Below the pieces are notes generated by a model. That model made no database searches. It worked only from the letters and a program-made list of their open reading frames with translations, and was not told where the DNA came from. From Candidatus Binatia bacterium (GTDB taxonomy: Bacteria > Desulfobacterota > Binatia > HRBIN30 > BPIQ01), in the NCBI GenBank assembly GCA_026004195.1, contig BPIQ01000001.1, positions 372,001 to 436,000 on the forward strand: a stretch of DNA of 64,000 bases, read 5' to 3'. The translations under genes were made by a program, and so were the position numbers. Of this stretch, positions 1 through 64,000 are shown in pieces. The number at the start of each line of letters is the position of its first letter. The stretch's first letter is position 1.

Positions 1-279
1 AGCTCCGAGGTCGCTCGCGTGCGCGGAGTCACGGTACAGGAGCTCTCGGGAGAGCTCGCCGAACACTTCGGCGTCGCCTCGGGTGGGGGCCTCCTCGTCT
101 CGGCCGTGGAAGGCAGGCGACCCTTGCGGCGCGGCGACCTGATCGTGGAGGCCGAAGGACGGCCGGTCAGGAACGCGGCGGAATTCGCGAGCATGGTGGC
201 TCGCCTGGGCGAGAAGCCCGTACGACTCCTCGTCCGCAGAGGGTCGCGAACGGTACGGGTGGAGCTTCCCGGGCCGTAG
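1..279 (+). CDS. C-terminal fragment of a PDZ-domain protein (probable HtrA/DegP-type serine protease)
   Basis: The reading frame is open from the first base of the window, so the start lies outside. The visible residues form one PDZ domain. It has a GGGLLVSAV carboxylate-binding-loop-like segment, then RRGDLIVEAEGRPV, the usual 'GD-I--v-G--V' strand pair, and a final LLVRRGSRTVRVEL strand. This arrangement is standard at the C-terminus of DegP/HtrA periplasmic proteases, but the protease domain is not in the window, so the function is inferred. The linker between the first strand and the GD turn is a few residues shorter than usual. Other PDZ proteins (RseP-like, CtpA-like) remain possible. 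Confidence 0.7.
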   Translation, partial: SSEVARVRGVTVQELSGELAEHFGVASGGGLLVSAVEGRRPLRRGDLIVEAEGRPVRNAAEFASMVARLGEKPVRLLVRRGSRTVRVELPGP

Positions 280-405
280 CGTCTCGACGGCCGCACGGGG
301 AGCGTTGACTTGATCGTGCCCCTATATTAATCGGCCGGAATTACGACGGACTCGGAGCGAAACAACCTGGAGGAACGCGAGGTCGAGAGGCAGGTCGAAG
401 AGCAC

Positions 406-696
406 GTGCGCGCTATCGCGCGCCTTCTGAACAGCCTGCCGCGAGACGCGCGAGAGGAGTTACGAGACTACGCGGGGCATCTGCTTCGAGAGGAGACGGA
501 GGAAGCCGACAGGGGAGAGGGTGTAGGTCGGACGAGAGAACGGGTACGCAGCTTCAACGCCTTCGGGATCGCGATCCCCGTCGTGCTCGTCGGCGCCGTC
601 CTCATGGCGTTGTTTCCGCCGATCGGCGTACTCCTCCTGGTCGTGGGTGCGGGGCTCTTCGGTTGGGGAATCCTGGCGGCGCTCTGGGGGCGGTGA
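406..696 (+). CDS. Small membrane protein of unknown function
   Basis: About 96 residues. The N-terminal half is charged and helical (LPRDAREELRDYAGHLLREE). The C-terminal half is one long or two short hydrophobic helices separated by a PP turn (AVLMALFPPIGVLLLVVG), so it looks membrane-anchored with a cytoplasmic amphipathic head. The start is uncertain. GTG at 406 is the first conventional start, but the frame stays open back to 331 and the upstream codons read as a plausible helix (LEEREVERQVEEH), so a non-canonical upstream start is possible. It sits 31 bp before the Rieske gene and is probably co-transcribed with it. No family recognised. Confidence 0.6.
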   Translation: MRAIARLLNSLPRDAREELRDYAGHLLREETEEADRGEGVGRTRERVRSFNAFGIAIPVVLVGAVLMALFPPIGVLLLVVGAGLFGWGILAALWGR

Positions 697-727
697 CCGA
701 GCTTGCAAGTCGAGCGAGGCAAGCGGA

Positions 728-1321
728 ATGGCGAAAAAGCAGTTGAGCGCCGAGGAGCTCGCGGAGCTCCAGAAAAGGCGCCGGGAAGAACAGGAACGCG
801 AACGCGCGAAGCGTCTTCGCGAACACGCCCGGCGGCCGAGCCTCTGGTCCCGGCGTGACTTCTTCGGACGCCTCGGCTGGGGAGGGTTCGGTGTCTTTTC
901 GGGCCTCGCGCTCCTGAGCGCCATTCGCTCGGCGTTTCCCAGGGTACTCTTCACTCCGCCGGCCACCTTCAAGGCGGGCTTTCCGAGCGACTATGCGGTC
1001 GGAGAAGTCAGCGAACGCTTCAAGAAGGAGTACCGGGTCTGGATCGTGCGAGAGCCCGACGGCTTCTACGCGCTCTTCGCGAAATGCACGCACCTGGGTT
1101 GCACGCCGAGGTGGCTGCCGGTCGAGCAGAAATTCAAGTGTCCTTGTCACGGGAGCGGATTCCGGAAATCCGGAATCAACTTCGAGGGACCGGCGCCCCG
1201 GGCCCTCGAGCGCTTCCGCATCACGCTGGCCGACGACGGACAGATCCTGATCGACCGGAGCGTCAAGTACCTCTACGAAAAAGGGGAGTGGGACCGGCCG
1301 GGAGCCTTTCTCCGAGTCTGA
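728..1321 (+). CDS. Rieske iron-sulphur protein of a cytochrome bc/b6f-type complex
   Basis: About 197 residues, starting at ATG 728. Residues 1-40 are charged and helical. A twin-arginine motif (SRRDFFGRLG, 41-50) then precedes a hydrophobic helix (51-68), so this is a Tat-exported, membrane-anchored protein. The Rieske boxes are complete: CTHLGC at 120-125 and CPCHGS at 138-143. These give cluster ligands C120, H122, C138 and H141 and a disulphide pair C125-C140. The C-terminal extension (SVKYLYEKGEWDRPG) is typical of bc complexes with split cytochrome b. It would take electrons from quinol and pass them to a cytochrome c, here probably the octahaem protein four genes downstream. First gene of a tight respiratory operon. 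Confidence 0.93.
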   Translation: MAKKQLSAEELAELQKRRREEQERERAKRLREHARRPSLWSRRDFFGRLGWGGFGVFSGLALLSAIRSAFPRVLFTPPATFKAGFPSDYAVGEVSERFKKEYRVWIVREPDGFYALFAKCTHLGCTPRWLPVEQKFKCPCHGSGFRKSGINFEGPAPRALERFRITLADDGQILIDRSVKYLYEKGEWDRPGAFLRV

Positions 1322-1349
1322 GTTTCGTCCACCGGGAGTCGAGAAAGCC

Positions 1350-2120
1350 ATGAGTCGTTGGGAAGAGTTCAAGCGGCAGATCACGGAATCGCAGGTCTGG
1401 CAGTCCATCTTTCGCCACGGCTACGACGACACCCCGCGGAACCGGGTTCTCATGGTGTCGGGGAACGTGTGGCTGCACCTCCACCCCTCGAAGGTCCGCC
1501 GCCACGCGGTACGCCTGCGCTTCACCTGGTGCATGGGCGGCATCACGTTTCTCATGTTTCTCGTGACGGTCGTCACGGGCATCTACCTCATGTTCTACTA
1601 CCGCCCTACGGCCGAGTACGCCTACGCGGACATGAAATACCTCGAGTTCGACATGCCGTTCGGCATGCTCATGCGGAACATGCACCGATGGGCCGCTCAC
1701 GGGATGGTCATCGCCGTGTGGCTCCACATGTTCCGCGTGTTTCTGACCGGTTCCTACAAGCCGCCGCGGGAGTTCAACTGGGTCGTCGGCGTGATTCTGC
1801 TCGTCCTCACGCTCCTTCTGAGCTTCACGGGATACCTGCTGCCCTGGGATCAGCTTTCCATCTGGGCCGTCACCGTGGGCTCGAACATGGGAGCCGCGAC
1901 GCCGCTTCTGGGACACCAGGGGCCCTTCCACGAGTTCTTCGGGGTCAACCCCATCTACGACGCGCGCGCCTTCCTCTTCGGCGGAGGAGAGATCGGGTCC
2001 CACACGCTCCTGCGGTTCTACATCCTCCACTGTATTTTCATCCCGCTCGTGGCGAGCCTTTTCATGGCCGTCCACTTCTGGCGTATCCGCCGCGACGGCT
2101 TCTCGGGGCCGCCGCTCTGA
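1350..2120 (+). CDS. Cytochrome b6-like subunit (N-terminal half of split cytochrome b)
   Basis: 256 residues with four predicted membrane helices. Both haem-ligand pairs are present: H112/H126 in helix B (13 residues between) and H227/H242 in helix D (14 between). The 13/14 spacing is that of b6-type and Bacillus-type proteins. The GYLLPWDQ segment (161-168) is the conserved quinol-site loop after helix C. It is the quinol-oxidising core of the complex and works with the Rieske protein upstream and the subunit IV-like gene downstream. The N-terminus carries a 50-residue soluble extension. The split from subunit IV, with a tiny ORF between the halves, is notable. Confidence 0.93.
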   Translation: MSRWEEFKRQITESQVWQSIFRHGYDDTPRNRVLMVSGNVWLHLHPSKVRRHAVRLRFTWCMGGITFLMFLVTVVTGIYLMFYYRPTAEYAYADMKYLEFDMPFGMLMRNMHRWAAHGMVIAVWLHMFRVFLTGSYKPPREFNWVVGVILLVLTLLLSFTGYLLPWDQLSIWAVTVGSNMGAATPLLGHQGPFHEFFGVNPIYDARAFLFGGGEIGSHTLLRFYILHCIFIPLVASLFMAVHFWRIRRDGFSGPPL

Positions 2121-2170
2121 GCGGAGGACGAAACCGCCCGAGGTGACACGCGACGAGGAGGGAACGCCCG

Positions 2171-2257
2171 ATGCGAGTTCTGATGGCACCGCTCGTCATG
2201 GCGCTCATCATCTGGCTGCTCTACGTTCTCGCGCGGCCGAGGAAGAGCGATGGCTGA
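2171..2257 (+). CDS. 28-residue single-helix membrane peptide between the cytochrome b halves
   Basis: Too short for routine gene calling. ATG at 2171 is preceded by a strong Shine-Dalgarno (GAGGAGGG at 2155-2162, nine bases from the start). The peptide is one hydrophobic helix (VLMAPLVMALIIWLLYVLA) ending in a positive tail, RPRKSDG. Its stop overlaps the start of the next gene (ATGGCTGA, 2250-2257), so translation of the subunit IV-like gene is probably coupled to it. By position and size it resembles the single-helix small subunits of b6f complexes (PetG/PetL/PetM/PetN), but no sequence relationship can be claimed. Confidence 0.55.
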   Translation: MRVLMAPLVMALIIWLLYVLARPRKSDG

Positions 2258-3053
2258 ACCGGCGAAGGTCCTCGAGCCCAGACGCGTCGAGGTCCCGTTG
2301 CGGAAGGCCACGGGGCCGGGCGACGACAAGATCCACACCTGGCCGCATCTGGTGCGGAGCGAGTTTCTCTGTGCCCTCGTCGTGCTCCTGGTCCTGATCG
2401 TCTGGTCCCTGCTCGTGGACGCCCCGCTCGAGGAGCCGGCCAACCCGACGCGCACGCCCAACCCTTCCAAGGCCCCCTGGTACTTCCTGGGCTTGCAGGA
2501 AATGCTGGTCTTTTTCGACCCCTGGCACGCCGGGGTGGTCTTGCCGACTCTCATCATCGTGGGGCTCATGGTCATCCCGTACATCGACATCAACCCCAAG
2601 GGGAACGGCTACTACACGTTCCGGGAGCGGAAAATCGAGATCCTGACGTTCTTTTTCGGCTTCCACCTCCTCTGGGTTTCTCTGATCATCATCGGCACGT
2701 TCATGCGCGGCCCGGGGTGGAACTGGTTCTGGCCGTGGGAACCCTGGGACCCCCACAAGGTCGAGGCGATGACGAACGTCGACCTGCCGTTTCTTTTCGG
2801 GATCCGGGGTTACTGGACCGGTGCCGCGTTCGGTGCGGCGGTCATCCTCGGGTACTTCGTCCTCGGGACGCTGGCCATGTACGCCGCCATCGTACGGACG
2901 AAAGGCCGGGAATTCATGGAGCGGTGGGGGATGCCGCGCTTTCTCACCACGGCCTTTTTCTTCCTCAACATGCTCGCCGTCCTGATCAAGATGCTCCTCC
3001 GGCACGCGTTCAACGTGAAGTACATCCTGGTCACGCCCTGGCTCAACGTCTGA
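2250..3053 (+). CDS. Subunit IV-like C-terminal half of split cytochrome b
   Basis: 267 residues. A soluble N-terminus is followed by a helix (about 37-56), then APWYFLGLQEM at about 75-85, the counterpart of the PEWY quinol-site loop of cytochrome b/PetD with the Glu replaced. Further helices follow at about 97-113, 132-150, 187-210 and 235-250, more than the three of PetD, so this is the long C-terminal half found in some non-cyanobacterial complexes. It completes the quinol-oxidising site together with the b6-like subunit. The start overlaps the 28-codon ORF by 8 bases. A tryptophan-rich loop (WNWFWPWEPW, about 156-165) is unusual. Confidence 0.88.
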   Translation: MAEPAKVLEPRRVEVPLRKATGPGDDKIHTWPHLVRSEFLCALVVLLVLIVWSLLVDAPLEEPANPTRTPNPSKAPWYFLGLQEMLVFFDPWHAGVVLPTLIIVGLMVIPYIDINPKGNGYYTFRERKIEILTFFFGFHLLWVSLIIIGTFMRGPGWNWFWPWEPWDPHKVEAMTNVDLPFLFGIRGYWTGAAFGAAVILGYFVLGTLAMYAAIVRTKGREFMERWGMPRFLTTAFFFLNMLAVLIKMLLRHAFNVKYILVTPWLNV

Positions 3054-3075
3054 GCCGGTGGGATTTCCGAGCCCG

Positions 3076-3249
3076 ATGCTGTTCTACCTGGCCAAGCTGA
3101 TCCAGGCCGTCGGTTGTGCCGACGTGGGATACGCTCTTTTTCTCGGCCTTTCCGACCCCGAGCGGCTGGGACTCGAGTATCGTCTCGCCTTTCTCGGAGT
3201 CGCGATTTTCTACGCGGGGCGCCTCCTGGAAAGGCGCGTTTCCGCCTAG
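3076..3249 (+). CDS. Small two-helix membrane protein of the respiratory cluster
   Basis: 57 residues from ATG 3076; an in-frame GTG at 3058 would add six. Two hydrophobic segments (LFYLAKLIQAVGCADVGYALFLG and YRLAFLGVAIFYAGRLL) are joined by a short acidic loop (SDPERLGLE). It lies between the cytochrome b C-terminal half and the octahaem cytochrome with short gaps on both sides, so it is probably translated with them and may be an accessory subunit of the complex. No family recognised. Confidence 0.55.
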   Translation: MLFYLAKLIQAVGCADVGYALFLGLSDPERLGLEYRLAFLGVAIFYAGRLLERRVSA

Positions 3250-3264
3250 GAGGTCCGGAACCGA

Positions 3265-5961
3265 ATGGCTCGCACCCCCCTCCTGGAAGAAGAACGGCGC
3301 TCCTACAGCGCGCTCTTCGTGTTCCTGGTCGGGCTCCTGATCGCGGGAGCCGTGTGGGCGATCTGGGACGACAACATTTCGCGGAGGCCGTGGAAGAAAT
3401 ACCAGACCGAGTTCTACGTCGAGCAAGCGGAGAAAATCCGGCAGCAGATTCGCGCCGAAGAGGAGCGGCTCTCGAAGATCCCGGAATACGTGGAACTCCG
3501 AAAGAGCCTGCGAGAAGCGGAAGCTCGGCTCGAGAATCCGGAAACGAAGAGAAAAATCCGGGAACTCGAGCGAAAGCTCGCCGCGGCGAAGCTCGACACG
3601 CAGGAGTGGGATCTCAATTTGCGGATCGTGAAAAGCCGGATCGAAGAAGCCTGGTACGAGTACGATCACGCGGTTCTCACGGGCCACGGGGTGGAAGAAG
3701 CGAAGGCGGAGCTGGAACGACTCGAGCGCGAGAGAGAAGACACCGAGCGGCGCTACGAAGCCGCACAGGCGGAGCAAAAGCGCCTGGAGAAGGAGCTCGG
3801 GGAAGTACGGGGTCCCATCGAAGAACTGCGGCGCAAGATCCGGGACTTCGAAAGACAAAAGGAGCTGCTCGAACAGCGTCTGGGCGGGGTGCGGCTCGTT
3901 CTGGGGCCCTTCGAGTTCCCGAAAATCCCGAAGATCGAGCAGGTGGTGCTCGCCGAGTTCGACCGGGGAAACTTCGACACCCCGCTCAACCGGGTCGACC
4001 GCTGCCACTCCTGCCACATCGCCATCACGAAGGCCGGATTCGAGAACGAACCGCATCCCCTGCGGACGCATCCCCACATCGATCCTCTCCTGCGGAAGCA
4101 CCCGATCGAAAAGTTCGGCTGCACCCCCTGCCACGCGGGCCAGGGGCCCGCGGTGAACTCGCCGGAGCAAGCCCACGGTGAGGTGCGCTTCTGGGATTAC
4201 CCGCTCCTCCGGGGGGAAAAAGTGCAGTCGAGCTGCCTTCGCTGCCACGTCGACACGCGCCACCTCCCCCATGCCGAGACAGCGGCGAAAGGGCAGGTTC
4301 TCTTCGAGGAGCTCGGCTGCCACAACTGCCACCTGACCGAGGGGTACGAGAACTTCGGGAAGGTGGGTCCTTACCTCCGGCGCATCGGAGCCAAAGTCGA
4401 CCCGGACTGGCTCGTGCGCTGGGTCGAGAACCCTCACGACTACCGGCCGCGGACCAGGATGCCGAACTTCGAGTTCGGGCGAAAAGAAGCCGTCGCGATC
4501 GCGGCCTACCTGCTCGATTCCAGCAAGGAAGAAAGTCGCGCCTGGCTCGAGAGCCACCCCGAGCCCTCCGGGGTCGACCCCGAAGACCCCGACCTCGTGG
4601 CGCGCGGAAAGGAACTCGTCGACTCGCTCGGCTGCCGAGGCTGCCACGGGCTCGCGCCCGACGAGTCCCCCGCGCTTCTCGGCGAGAGCAAGGACATCGC
4701 ACCGAACCTCTCCCGCATCGCCGAGAAGACGAGCGGCCGCTGGCTCTACCACTGGCTTCGGAACCCGAGGGATTACTCGCCCGTCTCCCGCATGCCGAGC
4801 CTCCGGCTCTCGGACGAAGAAGCACGCGCCGTCGCGTCCTATCTGCTCACGCTCGGGCGGAAGCCACGCCCCGGAGTTTCCCCGGCGGAGCTGCGGGACC
4901 CGGAGACGATCCGGGAGGGCGAACGGCTCGTCCGCAAGTACGGGTGCGCGGGCTGCCACGACATCGTGGGAATGGAAAAAGAGAGCCGGATCGGCGTCGA
5001 GCTCTCCACGTTCGCGTCCAAGCCGCTCGAAGAGCTTTTCTTCGGTTACCGGAAGGACATCCCGCGGACCTGGGACGACTGGACGTACCACAAGCTCGAG
5101 AACCCGCGGACCTACGCCACCGACCGCGTCGAGCAGCTCATGCCGAACTTCCACCTGACGGACGGGGAGATCCGGGCGCTCCGGGTTTTTCTCGCGAGCC
5201 GGGTGGACAGCCATATCCCAGAGAAGTATCTCGCCCATGCGACACCCCGGATGCAGAAGATTCTCAAGGGGCGGAGACTCGTCGCTCGCTACAACTGCGT
5301 CGGCTGCCACGTGATCGAAGGCGAGGGGGGAGCCATCCGCCGCCTCTACGAAAACGAGCCCAACATGGCGCCGCCCGTGCTCACGGGCGAAGGAGCCAAA
5401 GTGCAAGCCGAGTGGCTCTTCGCCTTCCTGAAGGAGCCCGTCCCGATCCGCCCGTGGCTCCGCGTCCGGATGCCGACCTTCCACTTCTCGGACGAGGAGG
5501 CCACGGCGCTGGTCGAATACTTCGCGGCACTCGACGGGATCGACGTTCCCTTCGCCCACATGGCCGAATCGGAAATTTCGCCGGACATGGTCGAAGCCGG
5601 GAAGCTTCTGGCCTCGGAGGAGTATTTCTCCTGCTTCTCGTGCCACATGCAGGGAGACCGCACTCCGGAAGGCTCGCCGGAGGAGTGGGCTCCGGATCTG
5701 GCGATGGCCCGGGAACGGCTGCGTCCGGACTGGATCCCGCGCTGGCTCGAAGACCCGCAAGCCCTGCAGCCGGGCACGAAAATGCCTTCTTTCTACCCCG
5801 GAGGCCCGGAGGACGTTCTCGGAGGCGACGAACAGAAACAGAGGGAAGCTCTCCGAGACTACCTCTGGGAGCTCGGGCGAGAGGCTCGCCTCGCGGCCGT
5901 AGGCTCGACCCAAGGTGGACCGGAAGCTAAGAATAGCACCGAAGGAGGTGAAGAAGGATGA
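3265..5961 (+). CDS. Membrane-anchored coiled-coil octahaem cytochrome c
   Basis: 898 residues. A single N-terminal helix (about 16-35) anchors a periplasmic protein. Residues about 50-220 are an extremely charged, heptad-like coiled coil rich in E, R and K. Eight CxxCH haem motifs follow: C247 (CHSCH), C286 (CTPCH), C324 (CLRCH), C352 (CHNCH), C457 (CRGCH), C561 (CAGCH), C678 (CVGCH) and C790 (CFSCH). The first three are closely spaced. The last five each head a class I-like cytochrome c domain with a distal M in 'RMP-' or 'LMPNF' segments. It probably carries electrons from the Rieske protein to the oxidase. The stop overlaps the cupredoxin start (ATGA). The partner assignment rests on gene order only. 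Confidence 0.85.
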   Translation: MARTPLLEEERRSYSALFVFLVGLLIAGAVWAIWDDNISRRPWKKYQTEFYVEQAEKIRQQIRAEEERLSKIPEYVELRKSLREAEARLENPETKRKIRELERKLAAAKLDTQEWDLNLRIVKSRIEEAWYEYDHAVLTGHGVEEAKAELERLEREREDTERRYEAAQAEQKRLEKELGEVRGPIEELRRKIRDFERQKELLEQRLGGVRLVLGPFEFPKIPKIEQVVLAEFDRGNFDTPLNRVDRCHSCHIAITKAGFENEPHPLRTHPHIDPLLRKHPIEKFGCTPCHAGQGPAVNSPEQAHGEVRFWDYPLLRGEKVQSSCLRCHVDTRHLPHAETAAKGQVLFEELGCHNCHLTEGYENFGKVGPYLRRIGAKVDPDWLVRWVENPHDYRPRTRMPNFEFGRKEAVAIAAYLLDSSKEESRAWLESHPEPSGVDPEDPDLVARGKELVDSLGCRGCHGLAPDESPALLGESKDIAPNLSRIAEKTSGRWLYHWLRNPRDYSPVSRMPSLRLSDEEARAVASYLLTLGRKPRPGVSPAELRDPETIREGERLVRKYGCAGCHDIVGMEKESRIGVELSTFASKPLEELFFGYRKDIPRTWDDWTYHKLENPRTYATDRVEQLMPNFHLTDGEIRALRVFLASRVDSHIPEKYLAHATPRMQKILKGRRLVARYNCVGCHVIEGEGGAIRRLYENEPNMAPPVLTGEGAKVQAEWLFAFLKEPVPIRPWLRVRMPTFHFSDEEATALVEYFAALDGIDVPFAHMAESEISPDMVEAGKLLASEEYFSCFSCHMQGDRTPEGSPEEWAPDLAMARERLRPDWIPRWLEDPQALQPGTKMPSFYPGGPEDVLGGDEQKQREALRDYLWELGREARLAAVGSTQGGPEAKNSTEGGEEG

Positions 5962-6674
5962 AACGGTTGCGCCGAATCGTCGTCGGAATCGCGAGCCTGG
6001 GTGTCGCCGTGGCGGTCGCCTGGGCCTACCAGTCGGGAAACGTGGCAAACGGCGGGAAGATCACGGGTAGCGTGATCTACAAGGGGAAGGCCCCCGAGCC
6101 CAAGCCGCTCGAGGTCACCAAGGACACGGCGGTGTGCGGGAAAGAAAAGCACTTCGACGAAAGCCTGCTCGTCGGCCCGGGCGGCGGCCTCCAGAACGCG
6201 GTCGTTTCGCTCGTGGGGATCTCGCAAGGAAAGGCCTTTTCACCCGAGAAGAGGGTCCTCCGGCAGAAAGGGTGCCGTTACATCCCGCACGTCTTCCTCG
6301 TCCCCGCCGGGGTCGAGTTCGACATCACGAACGAAGACGGTGTCCTCCACAACATCCACACCTACAGCAAGAAGAACCCTCCCGTGAACCGAGCCCAGCC
6401 GAAGTTCAAGAAAGTGATCCAGGAAAAGTTCACCGAGCCCGAGATCTTCGAGGTCCGCTGCGACGCCCACGGCTGGATGGGAGCCTGGATCGTGGTCCAG
6501 GACCACCCCTACTACGCGGTGACGGGCCCGGACGGGAAGTTCGAGCTCGCCGACGTGCCGCCCGGGGAATACGAAATCCGCGTCTGGCACGAGAAACTCG
6601 GCGAACAGACGCAGAAAGTGACGGTTCCCGCCGGCGGGGAAGCCTCCGTGCAGTTCTCGTTCGCCGCGGGTTGA
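5958..6674 (+). CDS. Exported cupredoxin-like protein with a carboxypeptidase-regulatory-like domain
   Basis: 238 residues with a signal peptide (KRLRRIVVGIASLGVAVAVAWA). The middle region is a plastocyanin-type fold with a type 1 copper site: H131 after NEDGVL, then C168, H171 and M174 in RCDAHGWMG. The C-terminal 50 residues (GPDGKFELADVPPGEYEIRVWH) form a carboxypeptidase-regulatory-like beta sandwich. Similar proteins are often labelled methylamine utilisation proteins. Its place between the octahaem cytochrome and oxidase subunit II suggests an electron carrier or copper donor to CuA; that role is inferred. Preceded by a good ribosome site (GAAGGAGGTG). Confidence 0.8.
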   Translation: MKRLRRIVVGIASLGVAVAVAWAYQSGNVANGGKITGSVIYKGKAPEPKPLEVTKDTAVCGKEKHFDESLLVGPGGGLQNAVVSLVGISQGKAFSPEKRVLRQKGCRYIPHVFLVPAGVEFDITNEDGVLHNIHTYSKKNPPVNRAQPKFKKVIQEKFTEPEIFEVRCDAHGWMGAWIVVQDHPYYAVTGPDGKFELADVPPGEYEIRVWHEKLGEQTQKVTVPAGGEASVQFSFAAG

Positions 6675-6700
6675 CCAGCGGGACGTCAAGGAACCCCGAG

Positions 6701-7402
6701 ATGCTCCGCTGGCTGCCGGAGAACGTCTCCACCTACGGGGAGAAAATCGACGGGATTTTCTACCTCATCTACTACATCACGGGAGCGACGTTCGTCCTCG
6801 TCACCGCCCTCCTCGTCGCCTTTCTCGTGCTCTACCGGCACAGACCGGGTCGGAAAGCCGTCTACACGCACGGCAACACGGCGCTCGAGATCACGTGGAC
6901 CATCGTGCCGGCCGTGATCATGGTCGTCCTCGGGCTCGTGAGCAAAGCTCGCTGGGACGAGGTCAAGGTCGACATCCCCCGGGGCGACATCCAGGTCCGC
7001 GTGACCGGAAAGCAGTTCAACTGGGAAATCCTCTATCCCGGGCCCGACGGAAAATTCGACACCGAGGACGACCTCCAGATCGACAACGACCTGCACGTGC
7101 CCGTGGGGAAGGTCGTACGCGTGGCCCTGCGTTCGAAGGACGTGATCCACAGCTTTTTCCTGCCGCACCTCCGCCTCAAGCAGGACACCGTTCCGGGCCG
7201 GGAGATCCTCACCTGGTTCGAAGCCACGAAACCCGGGACGTACGAAATCCCCTGTGCCGAACTCTGCGGCTTCGGCCACTCGGGCATGAAGGGAACGCTC
7301 TACGTCCACACGCCGGAAGATTACGCGCGGTGGGTCGCCGAAAAGTGGCCCGCGCAGCAAGCCAGGCTCGGCACGAAATCCGAAGCGGAAGCGAGGGGGT
7401 GA
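6701..7402 (+). CDS. coxB: Cytochrome c oxidase subunit II
   Basis: 233 residues. Two N-terminal membrane helices (about 20-45 and 60-80) are followed by a periplasmic cupredoxin domain. The CuA ligands are complete: H150, C185, E187, C189, H193 and M196, in the CAELCGFGHSGM motif. An insertion, GPDGKFDTEDD, near residue 110 is seen in several bacterial subunit II proteins. No fused cytochrome c domain is present, so this is an aa3-type rather than caa3-type subunit and depends on a separate donor. It receives electrons and passes them to haem a in subunit I. The subunit I gene starts four bases after the stop. Confidence 0.95.
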   Translation: MLRWLPENVSTYGEKIDGIFYLIYYITGATFVLVTALLVAFLVLYRHRPGRKAVYTHGNTALEITWTIVPAVIMVVLGLVSKARWDEVKVDIPRGDIQVRVTGKQFNWEILYPGPDGKFDTEDDLQIDNDLHVPVGKVVRVALRSKDVIHSFFLPHLRLKQDTVPGREILTWFEATKPGTYEIPCAELCGFGHSGMKGTLYVHTPEDYARWVAEKWPAQQARLGTKSEAEARG

Positions 7403-7406
7403 AACG

Positions 7407-9164
7407 ATGAGCCAAGCCGCGGTGGCAGCGCACGGAGCCGAGGTCCATCACGAGGAACTCGGCTTCTGGCGACGCTACGTCTTCTCCACGGACCACAAGA
7501 CGATCGGCCGGCAGTTTCTCTTTCTCGGTCTGGTCATGATGCTCCTGGGCGGCATCCTGGCGCTGCTCGTGCGCTGGGAGCTCGGATGGCCCGAGACGCG
7601 GGTTCCGCTGATGGGTTGGGTGCCCGAACCCTTCATGTACGACGGCTACATGGGGCCCGAGTTCTACAACGCCGTCTTCACGATGCACGCGACGATCATG
7701 ATCTTTTTCGCCGTCATGCCCATCCTGGTGGGCGGGTTCGGCAACTTTCTCATCCCCCTCATGATCGGCGCCCGCGACATGGCCTTTCCCTTTCTCAACA
7801 TGCTTTCGTTCTGGGTGGCGGTCGTGGCCGGTGTGATCATGCTCGCGGGCTTTTTCGTGCCCGGAGGGCACGCCGCGACGGGCTGGACGGCCTACGCCCC
7901 GCTTTCGGCGGTGCCCACGTATTCCGGCGTCGACTGGGGACAGAACCTCTGGTGCCTGAGTCTCATCGTCCTCGGCATTTCCTCGCTCATGGGTTCGATC
8001 AACTACATCACGACGGTCGTGAACATGCGGGCTCCGGGCATGACGTTCTTCCGGCTACCGCTCGTCATCTGGTCGCTCTTCATCGTCGCGATCCTCCTCC
8101 TCCTGGCTCTCCCCGTGCTCACGGCCGCGCTCGGTATGCTTCTCTTCGACCGGATGGCCGGCACGAGCTTTTTCCTTCCCGAGGGCGGCGGGGAGCCTCT
8201 TCTCTGGCAGCACCTTTTCTGGTTTTTCGGCCACCCCGAAGTCTACATCCTGATCCTGCCGGCCATGGGCGTGGCCTCGGAGATCCTGCCCGTTTTCGCC
8301 CGCAAGCCCATCTTCGGCTACCGAGCCATGGCCTACTCGATGATCGCCATCGCGTTCCTCAGCTGGATCGTCTGGGGTCACCACATGTTCCAGAGCGGCA
8401 TGAACCCGACCCTCGGGTCGACGTTCATGATCACCACGATGCTCATCGCGGTGCCCTCGGCCATCAAGACCTTCAACTGGCTCGGGACGCTCTGGGGGGG
8501 CGACATCCACTTCACGACTCCGATGTTGAACGCTCTCGCCTTCGTGTCGATGTTCGTCATCGGCGGGCTCAGCGGGATCTACATGGCCTCCACCCCGGTC
8601 GACATCTTCATCCACGACACCTACTTCATCGTGGCGCACATCCACTACGTGGTGTTCGGCGGTAGCGTCTTCGCCATCTTCGCGGCCGTCTACTACTGGT
8701 TCCCGAAGATGTTCGGCCGGATGATGAACGAGACGCTCGGGAAGATCCACTTCTGGCTCACGTTCGTGGCCTTCAACTGCACCTTCTTCCCCATGCACAT
8801 CCTGGGCGTGGGCGGGCACATGCGCCGGATCTACAATCCGCTCCAGTACGAGTTCCTGAAGCCGCTCCAGCCCATCAACGAGTTCATCAGCATCTCGGCC
8901 ATCTGTCTCGGCATCGCACAGATCCCCTTCATCGTGAACTTCTTCTGGAGTCTCGCCTTCGGGCGGAAGGCCGAACGCAACCCCTGGAAGGCCAACACGC
9001 TCGAGTGGGACGCCCCGTCGCCGCCACCCCACGGAAACTTCGAGTCGATTCCCACCGTCTACCGGGGACCGTACGAGTACAGCTCCCCGCTCGTCCCCGA
9101 AGACTGGCTGCCCCAGACCCGCAGGCTCGCTCCGGAGCGCGCGGCGGCCGCCACCGTCTCCTGA
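7407..9164 (+). CDS. coxA: Cytochrome c oxidase subunit I (A-type haem-copper oxidase)
   Basis: 585 residues with about 12 helices. CuB ligands are H276, H325 and H326. Y280 is the cross-linked tyrosine of GHPEVY, and E278 in the same motif marks the A1 class with a full D-channel. H411 (haem a3) and H413 (haem a) lie in VAHIHYVV, and the first haem a ligand is in TMHATIMIF. This is the proton-pumping oxygen-reducing core. The C-terminus has a soluble tail of about 60 residues. Together with the adjacent haem A synthase it predicts an aa3 oxidase. Confidence 0.97.
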   Translation: MSQAAVAAHGAEVHHEELGFWRRYVFSTDHKTIGRQFLFLGLVMMLLGGILALLVRWELGWPETRVPLMGWVPEPFMYDGYMGPEFYNAVFTMHATIMIFFAVMPILVGGFGNFLIPLMIGARDMAFPFLNMLSFWVAVVAGVIMLAGFFVPGGHAATGWTAYAPLSAVPTYSGVDWGQNLWCLSLIVLGISSLMGSINYITTVVNMRAPGMTFFRLPLVIWSLFIVAILLLLALPVLTAALGMLLFDRMAGTSFFLPEGGGEPLLWQHLFWFFGHPEVYILILPAMGVASEILPVFARKPIFGYRAMAYSMIAIAFLSWIVWGHHMFQSGMNPTLGSTFMITTMLIAVPSAIKTFNWLGTLWGGDIHFTTPMLNALAFVSMFVIGGLSGIYMASTPVDIFIHDTYFIVAHIHYVVFGGSVFAIFAAVYYWFPKMFGRMMNETLGKIHFWLTFVAFNCTFFPMHILGVGGHMRRIYNPLQYEFLKPLQPINEFISISAICLGIAQIPFIVNFFWSLAFGRKAERNPWKANTLEWDAPSPPPHGNFESIPTVYRGPYEYSSPLVPEDWLPQTRRLAPERAAAATVS

Positions 9165-9177
9165 CGGAGTCCACCGG

Positions 9178-10101
9178 GTGTCGAGAGGGTCGCGGAACAT
9201 CCTGCACCCCCTGGCGGCGACGACGGCAGCGGGGACCGCCGTCCTGATTTTCGTCGGCGGGCTCGTCACCAGCACAGGATCCGGCCTGGCCGTGCCCGAC
9301 TGGCCCCTTTCTTTCGGGACTCTTTTTCCTCCGATGGAAGGGGGCGTGCTCTACGAGCACGGTCACCGGATGGTGGCGGGAGTCATCCTGCTTCTTACGC
9401 TGGCCCTGGCGGTGACGGTACAGTTGCGGGATCCGCGCAGGGCTGTCCGGCGCCTCGCCTGGGGAGCCGTGGCCGTGGTGCTGCTGCAAGCCCTGCTGGG
9501 TGGGGCTACGGTCCTCCTCCGTCTGCCGCTCGCCGTTTCGGTCTTTCACGCCTGCCTCGCCCAGATTTTTCTCTGCCTCGTCGTGACGCTGGCCGTCGTC
9601 ACGAGCCCGAACTGGCCCGGTCTCGCCCGGCCGGTCCCACGTTCGCCCTTGCTTTTTCTGTCCGGGGCTACGGTGACCCTGGTTTTCGGACAACTGGTCC
9701 TGGGAGCTCTCGTGCGCCACATGGGTGCGGGCCTTGCCATCCCGGACTTCCCCCTGTCTTTCGGCCGCTGGATTCCCCCGGTCTTTCCCGAACCCGTACT
9801 CGTGCATTTCCTCCACCGCTTGGGAGCGGTCGCCGTGACGCTGGCCGTCGTTCTCACCGCAGCGCAGGCGTTGCGCCTGCGCGCCCTCGCTCCACGCGTC
9901 GCGCGGGCGGCCCTCGTGCTCGTTTCGCTCGTCGCAGGGCAACTCGCCCTCGGGGCCGCGATCGTGTGGTCCCGGCGCGCCGTGCTCCCCACGACCGCCC
10001 ACGTGCTTCTCGGCGCGCTGGTTCTCGCGACGAGCGTCGTGCTCGTGCTGCGCTCCGCGAGCCTCGCACCGGGAACGGGGAGGGGAGGGCACGAGCCATG
10101 A
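9178..10101 (+). CDS. ctaA: Haem A synthase (COX15/CtaA family)
   Basis: 307 residues from GTG 9178, eight hydrophobic helices. The family signature is repeated in the two halves: STGSGLAVPDWPLSFG and HMGAGLAIPDFPLSFG, each followed by a histidine-containing helix (EHGHRMVAG and VHFLHRLGA). Further haem-ligand candidates are in VFHACLAQ and TTAHVLLG. It oxidises the C8 methyl of haem O to make haem A for the oxidase just upstream. The stop overlaps the ctaB start (ATGA). Confidence 0.93.
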   Translation: MSRGSRNILHPLAATTAAGTAVLIFVGGLVTSTGSGLAVPDWPLSFGTLFPPMEGGVLYEHGHRMVAGVILLLTLALAVTVQLRDPRRAVRRLAWGAVAVVLLQALLGGATVLLRLPLAVSVFHACLAQIFLCLVVTLAVVTSPNWPGLARPVPRSPLLFLSGATVTLVFGQLVLGALVRHMGAGLAIPDFPLSFGRWIPPVFPEPVLVHFLHRLGAVAVTLAVVLTAAQALRLRALAPRVARAALVLVSLVAGQLALGAAIVWSRRAVLPTTAHVLLGALVLATSVVLVLRSASLAPGTGRGGHEP

Positions 10102-11003
10102 CCACCCTCGCCGCGGCTCTCGATTCCGCGCTTTCGCGGTCGCGTGTCCTCGACTTCGTTTCGCTCACCAAACCGGGCCTTCTCTCGATGGCCGTCCTGA
10201 CCGCGGCGCTCGGCTTCTGCTGGGGTTCGCCCGCTCCCGTCCACTATCCGACGCTGCTTCTCACGCTCGTCGGGACGGCGCTCGCGGGCGGAGGAGCTCT
10301 GGCGCTCAACCAGTACTTCGAGCGGGAGAGCGACGCCCGGATGGAGCGGACGCGAAGCCGGCCTCTTCCGGACGGAAGACTCGAGCCCGGTGCGGCCCGG
10401 ACGTTCGGGTTCGTTCTCGCGGCTTCCGGAGTTCTCTGGCTGGGTCTCTTCGCGGGGGTCCTGCCCGCCTTTCTCGCGGCCGCGAGCGTCGGGAGCTACC
10501 TCTGGGTGTATACCCCGCTCAAGCGCAGGAGCGCGCTCTGTACGCTGGCCGGGGCCGTGCCCGGGGCCCTTCCTCCGCTGATCGGATGGGCTGCCGCCCG
10601 GGGGACTCTCGGGGCGGGAGCGTGGTTCCTCTTCGGCGTTCTTTTTCTCTGGCAAATTCCCCATTCCCTGGCCATCGCGTGGCTCTACCGGGAGGATTAC
10701 GCCCGCGCGGGACTCCGAGTCCTCCCGTCGGTGGACCCGGAGGGGACCCTCACCGTACGGCAGATCCTCCTTCACAGCGTCGCGCTGGCCGTGCTCGCCC
10801 TGGCTCCCGGTGCCGTGGGTGCCGCCGGGGCCGTCTACACGGGGGCGGCCCTCCTTCTCGGAGGGACGCTCGTAGGGGCCGGGGTGCGGCTCGCCCGAAG
10901 CCGAAGCCGGAATGCCGCGAGACACGTCCTCTGGGTGACGCTCGTGTATCTTCCTCTTTTGCTCGCGGCTCTGGTCGCGGACCGAGGTCTCGGGATGCCA
11001 TGA
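10098..11003 (+). CDS. ctaB: Protohaem IX farnesyltransferase (haem O synthase)
   Basis: 301 residues from ATG 10098. UbiA-type prenyltransferase with the first aspartate-rich motif NQYFERESDARMERT and a second acidic loop, YREDYARAG, between hydrophobic helices. It adds the farnesyl tail to haem B, giving haem O for CtaA. A longer frame extends upstream, but the overlap with ctaA (ATGA) and the family's usual N-terminus (VSLTKPGLLSMAVLTA) support this start. Overlaps the next small ORF by four bases. Confidence 0.93.
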   Translation: MTTLAAALDSALSRSRVLDFVSLTKPGLLSMAVLTAALGFCWGSPAPVHYPTLLLTLVGTALAGGGALALNQYFERESDARMERTRSRPLPDGRLEPGAARTFGFVLAASGVLWLGLFAGVLPAFLAAASVGSYLWVYTPLKRRSALCTLAGAVPGALPPLIGWAAARGTLGAGAWFLFGVLFLWQIPHSLAIAWLYREDYARAGLRVLPSVDPEGTLTVRQILLHSVALAVLALAPGAVGAAGAVYTGAALLLGGTLVGAGVRLARSRSRNAARHVLWVTLVYLPLLLAALVADRGLGMP

Positions 11004-11113
11004 CGTCGCCGACGCGAACGGACCTGGCGAACCGCCGAACCCTGCGGTTTCTTCTGGGCGTCCTCGTACTTCTCTACGCCGTCGCGATCCTCGGAGTCGT
11101 CGTGCTCAACTGA
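11000..11113 (+). CDS. 37-residue single-helix protein in the oxidase cluster
   Basis: Starts with ATG overlapping the ctaB stop (ATGA) and ends 10 bp before the next gene. The sequence is a short basic N-terminus (LANRRTLRF) and one hydrophobic helix (LLGVLVLLYAVAILGVVVL). It resembles the anchor segment of CtaG/Cox11-type assembly proteins without any periplasmic copper domain, or the small CoxF-like proteins encoded after ctaB in other bacteria. Translational coupling suggests that it is real. Function unknown. Confidence 0.5.
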   Translation: MTSPTRTDLANRRTLRFLLGVLVLLYAVAILGVVVLN

Positions 11114-11123
11114 GGCGAAGGGG

Positions 11124-11753
11124 ATGCGAGCCGCGCAGAACATCCGGCCCGCCGAAGAGGCGCGTCCGGAAGCCCTCCGATTCGGAGGGGGAAGTTCGCG
11201 CGGCCCCGCGGAGCCTCCCTTCGCGAACGTGCAGCTCGCGGCTTTCCTTCTCGTCGCCGCTTCCGCGATGCTGTTCGCGAGCCTTCTGAGCGCTCTCGTG
11301 ATCCTGCGAGGCGCGAGCCTCGCGTGGCCGCCGCCGGATCAACCCTTCCTCCCCCTCGGAATCACGATGCTCAACACGGCGGTGCTCCTTTCGAGCGGCC
11401 TCTCGGTGTACCGAGCGACGCGAAAGCCCGAGAACCCCGAAGTGCCGAGGCTGCTCCTCCGCGCCTGTCTTTTGGGCGGGGTGTTTCTCGCGATCCAGGG
11501 GGTCGAATGGGCTCGTCTGGTCTCGCGGGGCCTCACGCTCGCGAGCAGCCTCTACGGCACGATGTTCTACAGTCTCATCGGTCTTCATGCGCTGCACGTC
11601 GGCGGCGCCCTCGGGTGGCTCGCGCACACCGCGCTGCGTTCCCGGAGCGGGATCTATTCCCGGCACCCTGCCGGCTTGCGTGCCTGTGCCACGTACTGGT
11701 ACTTCGTGTGCGGACTGTGGCTGGTTCTTTTCTTCGTGGTGTATCTGCCATGA
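11124..11753 (+). CDS. Cytochrome c oxidase subunit III-like protein (first copy)
   Basis: 209 residues with about five membrane helices after a 35-residue soluble N-terminus. Subunit III hallmarks are the helix with an intramembrane Glu (FLAIQGVEWARLV), the SLIGLHALHVGGALGW helix, and a final YWYFVCGLWLVLFFVVYLP. It differs strongly from the second subunit III gene at 12031, so the cluster encodes two related subunits rather than a recent duplication. It may stabilise the oxidase or serve in an alternative assembly. Overlaps the next gene (ATGA). Confidence 0.8.
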   Translation: MRAAQNIRPAEEARPEALRFGGGSSRGPAEPPFANVQLAAFLLVAASAMLFASLLSALVILRGASLAWPPPDQPFLPLGITMLNTAVLLSSGLSVYRATRKPENPEVPRLLLRACLLGGVFLAIQGVEWARLVSRGLTLASSLYGTMFYSLIGLHALHVGGALGWLAHTALRSRSGIYSRHPAGLRACATYWYFVCGLWLVLFFVVYLP

Positions 11754-12034
11754 AAGGTCGGGGTTTGTTCGCGGGGCTCTGCCTCGCGTCGTTCTTCGTC
11801 GCGGGGAAAGCGCTCGCGCAGGGATGTGCCATGTGCGGCACGGCGGTCGGTAGCGATGCCACGCTCGCGGGCGCCTTCAACCGGGGCATTCTCCTTTTGC
11901 TCGCCGGGCCCTACCTCCTGGCCGGGGCCCTGGGGGGTTGGATCGTCTACGCGTACTGGAAGCGTGCGAAAGAAAAGCCGCGGGCACGGATCCTACCGTT
12001 TTCGCCCGACGAACGAGGAGGGAACGTACGGTGA
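11750..12034 (+). CDS. Small exported CxxC membrane protein of oxidase clusters
   Basis: 94 residues. A signal sequence (LFAGLCLASFFVAGKALA) is followed at once by QGCAMCGTAVGSD, so a CxxC pair sits at the mature N-terminus. One membrane helix (GILLLLAGPYLLAGALGGWIV) and a basic tail follow. Short proteins with a signal peptide, a C-P/A-x-C pair and one helix occur in cytochrome oxidase gene clusters of several phyla; their role is not established. Copper handling is an inference from the exposed CxxC and context. Coupled to both neighbours (ATGA before, GTGA after). Confidence 0.6.
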   Translation: MKGRGLFAGLCLASFFVAGKALAQGCAMCGTAVGSDATLAGAFNRGILLLLAGPYLLAGALGGWIVYAYWKRAKEKPRARILPFSPDERGGNVR

Positions 12035-12654
12035 ACGAAGCAGCGACTCTCCGTCACGCAGCGATCGCCGAGCCTGCCGAGAGCCCGCTCACACCCGAGA
12101 GCTGGGGCAAGCTCGGCATGTGGATTTTTCTCGCCGGCGACGCGATGACCTTCGGGGCGCTCCTGGCCGCGTACGGAGCGTCCCGGTACGGGAGCATCGA
12201 CTGGCCCCACCCCGCAGACGTCCTCGGCATCGGCCTCACGGCCTTCATGACGTTTCTGCTCATCTGTTCGAGCGTCACGATGGTGCAGGGTCTCGCCGCC
12301 ATCCAGCGGGGCGACCGGCGGGGGATGCGGAATTTTCTCCTGCTCACGATTCTCGGAGGTTCGCTCTTTCTCGGCATGCAAGCGTACGAATGGACCCACC
12401 TGATCAACGAAGGTATGGGCCTCACGAGCAACCCTTGGGGTGCGTCGCTTTTCGGGACGACCTTTTTCGTTCTGACGGGTTTCCACGGCTGCCACGTCTT
12501 CGGCGGCGTCGTCTACCTCTCGTGTGTGATCGCCCAGGGCGAGCTCGGACACTTCTCGGCCGAGAACTACCGGGGCGTCGAGATCGCGGGCCTTTACTGG
12601 CACTTCGTCGATCTCGTCTGGATCCTGGTTTTCACCTTCGTTTACCTTCTGTGA
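12031..12654 (+). CDS. coxC: Cytochrome c oxidase subunit III (second copy)
   Basis: 207 residues from GTG 12031, which has a strong ribosome site (GAGGAGGG, eight bases upstream) and overlaps the preceding stop. Five helices are visible: WGKLGMWIFLAGDAMTF, a second at about 67-88, FLGMQAYEWTHLI with the conserved intramembrane Glu, GTTFFVLTGFHGCHVFGG, and the terminal GLYWHFVDLVWILVFTFVYLL. This is the canonical bacterial subunit III; the copy at 11124 is more divergent. It supports proton uptake and stability of subunit I. Confidence 0.9.
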   Translation: MNEAATLRHAAIAEPAESPLTPESWGKLGMWIFLAGDAMTFGALLAAYGASRYGSIDWPHPADVLGIGLTAFMTFLLICSSVTMVQGLAAIQRGDRRGMRNFLLLTILGGSLFLGMQAYEWTHLINEGMGLTSNPWGASLFGTTFFVLTGFHGCHVFGGVVYLSCVIAQGELGHFSAENYRGVEIAGLYWHFVDLVWILVFTFVYLL

Positions 12655-12664
12655 GGAGGTTTCC

Positions 12665-12976
12665 ATGGCGGCTCACTCCCGACCCAACTACATGGCGATC
12701 TTTTACTGGCTCGCGATTCTCACGGCCGGCGAGATCGCCGTGACCTTCCTCCCCATCGCCAAGCTCCTGATCGGCATCCTCCTCGTGGGCTTCGCCCTCA
12801 CGAAAGCGTCGCTCGTGGCGCTTTACTTCATGCACCTCCGCTTCGAGAAACCCACGCTCACCCTCGTGGCCCTGACGCCGCTCGTCCTCTGCACGCTGCT
12901 CGTCTTTCTTCTCCTCCCCGACCATGGCGGCACGGAGCACCGTACGACCAGGGAGGTCGCGACCACGCACGGCTGA
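12665..12976 (+). CDS. coxD: Cytochrome c oxidase subunit IV (prokaryotic type)
   Basis: 103 residues with three helices: MAIFYWLAILTAGEIAVTF, LIGILLVGFALTKASLVALYFMHL and LTLVALTPLVLCTLLVFLLL. The K-A-x-L-V-A-x-Y-F-M-H segment is the signature of the prokaryotic COX4 family. An AGGAGG ribosome site lies just upstream, overlapping the coxC stop. It is a small structural subunit of the oxidase. The 3' end may overlap the start of the Sco fusion. Confidence 0.88.
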   Translation: MAAHSRPNYMAIFYWLAILTAGEIAVTFLPIAKLLIGILLVGFALTKASLVALYFMHLRFEKPTLTLVALTPLVLCTLLVFLLLPDHGGTEHRTTREVATTHG

Positions 12977-14042
12977 GCCGTTTCCTTTGTCGTCGTTCGG
13001 GCGCGGTATCGGTTCCGTCCTGGCAGCTCTCTTCGGGGGCGGGATCTTCGTCGCCACGGCGTGGTGGCTGCTCCGCGTGCCCCCGACGCCGCCCGACTAC
13101 GGCCCGGCGCCGGCATTCCGGCTCGTCGAGCGGAGCGGCAAGGAGGTCTCGGAAGAGGACCTCGCGGGGTTTTTCTGGGTGGCGAGCTTCGTCTTCACGC
13201 GCTGCCGCACCGTCTGCCCCGCTATCACGTCGTCCCTCGCCCGGATCCAGGACGACCTCTTTCGGCTCGACCGCCGCTTCCGCCTCGTCTCCTTCAGCGT
13301 CGACCCCGAGTACGACACGCCCCCCGTTCTCTCGGAATACGCCCGCCGCTTCCGTGCCGACCCGGAGCGCTGGTGGTTTCTCACGGGCGACGCCTCGCAG
13401 CTCGAGCCCGTCGTTTTCCGGGGGTTTCACCTGGCCTTCGAACGCAAGGAAGGGGAAGGCGACCCGAACGAGCGCATCACGCACACGGACCGCCTCGTCC
13501 TCGTCGACGATCGGTCCAGGATCCGGGGATACTACCGCGCGACGGAGCCGGAGGACCTGGAGCGGCTGCTCGCCGACGCGCGAAACCTCGCGCGGCCCGC
13601 TCGGCTCTCGCTCGCGGACGTTCCCGCGTGGAACGCCGCACTCAACGCGACGAGCTTCGTTTTCCTCCTCGTCGGCTACGCCGCCATCCGGCGGGGGCGG
13701 GTGTCTCTGCACCGTACGTGCATGATCTCGGCTTTCGCCCTCTCGTGCCTCTTTCTCGTTTCCTACCTCTCCTTCCACGCCCGGGTCGGCTCCGTCCGCT
13801 TCCCCCTTTCCGGAGGGATCCGGACGGTCTACCTGTCCGTCCTCCTCTCCCACAGTTTCCTCGCCGCTTTCACGCCTCTGCTCGCCGTCCTCACCCTGGC
13901 GTGGGCCCTCTCGGGAAACTTCCCGAGACATCGCCGGTGGGCTCGCTTCACGCTTCCCGTCTGGCTTTACGTCTCGCTCACCGGTGTTCTCGTCTACTGG
14001 CTTCTCTACCGCGTGGCACGTGCGCCGCTTCCGCCCGTGTAG
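12924..14042 (+). CDS. Sco1-type copper chaperone fused to a DUF420/CtaM-like membrane domain
   Basis: 372 residues if ATG 12924 is used (53-bp overlap with coxD); TTG 12987 is an alternative that removes most of the overlap. An N-terminal anchor helix leads to a thioredoxin-like Sco domain with the copper motif C94-R-T-V-C98-P and the distal H187 (ITHTD). From about residue 230 a four-helix membrane domain follows (WNAALNATSFVFLLVGYAAI, SLHRTCMISAFALSCLFL, then H-containing helices), matching DUF420/CtaM, a factor needed for oxidase maturation in Bacillus and Staphylococcus. The fusion joins CuA and haem-copper site assembly functions. Ends convergently with the ABC permease, overlapping it by 37 bp. 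Confidence 0.85.
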   Translation: MAARSTVRPGRSRPRTAEPFPLSSFGRGIGSVLAALFGGGIFVATAWWLLRVPPTPPDYGPAPAFRLVERSGKEVSEEDLAGFFWVASFVFTRCRTVCPAITSSLARIQDDLFRLDRRFRLVSFSVDPEYDTPPVLSEYARRFRADPERWWFLTGDASQLEPVVFRGFHLAFERKEGEGDPNERITHTDRLVLVDDRSRIRGYYRATEPEDLERLLADARNLARPARLSLADVPAWNAALNATSFVFLLVGYAAIRRGRVSLHRTCMISAFALSCLFLVSYLSFHARVGSVRFPLSGGIRTVYLSVLLSHSFLAAFTPLLAVLTLAWALSGNFPRHRRWARFTLPVWLYVSLTGVLVYWLLYRVARAPLPPV

Positions 14043-14803
14043 GCCGCCGCGGCGGAACGGACGGCCGCAGCGAAAGCGAGCAGCGACGCCGCACAGGTGA
14101 CGACGAGCGACAGGGAAAGCGGCGGTAGCGGCAGGGGAAGCGAGCTTCCCGCGTACAGAGCGTGCCGGAAAGCCGCGACGCCGTAGGTGAGTGGGTTGAG
14201 AGAGACGAGCCAGGCCAGCGGTGCCGGGGCTCCTTCGGACGGAAAGAAGGCGCCCGAGAGGAGCCAGAGCGGGATGAGAAGGAGGTTCATGATCGCGTGA
14301 AATCCCTGCGTCGTGTCCATTCTCCACGCGATCACGAGGCCGAGGCTCGAGAGGCCGAAGCCCAGAAGCGAGAGAACGAGCGTCGCGGAGAGGACACGTA
14401 CCGCCGAGAGGTCGATGCCCGCGAGCGGGGCCAGGGGCAGGCAAAGCAGTGCCTGCAGGACCCCCAGGGTCGTCGCCCCGGCCACCTGCCCGAGCAGGAT
14501 CGCCCAGCCGGGAACCGGAGCGACGAGAACGCCCTGGAGGAATCCCGTCTGGCGGTCCTCCACGACGGCGATCGTCGCGAAAATGGCCGTGAAGAGGACG
14601 ACGAGAACGACCATCCCCGGGAAAAAGTAGGCGAGGTAGCCGAGAGGTGCGAATCCCGCAGGACGGAACGACGCGTTCATCCCTCCGCCCAGAACGAACC
14701 AGAGAAGCAGCGGCTGACCCAAGGCGCCCGCCACGCGGCTTCGTTGCCGGAAAAAGCGGACGAGCTCGCGACGCCAGAGGCTGTAGACCGCAAGCCGCCT
14801 CAC
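14006..14803 (-). CDS. ABC-2 type transporter permease
   Basis: 265 residues from GTG at 14803, overlapping the ATPase stop (GTGA). Six hydrophobic helices are present with the ABC-2 features: a basic amphipathic start (SLWRRELVRFFRQRSRV), ATIAVVEDRQTGFLQGVLVAPV after helix 2, and LNPLTYGVAAFRHALY before the last helix. This resembles NodJ/DrrB-type exporters. The substrate cannot be read from sequence. The 3' end overlaps the Sco-CtaM gene on the opposite strand. Confidence 0.88.
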   Translation of the reverse strand: MRRLAVYSLWRRELVRFFRQRSRVAGALGQPLLLWFVLGGGMNASFRPAGFAPLGYLAYFFPGMVVLVVLFTAIFATIAVVEDRQTGFLQGVLVAPVPGWAILLGQVAGATTLGVLQALLCLPLAPLAGIDLSAVRVLSATLVLSLLGFGLSSLGLVIAWRMDTTQGFHAIMNLLLIPLWLLSGAFFPSEGAPAPLAWLVSLNPLTYGVAAFRHALYAGSSLPLPLPPLSLSLVVTCAASLLAFAAAVRSAAAAYTGGSGARATR

Positions 14804-15801
14804 TCCGTCACCTCCCGGCTCGGGGTTCGTTCCTGCCAGAACCGGTGCCCGGTGAGTCGCACGAACACGTCCTCGAGGGTGGGCTTCCCGTACGTCACGG
14901 AGAGGATTTCGTCGGGAAAGGATTCGACCAGGTCGCGGGCGAGCTCGTGGCCCCGCGCCCGCTCGAGCCGCAAGGTACCGTCGACGAGCCGTGGTCGAAT
15001 TCCGAAGCGCCTCGCGATCTTCTCGGCGAGGCTCTCGGGCGACACGGCACGAACCACGACGACGTCTCCCCCGAGCTGTGCTTTGAGCTCGGAAGGCTTG
15101 CCCGACCCGACCGTTCTTCCCTCGTGCAGGATCACCACCCGGTCGCAGCGTTCCGCTTCTTCCATGTCGTGCGTGGTGAGGACGACGGCCGTGCCTTTCT
15201 CGTTCGAAAGCGACCGGAGGTACTGCCCGAAGTCCCGGCGTGCGCCCGGGTCGAGCCCCGTGCTCGGTTCGTCCAGCACCAGAAGGCGGGGGCCGTGTAG
15301 AAGCGCCTTGGCCAGCTCCACCCGGCGGCGGAGCCCGCCCGAAAGAGTTTCGACCCGATCCCCCGCTCGGGTCTCGACGCCCAGGTGGGAGAGGAGTTCG
15401 CGGGCGCGGCCGTGCAGCGTCTCGCCCCGCATGCCGTAGAGGAGGCCGTGGTGCAGGAGGTTCTCGAGGACCGTGAGCTTGGGGTCCAGACCCGGGTTCT
15501 GGAAGACCACCCCCAGCATCCGCCGTACCTCGCCGAGAGACCCCCAGGCGGGAACGCCGAAGATGCGGACCCGGCCCTCCGAAGGACGGCGCAACGTCGA
15601 GAGAACGTGGAAGAGGGTGGTTTTCCCGCTGCCGTTGGGCCCGAGGACACCGACCATCTCGCCCGCACGCACCTCGAGCGAGAAGCGATCGAGGGCGCGA
15701 CGGTTTCCGTAACGATACGAAAGCTCCTCGGCAGCGAGCGCTACCTCGTCCGTCCACCCTGCGGACGAATCAACCGGAGCGGGGGTCGTTCGGGGTTGCA
15801 T
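14800..15801 (-). CDS. ABC-2 type transporter ATP-binding protein
   Basis: 333 residues. Walker A is GPNGSGKTT (54-62). The signature LSGGLRRRVELAKALL, Walker B LLVLDEPSTGLDP and the switch histidine in TTHDMEEAERC are all present. The C-terminal 100 residues form the DrrA/NodI-type extension (EDVFVRLTGHRF). It powers the permease encoded next. The only usable start, ATG 15801, lies inside the DUF983 gene, forcing an overlap of about 61 bp in another frame; no other start codon precedes Walker A. Confidence 0.92.
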   Translation of the reverse strand: MQPRTTPAPVDSSAGWTDEVALAAEELSYRYGNRRALDRFSLEVRAGEMVGVLGPNGSGKTTLFHVLSTLRRPSEGRVRIFGVPAWGSLGEVRRMLGVVFQNPGLDPKLTVLENLLHHGLLYGMRGETLHGRARELLSHLGVETRAGDRVETLSGGLRRRVELAKALLHGPRLLVLDEPSTGLDPGARRDFGQYLRSLSNEKGTAVVLTTHDMEEAERCDRVVILHEGRTVGSGKPSELKAQLGGDVVVVRAVSPESLAEKIARRFGIRPRLVDGTLRLERARGHELARDLVESFPDEILSVTYGKPTLEDVFVRLTGHRFWQERTPSREVTE

Positions 15802-16172
15802 AGAAAGTCGAGCGCCAGCCAGAAGCTTCTCGCGTGCCGGAAAAACAGGACCGGAAGAAGAATGCTCCCCGTGATCGCGAGGGGCAAGAGCGTGGAAAGA
15901 TCGAGTCCGAAACAAGCGTCGAGAGAAAGCGCCGTCCCGAGAACGGCCAGCGACGTGAGCCCGTAGTTCACGTAGATCGCACCCACGAAATATCCGGGCT
16001 CTCGCTCGAAGCGGACACCGCAGACCTCGCAACGCGAGAGCATCCGGAAGCCGGTCCGGAAGAGCCGTCCGGAACCACAAACGGGGCAGCGAAGCCGCAA
16101 GGCGCGCCCGGAGAGGACCAGCAGCCTCCGCGGAAGCGGCGGCGTACGAAGGTCGGGACGAACGGAGCTCAC
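15741..16172 (-). CDS. DUF983 zinc-ribbon membrane protein
   Basis: 143 residues from GTG 16172, overlapping the gamma-carbonic anhydrase stop (GTGA). Two CxxC pairs form a zinc ribbon (C29/C32 and C48/C51, RCPVCGSGRLF and SRCEVCGVRF), followed by EPGYFVGAIYVNYG and two membrane helices. That order defines DUF983. These proteins often lie near cytochrome oxidase genes in proteobacteria, fitting the neighbouring cluster. Molecular role unknown. Confidence 0.87.
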   Translation of the reverse strand: MSSVRPDLRTPPLPRRLLVLSGRALRLRCPVCGSGRLFRTGFRMLSRCEVCGVRFEREPGYFVGAIYVNYGLTSLAVLGTALSLDACFGLDLSTLLPLAITGSILLPVLFFRHARSFWLALDFLCNPERPPLRLIRPQGGRTR

Positions 16173-16705
16173 ACGATTCCCTGCGAGCGGTAAGAAGCCG
16201 CGTAACGCACGTAGTTCTCCGCGGAGCGCCGGAGGAATTCCCGTTCCTCCTCCCGGAGCGGCCGCACGGGCCGGGCCGGCCGCCCGAGGACGAGATGCCC
16301 CGGCGGAATTTCCGTGCCGGGCGTGACGAGCGAGCCCGCGCCGACGAGACACTCCGGGCCGACCCTGGCGCCGTCGAGGACCACGGACCCGATGCCGACG
16401 AGAGACCGGTCTCCGATTTCGCATCCGTGCAGGATGGCCCCGTGCCCGACGGTGACTTCGGAGCCCAGAACCGTCGGCCAGCGCCCGCTCGTGACGTGGA
16501 CCGTCACGTGGTCCTGGAGGTTGGTCCGGGCCCCGATACGGACTTTCTCCACGTCCCCGCGGACCACCACGTAGAACCAGAGGCTCGACTCCGGGCCGAT
16601 TTCGACGTCCCCGAGAACGAAAGCGCTCGAGTGAACGTAAGCCGTCGGGTCGACACGCGGGGACTTGCCCTGGTAGGGGAAAAACGTGGCAGGCATCGAG
16701 CGCAT
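16169..16705 (-). CDS. Gamma-class carbonic anhydrase / YrdA-like hexapeptide protein
   Basis: 178 residues; an internal ATG nine bases downstream is an alternative start. Repeated hexapeptide turns (VLGDVEIGPESSLWFYVVVRGDV, IGSVVLDGARVGPECLVGAGSLV) form a left-handed beta-helix. Zinc-ligand histidines are visible in LQDHVTVHV and TVGHGAILHGC. Such proteins bind zinc or iron and some hydrate CO2, but many YrdA-like members have no shown activity. First gene of a minus-strand unit with the DUF983 and ABC transporter genes; divergent from guaB. Confidence 0.85.
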   Translation of the reverse strand: MRSMPATFFPYQGKSPRVDPTAYVHSSAFVLGDVEIGPESSLWFYVVVRGDVEKVRIGARTNLQDHVTVHVTSGRWPTVLGSEVTVGHGAILHGCEIGDRSLVGIGSVVLDGARVGPECLVGAGSLVTPGTEIPPGHLVLGRPARPVRPLREEEREFLRRSAENYVRYAASYRSQGIV

Positions 16706-16773
16706 CCTAGAAGGAGAGGCGCGGCCATTCCAGACGCCCGGAGCACCAACATCTAGGGGGCACGGGGGAGCTC

Positions 16774-18354
<1,581 letters not shown>

Positions 18355-18385
18355 AACTCCGGGGAAGGGGGGTCGTGGGCAGCGG

Positions 18386-19915
18386 ATGATTCTGATCCTG
18401 GACTTCGGGAGCCAGTACACCCAGCTCATCGCCCGGAGGGTTCGGGAAGCCCACGTGTACGCGGAGATCCACCGCTACGACCTTCCGGCGGATCGCATCC
18501 GTTCGCTCCGACCGCGGGGGATCGTCCTTTCCGGCGGCCCCGCCAGCGTCTACGAAAAAGACGCCCCCGAGCCCGACCCCGGGATCTGGCGACTCGGAGT
18601 TCCGGTACTCGGTATCTGCTACGGGCTCGGTCTCCTGGTTCGGTCCGCGGGAGGCCGGGTCGCCCGAGCCGCTCGAAAGGAATACGGCCCGGCGGAAGTC
18701 GAGATCGTCGACGACGGGGACCTGTTTTCCGGCATGCACGACGGGCGCCTCCGGGTCTGGATGAGCCACGGCGACCGCGTCGAGGAGCTCCCTGCGGGAT
18801 GGCAGGTGTTGGCCCGGAGCGAAAATTCCCCGGTCGCGGCTTGCCGCGACTCCTCGGGCCGGCTCTTCGGCGTGCAATTCCACCCCGAAGTCGCTCACAC
18901 CCCGCGAGGGCAGGAGATCCTCCGGAACTTTCTCTTCCGGGTCTGCGGCGAAAAGCCGGACTGGACGATGGAAGGCTTTCTCGAGGACGTCTCTCGTCGG
19001 ATCCGCGAGGAGGTGGGCGACCGGGGTGTCGTGTGCGCCCTCTCCGGAGGGATCGATTCGACGGTCGTGGCCACGCTCCTCCACAGGGCCGTCGGGGACC
19101 GGCTGGCCTGCATTTTCGTCGACAACGGACTCTTGCGTCAGGGGGAAGCCGAAACGGTCCTCGGCGTCTGTCGGGACGTACTGGGCCTCCCGGTGCGACA
19201 CGTGGACTCGAGCGCCCTTTTTCTCGAACGGCTCCGCGGTGTCGAGGACCCGGAACGGAAGCGGAGAATCATCGGGCTCACCTTCGTCGAAGTGTTCGAA
19301 CAGGAAGCGGCCCTCCTTCCGCACGTCGGGTTTCTCGCCCAGGGAACGCTCTATCCGGACGTGATCGAGTCGGTTTCCTTCCGCGGCCCGTCGGCTACGA
19401 TCAAGAGTCACCACAACGTAGGCGGACTGCCCGAGCGGATGAAGCTCAGGCTCCTCGAACCGTTGCGAGAACTCTTCAAGGACGAGGTGAGGGAGCTCGG
19501 ACGACTGCTGGGAGTTCCCGACACGATCCTCCGCCGGCACCCCTTCCCCGGCCCCGGCCTCGCCGTTCGCATCCTGGGTCCCGTGACCCGAGACGCGCTC
19601 GAGACCGTGCGGAAGGCCGACCGTGTCGTGGAGGAAGAAATCCGGTCCGCGGGGCTCTACGAGAAGCTCTGGCAGGCATTCGCCGTGCTCCTGCCCGTCC
19701 GCACCGTCGGGGTGATGGGCGACGGACGAACCTACGAACAGGTGGTGGCCGTCCGGGCCGTCGAAAGCACGGACGGGATGACGGCCGACTGGGCCCGATT
19801 GCCTCCGGAGGTGCTCGAGCGCATCTCGACCAGGATCATCAACGAGGTTCCGGGCGTGAACCGGGTCGTCTACGACGTTTCCTCGAAACCACCCGCGACC
19901 ATCGAGTGGGAGTGA
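18386..19915 (+). CDS. guaA: GMP synthase (glutamine-hydrolysing)
   Basis: 509 residues. The N-terminal class I glutaminase has nucleophile C78 (GICYG) and H166/E168 (QFHPE). The central ATP pyrophosphatase has the P-loop [10 protein letters not shown] at about 218-227. The C-terminal dimerisation domain ends in KPPATIEWE, the family terminus. The loop after C78 reads GLGLL instead of the common GMQLM. It converts XMP to GMP. ATG 18386 matches the conserved start [20 protein letters not shown]. Confidence 0.97.
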
Positions 19916-19919
19916 GCGA

Positions 19920-22900
19920 ATGGGATTCGTCCATCTTCACCTCCACACGCAATATTCCCTGCTCGACGGCGCCAACAAGATCTCCGACGTGGTCCGCCGA
20001 GTTCGCGAACTCGGGATGCCGGCCGTCGCCATGACGGATCACGGGAACATGTTCGGTGCCGTCGAGTTCTACCGCAAAGCCGTGGCCGCGGGCGTCCAGC
20101 CGATTCTGGGCTGCGAGGTCTACGTGGCCCCGGGGAGCCGTTTCGAGAAGCGGGGCCGCCGTGCGGACGATTTCGAGGGGGCGGGCAACTACCACCTCAT
20201 CCTGCTCGCGATGGATCGCGAGGGATACCGGAACCTCTGCCGCCTGGTGACGCTCGGGTACACCGAAGGTCTCTACTACAAGCCCCGGATCGACAAGGAG
20301 CTGCTCCGGGAGTTCCACGGAGGGCTCGTGGCGCTTTCGGGCTGTCTCGCGAGCGAGGTGAACCGTGCCATCCTGGCCGGGTCGCTCGACCGCGCCCGTG
20401 CGGTCCTCGAGGAATACCGCTCGATTTTCGGCGACCGCTACTACGTCGAAGTCCAGGACAACCGCCTCCCGCAGCAGGAGACCGTGAACGCGGCGTTGCT
20501 CTCCCTCGCCCGGGAGCTCGGGCTCCCGGTCGTGGCCACGAACGACTGCCACTACCTCGCCCCCGAGGACGCCCAAGCCCACGAGGTGTTGCTCTGCGTA
20601 CAGACCGGGAAGACCCTCGACGACCCGAACCGCTGGCGCTTCGGGACCGACCAGCTCTACGTCAAGGGCCCCGAGGAAATGCGGGCCGCTTTCGCCCACT
20701 GCCCGGAAGCCGTGGACAACACGCTCGAGATCGCCCGGCGGTGCACGCTGGAACTCGAGCTCGGGAAGTACCAGTTTCCGGTGTTCCAACCGCCCGAGGG
20801 GGAGAGCCTCGAGTCGCACCTGAGGGACCTCGCCCGGCGGGGTCTCGAGCGCCGCCTCCGGACGCTCCGCGACGCTCCCGGGTGGTCGCCGGAAAAGGAG
20901 CCGGAGTACCGGGAGAGGCTCGAACGCGAGCTCGAAATCATCTGCTCGATGGGCTTCGCGGGCTATTTCCTCATCGTGGCGGATTTCACGAACTACGCGA
21001 GGAGCCGCGGCATTCCGGTGGGCCCGGGTCGCGGTTCGGCGGCGGGGAGCCTCGTGGCGTACGCTCTCCGAATCACGGACCTCGACCCGATCCGGTACAA
21101 CCTTCTCTTCGAGCGCTTTCTCAACCCCGAGCGCAAATCCATGCCGGACATCGACATGGACTTCTGCTACGAGCGCCGCGACGAGGTGATCCGGTACGTG
21201 CGGGAGAAGTACGGGGAGGACCGTGTCGCGCAGATCATCACCTTCGGGACGCTCAAGGGGAAGGCCGCGATCAAGGACGTGGGACGGGTCCTCGGGTTCA
21301 GCTTCTCGGAGACCGACCGGATCGCGAAACTCTACCCGGCCCCGCACCAGGGCCGCGATCACCCGCTCGCCAGGGCGCTCGAGATGGAACCACGGCTGCG
21401 CGAGATCCGAGAGCGCAGCGAACGGGAGCGGAAGCTTTTCGACTACGCGCTCCGGCTCGAGGGACTCCTGCGTCACGCCTCGAAGCACGCGGCCGGGGTC
21501 GTGATCGGCTCGCGACCGCTCGTCGAAGACCTCCCGCTCTTCGTCGACAAGGACGGCAACGTCCTCACCCAGTACTCGGGCGAGCACCTCGAGGCGATCG
21601 GGCTGGTCAAGTTCGATTTTCTCGGCCTCAAAACCCTGACACTGATCGCCAATGTCCTCGACAGGATCCGCGCGAGCCGCGGGGTGGAACTCGACCTCTC
21701 CTCGCTCCCCCTGGACGACTCCGCCACCTACGAGCTTCTGGCGAGGGCGGACACGGTAGGGGTCTTCCAGATGGAGTCGGGCGGGATGCGGCAGCTCCTC
21801 ACGCAGATCCGGCCGACCACGTTCGAGGAAATCGTCGCCACGCTGGCTCTCTTCCGTCCGGGCCCCCTGGAAAGCGGCATGGTGGACCAGTACATCCGCC
21901 GGAAGACCGGGAAGGAAGAGGTCCGCTACCCGCATCCGGCACTCGAGCCGATCCTCCGCGAGACCTACGGCGTCATCGTGTACCAGGAACAGGTGATGCA
22001 GATCGCCCAGGTGCTGGCGGGCTACTCGCTCGGGGACGCCGACAACCTGCGTCGGGCCATGGGCAAAAAAGACCCCGCCAAGATGGCGACGGAGCGGGAG
22101 CGGTTCGTTCGCGGCGCCCGCGAGAGGGGTCTCGCGGAAGCGCAGGCCAGGGAGATCTTCGACCAAATGGAGCAGTTCGCCAAGTACGGCTTCAACAAGT
22201 CGCACTCGGCCGCCTACGCGCTGCTCTCGTACCAGACGGCCTACCTGAAGGCCCACTTCTGCGAGGAGTTCATGGCGGCCCTCCTCTCCCTCGAGATGGG
22301 AGACGTCGACCAGACCTACAAGAACATCGCGGCCTGCCGTGCGCTCAAGATCCCCGTCCTTCCGCCGGACATCAACGAAAGCGAAGCCGACTTCACCGTC
22401 GTGTCTTCCTCCACGGGAGGACGGCGCGCCATCCGGTTCGGACTCGGCGCCGTCCGCGGTGTCGGGTCGAAGGCCATCGAAGCCATCCTGGCCGCGCGAA
22501 AGGACGGGCCGTTCCGGTCGCTCGCCGACTTCTGCAGCCGAGTGCAGAGCGCCGCCGTGAACCGGCGGGTGATCGAAAGCCTGGTGAAGTGCGGCGGTTT
22601 CGATTTCACGGGAGAGCCCCGGCGAAAGCTCCTCGAAGGGCTCGACCGCGTGATGGAGTGGGCGGCGGGGAAATCCCGGGTGCCGGCGAACCAGATCGGG
22701 CTTTTCGCGGACGCCGCACGCCCCGCCGAACCCCCGCTGCCGGACGTTCCCGAGTGGCCCGACAAGGAACTCCTGCGAGCCGAGCGCGACGTGCTCGGCT
22801 TTTTCATCACCGCGCACCCTCTCGAGAAATTCCGCCGCCATCTCGCGCGGCTCGCCGATGCGACCACGGCCTCGCTCCGCGAACGGCCCCACGGGAGCCG

Positions 22901-23393
22901 GGTCCGGCTCGGCGGCGTCGTCCACAGCCTCCGGCGCAAGAACAACCGGAGAGGGGATCGTTACGTGACCTTCGTCCTCGAGGATCTCGAGGGCACCGTG
23001 GAAGTGATCGCGTGGCCCGAAGCCTACCGGCGGAACGAAGCGGCCATCCACGGCGACGATCCGGTCCTGGTGTCCGGGACCCTGGAAGTCCGGGAAGATC
23101 GTTGCCAGCTGGTCGCCGAGGAAGTCCTGCCGCTCGCCCTCGCGCGGGAAAAAGCCGTGCGGCAGGTCCATATCGCGCTGCGCGCCGAGAGCCTGACCGA
23201 GGACCGGCTCCGGGCACTCCGCGAAGCCCTTTCGGCCCACCCCGGACCCTGCCCGGCTTACGTGCACCTGCTTCTTCCGGGGCGCGTCGAGACGGTCATC
23301 GCGCTCCCCGAGGAGTTGAAAGTGTCGGCGAGCGAAGGCATGGTAGAGGCCGTGGAAAGGCTCTTCGGTAGCGGAGTCACCTCGCTCCTGTGA
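19920..23393 (+). CDS. dnaE: DNA polymerase III alpha subunit
   Basis: 1157 residues. An N-terminal PHP domain (FVHLHLHTQYSLLDG) is followed by the C-family polymerase core with catalytic D410, D412 and D566 (PDIDMDF and KFDFLGLKTL). Helix-hairpin-helix and OB-fold regions follow (VRLGGVVHSLRRKNNRRGDRY). This is the DnaE1-type replicative polymerase. The PHP histidines and acidic residues look intact, so proofreading by this domain is conceivable. Its stop overlaps the hflX start (GTGA). Confidence 0.96.
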   Translation: MGFVHLHLHTQYSLLDGANKISDVVRRVRELGMPAVAMTDHGNMFGAVEFYRKAVAAGVQPILGCEVYVAPGSRFEKRGRRADDFEGAGNYHLILLAMDREGYRNLCRLVTLGYTEGLYYKPRIDKELLREFHGGLVALSGCLASEVNRAILAGSLDRARAVLEEYRSIFGDRYYVEVQDNRLPQQETVNAALLSLARELGLPVVATNDCHYLAPEDAQAHEVLLCVQTGKTLDDPNRWRFGTDQLYVKGPEEMRAAFAHCPEAVDNTLEIARRCTLELELGKYQFPVFQPPEGESLESHLRDLARRGLERRLRTLRDAPGWSPEKEPEYRERLERELEIICSMGFAGYFLIVADFTNYARSRGIPVGPGRGSAAGSLVAYALRITDLDPIRYNLLFERFLNPERKSMPDIDMDFCYERRDEVIRYVREKYGEDRVAQIITFGTLKGKAAIKDVGRVLGFSFSETDRIAKLYPAPHQGRDHPLARALEMEPRLREIRERSERERKLFDYALRLEGLLRHASKHAAGVVIGSRPLVEDLPLFVDKDGNVLTQYSGEHLEAIGLVKFDFLGLKTLTLIANVLDRIRASRGVELDLSSLPLDDSATYELLARADTVGVFQMESGGMRQLLTQIRPTTFEEIVATLALFRPGPLESGMVDQYIRRKTGKEEVRYPHPALEPILRETYGVIVYQEQVMQIAQVLAGYSLGDADNLRRAMGKKDPAKMATERERFVRGARERGLAEAQAREIFDQMEQFAKYGFNKSHSAAYALLSYQTAYLKAHFCEEFMAALLSLEMGDVDQTYKNIAACRALKIPVLPPDINESEADFTVVSSSTGGRRAIRFGLGAVRGVGSKAIEAILAARKDGPFRSLADFCSRVQSAAVNRRVIESLVKCGGFDFTGEPRRKLLEGLDRVMEWAAGKSRVPANQIGLFADAARPAEPPLPDVPEWPDKELLRAERDVLGFFITAHPLEKFRRHLARLADATTASLRERPHGSRVRLGGVVHSLRRKNNRRGDRYVTFVLEDLEGTVEVIAWPEAYRRNEAAIHGDDPVLVSGTLEVREDRCQLVAEEVLPLALAREKAVRQVHIALRAESLTEDRLRALREALSAHPGPCPAYVHLLLPGRVETVIALPEELKVSASEGMVEAVERLFGSGVTSLL

Positions 23394-24682
23394 CGCGCGG
23401 GTCCAAGCTTCTCCTCGATTCGCGGTCGCCGCGCGAGCGGGCCATCCTGGTCGGTACGGAGCGCAAGGACGCCCCGGACACCCGGCCCGTCGAGCGCTCT
23501 CTCGAAGAACTGGAGCGCCTCTGCGAGAGCGCGAGGGTGGAGGTCACCGGGAAAGTCGTCCAGAGTCTGCGCCGCGTGGCACCCTCCACCTACGTCGGGC
23601 GCGGGAAGGTCGAAGAAATCCGGGAGCTCGCCCGGCGGCAGGGGGCGAACCTCGCCGTCTTCGACGACGCCCTCACGCCCGCACAGCAGAGAAACCTCGA
23701 GCGGGCCCTCGGCGTCCGCGTCGTCGACCGGAGCCAGCTCATCCTCGACATTTTCGCCCGGAGGGCGCGCACCCTGGCCGGAAAACTCCAGGTCGAGCTC
23801 GCCCAGCTCCAGTACCTTCTTCCGAGGCTCCCGAAGCAGTGGCAGCACCTCTCCAGGATTCGCGGTGGCGTGGGGGTCCGCGGCCCCGGGGAAACCCAGC
23901 TCGAAGTCGACCGGCGCAGGGTGAGAGAGCGAATCGCCACCTTGCGGCGCCGGCTCGCCCACGTCGAGCGCACGCGGTGTCTCCACCGCGAGGCCCGCTC
24001 GGAGCTCCCCCTGCTCGTTCTCGTGGGGTACACGAACTCGGGCAAGTCGACTCTCATGCGCCGCCTCACCACGGCCGAAGTGCTCGTCGAAGACCAACTC
24101 TTCGCGACGCTCGACCCCACGGCCCGCCGGCTGCGCCTGCCGGACGGTACCACGGCACTCCTCACCGATACGGTCGGTTTCATCCGGAAACTGCCGCACA
24201 GCTTCGTCGACGCGTTCCGGAGCACGCTCGAGGAAGTCCGGCAGGCCGACCTCTTGCTCCACGTCGTCGATGCGTCGAATCCCGAGGCGGACGAGCAGAT
24301 CCGGGTCGTCGATCGGGTTCTCGAGGAAATCGGGGCGGGCGACCGGCCGCGACTTCTCGTCCTCAACAAGATGGACCTCGTCCGAGAGCCGGTGCCGCCG
24401 GTGCCGGGGCCCGAATCCTACCGGGTCTCCGCCTTGACGGGGGAGGGCATCCCCGAGCTTCTCGAGGCCATCGCGTCCAGGCTTTCCGGGTTCCGGGAGC
24501 GAGTCGCCGTGGAGTTCCCGCGCTCGCGAGAGGACCTGCTGCGCGAACTCCACCGCGAGGGGCGGGTCCTGTCGGAAGAGTACGCGAACGGGACGGTTCG
24601 CGTGACCGCGGTGGTGCCGAAGAAAGTCGCGGGACGCCTGCGCAAGTTCTTGCGCGGCGAAGGTACGTGGCAGCTCGTGTGA
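23390..24682 (+). CDS. hflX: GTPase HflX (ribosome-associated)
   Basis: 430 residues from GTG 23390. The N-terminal nucleotide-binding domain includes STYVGRGKVEEI and FDDALTPAQQRNLE, then the glycine-rich linker GGVGVRGPGETQLE. The G domain has G1 GYTNSGKS (213-220), G3 DTVGF and G4 NKMDL. HflX binds the 50S subunit and splits stalled ribosomes, often under heat stress. It is coupled to dnaE and pgsA by GTGA overlaps. Confidence 0.95.
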   Translation: MTRGSKLLLDSRSPRERAILVGTERKDAPDTRPVERSLEELERLCESARVEVTGKVVQSLRRVAPSTYVGRGKVEEIRELARRQGANLAVFDDALTPAQQRNLERALGVRVVDRSQLILDIFARRARTLAGKLQVELAQLQYLLPRLPKQWQHLSRIRGGVGVRGPGETQLEVDRRRVRERIATLRRRLAHVERTRCLHREARSELPLLVLVGYTNSGKSTLMRRLTTAEVLVEDQLFATLDPTARRLRLPDGTTALLTDTVGFIRKLPHSFVDAFRSTLEEVRQADLLLHVVDASNPEADEQIRVVDRVLEEIGAGDRPRLLVLNKMDLVREPVPPVPGPESYRVSALTGEGIPELLEAIASRLSGFRERVAVEFPRSREDLLRELHREGRVLSEEYANGTVRVTAVVPKKVAGRLRKFLRGEGTWQLV

Positions 24683-25293
24683 ACGCCGGAAGCCCGCGCG
24701 TGAGACTTTTGCCGGCAACCACCCTCAACGTACCGAATACGCTCACGTTCTTGCGTGTCCTGGCGATTCCGGCTTTCCTCGTCTGCCTGACGGACCGTCG
24801 TTTCGGCGCGGCGCTCTGCATTTTCGTCTTCGCGGGCATCACCGACGCGGTGGACGGTGCAGTGGCGCGGCTCACGAACACACACACGAGCGTCGGCGCG
24901 GCGCTCGACCCGCTGGCCGACAAGCTCCTGATGGTGAGCGCGTTTTCCGTGCTCGGCTGGTACGGTGCCGTGTGGCCCTGGCTCGCCGTGCTGGTGCTCA
25001 GCCGTGAAGCGCTGCTCCTTCTCGGCTATCTCGTGCTCGCACTCCGCGGGCAAGCGATGGAAATCCGCCCGAGTGCGCTCGGCAAGGTGAACACCTTCTG
25101 CCAGCTCTTCACCGTGGGGTTCGCGCTGCTGGCTCTGGCGAGGCCCGACCTCCCGCTGGGCCCGGCTCGAACCGTGGCTCAGAGCGTCACGGCGGCGACG
25201 ACGGCGTCTTCGGGCGCGCAGTACCTCTACAGGGGGCTCCTCTGGGCCCAGAACGCCGGGAAGGAAAGCCCGGGAAAGGCGGCGCGGTCGTGA
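24679..25293 (+). CDS. pgsA: CDP-alcohol phosphatidyltransferase (probable phosphatidylglycerophosphate synthase)
   Basis: 204 residues from GTG 24679; GTG 24700 is possible. The family motif D56-x2-D59-G60-x2-A-R-x8-G73-x3-D77-x3-D81 is complete. The opening NVPNTLTFLRVLAIP is typical of PgsA. It makes phosphatidylglycerol phosphate from CDP-diacylglycerol and glycerol-3-phosphate in the inner membrane. The C-terminal 30 residues are soluble and unusual. PgsA rather than cardiolipin or phosphatidylserine synthase is the best fit, but specificity is not certain. Confidence 0.85.
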   Translation: MNAGSPRVRLLPATTLNVPNTLTFLRVLAIPAFLVCLTDRRFGAALCIFVFAGITDAVDGAVARLTNTHTSVGAALDPLADKLLMVSAFSVLGWYGAVWPWLAVLVLSREALLLLGYLVLALRGQAMEIRPSALGKVNTFCQLFTVGFALLALARPDLPLGPARTVAQSVTAATTASSGAQYLYRGLLWAQNAGKESPGKAARS

Positions 25294-26096
25294 ACACGTT
25301 CGGCCTCGTGCTGCTCGGCCTCGCGGTCCTCTCTTTCCGCGCTCCGGCCGAGGCTTCGGCCGAGCCGGACGCGCAGAAGATCCTCTCCGAGGCCCGCCGG
25401 ATACGGCAAGAAGACTGGCAGTGGACGGACCGCGTCCAGAAACTGCGGCTCGAAATCGTCGACCGCCGTGGTGGCAAAAGAACCCGCGAGCTCGACTACT
25501 ACCAGAAAAAATACCCCCGGGACCGAAGCCGCTCGCTCGTGTTTTTTCGCAGCCCCCCGGAGGTCAAAGGGACGGGATTCCTCCAGTGGGTCGACCCCCA
25601 CGGCCGCAACCAGCAGTGGCTCTACCTGCCCGCGCTCAAGCGCGTGCGGCAAATCAGCGGGAGGAGTCAGAGAGAGAGCTTCATGGGGACGGATTTCAGC
25701 TACGAGGATCTCGCCATCGTGTCCGAGATCCTCGACTGGACGGAATCGGACGCGCGCGTTTCGTTTTCGGGAACGGCGCCGTGCGGCGAGGATCGTTGCC
25801 GGAAACTCCGGTTCGAACCCGACGGGAAAGACGTCGCGTACGGCGAAATCGTGGTCTGGATCGACGACGGGTATCGGCTCCGCAGACTCGAGTTCTTCGA
25901 CCCGGAAAAACGACCCTGGAAGGTGCTCGACGCCGCCGACTTCCGGGACGTGGACGGTATCCCGACCCCGTTCCGCCTGGAAATGGCGAATCTCCGGTCC
26001 GGAAGCCGTACGGTCGTGCTTTTCGAGAGCGTGCGGTACGGGCTCGGGCTGGACGACGCGACCTTCTCCCAGCGCCGCCTCGAGCGGGGTCCGTGA
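25290..26096 (+). CDS. Outer-membrane lipoprotein-sorting (LolA-like) exported protein
   Basis: 268 residues from GTG 25290. A signal peptide ends near AEASA-EP. The mature protein is a half-open beta barrel of the type annotated as outer-membrane lipoprotein-sorting protein: DYYQKKYPRDRSRSLVFFRSPPEVKGTGFLQW, QWLYLPALKRVRQISG and SFMGTDFSYEDL. This subgroup often accompanies RND-type exporters (MmpL/HpnN-like) rather than acting as classical LolA. No such exporter is adjacent here. Last gene before the pyr promoter. Confidence 0.82.
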   Translation: MNTFGLVLLGLAVLSFRAPAEASAEPDAQKILSEARRIRQEDWQWTDRVQKLRLEIVDRRGGKRTRELDYYQKKYPRDRSRSLVFFRSPPEVKGTGFLQWVDPHGRNQQWLYLPALKRVRQISGRSQRESFMGTDFSYEDLAIVSEILDWTESDARVSFSGTAPCGEDRCRKLRFEPDGKDVAYGEIVVWIDDGYRLRRLEFFDPEKRPWKVLDAADFRDVDGIPTPFRLEMANLRSGSRTVVLFESVRYGLGLDDATFSQRRLERGP

Positions 26097-26105
26097 CGCC
26101 CGCGT

Positions 26106-26808
<703 letters not shown>

Positions 26809-26809
<1 letters not shown>

Positions 26810-27777
26810 TGTTCGACCGAAAGGACCTGCTGGGTCTCGAAGGGCTCGCCGAGGAAGAACTTCTTTTCCTCCTCGACACGGCGGCGTCCTTCAAGGAAAT
26901 CTCGGAGCGGGACATCAAGAAGGTCCCGGCGCTCCGGGGCAAGACGATCGTGAGCCTTTTTTGCGAACCGAGCACCCGAACCCGGGCGTCCTTCGAGATC
27001 GCGGCCAAGCGGCTGAGCGCCGACTTCGTGAGCCTCTCGTCGGCCACCGCGAGCGTCGCCAAAGGCGAAACACTTCTCGACACGGCTCGCAACCTTGCGG
27101 CCATGAAGCCGGACGCCCTCGTGATTCGCCACCCCTCGGCCGGAGCTGCCGCCTTTCTCTCGCGCAGGGTCCCGTGCGCGGTCATCAACGCGGGGGACGG
27201 GAGCCACGAACATCCCACCCAAGCCTTGCTCGACCTGCTCACGATCCGCGAACGCAAGGGGAAAATCCGCGGCCTGCGTGTGGCCATCGTGGGAGACATT
27301 CTGCACAGCCGCGTCGCGCGCTCGAACCTCTTCGCCCTGACGACGCTCGGAGCCGAGGTGTGTCTCGTCGGACCGCCCACCCTCGTTCCTCCCGTCTTCT
27401 CCCGCTGGGCCGAGGTGCGCCACGAGCTACGGAGTGGCATCCGGGGCGCCGACGTGGTGATCGTGCTGCGGTTGCAACGCGAACGCCAGACGACCCACTT
27501 CTTTCCGACTCTCGAAGAGTACGCCCATTACTTCTGCCTCACCCCGGAAGCGCTGCGTTCGGCGCGACCGGACGCCATCGTTCTCCATCCCGGGCCGCTC
27601 AACCGTGGCGTCGAGATCTCGAGCGAGGTCGCCGACAGCCAGCGGGCGGTCATCCTGGAACAGGTAGCCAACGGCATCGCCGTCCGGATGGCGGTCCTCT
27701 ACCTCCTCGTCGGAAGCCGCCGGGGTGTGGCGAGCGAGCCGGCCGCCGAGTGGCGCGCCGTCAACCGTACCGCCTGA
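26809..27777 (+). CDS. pyrB: Aspartate carbamoyltransferase catalytic subunit
   Basis: 322 residues. Carbamoyl-phosphate motif [22 protein letters not shown], the [12 protein letters not shown] segment with the aspartate-domain loop, LRLQRERQ, and [11 protein letters not shown] near the end are all conserved. It condenses carbamoyl phosphate and aspartate, step two of UMP synthesis. No regulatory subunit pyrI is present in the cluster, so control is at the level of PyrR attenuation, as in Bacillus. Confidence 0.97.
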
Positions 27778-27782
27778 ACGCC

Positions 27783-29108
27783 ATGGAGACGACCCCCTCG
27801 CGAATCCTGATTACCGGCGGAATCGTGATCGACCCGGCGAACGACGTCGAGGGAGCGAGGGATCTCCTCGTCGAGGACGGACGGATCCGTTCCGTCACCG
27901 AACCCGGCGGGCTGGATCGTCACGCGCAGGGAGCGCGGCGGATCGACGCTCGCGACCTTCTGGTTCTCCCGGGCCTCGTCGACATGCACGTCCATCTCCG
28001 GGAACCGGGCTTCGAATACCGCGAGACCATCGCGACCGGCACGCTCGCGGCCGTGGCCGGCGGCTTCACGTCGGTCGCCTGCATGGCCAACACGAATCCC
28101 GTGAACGACAACGCGGCCGTGACGGAATACATTCTCGAGCGGGCCCGCGAAGTCGCCCGGGCCAACGTGTTTCCCGTGGGGGCCGTCTCGCAGGGGCTCG
28201 AAGGCCGGTGCCTGGCGGAGATCGGCGAAATGCGGCGCGCCGGTATCGTCGCGATCTCGGACGACGGGAGACCCGTCGCCGACGGGAGCCTCATGCGACG
28301 GGCTCTGGAGTACGCGAGCATGTTCGACCTCCCGGTCCTCGCCCACGAAGAAGACCCGTCGCTCGCGCAGGGCGGGGTGGCACACGAGGGGGAGTGGAGC
28401 GTACGGCTCGGCCTCCGCGGGATTCCGTCCGCGGCGGAGGAATCCATGGTGGCGAGGGATCTCGCTTTGCTTCCGCTCACGGGGGGAAGGCTTCACGTCG
28501 CCCACGTCAGCACGCGGGGCACCGTGGAGCTCGTCCGGCGCGCGAAGGAAAAGGGGCTCCCGGTCACGGCGGAGGTCACGCCCCACCATCTTCTGCTGAC
28601 GGAAGAAGCGCTGAGAGAGTACGACACGAACGCCAAAATGAGGCCGCCGCTCCGGTCGGCCGAAGACCGCGAGGCCCTCGTTCTCGCGCTCGAGGACGGC
28701 ACGATCGACGCGATCGCCACGGATCACGCCCCCCACCATCCGGACGAAAAGGACGTCGAATTCGAGCAGGCGCTCGACGGGGTGATCGGGCTCGAGACGG
28801 CGCTGCCCCTGGTGTTCTCCCTCGCCGCGGAACGAAACATCCCGCTGCGGACCGTCGTGCGGGCGATGACCGTCGCCCCGGCCCGGATCCTGGGCATCGA
28901 CCGGGGCACGCTGTCGGTCGGCGCCGTCGCCGACATCACCCTCTTCGACCCGGAGGTCCGCTGGACCTACTCGGCGCGCGACGGCTGCTCGAAATCCCGC
29001 AACAGCCCCTTCGACGGCTGGGAACTGCGGGGCCGCGTTCGGATGACGCTCGTGGGCGGGAGGATCGTGTGGCCGCTCGGGCCCACGGGAACCATCGCAG
29101 GGAGCTAG
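27783..29108 (+). CDS. pyrC: Dihydroorotase (class I)
   Basis: 441 residues. Metal ligands H69 and H71 are in [10 protein letters not shown], further histidines in HEEDP and HVAHVST, and D314 in ATDHAPHH. A complete active amidohydrolase, unlike the inactive PyrC' paralogues found beside some pyrB genes. It closes carbamoyl aspartate to dihydroorotate. Starts five bases after the pyrB stop; carA follows four bases after its own. Confidence 0.96.
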
Positions 29109-29112
29109 GAGC

Positions 29113-30249
29113 ATGTCCGCCCGAGAACCCGCTCTTCTGGCCCTCGCCGACGGCACGGTGTTTCGCGGCCTCGCGTTCTCCCCGGGGGAGACCGTGGCCG
29201 AGATCGTTTTCCATACCGGAATGACGGGCTACCAGGAGATCCTGACCGACCCTTCCTACCACGGGCAGATGGTGGTCATGACGTACCCCGAGATCGGGAA
29301 CGTGGGGGTCAACGACGAGGACGTGGAATCGCGAAGGCCCTTCGTGCAGGGCTTCGTCGTCAAGGAATACTGGGAGCGGCACAGCAACTGGCGGGCGAAA
29401 AAAAGCCTCGCTTCCTACCTCCGCGAGCACGGGATCCCGGGCATCGAGGGGATCGACACCCGGGCGCTCGTGCGCCACATCCGGGACCGGGGAGCCCAGA
29501 TGGCCGCGCTTTCCACGATCGATCTCGATCCCGATCGCCTCGTGCGAAAGGCCAGGGAGGCTCCGGGACTGATCGGGCGGGATCTGGTCCGGGAGGTCAC
29601 CTGTTCCGAGCCCTACGAGTGGACGCAAGGAACCTGGAGGCTCGGGGAAGGCTATCGCGAACAGCCCCCCGACTCCGAGAGGCCCTTCGTCGTGGCGTAC
29701 GACTACGGGGTGAAGCGCAACATCCTCCGCCAGCTCGTCGAGACGGGATTCCGAGTCCGGGTCGTCCCGGCCTCGACCCCCGCACGCGACGTCCTGGCGC
29801 TCCGGCCCGACGGGGTCTTCCTGTCCAACGGCCCGGGCGACCCCGACGCCGTACCGTACGCGGTCGGCATCGTGCGGGATCTTCTGGGGAAGGTGCCCAT
29901 CTTCGGGATTTGCCTCGGGCACCAGATTCTGGCCCTCGCCCTCGGCGGGAAGACCTACAAGCTCAAGTTCGGCCACCACGGGGCCAACCAACCGGTCCTC
30001 GATCTCGAGACGCGCAGGGTCGAGATCACGTCGCAGAACCACGGCTTCGCCGTCGACCTCGAATCGCTCCCCGACACGGTCGAGCTCAGCCACGTCAACC
30101 TGAACGATCGTACCGTCGAAGGCTTCCGCCACGCACGCCTCCCCGTCTTTTCCGTGCAGTACCACCCCGAGGCTTCTCCCGGTCCCCACGACGCGAGCTA
30201 CCTTTTCCACCGCTTCTTTTCGCTCGTTCGCCGGGAGAAGGGGTCCTGA
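29113..30249 (+). CDS. carA: Carbamoyl-phosphate synthase small (glutaminase) subunit
   Basis: 378 residues. The N-terminal CPSase domain ([27 protein letters not shown]) is followed by a class I glutaminase with nucleophile C267 (GICLGHQ) and H351/E353 ([11 protein letters not shown]). It supplies ammonia through the tunnel to CarB. Lies in the pyr operon and is therefore expected to respond to pyrimidine levels through the PyrR leader; it must also serve arginine synthesis if no second copy exists. Confidence 0.97.
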
Positions 30250-30254
30250 GTGCC

Positions 30255-33469
<3,215 letters not shown>

Positions 33470-33476
<7 letters not shown>

Positions 33477-35899
33477 CTCCGCTGCCGGAGGCGATTCGCA
33501 CGGACCTGCGAGCGCTCCTGCGCGCCTTCCGCCCCCCGCTCGAATTCCTGTCCCTGGCCTCGCCGGACACGGCTCGGAGAACCTCCTTTCCCGTGGCTTC
33601 CTTTCGCGAGAAGTGTCGTGCGGTCGAGAACGCCCTGCCCGAAGAACTGCGAACGAGCCTCGGGCGACTGCTCCGGGAGCTCGACGAACTCGCGAGGGTC
33701 GCACCGGCGGAGAAGGGGAGCCGGGCACGGCATTGCCTGGAAATGGTGGAGTCGCTCGAAAAAGCACTCTCGCCCGCGCCCGCCTACCGGCGGTCGGTCG
33801 AACGGATCGAAGAACGGCTCGAAGCGCTCTCGCGCTCCGTCCAGTTCGTCCGGGGAGTCGGGCCGCGCCGCGCGGACGCACTCCGAAAGCTCGGCATCGC
33901 CACCGTGGAAGACCTCCTCTACCATCTTCCGTTCCGCTACGAGGACCGCCGGCACCTCGCTCGGGCCCGGGACGTCCGGCCCGGAGACGTCGTGACGCTG
34001 CGGGGCAAGCTCGTGCACCTGGCCGAGCGTGTCGTCGGGAGGGCGAGGCGGAAAATCCTCGAGGGGGTGCTGCGGGACGAGAGCGGGCTTCTACCCCTGA
34101 CCTGGTACAACCAGGTGGCGTACTTCCGGACCAGGCTCCGCCCGGGAACGGAGTACTTCGTCCACGGACGCGTGGAGTACGGGGCCGGAGGGGTTCGGAT
34201 CGTCCATCCCGAGATGGAACCCGTCGAAGGGGCCGAGACGCTCGGCATTCTCCCCGTCTACACGAAGCCCTCCACGCTGAGCGTGGCCGCCATGCGCAAG
34301 CTTCTCGGGCGGGCGGTCCGGGACTGGAGCGAGACCGTGCCGAGTGCGCTGCCGGAAGAGGTCGCCGCGCGCTACCGCCTGCTCGATCTGCCCACGGCGC
34401 TGCGGGAAGTGCACCTGCCCGACCCCCGGAGCGACGCCGAGCGACTCGGCGACTTCCGTTCCGAAGCCCACAGGTCGATCGTTTTCGACGAACTCTTCTT
34501 TCTCCAACTCGGGATGCTCCTGCGCCGCCGCGCCTACGCCGCGGAGCCCGGGCTCGCCATGCCCGATCGCGGAACGTGGACCCGGCGGCTCGCCGAAGAC
34601 CTGCCGTTTCCCTTGACCGGGGCCCAGAAAAGAGCCCTCGCCGAGATCTACGAGGACATGGCCCGGCCGGCACCCATGCACCGGCTGCTGCAGGGCGACG
34701 TCGGCAGCGGAAAGACGATCGTGGCGCTTTTCGCCGCGCTCCGCGCGATCGAAAACGGCTACCAGGCCGCCTTCATGGCTCCCACGGAATTGCTCGCGGA
34801 GCAGCACTACCGGACGGTCGCCCCCTTCCTGGAACGACTGGGCCTCCGGGCGGTCCTGCTCACGGGCGAGACGTCCCGCAAAGAGAAGGAAGCGACGCTG
34901 GCCGGCCTCGAGAGCGGGGACATTCACCTCGTGGTCGGAACGCACGCGCTCATCCAGGAAGGCGTCCGGTTCCGTGCCCTCGGCCTCGGCGTGATCGACG
35001 AACAACACCGCTTCGGCGTTCTCCAGAGAGCCGCCCTCCGTCGCCTGGGGACGCCGGACATCCTGCTGCTGACGGCGACACCCATTCCGCGGACTCTGGC
35101 CTTGACCCTCTACGGCGACCTCGACCTTTCCTTTCTCGACGAGATGCCCGCCGGCCGCCAGCAGGTCCGCACGCTCCTTTTTCCCGAAAGCCGGCGTCCG
35201 GAGGTCTACGACCTCGTGCGCCGGGAGCTCGACCTGGGGCACCAGGGATACGTCGTCTATCCGAGGATCGAGGAGGCGGAGGACCCCAACGTTCGGGACG
35301 CCACCACGATGGCGCGCGAGCTCGCGAGGACCGTTTTCGCCTCGTACAGGGTAGGGCTCCTGCACGGGAAAATGCGACCCGAGGAAAAGGACGCCGTCAT
35401 GCGCCGCTTCCGTGACGGAGACGTGCAGCTCCTCGTCGCCACGACGGTCGTCGAGGTCGGGATCGACGTGCCGAACGCCACGGTGATGGTGGTCGAGAAC
35501 GCGGAGCGGTTCGGGCTCGCACAACTGCACCAGCTCCGCGGGCGGGTGGGGAGAGGGACGGCACCCTCGCTCTGCCTTCTCGTCGCCTCGTTCGCGCGGA
35601 GCGACACGGCGCGAGAGAGGCTCGCCGTGCTCGGGCGAAGCTACGACGGGCTCGCGATCGCCGAGGCCGACCTTCGGCTGCGGGGCCCCGGAGATTTTCT
35701 CGGAACCCGACAGTCGGGACTTCCGGACTTCCGCGTGGCGAACCTCGTGCGCGACAGCTCGATTCTCAAAGAAGCTCGCGAAGCGGCGGAGGCATGGCTC
35801 GAGAAAGACCCGGATCTCTCCTCGCCGGAGTCGGCTCCTCTGCGGGCGATCCTCCGTCGGCGCTGGTCCGGACGCCTCGAGCTCGCGCGGACCGGTTGA
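33470..35899 (+). CDS. recG: ATP-dependent DNA helicase RecG
   Basis: 809 residues. An N-terminal extension of about 115 residues precedes the helix-hairpin-helix segment ([18 protein letters not shown]) and wedge/OB domain. Helicase motif I is GDVGSGKT (409-416), motif II DEQH (510-513), motif [15 protein letters not shown]. Motifs V and VI are in [13 protein letters not shown] and QLRGRVGRG. It rescues and reverses stalled forks and processes recombination intermediates. The carB overlap places it in the pyr operon, an unusual partner that may link it passively to pyrimidine control. Confidence 0.96.
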
Positions 35900-35910
35900 C
35901 CGGTTCCCCC

Positions 35911-36135
35911 ATGGTTTTTCCGGGCCGGTCCCGCTTTCCCGGAGCCGTGGTTTTCCTCTGGCTGGCCTGGCTTCTCGGGGCGGGCGTACCCGACGTGGCC
36001 GGCCACCCCTCCGACCCCTCGCTCCTCCGGTTGGAAGAGGATCCCTCGGGTTCGGTCCACGCCCTCTGGAGGACGCCCGCGGGCAGTAGCGGTCCCGATG
36101 CCCGTTCTCTCCCCTCCGTGCGCCGTCCGGGGTGA
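35911..36135 (+). pseudogene. N-terminal fragment of a HupE/UreJ-type membrane protein (frame interrupted)
   Basis: 74 codons from ATG 35911. A signal peptide (AVVFLWLAWLLGAGVPDVAG) leads to HPSDPSLLRLEEDPSGSVHALWRTPAG, the usual start of the periplasmic domain of HupE/UreJ_2-type proteins. The frame then stops at 36135, while the rest of the family sequence continues in the +1 frame from about 36098. Together the two ORFs make one normal-looking protein, so this is a broken, mis-assembled or frameshifted gene. The fragment alone has no membrane domain. Confidence 0.6.
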
Positions 36136-36919
36136 CTCCGGGTGGAGGACGACGGCGAGGTGGCGGGAAAGGGTCGTTCGACTCGACTGCGGGGAGAAGG
36201 GCCTCGGGGGTCGCTTGCTGGGCCCCTTCGAAGGAGACGTCCTCGTCGAGGTCCCGGGCCGGGCCGGGGAGCGGGTCTTTCTCGGCCGGGGAACCCGAGC
36301 GTGGCGCATTCCCGCGAACCCGGAGAGACCCGGAGGGCTCGGGACGTTTCTCCGGATGGGATTCTGGCACGTCCTCTCGGGCCCCGACCACCTTCTCTTT
36401 CTGCTCGGGCTCGTCCTCCTTTGCCCGCGCGTCGGCTCCCTGGCCTGGACGGTCACGGCGTTCACGGCGGGTCACGCGACGACCCTCGCTCTCGTGACGC
36501 TGGGCGTCGTGCGATTTCCGGCCCGACTCGCCGAAGTGGGGATCGCGGCGAGCCTCGTCGTCGTGGCGCTCGAACTCGGACGGAGGCCCGAGCGGAGAGC
36601 GCCACCGGTCGCGCTGGCTTTTCCGTTCGGACTCCTTCACGGTCTCGGCTTCGCGAACGCCTTCTCCACTCTCGGACTGGCCGGGCCGGCCCTCGTCGCA
36701 TCCGTCGGAGTGTTTCACGTGGGGATCGAGGGGGCCCAGCTCCTTCTCGTGGCCTGTGCCCGGACTCTCCGCATGCGTCCGGGCCCCTGGTCGCCGGCCC
36801 GGGCGGACACCTGCGCGCGCCTTGTGATCGGGAGCCTCGGCGTTTTCTGGGTTCTCGAGCGGCTCGGTACGGCAGCGCTTCTCCGCCGCTTCTTTTTTTC
36901 GCCGCCGGGCCTTCCCTGA
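36098..36919 (+). CDS. HupE/UreJ-family membrane protein (C-terminal part)
   Basis: 273 residues if ATG 36098 is used, overlapping the upstream fragment by 38 bases. A beta-rich periplasmic remainder ([25 protein letters not shown]) leads to six helices with the family signature [41 protein letters not shown]-like [16 protein letters not shown] and [13 protein letters not shown]. The histidines in these helices resemble the nickel/cobalt-binding HupE/UreJ pattern. Metal transport is a family-based guess. See the N-terminal fragment for the frame problem. A sequencing error is the simplest explanation. Confidence 0.72.
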
Positions 36920-36965
36920 TTTGCGCGGCTCGGGGAAATCCACTATTTGGGTCGGGTCGACGCCC

Positions 36966-38168
36966 ATGGACTTTCCACGCATCCAGAGGCTGCCCCCCTA
37001 CGTCTTCGCGATCGTCAACGAGCTCAAGCACCAGGCGCGCCGAGCGGGCGAGGACATCATCGACTTCGGGCTCGGCAATCCGGACGGGGCGTCCCCACCG
37101 CACGTGGTCGCCAAGCTCGTCGAAGCGGCACAGAAGCCGACGAACCACAGGTACTCGACTTCGCGGGGCATCTACAAGCTCCGACTGGCCATCACGGACT
37201 GGTACGCGCGCCGCTACGGGGTGGAGCTGGACCCCGAAACGGAAGCCGTCGTCACGATCGGCTCGAAGGAGGGGCTCGCCCACCTGGCCCTGGCCGTCCT
37301 GGGTCCGGGGGACGTGGCGCTCGCTCCGAGCCCGTCCTATCCGATTCACCACTACTCCATCATCATCGCGAACGCGGACCTCAGGGTCGTTCCGCTCGTG
37401 CCGGGGGAGGACTTCTTCGGCCACCTCGTCGAAGCGGTCCGGACGACCTGGCCGCGCCCCAAGCTGCTTCTCCTCAACTTTCCCCACAACCCGACGGCCG
37501 AGGTCGTGGATCTCGAGTTTTTCGTCAAGGTCGTCGACTTCGCCCGCGAGCACGACCTGCTGCTCGTGCACGACCTGGCCTACGCGGACATCGCCTTCGA
37601 CGGCTACGAGCCACCGAGCATCCTCCAGGTACCGGGGGCGAAGGAGCGAGCCGTCGAGTTCTTCACTCTTTCGAAGAGTTACAACATGCCGGGCTGGCGC
37701 GTGGGTTTCGCCGTGGGGAACCGGGAGATGATCGGGGCGCTGGCCCGCCTGAAAAGTTACCTCGACTACGGAATCTTCCAGCCGATCCAGATCGCCGCCA
37801 TCCACGCGCTCCAGGGCCCGCAGGACGTGGTCGAAGAAATCCGGCGGTGTTACCGGTCCCGGCGGGACGTCCTGGTCGAAGGACTCAACCGCATCGGTTG
37901 GCGGACGGCGAAACCGCGGGCCACCATGTTCGTATGGGCGCGGATCCCGGAGCACCTGCGCCACCTCGGCTCTCTCGAGTTCGCCACCCACCTCTTGCGG
38001 GTCGGCAAGGTGGCCGTGGCCCCGGGAATCGGGTTCGGCGAGTTCGGTGACGAGTACGTGCGATTCGCCCTCATCGAGAACGAGCACCGGACGCGGCAGG
38101 CGATCCGGGGTATCCGGCGAGCTCTCGAGATCGAAATCCCCAGGGGTGCTGCCCGGGCCGCGGGTTGA
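36966..38168 (+). CDS. Class I/II PLP aminotransferase (AlaC-like glutamate-pyruvate type)
   Basis: 400 residues from ATG 36966. Fold type I aminotransferase: the PLP lysine is K237 in [15 protein letters not shown], preceded by [10 protein letters not shown] and [13 protein letters not shown]. The N-terminus ([37 protein letters not shown]) matches the AlaC/YfdZ group, and this group commonly sits upstream of hom and thrC, as here. It could make alanine or act in aspartate/methionine metabolism. Exact substrate not determinable. Confidence 0.85.
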
Positions 38169-38184
38169 GCCTTCGGGCGGGAGC

Positions 38185-39501
38185 ATGCGAGAGGTTCGGG
38201 TCGGCCTCGTCGGTTGGGGCACGGTGGGGACGGGGGTCGTCCGCCTCCTCCGCAAGCACGCGGCGGATATCCGGCGCCGACTCGGCGTGCCGCTGCGACT
38301 CGCCGCGATCGCCGACCTCGACCTCGAGCGCGACCGCGGGGTCCGCGTGGACCGCCGGATCCTCACGCGGGACGCACGGGCGGTCGTGCGCGACCCGTCC
38401 ATCGACGTCGTCGTCGAGCTCATCGGAGGCTACGAGCCCGCGAAGACGCTCGTGCTCGAAGCCATCCGAGCGGGCAAGGCCGTCGTCACGGCCAACAAGG
38501 CACTGCTTGCCGTGCACGGAAACGAGATTTTTCGCGCAGCCGAGCGGGCGCGTGTGCACCTCGGCTTCGAAGCCAGCGTGGGCGGCGGCATCCCGATTCT
38601 ACGCGCCCTCAGGGAGAGCCTCGTCGGCGATCGAAACCGCGCCGTGTACGGGATCGTGAACGGCACCTGCAACTACCTGCTGACGACCATGACGCGGGAA
38701 GGCGCCGAGTTTCCCGAGGTCCTCCGGCGCGCGCAGGCCGAAGGGCTCGCCGAGGCCGACCCGAGCTTCGACGTCGACGGGATCGACTCGGCCCACAAGC
38801 TCACGCTGCTCGTACAACTCGCCTTCGGCCGCCGAATCCGCTTCGAGGACATCCCGACGGAGGGGATTCGCTCGCTCACGGCGCTCGACATTGCCTTCGC
38901 CACCGAGCTCGGCTACGTGATCAAACTCCTCGCCATCGCGAAGACGGAGGACGGAAAAACCGTGGAGGCCAGGGTGCACCCGACGATGATCCCCGAGGGA
39001 CATCCCCTGGCCGACGTGAGCGGGGCCTTCAACGCCATCGTCGTGGCGGGCGACGCGCTCGGGCCGAGCATGTACATCGGGCAGGGAGCGGGCATGATGC
39101 CCACGGCGACCGCGGTCGTCGCCGACCTCGTCGACGCCGCTCGGAACCGCATCCTGGGTGTCCCCCTGCGCTGGCCGCCGCTCGGCCTTCCCTTCGCCGA
39201 GATTCCGGAGGCGCGGGTGCGGCCGCTCGACGACCTCGTGTGCCGCTACTACCTCCGGGTGCAGGCGGTCGACCGCCCCGGGGTCCTCGCGAAGATTTCC
39301 GCGATCCTGGGCCGCGAGGGCATCTCGATCGCGAGCGTCCTGCAGAAGGCCCGGCGCAGCGGCTCGAGCGTCCCGGTCGTCCTTCTCACCCACGAGGCGC
39401 GCGAGAAGCACCTGCGCCGAGCCCTCGGGCGGATCGCACGCCTTCCGGTCGTGCGGGGCAGGCCCCAGGTCGTGCGGATCGAGGAGCGACTCGGGACATG
39501 A
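38185..39501 (+). CDS. hom: Homoserine dehydrogenase
   Basis: 438 residues from ATG 38185. NAD(P)-binding [16 protein letters not shown], catalytic domain with [39 protein letters not shown] and the substrate-binding [17 protein letters not shown], then a C-terminal ACT domain ([21 protein letters not shown]) that usually confers threonine feedback. It reduces aspartate semialdehyde to homoserine. The stop overlaps thrC (ATGA). No thrB homoserine kinase is in the window. Confidence 0.96.
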
Positions 39502-40565
39502 AGGGGCACTGGAAGGGCGTCATCGAGCACTACCGTACTCACCTCCCGGTCACGGATCGCACCCCGGTCGTCACCCTGCTCGAGGGAAACACGCCGCTGC
39601 TCCGCTGCGAGCGTCTCGAGCGCCGTCTCGGAATCGACGCCGAGCTCTACGTGAAGTTCGAGGGAACGAACCCGACGGCTTCGTTCAAGGACCGGGGGAT
39701 GACCGTCGCCATCAGCAAAGCGCTCGAGGAAGGTTCGAGGGCCGTCATTTGCGCTTCGACGGGAAACACGTCGGCGTCGGCCGCCGCCTACGCGGCGCGG
39801 GCGGGACTCAAGGCCTACGTGGTCGTCCCGCAGGGGAGTATCGCCAAGGGCAAGCTCTCGCAGGCCGTCATGCACGGGGCGAGCGTGGTGCGCATCGACG
39901 GAACCTTCGACCAGGCCCTCGAGCTCGTGCGCCGCGCCGCCGAGCGCTTTCCGGTCACGCTCGTCAACTCCCTGAACCCCTACCGGATCGAGGGACAGAA
40001 AACCGCCGCGTTCGAGGTCTGCGACCAGCTCGGAGGACGGGCTCCGACCTACCACTTCCTCCCGGTGGGGAACGCCGGGAACATCACGGCCTACTGGAAA
40101 GGCTACCGGGAATACTTCGAGAAGGGAGTCGTCGAGCGCCTGCCGCGGATGATGGGATTCGAAGCGGAGGGTGCGGCTCCGATCGTCCGCGGGAGGCCGA
40201 TCGAAAAGCCCGAGACGATCGCGACGGCCATCCGCATCGGTAACCCGGCGAGCTGGCGCGGCGCGGTCGCGGCCCGCGACGAATCCGGGGGAACGATCGA
40301 GGCCGTGACGGACGAGGAAATCCTCTCGGCGTACCGACTCCTCGGATCGCTCGAGGGGATCTTCTGCGAACCGGCTTCGGCGGCCGCCCTGGCGGGGCTC
40401 TGCAAAAAAGCCGCGCAGGGCCTCTTTCGTCGGGGAGACATCGTGGTCTGCACCCTGACGGGGCACGGGCTGAAGGACCCGGACACGGCTCTCGCGCAGG
40501 TAGGGGAGCCCGTTCTGCTGCCGCCCGCGCTCGACCGCTTGGCGGAAATTCTGGACGTGGGCTAA
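39498..40565 (+). CDS. thrC: Threonine synthase
   Basis: 355 residues. Fold type II PLP enzyme with the lysine K64 in [11 protein letters not shown], the phosphate loop [13 protein letters not shown], and [13 protein letters not shown]. It makes threonine from O-phosphohomoserine. The compact length and lack of an N-terminal domain match the short, archaeal/Bacillus-type ThrC rather than the long enterobacterial one. Translationally coupled to hom. Confidence 0.95.
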
Positions 40566-40584
40566 GATCGATTCTCCGGGAACG

Positions 40585-41538
40585 ATGGACCGCAATCTCG
40601 CCCTCGAGGTCGTACGGGTCACCGAAGCGGCGGCGCTCGCGGCGGCGCGGCTGATGGGATGCGGCGACGTGGATGCCGTGGAACTCGCGGCCGCCGAGGC
40701 GATGCGCCGGGCCTTTTCCTCGATCGCCATCCGGGGGACGGTCGTCGTGGCCGAGGCGACGGGCAGCGACGACGGAACCATCTACGTGGGCGAGGAAGTC
40801 GGCTCGATGTCCGGGCCCGAGATCGACATCGCGCTCGACTCCATCGAGGGCGCGACGATTTGCGCCACCGGGGGGTCGAACGCCCTCTCCATCATCGCGA
40901 TCGCCGAAAAGGGTGGCTTTCTCGCGAGCCCCGACACCTACATGGACAAGATCGTCGTCGGTCCCGAGGGCAGGGGAGTCGTCGACCTCGACCGCTCGCC
41001 GACCGAGAACCTGAAAGCCCTGGCCGAAGCCAAACGCGTCTATGTCGCGGACCTGACCGTGGCGATCCTGGACCGCCCCCGACACGAAAAACTCATCGAG
41101 GAGGTTCGGAAGGCACGAGCGCGGGTGAAGCTTCTGCGGGACGGCGACGTCGCCGCGGCCATCGCCACGACCAGGAAGGACTCGGGGATCGACATGCTGC
41201 TCGGCATCGGGGGTGCTCAGCAGGGGGTGCTGACGGCGGCCGCCATCCGCTGCACGGGCGGCGAGATGCAGGGCCGGATGAAGCCGCGCAATCCCGAGGA
41301 CGTGGAAAAGCTCCACGCCGCGAACCTGAAGGACATCGACCGCAAGCTCTCGGCCGAAGACATGGCGTCGGGAAGCGTCATGTTCGCGGCGACGGGTGTG
41401 ACCAACGGGGACTACTTGCAGGGGGTGCGGTTTTTCCGAGGCGGAGCGACTTCGCACTCGGTGGTCATGCGCTCGCGGACGCGAACCGTACGGTTCATCG
41501 AAGCGCAGCACCGCTTCGACTGGAAACCGGAGTACTGA
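40585..41538 (+). CDS. glpX: Class II fructose-1,6-bisphosphatase (GlpX-like, divergent)
   Basis: 317 residues. Overall order follows GlpX: RNLALEVVRVTEAAALAAARLMG, the metal region with E33, E57, D85 and E88, NALSIIAIAEKG, DLTVAILDRPRHEKLI, GIGGAQQGVLTAAA and AATGVTNGDYLQGVRF. It hydrolyses fructose 1,6-bisphosphate in gluconeogenesis. The usual GEGE-D-AP stretch reads AEATGSDDG, and DP-EGT reads DSIEGA, so the active-site shell is unusual although the acidic ligands appear kept (D33 replaced by E). It lies 19 bases after thrC. Confidence 0.85.
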   Translation: MDRNLALEVVRVTEAAALAAARLMGCGDVDAVELAAAEAMRRAFSSIAIRGTVVVAEATGSDDGTIYVGEEVGSMSGPEIDIALDSIEGATICATGGSNALSIIAIAEKGGFLASPDTYMDKIVVGPEGRGVVDLDRSPTENLKALAEAKRVYVADLTVAILDRPRHEKLIEEVRKARARVKLLRDGDVAAAIATTRKDSGIDMLLGIGGAQQGVLTAAAIRCTGGEMQGRMKPRNPEDVEKLHAANLKDIDRKLSAEDMASGSVMFAATGVTNGDYLQGVRFFRGGATSHSVVMRSRTRTVRFIEAQHRFDWKPEY

Positions 41539-41547
41539 GGAGGGGAC

Positions 41548-42330
41548 GTGAGCGCGACGAGGCTGCGGATCGAGGACCGCGAAGGCGTTCGCTGGATCAC
41601 GATCGACCGCCCCGAGGCCCGCAACGCCCTGGACGAGACCACCCTGCGCGAGCTCCTGCGCGCGGCCCGCGACATCCGCCGGGACGAAACCGTGCGAGTG
41701 GCCGTCCTGACCGGAGCGGGCGACCGCGCGTTCGTCGCGGGGGCCGACATCCGGGCGATGGAACGCCTGAGCCCCCTCGAGGCCAAGCGGTTTTCCCGGC
41801 TCGGTCAGAAGCTCACGCAGGCGCTCGAGGATCTGCCCGTCCCGGTTCTGGCGGCGGTGCAGGGTTTCGCCCTGGGCGGAGGTCTCGAGTTGGCACTGGC
41901 CTGCGACTGGATCGTGGCGGCACGTTCGGCGCGCTTCGGGCAACCCGAGGTCGGTCTCGGGCTCGTCCCGGGCTTCGGCGGCACGCAGAGGCTCGCCCGG
42001 CGAGTCGGAGCGGCCCGGGCCCGCGAACTCGTGTTCACCGGTCGCACGATCGACGCCGACGAAGCGTACCGGCTCGGCCTGGTCGAGCGGGTCGTCGAGG
42101 ACGGCCGGCTCCGGGACGAAGTCGACGCCGTGGCTCGGGAGCTCGCGGCCAAGCCGCGTGTGGCCCTCGCGCAGGCGAAGGCCGCCTTGCAGGTGAGTAC
42201 GGAAGTCGACCTGGCCACGGGCCTCCGGTACGAAAACGAGGCGTTCGCCCTGACCTTCTCCACCGAGGACGCCCGGGAGGGGATGCGCGCGTTCCTGGAG
42301 AAGAGAAAGGCCGCGTTCCGGGGAAGGTGA
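41548..42330 (+). CDS. Enoyl-CoA hydratase/isomerase family protein
   Basis: 260 residues from GTG 41548 with an AGGAGG-like site. Crotonase fold with oxyanion-hole segments [10 protein letters not shown] and [15 protein letters not shown]. The two catalytic acids are E114 and E134 ([15 protein letters not shown]), as in true enoyl-CoA hydratases. It would hydrate trans-2-enoyl-CoA in beta-oxidation or a related acyl-CoA route. The next gene is a B12 acyl-CoA mutase, suggesting shared short- or branched-chain substrates. Confidence 0.9.
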
Positions 42331-42340
42331 GCGGGAGTCG

Positions 42341-43981
42341 ATGACGAAACGTTCCAAAGCCGACTGGTTGCGAGAGGTCTACTCCCGGAGCCCCGAGCGG
42401 GAGGCTCGCTTTTCCACCGTCTCGGACATGGAGGTGGAGCCGCTCTACACGGCGGAGGACCTCGGCCCGGATTTCGAGGAACGTCTGGGCTTTCCGGGGG
42501 AATTTCCCTACACGCGCGGCGTCTACCCGAGCATGTACCGAGGCCGTCTCTGGACCATGCGGCAGTTCGCGGGCTACGGGACTCCCGAAGACACGAATCG
42601 CCGTTTCCGGTTCCTGCTCGAGCAGGGCCAGACGGGTCTCTCGACCGCTTTCGACATGCCGACGCTCATGGGTTACGACCCGGACCACCCCCGCGCCCTG
42701 GGCGAGGTGGGGCGGGAGGGCGTTTCCGTGGCGAGCCTCGCGGACATGGAAGCCCTCTTCGACGGCATCGCCCTCGATCGGGTGACGACCTCCATGACGG
42801 TGAACTCCACGGCCATCGTCCTGCTCGCGATGTACCTGGTCGTCGCCGAAAGAAAGGGCGTGCCCTGGGACCGGCTGGGCGGGACGATCCAGAACGATAT
42901 GCTCAAGGAGTTCATCGCCCAGAAGGAGTGGATCTGCCCGCCGGAACCGTCGGTCCGGATCGTCGTCGACGTCATCGAGTTCTGCGCGAAGCACGTACCC
43001 CGGTGGCACCCGGTTTCCATCTCCGGCTACCACATTCGCGAAGCCGGCTCGACGGCGGTCCAGGAGCTCGCCTTCACGATCGCCGACGGCCTCGCCTACG
43101 TGGAGGCCACGACGAAACGCGGACTCCACGTCGACGAGTTCGCACCCCGCCTCTCGTTCTTCTTCAACCTTCACAACGATTTTCTCGAGGAAATCGCCAA
43201 GCTCCGGGCCGCACGGCGGCTGTGGGCGCGCCTCGTGCAGGAACGCTTCGGGGCGAAAAACCCGCGCTCGATGATGCTCCGGACCCACGCGCAGACGGCA
43301 GGCTGCTCGCTCACGGCCCAGCAGCCCCTGAACAACGTGGTCCGCGTGACCGTGCAGGCCCTCGCGGGCATCCTCGGCGGCGTCCAATCGCTCCACACGA
43401 ATTCCATGGACGAGACCCTGGCCCTTCCTTCCGAACAGGCGGCTCTGCTCGCGCTCCGCACCCAGCAAATCCTGGCCGAGGAAAGCGGGGTCGCGAACAT
43501 CGTCGACCCTCTCGGGGGAAGCTACGCCCTCGAAGCACTCACCGACCGGATCGAGAGGGAAGCCCGGGACTACATCGCCCGGATCGACGCGCTCGGGGGC
43601 ATGATCCGAGCCGTGGAGCTCGGCTTCCCCCAGAAGGAGATCGCCGAAGCCGCCTACCGGTACCAGCAGCAGCTCGAGCGCGGGGAGAAAGTCGTCGTCG
43701 GCGTGAACAAGTACCGGCTTCCCGAGGAGCCGCCGATCGAGATTCTGCGGATCGACCCCGAGGTCGAGAAAATCCAGGTACGGCGCGTCCGCGAACGTAA
43801 GGCGTCGCGCTCTCCCGCCCGCGTCCGCCAGGCGCTCGCGGCCGTCCGCGAAGCGGCCCGGAGCGGCGAGAACCTGATGCCGTCGGTCCTGGACGCCGTA
43901 CGCGCGGAGTGCACGGTGGGGGAGATTTCCGACGTGTTCCGGGAGGCGTTCGGTGAGTACCGCGACCCCGCCTGGATCTGA
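42341..43981 (+). CDS. Adenosylcobalamin-dependent acyl-CoA mutase large subunit (isobutyryl-CoA mutase-like)
   Basis: 546 residues, the substrate-binding TIM-barrel half without a B12 domain. [69 protein letters not shown] with H231, and [13 protein letters not shown] are conserved across the methylmalonyl-CoA mutase family. The two specificity positions read F76 and Q194, as in isobutyryl-CoA mutase, not the Y and R of methylmalonyl-CoA mutase. Annotation pipelines will probably say methylmalonyl-CoA mutase. The partner B12 subunit is the next gene. No MeaB/IcmF-type GTPase is nearby. Confidence 0.9.
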
Positions 43982-44018
43982 GACCGAAAAGGGGAGAAAC
44001 TCGCCAGGAGGTTCCTTC

Positions 44019-44417
44019 GTGAGACCGCTCAGGATTCTCGTCGCCAAGCCCGGGCTCGACGGTCACGACCGCGGGGCCAAGATCATCGCGCGGGCGCTAC
44101 GCGACGCGGGTTTCGAGGTCATCTACACGGGTCTCCACCAGACCCCGGAAATGATCGCCGAAGCCGCGGTCCAGGAGGACGTGGACGCCGTGGGTCTCAG
44201 CATCCTCTCCGGCGCCCACCTCTCGCTTTTCCCGGCGGTCATCGAGGAGCTCCGCAAAAAGGGGGGCGCGGACATCGTCGTGTTCGGGGGCGGGATCATC
44301 CCGGCCGACGACATCCCGAAACTCAAAGCTGCGGGTGTGCGGGAAGTGTTCACCCCCGGCGCGAGTATGGAAAGCATCGTGCGGTGGGTGAGGGAAAACG
44401 TGAGACCGCGCTCCTGA
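44019..44417 (+). CDS. Cobalamin-binding small subunit of the acyl-CoA mutase
   Basis: 132 residues from GTG 44019, chosen because AGGAGG lies seven bases upstream; an in-frame GTG at 43953 would overlap the large-subunit gene. The base-off/His-on motif is complete: D14-G-H16-D-R-G19, SILSGAH and [10 protein letters not shown]16 would replace dimethylbenzimidazole as lower cobalt ligand. It delivers adenosylcobalamin to the large subunit just upstream. Confidence 0.94.
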
Positions 44418-44429
44418 TCGACGCGAGGG

Positions 44430-45617
44430 ATGGAGAATCGGCCGGTCGTCGTCGTCGGCTCCGGCCCGGCCGGGGCTGCCACCGCGCTTTTTCTCCACCG
44501 GCGATGCCCCGAGCTGGCACGGTCCTGCGTCGTCCTGGAGAAAGCCTTCCATCCCCGCGAGAAAGTCTGCGCCGGAGGACTCATACCGCGGACGCTCGCC
44601 TTTCTCGCCGAGCTCGGCGTGCCGCTCGACGTCCCCCACGCGTCCGTGCGGCGCGCTCGTGTGGACACACCCCTCGGACCCGTGGACTACGAGGACGGCG
44701 ATCTCTGTCGAGTCGTCCGCCGGGCGGAATTCGACGCGCTTCTCGTGGCGGCGTGCCGCGAGAGGGGGATCGAAGTCCGCGAGGGGGTCCATGTCCGGCG
44801 GGTGCTGCGCGAGAGCGGAGGATTCCGGGTGGAAACCGACCGCGGCAGCTACAGGACCCGGGTCGTCGTGGGAGCGGACGGCTCCGGTAGCGTCGTCCGC
44901 CGAAGCCTCTTTCCGGGATCGCCCGGAGCGCTCGGCCGCGCGGTGATGGCGGACGTTCCGCTCGCCGGTCTCGACTGGGACGGGTTCGAGAAGGAGCGTT
45001 ACGAGTTCGACTTTTCGGGCGTGGCGACCGGGCTGCGGGGTTACGCCTGGACGTTTCCCTGCCTGGTGCGAGGGGAACCCCACGCCAACGTGGGCGTCTA
45101 CTCTTGCGACATCCGGGAGCGGAGGCTCGAAAGGGCCTTGCGGGAAAGGGTTCGGAGACTCTGTGGCAAGGATCTTCCCTGGAAGGCATTTCCCGTACGT
45201 GGTACGAGTCCACCCCTTCGTGCTCCGGGTGTGCTCCTGGTCGGCGATGCCGCCGGCGTCGATCCCCTGCTCGGCGAGGGAATTTCCTGCGCCTTCGAGT
45301 ACGGCCGGCTGGCCGCGGAAAGCCTCGAGAGGGCCTTTCGCACGGGCGAATTCGGATTCGAGGAGTACGGTGACCGGGTACGTCTCGGCCCGCTCGGCCG
45401 GAAACTGCGGCGGCTCTCCCGGGCGACGTCTCTCCTCTACGGGAGGAGCTGGAAGGTCTGGTTCGCGTTCCTGCGCCGCAGCCGCCGGGCGCAGGACGTC
45501 GCGGTCCGCTGGTACAACGGTGTGGACGGCCTGGACGACGAACCCCTCTGGAAGCTCTTCGCGCGGGTGGCAGGAATCCTGCCCGCCGGAGGCGAGGCCG
45601 GGCGTGGCGGCTCGTAA
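44430..45617 (+). CDS. Geranylgeranyl reductase-family FAD-dependent oxidoreductase
   Basis: 395 residues. N-terminal dinucleotide fold GSGPAGAATALF (10-21), the KVCAGGLIPR segment that places the FAD, RAEFDALLVAACRERG, VVGADGSGSVVRR and VGDAAGVDPLLGEGISCAF define the ChlP/geranylgeranyl-reductase family. These flavoproteins reduce isoprenoid or other polyprenyl double bonds, but many bacterial members are uncharacterised. About 90 residues follow the last FAD motif. Gene overlaps the next small ORF by 14 bp. Confidence 0.87.
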   Translation: MENRPVVVVGSGPAGAATALFLHRRCPELARSCVVLEKAFHPREKVCAGGLIPRTLAFLAELGVPLDVPHASVRRARVDTPLGPVDYEDGDLCRVVRRAEFDALLVAACRERGIEVREGVHVRRVLRESGGFRVETDRGSYRTRVVVGADGSGSVVRRSLFPGSPGALGRAVMADVPLAGLDWDGFEKERYEFDFSGVATGLRGYAWTFPCLVRGEPHANVGVYSCDIRERRLERALRERVRRLCGKDLPWKAFPVRGTSPPLRAPGVLLVGDAAGVDPLLGEGISCAFEYGRLAAESLERAFRTGEFGFEEYGDRVRLGPLGRKLRRLSRATSLLYGRSWKVWFAFLRRSRRAQDVAVRWYNGVDGLDDEPLWKLFARVAGILPAGGEAGRGGS

Positions 45618-45786
45618 GCGAAAACGGCCGCGCACCTTCGTCTGGGCCGTGCTCCTGTCGCTCGCGGTCGCGTCGTTCGGCTGGGTGCTCTGGCGCCTTT
45701 CTCTTTCCGCCCGACCGGTCACGGAGAACCTGACCGAGGAAGACCGTACCACCCTCGAGCGCCTTCTGCGGGAGGGGAGCCGGTGA
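45604..45786 (+). CDS. Small single-helix protein between the flavoprotein and cobalamin-binding-like genes
   Basis: 60 residues from GTG 45604, overlapping both neighbours (14 bp before, GTGA after). A basic start (ARKRKRPRT) is followed by one helix (FVWAVLLSLAVASFGWVLWRLSL) and an acidic tail with LTEEDRTTLERLLREG. Looks like an inner-membrane anchor with a short periplasmic helix. No family recognised. Tight coupling on both sides argues that it is real. Confidence 0.5.
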   Translation: MAARKRKRPRTFVWAVLLSLAVASFGWVLWRLSLSARPVTENLTEEDRTTLERLLREGSR

Positions 45787-46601
45787 CCGCGCAGGAAAAC
45801 CTCCGGGCTCCTCGGGGCCTTCACGGGAAGCTCGCCCGTGCGACTCGCGTCGTCTCGCTCGTGCCGAGCTGGACCGAGACGCTCTTCGCCCTCGGGGCGG
45901 GCGGAGCCGTCGTGGGTCGGACCCGGTACTGCATCGAACCGCCGCGGGCGCGCACCGTGACGGAAATCGGCGGCACGAAAACCCCCCGGGTGGAGGACAT
46001 TCTCCGGCTACGGCCCGAGCTCGTGATCGTGAGCGCGGAGGAGAACCGCTTCGAGGATTTCGTGCGTCTTCGGGAGGCGCAAGTCGCGGTCTTCGTTTCC
46101 CTTCCGACGAAGCTCGAGGACGTGGTCGAAGAGCTTCTCGAACTCGGCCCCCTCGTCGGTTGCGCGGAAGAGGCACGGCACCTGGCCGGGGAGATCCGCC
46201 GAGCCAAAAAAGAGGTCGAAGGCGAAGCCACGGCACGCCGGCGCCTCCGGGTTTTCTGTCCGATCTGGAAGAACCCCTGGATGACCTTCCGTTCCGACAC
46301 GTACGCGTCGGCGGTCCTCGGCACGTGCGGAGCCGACAACGTGTCCGCCGACGCACCGGACCGCTACCCCCTGGTTTCGCTCGACGAGGTGGCTCGTGCC
46401 GAGCCCGAAGCCCTCCTCCTCCCGAACGAACCCTACCGGTTCGGCCCCAGGGACCTTCCGTCGCTGTCCTCCCTCTTGTTTCCGCGAGGCCCCGCACGAC
46501 AGGTGCGGTTCGTCGACGGACGGGCACTCTGCTGGTACGGTGTCCGCACGCCGGCCGGTTTGCGAGAGCTCGGCCGCGTGACGGGGGAGCTGGTAGCATG
46601 A
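45783..46601 (+). CDS. BtuF-like cobalamin/corrinoid-binding protein without signal peptide
   Basis: 272 residues. Helical-backbone metal receptor fold: VSLVPSWTETLFALGAGGAVVGRTRYC, TPRVEDILRLRPELVIV, FCPIWKNPWMTFRSDTYASAVL and YPLVSLDEVARAEPEALLL match cobalamin-binding proteins of ABC importers. The N-terminus has no hydrophobic signal sequence and no lipobox, and no permease or ATPase is adjacent. It may be cytosolic or use an unrecognised start. A corrinoid link fits the B12 mutase two genes upstream. Confidence 0.8.
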   Translation: MTAQENLRAPRGLHGKLARATRVVSLVPSWTETLFALGAGGAVVGRTRYCIEPPRARTVTEIGGTKTPRVEDILRLRPELVIVSAEENRFEDFVRLREAQVAVFVSLPTKLEDVVEELLELGPLVGCAEEARHLAGEIRRAKKEVEGEATARRRLRVFCPIWKNPWMTFRSDTYASAVLGTCGADNVSADAPDRYPLVSLDEVARAEPEALLLPNEPYRFGPRDLPSLSSLLFPRGPARQVRFVDGRALCWYGVRTPAGLRELGRVTGELVA

Positions 46602-47158
46602 CCGGGGTTTTCGCGTTCGCGACGTTCTGCCTATTGCTCTCGGGGCGTACCGCTTCGGCGGAGCTCGGCTGGACTCTCTCCGATTACGAGGCTCGGTTCG
46701 GCCCCGCGCAGAAGGGCTACGGACGTTACGCGGAGGTCGGATTCCAAGTCGGCCAGAACCGGCTGGTCGTCGAATTCGCGGGGGAAAGGTCGGTCGCGGA
46801 GCTCTGGCAGCTCGGCGTGGTGCGCGATGCGGTGCCCGAGTCCGTGCGAAAGGCCGCGGAACTGGCGGCGGCCGGGGAGAAAGTCGGGGAAGTGCGGTTT
46901 CTCGCGCGGGGCAGCCTCCCGGCCGAGCTCTACGAGACCGTGGTCGACGGCATCGTCGTGCGGGTGGACGTACGGAACCGACTCGTCCATCGGGTCGCCT
47001 TCTGCGGGCGGCGCCCCACCTGTTCCCTGTTCGACCGGCTGCGAAAGAAGTGCGTTCTCACCGCCGCTTGCCCCATCCTCGACCGGGCGCTCCGCATCGA
47101 CACGAAGCTCGACCGGATCCAGGTCGCCGCGGAGCGAGCCCTGGAAAGGGAGCGATGA
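46598..47158 (+). CDS. Exported protein of unknown function
   Basis: 186 residues, overlapping the previous stop (ATGA). A signal peptide (VFAFATFCLLLSGRTASA) precedes ELGWTLSDYEARFGPAQKGYG, which resembles a short periplasmic alpha/beta domain. Four cysteines in the second half (CGRRPTCS, KKCVLTAACP) could form two disulphides. No family recognised. The 88 bp after it up to the stress-protein gene show no clear promoter or terminator. Confidence 0.55.
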   Translation: MTGVFAFATFCLLLSGRTASAELGWTLSDYEARFGPAQKGYGRYAEVGFQVGQNRLVVEFAGERSVAELWQLGVVRDAVPESVRKAAELAAAGEKVGEVRFLARGSLPAELYETVVDGIVVRVDVRNRLVHRVAFCGRRPTCSLFDRLRKKCVLTAACPILDRALRIDTKLDRIQVAAERALERER

Positions 47159-47246
47159 AACGACCTCCGGCCTCCCGCACCGGTGACAGCGACGGAACTG
47201 GACACGAGGGAGTGCGTCGGCTAAGGGGGCTCGCGAGGTTCGTCGC

Positions 47247-47768
47247 GTGAAAGTTCGCCGCCTTCTGGTTCCGGTCGACTTCTCGGAGGCTTCCGAAGCT
47301 GCGCTCGTCTACGCCTCCGATCTGGCGAAAATCTTCGGCGCGCGGATCGTCCTGCTGCACGTGGTCGAACCGCTGCCTTCTCCGGTACCCGTGGAGATCT
47401 ACGGCGGCGGGGCCGCCGACTTCACGCGGCTCTACACGTTACAGCAGGAGGCCGCCCGGCGAGAGATGGCTCGCCTCGAGGAAATCCCGCGCCGGCGGCG
47501 CATTGCCGTCGAGTCCGCGCTGCGGAGCGGCGCGCCCGCCGCGACCATCGTGGAGGCGGCCGGGTCCCTCGGGGCCGACATGATCGTCATGGCGACGCAC
47601 GGGAGGACGGGGCTTTCTCATCTGCTCCTCGGCAGCGTCACCGAAAGGGTCGTCCGGACGGCGCACTGCCCGGTTCTGACCGTGCGCGTGGGCGACACCG
47701 TGCCGAAACGACGGCGCCGCACTTCGGCGCACCCCGCTCGACGGCTCAGCGGCCGTAGGAAACGGTGA
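47247..47768 (+). CDS. Universal stress protein (UspA family)
   Basis: 173 residues from GTG 47247. The alpha/beta Usp fold starts with LLVPVDFSEASEAALVYASDLA. The ATP-binding motif G-x2-G-x9-G-S/T is present in HGRTGLSHLLLGSVTERVVRTA, so it is an ATP-binding type. The tail (PKRRRRTSAHPARRLSGRRKR) is strongly basic and unusual. Its 3' end overlaps the convergent beta-barrel gene by 23 bp. Role in stress response inferred from family. Confidence 0.9.
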   Translation: MKVRRLLVPVDFSEASEAALVYASDLAKIFGARIVLLHVVEPLPSPVPVEIYGGGAADFTRLYTLQQEAARREMARLEEIPRRRRIAVESALRSGAPAATIVEAAGSLGADMIVMATHGRTGLSHLLLGSVTERVVRTAHCPVLTVRVGDTVPKRRRRTSAHPARRLSGRRKR

Positions 47769-49224
47769 CTTCCACGTAGCCGTAGTCGGCGTCGCTGTCG
47801 GCGAAGTTCTCTCCCACGACGTCCTCGCCGAACGCGTGGCCGTAGTACGCGTAGACTTCGAGCCAGTCGAGAGGCGACCACGTGACCGCCAGGTCCACGA
47901 GGTGTCCGAGGTCGCGCCCACCACCGCTCGGCAAGCCGGCGAACCCGAACACCGTGTCGCTCGTCGCCCCGCCGCCCGCGTACCAGAGGTCTCGGGCCTC
48001 GGTGAGGCGAAGCCAGTGGTAGTCGAGACGCAGCGAAAGGACCGGGCTCGGCCGGAGGAGGAGCTGGGCGAAAAAGTCCTGGTTGTTCATCAGGTTGAAA
48101 AAGGGGAACTGGGCGTAGATCCGCGCCGTGGGCAGCATCTGGAAAAACGTCTCGTGGGTACCGTCGCCGGCGTCGTCGTCGCCCGAGGAGCGAAAAAGTC
48201 CCGCCCGCACCCAGGGGCCGAAAGGCCACGACGGCCAGCGATAACCGCCCTCGAGACCGTAAGCCCACGCCACGTGGTCGAGCCGTCCCCACGAGCCCGC
48301 CTGTCCTGCCACCCAGAAGAGGCCGTCCACCCGACCCGGACCGAGAGGGCGCACACCGAGCACGTGCCCGCCCACGGTGTGGATGTCCACGGAACCGGAA
48401 TCCTCGCGTCTTTCGGAGACCGATCGGTTGTCCACCTTCACGGCTCGATCGCGCTCGTCGCGGTAGTAAAAGTAGAAGAGTCGCGCGTCCAGGCTTTCCG
48501 GACCCGAATACGTGGCGCTCGCTCCCGCGAGCCAGACGTCGAGCTCCCGGTTCGCGCTCACCTCGAAGCCGCCGCGTGTGGGTCGAACGCCGAGCACCGT
48601 CCACCGGACCGAGCGCAGGTCGTAGTCGATCCGAAGGCCGTCGAAACTACGGGTCACGTGGGTGAATCCGAAAGGGCCCACGAGCCTCTGCGAAATCCGG
48701 GCGCTTTTGAGCCAGGCCAGGGTGGGGTTCCGGGGTCGCACCTCGAGACCATCGGCGTATTCGAAACGCCCCCCGAGAAGCTCGAGCCCCCCGACGCCCA
48801 GTGGGTCACGCCAGCGCAGAAAGGCCTCCTTCAGGAAGGTCTCGCCCTGGCTCGTGGCGCGCGTGTGGGAGAAGTAGAGAGCCCCGGGGCCGAGGTTTCC
48901 GACCGCCGACTCCGGAGGGCTCGCGTCGGACGGCAGGTTTTCGAGCCGCGTATCCTGCAAGGTCAGGGTCCACTCCGCCTTTCCCGCCGATACCCGGAAC
49001 CCGGCCCGCAGCCGGTTCGCGAAAAAATCGTAGCGCTCGGCGCCTCGAGGGGCGCTCGCGGGGGCCGGTCCGAACCAGTCGACGAATTCACCCCGCACCC
49101 GGTCCGAGAAAAAAGGCCGCACCTCTGCCCCGAGGAGCGACAGGGGGCCGGCCGCGGTCGCCACGGAGACCAGGACGATCGAGGAGGCCAGGCTCGCGGC
49201 GAGCTCAAGGCACCGTCTTCTCAT
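47746..49224 (-). CDS. Outer-membrane beta-barrel porin (alginate-export-like)
   Basis: 492 residues. A signal peptide (ASLASSIVLVSVATA) is followed by alternating strands ending in a YGYVEVTVSYGR terminal strand, typical of outer-membrane barrels. Segments such as FLKEAFLRWRDPLGVGGLELLGGRFEYADG and SRRLD-like DLRSVRWTVLGVRP resemble the alginate-export/AlgE-type family that accompanies many electron-transport loci. It is last in the operon Rieske, cytochrome b, octahaem cytochrome, barrel, and overlaps the octahaem gene by 20 bp. Likely a channel for a small substrate or product, or a partner for the octahaem protein. Confidence 0.82.
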   Translation of the reverse strand: MRRRCLELAASLASSIVLVSVATAAGPLSLLGAEVRPFFSDRVRGEFVDWFGPAPASAPRGAERYDFFANRLRAGFRVSAGKAEWTLTLQDTRLENLPSDASPPESAVGNLGPGALYFSHTRATSQGETFLKEAFLRWRDPLGVGGLELLGGRFEYADGLEVRPRNPTLAWLKSARISQRLVGPFGFTHVTRSFDGLRIDYDLRSVRWTVLGVRPTRGGFEVSANRELDVWLAGASATYSGPESLDARLFYFYYRDERDRAVKVDNRSVSERREDSGSVDIHTVGGHVLGVRPLGPGRVDGLFWVAGQAGSWGRLDHVAWAYGLEGGYRWPSWPFGPWVRAGLFRSSGDDDAGDGTHETFFQMLPTARIYAQFPFFNLMNNQDFFAQLLLRPSPVLSLRLDYHWLRLTEARDLWYAGGGATSDTVFGFAGLPSGGGRDLGHLVDLAVTWSPLDWLEVYAYYGHAFGEDVVGENFADSDADYGYVEVTVSYGR

Positions 49225-50806
49225 CGTACCGTTCCCGGTAGGCTCTTCGGAGGGCCTCGGCCTCCTCGGTTCGAAGGCCGCGCAGCCACGCGTGGTCCTC
49301 TCCCGAGAGCAACTCCTCCACTCGTGCCCGCCACGTATCGCCCTTCCCGTGCCTTTCGGCCAGCTCCACGACCTCCGGCAGGAACTTCGTGTAGAAGTGC
49401 TTGGCCACCTCGTACATGCCGTGCCACTGCGTGAAGTCGGGCCCCATCATGGAAGCCCCGTGCCGCGCCCGCCGCCCCTCGTGGTGCCAGAGCTCGAAAA
49501 AGGTCCACTCGACTTTTTCCGCGAACGGAACGCGCGGGTCCAGGAACCCTTCGGCGTAGAGGCCGTCGACGAGAGCCTTCGCCGGCCGGGCGAACTTCTC
49601 GTTGTACAGCGACACGAGAGAGTCGAACTGCTGGTAGAAGTGGTCCACGTAGGTGTGGTTGTGGCAGTTGAGGCAGACGCCCTTCATCGCCTCGCGCCGC
49701 TCGCGCCACGTGATCACACGGGACACCCTTCTCGGTACCGTACGGCGTACGAGCTCGTCTCCTCGACGCACGAGCTCCACGGTCTCGACCGTTTCTCCTT
49801 CTTTCGGAAGGGGGCGCGTCTCCGGGTAATCCTCCTGGTAGCCATCCTCGAACTTCACCAGGTTGATCTTCGTCGACACGACCGGGCGCAAGGTCCAGCT
49901 GATTCTCTCGCCCACGTCGTGGGTGTTCCCCTTCACCTCGCCCGTGGGCGAGACATAACTCGAGATGTGACAAGTGGCGCACGTCGGGGCCGAAAAGTAG
50001 TCCCGGCCGAGCACCCAATCGCCGTCTTTGTCGAGCGCCATGCGGTGCCGGTTGGCGTAGAACGCGATGCCGTGCTTGGACTCGTTGTAGATCTCGATCT
50101 GGGGGTGGTCCGGACCCATGTGGCACTTCCCGCAGTTCTCGGGGCTACGGGAGAGCTTCGCCTGGAACTCGTGGCGGCTGTGGCACGCGTGGCAACTGCC
50201 CTTCGACCCGTCCGGGTTGATCCGCCCCATCCCGCTGTTGGGCCACGTCTCCGGGTCGACGAGCGGCTTTTGTTCGGGCCCCACACGCTGCACGTCGCCG
50301 GAAGCCGTCCGGACGAACCGCACGATGGACCCGTGGCACTGCATGCAGCCGTTCACGGCGGCGGCCCGGTTGCCGGGGCTGCCCTCGACCTTTTCCGCGA
50401 GCACGTTGTCGAGGCTCGCCAGAATTTCACCCGCCCGGGCGTGATGGCTCCGCCGGAACTCCTCGTGTTCTTTCGCGTGGCACCGGCCGCAATCGAGAGG
50501 GGTGACGAGTGCCGAGACCCACACCCCCTCGTGGCGCCACGCATCCACGTCCCGCTCCTCGGCCGCGTGGCACTCGAGGCACCCCACCCCGACGCGGGCG
50601 TGGGCCGAAGCCTTCCACTGCAGGACGAGAGCCGCCGAATGTTTCGCGTGGCAGGTGACGCACGCCTCGTTCGCGGCGGTCACGACGGGCGGCGGTTCCT
50701 CCTCCGCGCGGTGCTTGAGCGTCTCCCGGTAGGCCACCAGAAGCAACGCCAGAAGAAAGAAGAGACTCAGTACGGCGATGACGAACCGCTTCGCTTCGAG
50801 CGACAT
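49205..50806 (-). CDS. Octahaem cytochrome c, hydroxylamine oxidoreductase (HAO)-like
   Basis: 533 residues with an N-terminal helix (7-25) as uncleaved anchor or signal. Eight CxxCH motifs lie at C49, C76, C106, C154, C205, C225, C276 and C378, in the HAO order with long gaps around the catalytic haem. Further HAO-type histidines are in ESKHGIAFY (about 242-250), and the C-terminal helix FTQWHGMYEVAKHFYTKF matches the family. HAO-like enzymes oxidise hydroxylamine or hydrazine, or run in reverse as nitrite/hydroxylamine reductases. It is preceded by a purine-rich ribosome site and lies between cytochrome b and the barrel, so electron exchange with the quinone pool is likely. Confidence 0.87.
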   Translation of the reverse strand: MSLEAKRFVIAVLSLFFLLALLLVAYRETLKHRAEEEPPPVVTAANEACVTCHAKHSAALVLQWKASAHARVGVGCLECHAAEERDVDAWRHEGVWVSALVTPLDCGRCHAKEHEEFRRSHHARAGEILASLDNVLAEKVEGSPGNRAAAVNGCMQCHGSIVRFVRTASGDVQRVGPEQKPLVDPETWPNSGMGRINPDGSKGSCHACHSRHEFQAKLSRSPENCGKCHMGPDHPQIEIYNESKHGIAFYANRHRMALDKDGDWVLGRDYFSAPTCATCHISSYVSPTGEVKGNTHDVGERISWTLRPVVSTKINLVKFEDGYQEDYPETRPLPKEGETVETVELVRRGDELVRRTVPRRVSRVITWRERREAMKGVCLNCHNHTYVDHFYQQFDSLVSLYNEKFARPAKALVDGLYAEGFLDPRVPFAEKVEWTFFELWHHEGRRARHGASMMGPDFTQWHGMYEVAKHFYTKFLPEVVELAERHGKGDTWRARVEELLSGEDHAWLRGLRTEEAEALRRAYRERYDEKTVP

Positions 50807-50854
50807 GACATCCCCCCCGATCCTTCCGAGCTCCGATCGGCTCCCGCCCCCGCC

Positions 50855-51919
50855 CTAGCTTCCGGCGAAAGCCTCCCACACCGTGAGGGCCAGGAAAGCG
50901 AGAAACCCGAGCACCCCGAGAACGACCGAGAAATCCCGGGGAATTCCGACCTTGGCAAGGGCGGTCTCGAGAAACGGCCAGAAGAAGATCAGAGTCCCCG
51001 CGAACAGGGTGAGCCGGACGCTCGTCTCGAGCGAGGTGAGCTTCAGGAGCCGGTAGTTGAAGAAGAAGTACCACTCGGGGCGAATGTGCTCCGGCGTCAC
51101 CGTGGGATCCGCCTCGGGGCCGAGTCCGGCCGGGAACACGAGGCACAGCACGGTCAGGACGAACATGAGCAGGACACCGATCAGGAGTTCGGTCGTCGCG
51201 TGGTGAGGCCAGAAGGGAAGAGTCCGTTCGGACCTCGGCGGCTGGTGTCGAAAGCGCAGTTCCGTGACACCGTGCAGCCGGACGAGGGCGATGTGAGCGA
51301 AAAGCAAGGCCAACATGACGGTGGGAAAGAGCCCGATATGGAACACGAAAAAGCGCGTGAGCGTGTTGGCGCTGACTTCCGGCCCGCCTCGCATGAGCGT
51401 CGCCGCCGGTTTCCCCACGAGCGGCAGGGCCTCGACGAGGTTCGAGGCCACGGTCGCTCCCCAGAACGAGAGTTGGTCGTAGACGAGCGAGTAGCCCGTG
51501 AAGCCGAAACCCAGCGTGCAGCCGAGGAGGCCGAGTCCCACGCACCAGTTGAGCTCCCGAGGGTGGCGATAGGCGCCCGTGAAAAAGACCCTGAGGAGGT
51601 GGAGGAAGACGGCGACGATCATGAGATTCGCCGACCACTTGTGGAGCGACCGCAGGTACCAGCCGAAACGTACCTCCTCCGTGATGAAGGCGACACTCTG
51701 GTGCGCGGCCGACGGATCGGGCACGTAGTAGAACGTCAGCAGGATTCCCGTGACGACCTGCACGACGAAAAGGTAGAGCGGGGTCCCGCCGAGGCACCAC
51801 CACCAGTTCTGCAGGTGGTACGGTACCGGCTCGCTTCCGAACGACCGCAAGAAATCCCAGTCGACGGGCAGGTGTTCGGCGAAAAAGGCTCCCACGCTCC
51901 TCGGCCTCTGTCTGGCCAC
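50855..51919 (-). CDS. Cytochrome b (fused b6/subunit IV type) of a second Rieske complex
   Basis: 354 residues from GTG 51919. Haem ligands H93/H107 and H194/H209 keep the 13 and 14 residue spacing. The quinol-site loop GYSLVYDQLSFWG (142-154) and PEWYFFFNYRLLKL (281-294) are intact. Helices after the PEWY loop complete a fused cytochrome b of about eight helices. It differs from the split cytochrome b of the first cluster, so the organism has two distinct bc-type complexes. Coupled with the Rieske gene upstream and the octahaem cytochrome downstream. Confidence 0.92.
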   Translation of the reverse strand: MARQRPRSVGAFFAEHLPVDWDFLRSFGSEPVPYHLQNWWWCLGGTPLYLFVVQVVTGILLTFYYVPDPSAAHQSVAFITEEVRFGWYLRSLHKWSANLMIVAVFLHLLRVFFTGAYRHPRELNWCVGLGLLGCTLGFGFTGYSLVYDQLSFWGATVASNLVEALPLVGKPAATLMRGGPEVSANTLTRFFVFHIGLFPTVMLALLFAHIALVRLHGVTELRFRHQPPRSERTLPFWPHHATTELLIGVLLMFVLTVLCLVFPAGLGPEADPTVTPEHIRPEWYFFFNYRLLKLTSLETSVRLTLFAGTLIFFWPFLETALAKVGIPRDFSVVLGVLGFLAFLALTVWEAFAGS

Positions 51920-51934
51920 GGCGGCTCCCCCCTG

Positions 51935-52372
51935 TCAGGCCAGCAAGAACACGTTCCCCGAGTTCGGGTCGATTTCGAGCGGAACCTTCTCGAGGCTCTG
52001 CCCCGCCTCCGCCGGCGGTCCCGCGACGGCACGGCCGGTCGAGTCGAAAACCCCGTTGTGGCAGGGGCAGAAAAATCGCGACTTCTCGGGCTCCCAGTGC
52101 ACGCGGCAACCCAGGTGCGGGCAGCGCGTATCGAACGCCTCGAGCCGGCCGGCGATGCCGAGAAGGAGAAGGGACCGCCCCCGGGGGTCGCTCACCAGAC
52201 GGGGCTTTTCGAGAAGGTCCGGGAGTCGCCCCACGTAGAGCCGAGCGCGTCTTTTCTCGCGGCGCGGAGGGAAGAGGTAGGCGATGCCGTACGCCCCCAG
52301 AAGGCCGTAGCTAGCGAGCAAGCCCACCGCCGCCGCCACGGAACTCAGAAATCCACGCCGATCCCGCCGCAT
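51935..52372 (-). CDS. Rieske iron-sulphur protein of the second complex
   Basis: 145 residues from ATG 52372, chosen because the twin-arginine motif [11 protein letters not shown] then lies at the N-terminus before the anchor helix (11-34). Rieske boxes: CPHLGC (C84, H86, C89) and CPCHNG (C102, C104, H105). The frame is open further upstream with other ATGs, so the start is not certain, and no clear ribosome site is seen. First gene of the minus-strand module, divergent from the sigma54-type regulator. Confidence 0.9.
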
Positions 52373-52387
52373 GGCGCGCCGCCGTCG

Positions 52388-52403
52388 TGCGGGGAACATG
52401 CCA
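52388..52403 (-). promoter_or_regulatory. Possible sigma54 promoter toward the second Rieske operon
   Basis: Read on the minus strand: TGGCATG, four bases, CCGCA, with GG and GC at the -24/-12 spacing. If real, transcription would start only about six bases before ATG 52372, leaving almost no leader. That weakens the call unless translation starts elsewhere or the message is leaderless. Confidence 0.25.
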
Positions 52404-52417
52404 GGTCGTTGCACGGT

Positions 52418-52433
52418 TGGCAAACATGGAGCA
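52418..52433 (+). promoter_or_regulatory. Possible sigma54 promoter toward the response regulator
   Basis: TGGCAAA, four bases, GAGCA, matching the GG/GC spacing of sigma54 promoters. It would give a leader of about 136 bases before ATG 52580. The downstream gene encodes a sigma54 activator, so autoregulation is plausible. Confidence 0.3.
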
Positions 52434-52579
52434 AAAGAAAAAGCGGTTCTTCTTTTCAGGAAAGCGCGGGGGAGCTGCATTCCCACTTTCGGGAAACCGG
52501 GGTGGGGCGGCCGCCCCCCGTAGCTCGGCGTTTTCCGGGCACGAGCCTTGAAGGAGGAAGCGTTTTCGGTCCCGAGCCA

Positions 52580-53998
52580 ATGGAGCCGAAGTCCGAGCCA
52601 GAAACACCGAGAAGCCAAGCCGCCCCCCGCGGAACGATTCTCGTCGCCGACGACGAGGCGGGAATCCGAGAGAGCCTCGCCGAAGTCCTGCGGGAGGAAG
52701 GATACGACGTCGTGGCCGTCGGGGACGGAGAAGCGGCGTTACGGGCGCTCGAAGAAAGGGATTTCGACGTCGTTCTGTCCGACCTCCTCATGCCGGGAGC
52801 TGACGGCCTCGAAGTCCTCGAGCGGGTGCGCGAGAGGTCCCCCCAGACGCTCACGCTGCTCATGACCGCCCACGCCAGCGTGGATACGGCCGTGCAAGCG
52901 CTCCGACGCGGCGCTCAGGATTACCTCCTCAAGCCCCTCCTTTTCGACGAGGTGCTCCACAAGGTCGAAGCACTCCTGCAACACCGGCAGATTGCCTGGG
53001 AAAACCAGTTTCTCCGGAGCCAGTTGCACCGCCGCTGGGACGTCGACGAGGTCGTCGCCCGATCCCCGGCCATGCAGCAGGTCATGGAGCTCGCGCGCAA
53101 GGTGGCGGCGACGTCGAGCACGGTCCTTTTGACGGGCGAGAGCGGCGTGGGCAAGGAAGTCGTAGCCCGCGCCATCCACCGGATGAGCGAGCGGCGAGAC
53201 CGCGTTTTTCTCCCCGTCAACTGTGCCGCCATCCCCGAGACGCTCCTCGAAAGCCAGCTTTTCGGGCACCTTCGTGGCTCCTTCACGGGGGCGGTCACCA
53301 ACCAGGAGGGGCTTTTCCAGAGGGCGCGGGGCGGGACGATTTTTCTCGACGAGATCGCCGACCTGCCCCTGGGCCTGCAAGCCAAGCTTCTGCGGGTCAT
53401 CGAGAGCAAGGAAATCCTCCCGATCGGGGCGAGCGCACCGACCCGCGTCGACGTGAGGATCCTGGCCGCCACCAACCGGGACCTCGCCAGGGAGGTCGAG
53501 GAGGGGCGGTTCCGGGCCGACCTCTTCTACCGCCTGAACGTCGTGAACATCCACATCCCGCCGCTGCGGGAAAGGCGGGAGGACATTCCGCCGCTGGTCG
53601 ACCACCTCGTGAGGCTCCACAACCGCGAGCTGAAAAAGAGCTTCCAGGGGCTGGACCGCCAGGCCCTGCAAGTTCTCATGTCGCTTCCCTGGAAGGGCAA
53701 CGTGCGCGAGCTCGACAACGTCATCGAACACGCCATGATCCTCGGCGAAGGGGACTGGATCGGCGTCGAGGACCTGCCGAGCTGGGTCCGCCGGGACCTC
53801 CCTCCGAGCGTCGGGGAGGGGACGGGTTTGCGGGAGGCCGTACGCGCCTACGAAAAGGCTTACATCGAGGCCACGCTGCGCCAGACGGGTAACGACAAGA
53901 GACTCGCGGCCAAGCAGCTCGGTCTTTCCCTTTCCTCGCTCTACCGCAAGCTCGAAGAACTGGGCATCCGCGCCCCGGCCCGCCAGGAAAGGGGCTGA
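52580..53998 (+). CDS. Sigma54-dependent response regulator (NtrC family)
   Basis: 472 residues. Receiver domain with phospho-acceptor D68 ([10 protein letters not shown]), AAA+ domain with Walker A GESGVGKE (186-193), the sigma54-contact loop GSFTGA (233-238, usual GAFTGA with A to S), Walker [13 protein letters not shown] and [14 protein letters not shown] Fis-type helix-turn-helix ends the protein ([27 protein letters not shown]). It lies divergent from the second Rieske/octahaem operon, its likely target. The cognate kinase may be the PAS kinase at 55526 or one elsewhere. Confidence 0.93.
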
Positions 53999-54005
53999 CG
54001 AGAAC

Positions 54006-54302
54006 TCAGCGCCGTTCGCGGAGCTCTCGAGCCAGCGCCCGCAGGAGTTCGTCGAACTGGTGGTGAAGCTCGAAAATCTGCTCCCGGAGGTGCAGGATGA
54101 CCTCCGTGCCCGCGAGATTCACCTCGAGCTCCGTCATCAGGAAAGCCGCGAGCCGTACGCGCTCCGCCTCGCTTTCCGAAAGTACGGATTCCCCCTCGAG
54201 GGTCGTCTTGGGATGGATGAGCCCTTCGGTCTCGAGAAGCCGCAGGAACGCCTCGTCCACCCCGAGGGTTTCCATGACCTCTTGCACCCGGAGGTATCGC
54301 AT
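54006..54302 (-). CDS. cbpM: Chaperone modulator CbpM / MerR-like protein
   Basis: 98 residues. The N-terminal MerR-like helix-turn-helix (RVQEVMETLGVDEAFLRLLETEGLI) and helical remainder (LMTELEVNLAGTEVILHLREQIFEL) match CbpM, which binds the J domain of CbpA-type DnaJ proteins and inhibits it. It follows the DnaJ gene by nine bases on the same strand, the standard arrangement. It ends seven bp from the convergent response-regulator gene. Confidence 0.85.
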   Translation of the reverse strand: MRYLRVQEVMETLGVDEAFLRLLETEGLIHPKTTLEGESVLSESEAERVRLAAFLMTELEVNLAGTEVILHLREQIFELHHQFDELLRALARELRERR

Positions 54303-54311
54303 GCTCGGACC

Positions 54312-55427
54312 TCAAAGTTTGAGCCCGCGGCGCACGGGCGTGCGGTAGGCGGATTCGAGCCGCCTGACGAGCTCCTTCAGTTCCTCGGGCACCTCCTCCG
54401 GTACCCGGACCATCAAGCGGAGATAGAAGTCCCCGCGTCGGCCCGTTTTCGGGTCGGGCACCCCGCGTCCCGGAAGCCTCAACTGGCGCCCGCTCTGGCT
54501 CCCGGGAGGGACCTTGACCCGAACCGTTCCGTCGAACGTGGGGACCTCGATCGTCCCCCCGAGAATCGCCTCGCCGAGGGTGACCGGAACCTCGAGGAAA
54601 AGATCCGCTCCCTTTCGTTCCACCGCGGGATGGGGCCGCACCTGGAGCCGAACGTAGAGGTCGCCCGGCGGCCCCCCGTGCTGCCCTGGTGCCCCTTTGC
54701 CGGCGATGCGCAAGCGCGTCCCCGTCTCGGCGCCGGGCGGAATCCGTACCTGCAGCGTCTCCGTTTCGGAGATCTCCCCCGTCCCGCCGCACCGCGCGCA
54801 AGCTTCCACGGCGATCTTTCCCGTGCCACCGCACCCCGTGCAGGTCCTCGTGAAGGTGACGGGCCCCTTGATCATCTGGACGGACCCGCGCCCGCTGCAC
54901 ACGGGACAAGCGACCCCCGAACCGGCGGCGCTTCCGCTGCCGCCGCACGAAGGACAGGCAGAAGGCCTCTGGATTCTCAGCGTACGGGTGGCACCCCGCA
55001 CGACGTCGGCAAGGTCGATCTCGAGCTCGGTCTCGAGGTCGGCGCCTCGCGAGGGGGTTCTCGCCCTCTGCCCGAAAAGTTCGCCGAAAAGATCCTCGAA
55101 GCTCGTGAATCCGCCGAAGCCTTCGGTGAAACCCCGGGTACCCGTGCTCCACGCTCGGGCGCGCTCGCGGGCTGCTCGAGCCTGGGCCGCATCGAAGCCC
55201 TGCCGCACCCCCTCGAGCCCGAACTCGTCGTAGAGCTTGCGTTTTTCCGGGTCGCCGAGGATCTCGTAGGCCTCCGAGATTTCCTTGAATTTCTCCTCGG
55301 CTTCCTTGTTCCCGGGGTTCAGGTCGGGGTGCCAGCGGCGCGCGAGCTTGCGGTACGCTTTCTTGATTTCCTCCTCGGTGGCCGTTCGGGAAACCCCGAG
55401 AATCTGGTAGAGATCTTTTTCCGGCAT
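54312..55427 (-). CDS. dnaJ: DnaJ chaperone (type I, with zinc fingers)
   Basis: 371 residues from ATG 55427. J domain with HPD at 33-35, Gly/Phe region ([20 protein letters not shown]), four CxxC(x)GxG zinc-finger repeats (C158/C161, C174/C177, C196/C199, C210/C213) and two C-terminal peptide-binding domains. It stimulates DnaK ATPase and delivers substrates. The CbpM neighbour is usual for zinc-less CbpA; pairing with a full zinc-finger DnaJ is a less common combination. No dnaK or grpE nearby. Confidence 0.93.
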
Positions 55428-55525
55428 GCCAGACCTGAACCTAGCGTTCCGTGCGGAACGATCCAAGCCGTCGCGTCACCGCACCGAGGGGCCGCCGGGC
55501 TGACACCCCGCGACGCGAGGACCGC

Positions 55526-57883
55526 ATGAAGCGCCGGAAGCGACGCCTTTCGGGCCGCTCCGCGGCCGAGCTCGGGCGAATCGCGGCGGAACTGATCGAG
55601 ACGGCCGTCGACGCGATCGTCACGATCGACGAGAACGGCACGATCGAGCTCTTCAACCCGGCCGCCGAACGCATGTTCGGTTACCGGGCCGAGGAAGTGC
55701 TCGGCCAGAACGTCGGCATCCTGATGCCGTCCCCGTTCCGGGAAGAGCACGACGACTACATCCGCCGCTACCTCGAGACCGGGGAAAAAAGGATCATCGG
55801 AATCGGCCGAGAGGTGTCGGCTCTCCACCGGTCGGGAAGAACCTTCCCCGTGGATCTCGCGGTAAGCGAGGTGAGGCTCAGGGGCCGGAGAATTTTCACC
55901 GGCGTGATGCGGGACCTCACCGAGCGCAAGCGTGTCGAAGACGAACTGCGGCAGCAGAGGGACTTCGCGGAGCGGCTCCTCGACACCGCACCGGTCCTGA
56001 TCGTCGTCGTGGACCGGGAAGGCCGAATTCGTCACCTGAACCGTAGAGCCGAAGACCTCGGGCTCGCGGCCGGAAACGACGCGGGCGAGGGCGCCCGCGC
56101 GGAAGACTTCGCGGAGCTTCTGGGGAGGGTAGGCTCCGGCGAGGCCGGGGGCTACAGGGCTTCTCTTGTCGACCGGGCCGGGCGAGTTCGGGAGATCGAG
56201 TGGCACGCGGCTCCGCTGAAAGGCAGCGGTGGCGAGACGTTCGGCATCCTTCTCGTCGGCCAGGACGTCACCGAGCGCCGCAGGGCCGAGCGCAGGATCA
56301 CCGTACAGCACGCGGTGACTCGGTGTCTGGCCGAATCGCGGACCCTGCCGGAAGCGACACCGAGAATCCTGGAGGCGGTCTGCCAGGGCTTCTCCTGGGA
56401 CCTGGGCGAGATCTGGCACGTGGAACCTTCCCAGGGAAGCCTCCACTGGGAAGGTATGTGGAGCTCCCCGGAGCTCGACGCGGGGAAGTTCGGAGCCCTG
56501 AGCCGAAGGCTCGTTTTCCACCTGGCCGACGGACTCCCGGGCCGTGTCTGGGCGGAAAGGCGCCCGCTCTGGATCCCGGAGGTCGGCGAGGACCCGGAAT
56601 TCCTGCGCGCCTCCCTGGCTCGAGATCTCGGCCTTCGGACGGCCCTCGCGGTCCCGCTGCGGTCCGGGACACAGGTTACGGGCGTCATGGCTTTGTTCCG
56701 GCGGGTCCGAACGGACACCCCGGATGCGGAGGTCGTGGAAAGTCTCGAAGCCCTCGGCCGGCAGATCGGAGACTTCATCGAACGCAAACGCGCGGAGGAC
56801 ATGCTTCTTCAGCTCGCCGCAATCGTCGAGTCCTGCGAAGAGGCGGTCATCGGCTGCGACCTCGCCGGGCGAATCAGCGGCTGGAACCGGGGTGCCGCGA
56901 GAATGCTCGGTCACGCCGCGAGCGACGCGCGGGGGAAATCCATCGAACTCTTCGTCGCTCCCGAAAGGCTGCGCCGTTTTCGGGAAGTCTTCCGGAAGAT
57001 CGCCTCCGGAGACAGCGTGGAGGAGGAAGAGACTCTCTGGGTGGCCAAGGACGGGCGCCGCCTCGACGTGGCGCTCAGCGCTTCACCGGTACGCGACACG
57101 ACGGGGCTCGTGACGGGCGTTTCCATCGTGGCCCGCGACGTGACCGAAAAGCGGCGGGCCGAAGCCAAACTCCGCGAGTACCAGGAGTTGGTCCAGAGGC
57201 GCGAGCGTCTGGCGGATCTCGGGGCGATTGCCGCGAAGCTGGCCCACGACCTGGGAAACCCGCTCGGAGCTCTCTCGATGCAGGCGCAGCTCATCCTGCG
57301 GCGGGCTCGCCGCGATCCCTCGCAACCGGTGTCGTCCGTGGAGGCGGCGGCCGAACAGATCGTGAACGAAGCCAATCGCCTCAACCAGGTGCTGCGCGAG
57401 CTTTTGAGCCTCGTTCGGGAAGAGCGCCTGCAGGTCGAAGAAATCGACCTGGGTTCTTTTCTCCGGACGCTCGTCGAGCTCTGGTCCCCGTTCGCGCAGG
57501 AACAGGGAATCGAACTACGGTACGAGGAGTCTTCCGCCCCCGTGACCGTGCAGGCCGACCGGGAAAAGCTCCGCCGCGTCTTCGACAATCTCGTGAAAAA
57601 CGCCCTCGAGGCGCTCGACCGCACGGGCGGAGAGGTCGTCCTGCGCCTGGAGATTCCCGAACGTGACAAAGTCCGGGTCTGGGTCGCCGACAATGGCTCC
57701 GGAATTCCGGAACACGTGCGTCCCTTCGAGCTCTTCGAGACTTCGAAGCCGCACGGCACCGGCCTCGGCTTGCCGATTGCTAAGCAGATCGTCCTCGCTC
57801 ACGGAGGCCAGATCGGCTTTGTCCGGCGCGAACCCAAAGGAACCGCCTTTTTCGTCGACCTCCCTCGGGGTGACGTGCCGTGA
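55526..57883 (+). CDS. PAS-PAS-GAF-PAS sensor histidine kinase (NtrB-like)
   Basis: 785 residues from ATG 55526; GTG 55451 is an upstream alternative. No membrane segments, so cytosolic. PAS domains lie at about 18-145, 155-275 and 440-565, each closing with a D-T-E--R motif. A GAF domain (VPLRSGTQVTGVMALF) is at about 290-430. The HisKA helix has H574 (LAHDLGNPLGALSMQ). The ATPase has NLVKNALEA, DNGSGI and GTGLGLPIAK. Signal unknown; the NtrB-like kinase core suits sigma54-type regulators, and one lies 1.5 kb upstream. Overlaps the receiver gene by 14 bp. Confidence 0.92.
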   Translation: MKRRKRRLSGRSAAELGRIAAELIETAVDAIVTIDENGTIELFNPAAERMFGYRAEEVLGQNVGILMPSPFREEHDDYIRRYLETGEKRIIGIGREVSALHRSGRTFPVDLAVSEVRLRGRRIFTGVMRDLTERKRVEDELRQQRDFAERLLDTAPVLIVVVDREGRIRHLNRRAEDLGLAAGNDAGEGARAEDFAELLGRVGSGEAGGYRASLVDRAGRVREIEWHAAPLKGSGGETFGILLVGQDVTERRRAERRITVQHAVTRCLAESRTLPEATPRILEAVCQGFSWDLGEIWHVEPSQGSLHWEGMWSSPELDAGKFGALSRRLVFHLADGLPGRVWAERRPLWIPEVGEDPEFLRASLARDLGLRTALAVPLRSGTQVTGVMALFRRVRTDTPDAEVVESLEALGRQIGDFIERKRAEDMLLQLAAIVESCEEAVIGCDLAGRISGWNRGAARMLGHAASDARGKSIELFVAPERLRRFREVFRKIASGDSVEEEETLWVAKDGRRLDVALSASPVRDTTGLVTGVSIVARDVTEKRRAEAKLREYQELVQRRERLADLGAIAAKLAHDLGNPLGALSMQAQLILRRARRDPSQPVSSVEAAAEQIVNEANRLNQVLRELLSLVREERLQVEEIDLGSFLRTLVELWSPFAQEQGIELRYEESSAPVTVQADREKLRRVFDNLVKNALEALDRTGGEVVLRLEIPERDKVRVWVADNGSGIPEHVRPFELFETSKPHGTGLGLPIAKQIVLAHGGQIGFVRREPKGTAFFVDLPRGDVP

Positions 57884-58250
57884 CCTCAGGGTCTACGTCG
57901 TCGACCCCGAAGTCGCTTTCCGCGAAGCCCTCGCGTCGAACCTGCGTGACGACGGCCATACGGTCGGGGAGAGCGCGAACGGCCTCGAGCTCTCCGAAAG
58001 AAGCCTGATCGTCGGCAACCTGGTCACGATCACGGAGTACGAGCTGCCGCAGGTTACCGGACTCCAGCTCGCGGATCGGCTCCATGCCGTGCGGCGGGAC
58101 CTACCCGTGATCGTGGTCACCGCGTGCGACCTGCGGATCGTCGAAGCGATGACCGGAAAGCGGCCCTACGTGTGGATCCTCCCCAAGTCGGCCTCGTACG
58201 ACGAGATCCACTCTCTGGTTCACCGGACGGCCGCGAAAAGCCGCCACTGA
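57870..58250 (+). CDS. Degenerate receiver-domain protein (Asp to Glu at the phosphorylation site)
   Basis: 126 residues from GTG 57870, overlapping the kinase gene. A single CheY-like fold: VYVVDPEVAFREALASNLRDDGH, ELPQVTGLQLADRL, VIVVTACD and the conserved Lys in ILPKSASYDEI. The segment that normally reads LLDxxLP reads TITEYELP, placing E56 where the phospho-aspartate belongs; only D12 remains of the acidic pair. Either a permanently active-like receiver or one that works without phosphorylation. No output domain, so protein-protein signalling is likely. Confidence 0.75.
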   Translation: MTCRDLRVYVVDPEVAFREALASNLRDDGHTVGESANGLELSERSLIVGNLVTITEYELPQVTGLQLADRLHAVRRDLPVIVVTACDLRIVEAMTGKRPYVWILPKSASYDEIHSLVHRTAAKSRH

Positions 58251-58266
58251 GCCGGAGCCCTGCTCC

Positions 58267-58743
58267 TCAGCGCGTCCAGTGAACGCGGAGGACGTCGCCC
58301 TCCAGCGAATACTTCAGTTCCAGCTCCCCCTGGAAAGCTTTTTTGAGCGCTTCCCCGATCGCGCGGGCCAGGTGGGAGTCCGTCGTGGTCACGGAGACGC
58401 AGCCATCCGAGCGGTGGACCCGGATGATCCTCTGCAAGGGGTGTCGCTGCTCCGCCGCCCGGGCCACGTTGCGTACGGTGTTGAGCACCTCCTCGAGGTG
58501 CCCTTCGAGAAACGTGCCGTGGAGCTCGACGATCCCTCCGGGATAGTCGTCGAGAGTCCTCTGACAGGCCGGACAGAGAATCCCTCGAGAGCCCGGCCTG
58601 GGCACCCCCCGAAGCCAGCGTCCCCGGTGGTAGACGAGCCCGCAACGGGTGCAGGAAGCCGGCTCGGCCAGCTTGCGGCGGGGCCGATAGGCATCGTGGA
58701 CAGGGTCCTGGATTCGCCGGTCGTTACGGCCTGCCGACCGCAT
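58267..58743 (-). CDS. BCAM0308-family zinc-ribbon protein
   Basis: 158 residues from ATG 58743. A zinc ribbon, C31/C34 (CTRCGLVYHRGRW) and C57/C60 (CPACQR), is followed by YPGGIVELHG, FLEGHLEEVLNTVRNVA and HPLQRIIRV, and an alpha/beta C-terminus (LARAIGEALKKAFQGEL). This pattern matches the BCAM0308 family, distantly like archaeal/eukaryotic NMD3 zinc domains. Role unknown; an RNA- or ribosome-related job is only suggestive. Lies between two plus-strand genes. Confidence 0.78.
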   Translation of the reverse strand: MRSAGRNDRRIQDPVHDAYRPRRKLAEPASCTRCGLVYHRGRWLRGVPRPGSRGILCPACQRTLDDYPGGIVELHGTFLEGHLEEVLNTVRNVARAAEQRHPLQRIIRVHRSDGCVSVTTTDSHLARAIGEALKKAFQGELELKYSLEGDVLRVHWTR

Positions 58744-58908
58744 GCGCAGGGGAAATTCTACCGAACTCGGCCGGGGTGTGCCAGGGGTTCTCGGTAAAAC
58801 AGGTTGCCCGGAACCGGCCACTGCGGCAAGATGAGGTGCCGCTTTTTCCACGGGGGAGCCGCTCGAGCACACCGACCCGAACAGTTTTCGACAAGGAAAA
58901 ACGCCCGA

Positions 58909-60516
58909 ATGGAAGAGTACGGAACCGTCCGAAGTGGTCACGGCCTCGAAGAGTCCGGAATCCGGAACGCGCGCACCGTCTGGTGGAACCTCCCCGTCCC
59001 GGCCCTCTACGAACATGCCGTGCGCCGGAACGAAGGCTCCATCGCCCAACACGGCCCGCTGGTCGTCCGGACGGGCGAGTTCACGGGAAGGTCGCCGAAG
59101 GACAAGTTCATCGTCCGCGAACCCGGGACGGAAAAGGACGTCGACTGGGGGGAAGTGAACCGCCCCATGGCTCCCGCGCACTACGAGTCGCTCCACAGGA
59201 GGCTCATGGGCTACCTTCAGGGGCGGGAACTCTACGTGCAAGACTGCTACGTGGGCGCGGACCCGGACCACCGCCTGCCCATCCGCGTGGTCACGGAGCT
59301 CGCCTGGCACAGCATGTTCGCGCGCAACATGTTCCTCACGGAGCCGGACCCTGGCCGGCTCGCCTCCCACAGGCCCGAGTTCACGATCGTCTCCGCGCCC
59401 GGATGCCGGGCCGTGCCCGCCGAAGACGGGACCCGCTCGGAAGTGTTCGTCGTCGTGCATTTCGGGCGGAGGGAGGTCCTGATCGGCGGCACGGGCTACG
59501 CGGGGGAAATGAAAAAATCCATGCTCACGGTCATGAGCTTCCTCCTCCCGCCGCGTGGCGTGTTGCCCATGCACTGCTCGGCCAACTACGGGAAAGACGA
59601 AAACGACGTGGCCCTCTTTTTCGGCCTCTCGGGCACGGGGAAGACGACGCTTTCCGCCGACCCGAGGCGCACGCTCGTGGGCGACGACGAGCACGGCTGG
59701 ACGGATCGGGGGATCTTCAACTTCGAGGGGGGCTGTTACGCGAAGGTCATCCGGCTCTCGCCGGAAGGAGAACCGGAGATTTACGCCACGACGCGCCGCT
59801 TCGGCACGATTCTCGAAAACGTCGTCCTCGACCCCGCCACCCGTGTTCTCGACCTCGACAGCGACGCGTATACCGAGAACACGCGGGGCTCCTATCCCCT
59901 GGAATTCATTCCGAACGCCTCGAGGACAGGGCTCGCAGGCCACCCGAAGGTCGTTCTCATGCTCGCCGCCGACGCGTTCGGAGTCTTGCCGCCGATCTCG
60001 AGGCTCACTCCCGAACAGGCCATGTACCACTTCCTCTCCGGCTACACGGCCAAGGTAGCCGGCACCGAAAGAGGAGTCCGGGAGCCCCAGGCGACCTTCA
60101 GCACCTGCTTCGGCGCTCCTTTCATGGTGCGCAAGCCCGCCGTCTACGCCGAGCTCCTCGGCGAGAGGATTCGGCGGCACGGGGTTTCGGTCTGGCTCGT
60201 CAACACGGGGTGGACGGGAGGGCCTTACGGCGAGGGGCAGAGGATGAAGCTCGCCTACACACGGGAAATGGTCAACGCCGCCCTCGAGGGCAAGCTCGAC
60301 GACGCCCCGATGGCGGAGGACCCGGTTTTCCACGTTCTCGTCCCCCGGGCCTGTCCCGGTGTACCCCAGGAAGTCCTGCGCCCGCGCGACACGTGGCGGG
60401 ACAAGCGAGCTTACGACGAGCAGGCACGCAAGCTCGCCCGCATGTTCGCCTCGAACTTCGAGCGTTTCGCCCCCTACGTGCCCGAAGAGGTCCGGCGGGC
60501 CGGCCCCTCCGCCTGA
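58909..60516 (+). CDS. pckA: Phosphoenolpyruvate carboxykinase (ATP)
   Basis: 535 residues from ATG 58909 (AAGGAA ribosome site). Kinase-1a P-loop GLSGTGKT (239-246), ITELAW-like [46 protein letters not shown] with metal ligands, and [12 protein letters not shown]. It converts oxaloacetate to PEP using ATP, entering gluconeogenesis. The 165-bp gap upstream has no recognisable promoter. The 3' end overlaps the convergent phosphofructokinase gene by 43 bp. Confidence 0.96.
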
Positions 60517-61808
60517 CCGGCCGACTTCTCGGGCGGGAGAAGCTCGAGCGGCGGCGGCTCGTTCTCGACGAGGTATTCGAACTGGCGGCGGAACTCCTCG
60601 ATGGAGACGCCGGCCGTGGCCGCGAAGCTCGCGAGCTCGTGGGGGTTCTCGAAGTCGTCGCGCCGGAGCCGGATCATGTAACGGCGAGCGATCGCGTAGC
60701 GCGCCGAGCGGATGTCGACGAGCCGGACCCGCGGTCTCCCCGTGGCCGGGTCGAGAAGGCGGGAGAACGGAATGGGAACGAAGTCTCCCCCCTGGATCGA
60801 GATGACCGCTTCCGTGCCGCCGCCGAGCACGTATTTCGCGGCGCAGTAGCCGAGGTCCCTGGTGTATTCCATGTCGTAGGGAATCGGGTCCGCGCAGCGG
60901 AGCTCGTAGCCGATGTTCTTCGCGACGATCGTCGCTTTGAGGCCGAATTCCCGGAGGCGCTTCTGCACCTCGCGCTTGAGAATCTCGCCGAAATCCACCT
61001 CGGCGATCCGGATGTTGCCGTGGCTGTCGCGTTCCACTTCCTCGAGCGCCCGGAGATCCTCGGGGGAGAGAGCGAGGACGACCCCCTCCGCGATGATGGC
61101 GACCCCGTCGCGCCTCCCCTGACTGAGACGCTTGATGATGGCGCCCACCAGCGTGTCGACGACGGCCCGCAGCCGGATGGGCGGGGTCCCGAACTCCTCG
61201 GGGATCAGGGTCAACGTCGCGCCCGCCGCTTTTCCGATTCCCAGCGCGAGATGACCCGCTTTCCGACCCATGGACACCACGAAGTACCACCGGGAGGTGG
61301 TCTGCGCGTCGACCATCAGGTTTTTCACGATCTCCACGCCGAGGTGGCGTGCCGTCTGGTAACCGAACGTGTCGACGTGGGGTGGGAGGTCCAGGTCGTT
61401 GTCGATCGTCTTCGGCACGTGGACGATGCGCAGGCGCCCGGCCGCCCGCTCGGCCAGTTTCGCCGCGGAGTAGGCCGTGTCGTCGCCGCCGATCGTAATC
61501 AGGTACCCCACGCGCAGTCGCAAAAGGGAAAGGAGCGTGTTGTCGAGAAGGCGGGGGTCGCCGGTCGGGTTCGCCCTGGAGATTCCGATGTACGATCCGC
61601 CGTGGAAGTGGATGCGGCTCACGGCCTCGATCGTGAGGGGAACGACGTGCTCGACGTTCCCCTGCATGATCCATTCGAAGCCGTCCCGAATCCCGAGGAC
61701 ATCGACCCCCTGGAGGATGCTGCGAATCGTGGCGGCCCCGATGACGCTGTTGATCCCCGGCGCCGGGCCGCCGCCGACCAGAATGGCCAACCGTTCGCGC
61801 GTGCTCAC
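60474..61808 (-). CDS. pfp: Pyrophosphate-dependent 6-phosphofructokinase
   Basis: 444 residues from GTG 61808, six bases after GGAGG and overlapping the upstream stop (GTGA). PFK fold with [12 protein letters not shown]. Specificity residues are D110 in GGDDT and K133 in PKTIDND, the pair that marks PPi rather than ATP as phosphoryl donor. [11 protein letters not shown] and IPEEFG follow. The reaction is near equilibrium, so it can work in glycolysis or gluconeogenesis. Longer than E. coli PfkA and in line with PPi-type enzymes. Confidence 0.9.
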
Positions 61809-63259
61809 TCCCGACCTCCTTCCCAACTCCGTCGGGCGCGATCCAGCCGGAGGATCAGCGCCGCGTACTTCACGAGTTGCTGGATCCCGAGGAACTTCTT
61901 CCGCACTCGCTCCCTCGCGTTCTCGCCGAGCCGCCGGGCGTAGGCCGGATCGTCCAGCAGCGTCGCGAGTGCCTTTCCGAAGGAAGCCAGGTCCCTGGGG
62001 TCACGCAAAAGAAGCCCGTGGACTCCGTGCACGATCTGATCCTGGATTCCCCCGACGGCGCTCGCCACGACCGGCCGGGCCTTCCACATGGCCTCGGTCA
62101 CCGTGAGTCCGAATCCCTCTTCGAGACTCTTCTGGACCACGACGGCGGCGTGCCGCTGTATGGCGTTCACGATGGCGGCGTTCTCCTCGACATCCGCCAT
62201 CGGAAGGTTCGCGAGGTGGACCCGTTGGCGCACGGAGTGGGGTAGGGCTCGCCAGGCCGTCAGAACCTCGTCGAAGACCTTCGCCCCCTCGGGATCGTCC
62301 GCGACGGCATGGACGTTCGGACCGGCGAGAAGGAGGTGGACCCTGCGGCTCTCGTCCTGCGAGACGAGGTCGGCAAAGCCCCGCATCACGCCGACCGGGT
62401 CCTTGAGGGGATCCCAGCGGGAGACCTGCACCACGAGCGGCGCTTCCCACTCCGGTGCCCGGCCGAGCCTCACCACGTCCGCGCAGCGGTCCACCCGCCG
62501 GGGAGCACCGTCTTCCCCGACGAAAACCGGCTTGCCGTCTCCGGGGGGCCCTTCGACGAGGCCGACGTGCACCAGGATCGCGCGGACCGTGGCCTCGTCG
62601 AGCTCCTGGTTTTTCGGGGAAAACACATCGATGCTCGGACGCACGATCGCCACACGGGACGGCTGCAGGAAGGGAGGGACGTAGGTTCGCCGGGAAAACA
62701 CGAACGCCGGAACGTCCCGGAGATAGGGCTGCAAAAAAGCCCAGCCTTTTTCCACTTCTTCGTTGCGCACGTCTCTCCCGATGTGACACCGCCAGACGAC
62801 CAGGGCACCCATCTTGAGAAGCGCCGGGGCGAGCCCCGCAGGCTGCGGGTCGTGGAGAAGGACCACGTCCCCGGGCCGCACGAGTCCGAGCAGCTCCGTC
62901 GCGTTGTCCCGGATGGTCTTCTCGTAAACGGACCTGGCCTCCTCGTCGAGCGGGGAGCCGTCGCCCGAGGCGCCATGGAGGGCGTGATGGAGTCTCTTGG
63001 TGACCCGGAAAAAGTCCGGCGGCCCCTCGAGGACGACCCACCGAACGTCCACGCCGGCTCCACGGGCGTAAGGGAGAAGGGTACGCAACATCTCCGCCAC
63101 CCCCCCGCCGACCGGCGTGGAATTCACGTTCCAGACCGTCCGGCCCTCGAGACGCGAGCGCACCGCATCGGCGACGCGTGCGAGTCGCCCGAAGCCCGCT
63201 TCGCCCAGGACGGAGCGGAAAAGCTCGAGAGATCGGACACGGAGAGGTACTTCCAACAC
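61805..63259 (-). CDS. GT4 glycosyltransferase, trehalose synthase (TreT)-like
   Basis: 484 residues from GTG 63259. N-terminal VWNVNSTPVGGGVAEMLRTLLPYARG and WRCHIGRDV match the TreT group, which joins NDP-glucose and glucose into trehalose. The GT-B C-terminal half has VVQVSRWDPLKDPVGVM and EEGFGLTVTEAMWKARPVVASAVGG with the nucleotide-sugar binding E-x7-E. Trehalose synthase is the best match; other GT4 activities are not excluded. Translationally coupled to the downstream PPi-phosphofructokinase. Confidence 0.85.
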   Translation of the reverse strand: MLEVPLRVRSLELFRSVLGEAGFGRLARVADAVRSRLEGRTVWNVNSTPVGGGVAEMLRTLLPYARGAGVDVRWVVLEGPPDFFRVTKRLHHALHGASGDGSPLDEEARSVYEKTIRDNATELLGLVRPGDVVLLHDPQPAGLAPALLKMGALVVWRCHIGRDVRNEEVEKGWAFLQPYLRDVPAFVFSRRTYVPPFLQPSRVAIVRPSIDVFSPKNQELDEATVRAILVHVGLVEGPPGDGKPVFVGEDGAPRRVDRCADVVRLGRAPEWEAPLVVQVSRWDPLKDPVGVMRGFADLVSQDESRRVHLLLAGPNVHAVADDPEGAKVFDEVLTAWRALPHSVRQRVHLANLPMADVEENAAIVNAIQRHAAVVVQKSLEEGFGLTVTEAMWKARPVVASAVGGIQDQIVHGVHGLLLRDPRDLASFGKALATLLDDPAYARRLGENARERVRKKFLGIQQLVKYAALILRLDRARRSWEGGRE

Positions 63260-63342
63260 GGGACCGACACCCCCACCACGCGGGTACCGCCGCCGAAGAC
63301 GGTCGTCGTCAGGATAGCACGCGGCGGCGAGTCCGTCGAAGC

Positions 63343-64000
63343 TCAGGCGTCGGTCTCGTCGTAATGGGCCAGACGAGCGAGCCTTCCGAGGTCTCGCACG
63401 ACGACCTCGCGCCCTCGGACTTCGAGGGTCCCGGCCCTGCGAAGCCTCCCGAGGAGCCGGATCGCCGTCTCCGTGGAAACTCCGACCATTTCTGCGATTT
63501 CGCGACGGGTATACTCGAGGCGGATTTTTTCCGTACCGGGTTCGAGCAGGTGGAGGAGAAGCGCCGCGAGCCGGCTGTCGGCACGCTTGAGGGCGAGATC
63601 ACGAACCTTCCTGCGCGCCAACGCCAGCTCGTGGCTCAGTGCCTCGAGCATGTGCAGTGCCGTCTCGGGGTGGCGGCGCAGGAAGTCGGCCAGCCGGCGG
63701 GTCGGCAAGTACGTGAGCTGGCAGTGCGTCAGGGCTTCCGCCGAAACCGAGTGGGTCCTGGCCGCATCGAGGGAAAATTCGCCGAGCACGGCCCTCGGAC
63801 CCGCGACTTCCAGGATGTGTTCGCGACCGAACCGGTCCGAATGGAACAGCTTCACGGCTCCCTGGCAGACGAGATAGAGGCCCGTGGAGGGGTTCCCGGC
63901 GGAAAAGACGACCTGCCTCGGCCGGTAGAGGGAGCTCACGCCGATCGCCTGGAATTCGCGAAGGATCGAGGGGGGAAGGTTGCAGATGGCCCCTTCGCCC
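63343..64000 (-). CDS. Crp/Fnr-family transcription regulator (5' end cut by window edge)
   Basis: The frame runs from the stop at 63343 to the right edge (about 218 codons visible). A GTG at 63939 could be mistaken for the start, but the codons beyond it (GAICNLPPSILREFQAIG) are clearly coding and typical of the family. The cyclic-nucleotide-binding-like barrel (GNPSTGLYLVCQGAVKLFH, GEFSLD), dimer helix (LHMLEALSHELALARRKVRDL) and winged helix (YTRREIAEMVGVSTETAIRLLGRLRRAG) are complete. The cysteine in AICNL aligns with the last N-terminal cysteine of FNR-type proteins; whether an iron-sulphur cluster exists needs the missing N-terminus. Confidence 0.9.
   Translation of the reverse strand, partial: GEGAICNLPPSILREFQAIGVSSLYRPRQVVFSAGNPSTGLYLVCQGAVKLFHSDRFGREHILEVAGPRAVLGEFSLDAARTHSVSAEALTHCQLTYLPTRRLADFLRRHPETALHMLEALSHELALARRKVRDLALKRADSRLAALLLHLLEPGTEKIRLEYTRREIAEMVGVSTETAIRLLGRLRRAGTLEVRGREVVVRDLGRLARLAHYDETDA

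Follow-up and report, generated by a model that had tools for sequence, protein, structure and literature searches.

A HAO-like octahaem cytochrome c encoded beside Rieske and cytochrome b genes in a Binatia genome is most likely a quinol-fed nitrite reductase

The window, a 64,000-nucleotide stretch of a Candidatus Binatia bacterium contig, encodes a HAO-like octahaem cytochrome c at 49205..50806, recognised from the ORF list, Pfam, a structure match and a model. The sequence-only reading had already pointed to this open reading frame, which exists and lies on the minus strand (50806..49205). It starts with ATG and encodes 533 amino acids with eight CxxCH motifs. The protein carries the Pfam domains PF13447 (78.6 bits against a cut-off of 21.9) and PF13435, and its eight c-type haem motifs together with the HAO fold are features of the HAO superfamily. 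An invariant D233-H234 pair (50105..50110, minus strand, from the family alignment) aligns with the DH of true HAO, residues 267/268 of chain 4fas when positions are counted along the alignment row, and we take this pair to have a catalytic role in HAO. The N-terminal end forms a helix at residues 3-32, presumably a signal or membrane anchor. By homology with HAO, the fourth haem motif, CMQCH (residues 154-158; 50333..50347, minus strand, from the motif list), would hold catalytic haem 4, whose role in HAO-type enzymes is described in PMC12758564. The C-terminal stretch, RRARHGASMMGPDFTQWHGMYEVAKHF, contains D-F458-T-Q-W-H-G, and both the translation and the family alignment bear out the earlier reading of this segment.

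The genes in front of the octahaem gene run on one strand in the order Rieske, cytochrome b, octahaem gene, and carry the motifs of a cluster-binding and a quinol-binding protein. The cytochrome b gene (354 amino acids; 50855..51919, minus strand; ORF, Pfam and motif) lies directly upstream and encodes a PEWY quinol-site motif. The Rieske 2Fe-2S protein (51935..52372, minus strand; ORF, Pfam and motif) contains CPHLGC...CPCHNGVFD; its start was assigned at a twin-arginine-like signal within an ORF that is open to 52618. At the other end, a porin-like protein of the Alginate_exp family is encoded at 47746..49224 (minus strand; ORF and Pfam), and the first 20 bases of its gene coincide with the last 20 of the octahaem gene. 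No napA gene is found beside the octahaem gene in the window.

The window protein is part of a large family of HAO-like proteins; among solved structures the nearest to this family is 4qo5 and not a true HAO. 4qo5 is the best PDB sequence match (phmmer, E 1.3e-51) and also the best fold match (Z 27.6, rmsd 3.2, 408 aligned residues), followed by HAO, HAOr and HDH with Z values of 18.8-23.5; the AlphaFold model of the window protein has a pLDDT of 91. With the HDH equivalog model the protein reaches 68 bits and does not pass the cut-off of 900. From 112 candidate proteins we omitted L001, which is the window protein itself, the broken or incomplete L072, L073 and L067, and three multihaem proteins of other kinds (L136, L138 and L095); the remaining 105 and the window gave 106 alignment and tree rows, made up of 87 family rows, two 4qo5-like rows and 17 rows of the HAO set. 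In the tree, built by a quick method with a midpoint root and flagged long branches, the 17 HAO, HDH and HAOr rows are separated from the window family and the 4qo5-like rows (SH-aLRT 99), and the window protein does not branch among the P460 enzymes HAO and HDH.

Gene context in relatives was counted over the 80 genome_contigs loci only, leaving out L086-L110, which represent the same places in overlapping fragments, and the window itself (L001); with these included, 38 entries show the Rieske/cytochrome b arrangement. In 25 of the 80 loci a cytochrome b gene immediately precedes the octahaem gene, at close spacing and, judged from record titles, in at least ten phyla; 47 loci, those of anammox genera among them, have no adjoining cytochrome b, and eight have too little upstream DNA. 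A Rieske match is found as well in 24 of the 25, and the 25th locus, L010, begins at the cytochrome b. With the window included, all 31 cytochromes b examined carry PEWY or PEWF, and a Rieske cluster motif is present in 30 of 31. A NapA or NapA-like gene is present in the available flank of 8 of the 25 cytochrome b loci versus none of the 47 loci without (Fisher p about 9e-5, kinship being ignored), a count that was repeated at a looser E. Five of the eight pass the NapA cut-off; L006, L008 and L011 have NapA as best match yet fall below it, and four of the five passing loci (L074, L075, L078 and L079) are close kin on a branch more distant from the window. NapA-like genes also occur outside these eight, at L089/L102/L107 (one place), at L092/L100/L108 (one place) and beside L019 and L076, two loci whose sequence does not extend upstream.

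In the genome to which the window belongs, NrfA, Hcp and NirK gave no match at E 0.001 and the NirS propeller gave weak partial matches only. PF00115 has only two matches, both of COX1 strength, and so there is no sign of NorB; with two haem-copper oxidases, nitrite respiration need not be central to this organism. Two further cytochrome b genes are present besides the one in the window. No NapA-level match was found in this genome, which leaves the source of nitrite unproven. Eight molybdopterin-domain matches fall in seven ORFs, five of them nearest to DMSO-reductase type II (all below cut-off), one FdhF/YdeP-like and one NuoG-like.

Around residue 458, the stretch WHHEGRRAR (residues 440-448), M453 (codon at 49448..49450), P456, D457, W461 (49424..49426) and G463 are invariant in 87/87 family rows, so that the F458/WHG segment is not a product of chance. 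All codons given here are on the minus strand and were located in the family alignment. Residue 458 (49433..49435) is Tyr in 83 rows, Phe in three (the window, L015 and L031) and Trp in one (L078); residue 460 (49427..49429) is His in 74 of 87 rows and Gln in the window, and at residue 465 Tyr occupies 78 rows and Phe nine. M453 and W461, which follows eight residues later, form the Met-x7-Trp signature of the eHao type of reductive HAO. PMC8940962 names two features of reductive Hao, a Trp in place of the tyrosine and a Met eight positions ahead of it; by sequence alignment W461 would be equivalent to the tyrosine position. The excerpt of PMC12758564 differs from that account in giving the reductive key site as His, not Trp. 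Such a His site would fit residue 460.

Several alignment methods place the P460 tyrosine of HAO on or near W461. Among 360 MAFFT placements, W461 is the commonest position (131), followed by Q460 (91), H462 (69), F458 (34) and Y465 (12), with 23 elsewhere and none before residue 458. YQQFDSLVSLY (residues about 391-401), where a tyrosine aligning with that of HAO would have told against the sequence-only reading, received 0 of the 360. Y465, which that reading did not name, is a loose end. Structural mapping was taken from the range ends of VIA-align rows, with no gap assumed and tyrosine numbers counted along the rows; those of 6t5e and 4n4n_E rest additionally on derived numbering offsets. 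The tyrosine falls on 460 (4n4j, 4n4m and 6t5e), 461 (6hif_I and 4n4n_E), 463 (4fas_A) or 464 (1fgj_A), and on 458 in none of these seven P460-bearing rows. The first Trp of SWWWG in HAOr (6h5l) falls on 461. Such range ends can slip, as the aligned Phe of 4qo5 lands on 463. A mixed-profile comparison, like two of 24 hhalign runs, places the tyrosine on 460. We regard W461 as the likeliest counterpart of the P460 tyrosine, with Q460 second.

We assign a probability of roughly 0.57 to the reading that the octahaem protein reduces nitrite as the last member of a Rieske/cytochrome b chain that oxidises quinol, with a haem 4 that lacks P460. The enzyme would most likely be a membrane-anchored, quinol-fed nitrite reductase, nitrite reduction being likelier than hydroxylamine oxidation. 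Cytochrome b would oxidise menaquinol or another quinol at its PEWY site, and one electron would pass through the Rieske protein and along the haems of the octahaem protein, itself anchored in the membrane, to haem 4 (CMQCH), which would reduce nitrite (or hydroxylamine or NO), most likely to ammonium. Gene order, haem count, family membership, the conserved D-H pair, the invariance of M453 and W461 and the nap linkage of some relatives are observed; we infer the direct Rieske-to-octahaem transfer, the correspondence of W461 to the tyrosine, nitrite as substrate and ammonium as product. Haem 4 would be an ordinary c-haem because Trp461, or less likely Gln460, and not a tyrosine would stand at the tyrosine place; Phe458 would be a sporadic replacement of Tyr close to the site and not the cause of the missing cross-link.

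The sequence-only reading had predicted the loss of P460 and reductive chemistry on the ground that F458 replaces the cross-linking tyrosine. The prediction remains the best one, as F458, Q460 and W461 are all non-Tyr. It is supported, not proven, by the commonest placements, which are non-Tyr (with 12/360 on Y465), by the grouping with 4qo5-like proteins and by the linkage of relatives to Rieske/cytochrome b and partly nap genes. The ground itself is not borne out by most alignments: they and the Met-x7-Trp signature (PMC8940962) lead to W461 or Q460, with hhalign of the family profile alone dissenting, and L078, with Trp458, keeps the gene setting of its Tyr458 sisters. The earlier caveat that the alignment was the weak point was well placed.

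If 458 were the P460 position after all, the Tyr458 majority would be oxidative enzymes with P460 and the window protein a rare reductive Tyr-to-Phe mutant, which we consider rather improbable. The family column, in which 83 of 87 rows have Tyr and the window has Phe, is consistent with this, as is hhalign, in which the family profile alone, set against Tyr-bearing HAO/HDH, favours 458 in 9 of 12 placed runs (of the 24 runs, one gave 492 and twelve did not align the tyrosine). F458 is also the third residue of a helix from 456 in the window model, like Tyr451 in a helix from 449 in a Kuenenia HAO AlphaFold model (17 sequences) that is poor (pLDDT 44.8) and from which helix limits only were used. 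Two of the 24 hhalign alignments were inspected in full: in the 458-type alignment the helix ahead of the site is torn apart, whereas with HAOr rows added the helix is better aligned with small gaps and the tyrosine lies on 460, the residue that the mixed-profile comparison also gives. MAFFT chose 458 in only 34 of 360 placements, the no-gap VIA-align range ends give 460-461 in five of seven rows and 463-464 in two, and 4qo5 carries Trp at the phmmer-aligned position. L078, with Trp458, retains the same Rieske/cytochrome b and nap setting as L074, L075 and L079. Position 458 is probably not that of the P460 tyrosine.

A reductive octahaem enzyme might also draw on another donor and serve not respiration but the detoxifying or assimilating of nitrite, NO or hydroxylamine, the Rieske and cytochrome b proteins being co-expressed and passing their electrons elsewhere, for example to the haem-copper oxidases. 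The 47 of 80 loci without an adjoining cytochrome b, anammox genera included, are compatible with this, as are the two COX1 and two further cytochrome b genes and the lack of a NapA-level match in the organism's own genome; the close relative L083, which has no cytochrome b next door, likewise speaks against the quinol-fed reading. Against another donor stands the close spacing of cytochrome b and octahaem genes at 25 loci in at least ten phyla, where all but one also have an upstream Rieske match; the ORFs are close or overlapping, so that a gene for a further c-type subunit would hardly fit between them. On balance we consider another donor unlikely. An oxidative hydroxylamine or hydrazine dehydrogenase that either lacks P460 or uses an unexpected tyrosine such as Y465 would agree with the overall HAO/HDH fold, the conserved D-H pair, the Tyr at 465 in 78 of 87 rows and the 12 placements there. 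It appears highly improbable given the nine rows with Phe at 465, the association with quinol-side genes, joined by nap in some relatives, and the grouping with 4qo5-like proteins rather than with the Tyr-bearing set.

Within the quinol-fed reading, we propose tentatively that an octahaem nitrite reductase replaces cytochrome c1/f in a Rieske/cytochrome b complex, here and in many phyla, forming a single energy-conserving quinol:nitrite oxidoreductase. The residues that distinguish CPCHxxxF from CPCHGSxY in Rieske proteins bear on menaquinol tuning, and since the Rieske motifs here end in CPCHxxxF, not CPCHGSxY, the chain would be tuned to menaquinol. Should the three proteins truly form such a complex, nitrite reduction could be electrogenic by this route; according to PMC5317091, evidence for Nap and eHao being electrogenic on their own is lacking. 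The window family spans many uncultured phyla, stands apart from the Tyr-bearing enzymes and is partly accompanied by quinol-oxidising and nitrate-reducing genes, and a HAO annotation (PF13447, hao) alone does not imply nitrification. A Tyr/Phe difference five residues past the invariant Met is an unsafe marker of P460, and the choice of alignment method alone can shift the key site by three residues.

The window protein shares its fold, eight haems and D-H pair with Nitrosomonas HAO (1fgj, 4fas), Kuenenia HAO (4n4j) and HDH (6hif). These enzymes carry Tyr467/451/462, whereas the window residue at that place is most likely not Tyr, and their high-scoring phmmer match is confined to window residues about 202-308. 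4qo5, an Ignicoccus hospitalis protein listed in the PDB as 'Hypothetical multiheme protein', has Met at the position of residue 453 and an aromatic Phe where the window has W461, but shows 29% identity over the structural alignment and lacks the WHHEGRRAR and WHG stretches of the window family. Similar gene clusters are already in print, as excerpts of the following papers show. The eHao of Campylobacterota and Caldithrix abyssi, compared by published description (PMC8940962, PMC5317091), has the Met-x7-Trp signature in common with the window protein. In Caldithrix abyssi, Rieske, cytochrome b and eHao genes lie beside nap, nitrite reduction is proposed and direct electron transfer from such a Rieske protein to eHao is suggested (PMC5317091); there the octahaem gene adjoins the Rieske/cytochrome b genes of a nap cluster, while the window has no napA nearby. 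Kuste4574 of Kuenenia, an HAO-like octahaem protein, co-migrates with the Rieske/cytochrome b complex Kuste4569-4574, and nitrite reduction is proposed, not shown, in the excerpts of PMC12954380 and PMC12485887. As described there, the cytochrome b of that complex is of the b6 type and is accompanied by a subunit-IV-like protein, a further multihaem cytochrome and a putative NAD(P) oxidoreductase, whereas the window operon encodes a single cytochrome b and lacks the subunit-IV-like, extra multihaem and NAD(P) oxidoreductase genes. Kuste4574 is described as a close homologue of HAOr, which in our tree lies on a different branch from the window family.

The octahaem gene adjoins Rieske and cytochrome b genes and encodes an HAO-like protein. 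The ORF (49205-50806, 533 amino acids) matches the sequence-only reading in its coordinates and in carrying Phe458 in the WHG segment (here within ARHGASMMGPDFTQWHGMYEV), and lies on the minus strand. Eight CxxCH motifs start at C49, C76, C106, C154, C205, C225, C276 and C378 in the alignment, and residues 3-32 form an N-terminal helix in the AlphaFold model (pLDDT 91). PF13447 scores 78.6 bits (cut-off 21.9) and PF13435 and PF14522 also match, while the NCBI HDH equivalog reaches only 68, far below the required 900. Directly upstream on the same strand lie the genes for a cytochrome b with a PEWY motif (51919..50855) and a Rieske protein with the motif CPHLGC...CPCHNGVFD (chosen start at about 52372). 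Directly downstream, an ORF with an Alginate_exp domain match overlaps the octahaem gene by 20 bases on the minus strand, and a sigma-54-type response regulator is encoded divergently on the plus strand from about 52580. The window also holds a second Rieske/cytochrome b set on the plus strand (527-9161), composed of a Rieske ORF (527-1318), the N- and C-terminal parts of cytochrome b (1251-2117 and 2184-3050), a cytochrome c with eight CxxCH motifs in a 903-aa frame (3250-5958) and, after these, COX1 (7290-9161).

The closest solved structure is 4qo5, an Ignicoccus hospitalis protein titled a hypothetical multihaem protein, which is the top match both by sequence (E 1.3e-51) and by fold (Z 27.6). 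Next come chains of HAOr, HAO and HDH, whose sequence matches (E 4.7e-16 to 7.6e-13) have their best stretches inside residues 202-308 and whose folds score Z 18.8-23.5; NrfA entries score near 10. A scan of genome contigs yielded 237 related stretches, of which the best 80 (47-70% identity in the best segment) were taken further; these 80 come from many phyla and include anammox genera. Among 58 genomes of relatives, including the window's own, 17 contain a match at E 0.001, five of them weak (E 2.9e-7 or worse). A tree made by a quick method with a midpoint root, in which several branches were flagged as long, places the window protein inside the family beside L082 and L083 (support 99). Next to the family come two anammox proteins of 4qo5-like type, and another branch (support 99) has the 17 HAO/HDH/HAOr rows on one side. 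The Candidatus Brocadia pituitae genome (L111, 1201-2667) encodes an HAO-like protein that may be a Tyr-bearing, oxidative enzyme, because it keeps an NP..FTY stretch resembling Nitrosomonas HAO.

In resampled alignments the P460 tyrosine falls most often at or next to W461. Counted along the 4fas row, the Y of W-T-Y-T-E-G-W is residue 467, the cross-linking residue of Nitrosomonas HAO; the equivalent T-Y lies at 451 in Kuenenia HAO (L122) and 462 in HDH. In the 106-row MAFFT alignment, the 32 residues E430-W461 match the 32 residues of L122 ending in Tyr451 without gaps, which places W461 in the tyrosine column and M453 in that of the His eight residues before. Both are invariant in all 87 family rows, and PMC8940962 reports that reductive Hao has Trp in the tyrosine's position and Met eight residues before. 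Resampling of 120 alignments with three Tyr-bearing rows each (360 cases) placed the tyrosine at 461 in 131, 460 in 91, 462 in 69, 458 in 34 and 465 in 12, the remaining 23 falling elsewhere or in a gap. The structural range ends of seven P460 rows, counted on the assumption of gapless ranges, put the tyrosine at 460-461 for five and at 463-464 for two. The proposal that Phe458 marks the lost tyrosine draws support from family-only profile-profile comparison, which chose 458 in 9 of 12 placed runs (24 runs in all), but few resampled placements and none of the structural range ends agree with it. The one 458-type alignment inspected tore the preceding helix apart; adding HAOr rows gave a better aligned helix and moved the tyrosine to 460, as in the mixed-alignment comparison. 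W461 or Q460 is placed well ahead of F458, as a ranking and not as a proven assignment. The model of the window protein is helical from residue 456 in this stretch, whereas Gly/Pro-rich sequence suggests a loop after Tyr467 in HAO, and the window protein may lack an exact equivalent of the tyrosine.

The family normally carries Tyr458, with Phe458 occurring sporadically: position 458 is Tyr in 83 of the 87 rows, Phe in three (the window, L015 and L031) and Trp in L078. The last shares its Rieske/cytochrome b and nap surroundings with the Tyr458 sisters L074, L075 and L079, which argues against residue 458 as a functional switch. Position 460 is His in 74 rows, Gln in 11 and Phe in two, and position 465 is Tyr in 78 and Phe in nine. 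For reductive HAOs, PMC8940962 gives Trp and PMC12758564 gives His as the residue at the tyrosine position, a disagreement that the adjacent W461 and His/Gln460 could explain.

Cytochrome b adjoins the octahaem gene in 25 of the 80 loci, 24 of them also with a Rieske match; 47 lack it and eight have too little upstream DNA. In the flanking DNA available, NapA homologues occur at 8 of the 25 loci with cytochrome b versus 0 of the 47 without (Fisher p 9e-5), a test that is only indicative since flank lengths differ and four of the five loci passing the NapA cut-off (L074, L075, L077, L078 and L079) are close kin, on a branch less closely related to the window protein. L006, L008 and L011 have NapA as their best match but score 422-694 bits where the cut-off is 904; the contig end truncates the ORF in L011. 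NapG and NapH homologues occur in six of the eight loci and a NapB-like protein in four. L082 and L083, from the same order, differ in that L082 has Rieske/cytochrome b genes upstream and L083 instead an ORF that resembles a carboxyltransferase by eye, indicating that short distances suffice for this linkage to be gained or lost. All 31 cytochromes b examined (30 loci and the window) carry PEWY or PEWF. The Rieske motif is present in 30 of 31 sets and always ends in CPCHxxxF, not CPCHGSxY. By analogy with Rieske proteins in general, the missing Ser and Tyr suggest a lower potential and a menaquinone-type chain.

Because the window's own genome shows no sign of NorB or Hcp, the putative activity that most simply suits the octahaem enzyme is reduction of nitrite, given a presumed supply of it, to ammonium. 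Searches of that genome returned no match to NrfA, Hcp or NirK, and for NirS only weak, partial matches to the propeller; its two PF00115 matches both reach COX1 strength, and none of the ORFs with molybdopterin matches is of NapA level. On its contig C1, four molybdoenzyme genes lie within 18 kb (about 1534000-1552000) whose nearest type is DMSO-reductase type II, none of them reaching that model's cut-off.

Related arrangements are known. In Caldithrix abyssi a nap cluster contains adjoining genes for a Rieske protein, cytochrome b and eHao, for which nitrite reduction has been proposed (PMC5317091), Kuenenia has an HAO-like octahaem protein with Rieske/cytochrome b genes whose subunits differ from those encoded beside the octahaem gene here (PMC12954380, PMC12485887), and a reductive role has been predicted for the large majority of the HAO relatives that occur outside anammox bacteria (PMC12758564). 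The pairing of an octahaem protein with Rieske/cytochrome b genes is already in print; what is new is the window protein as a member and the corrected reading of its key residue.
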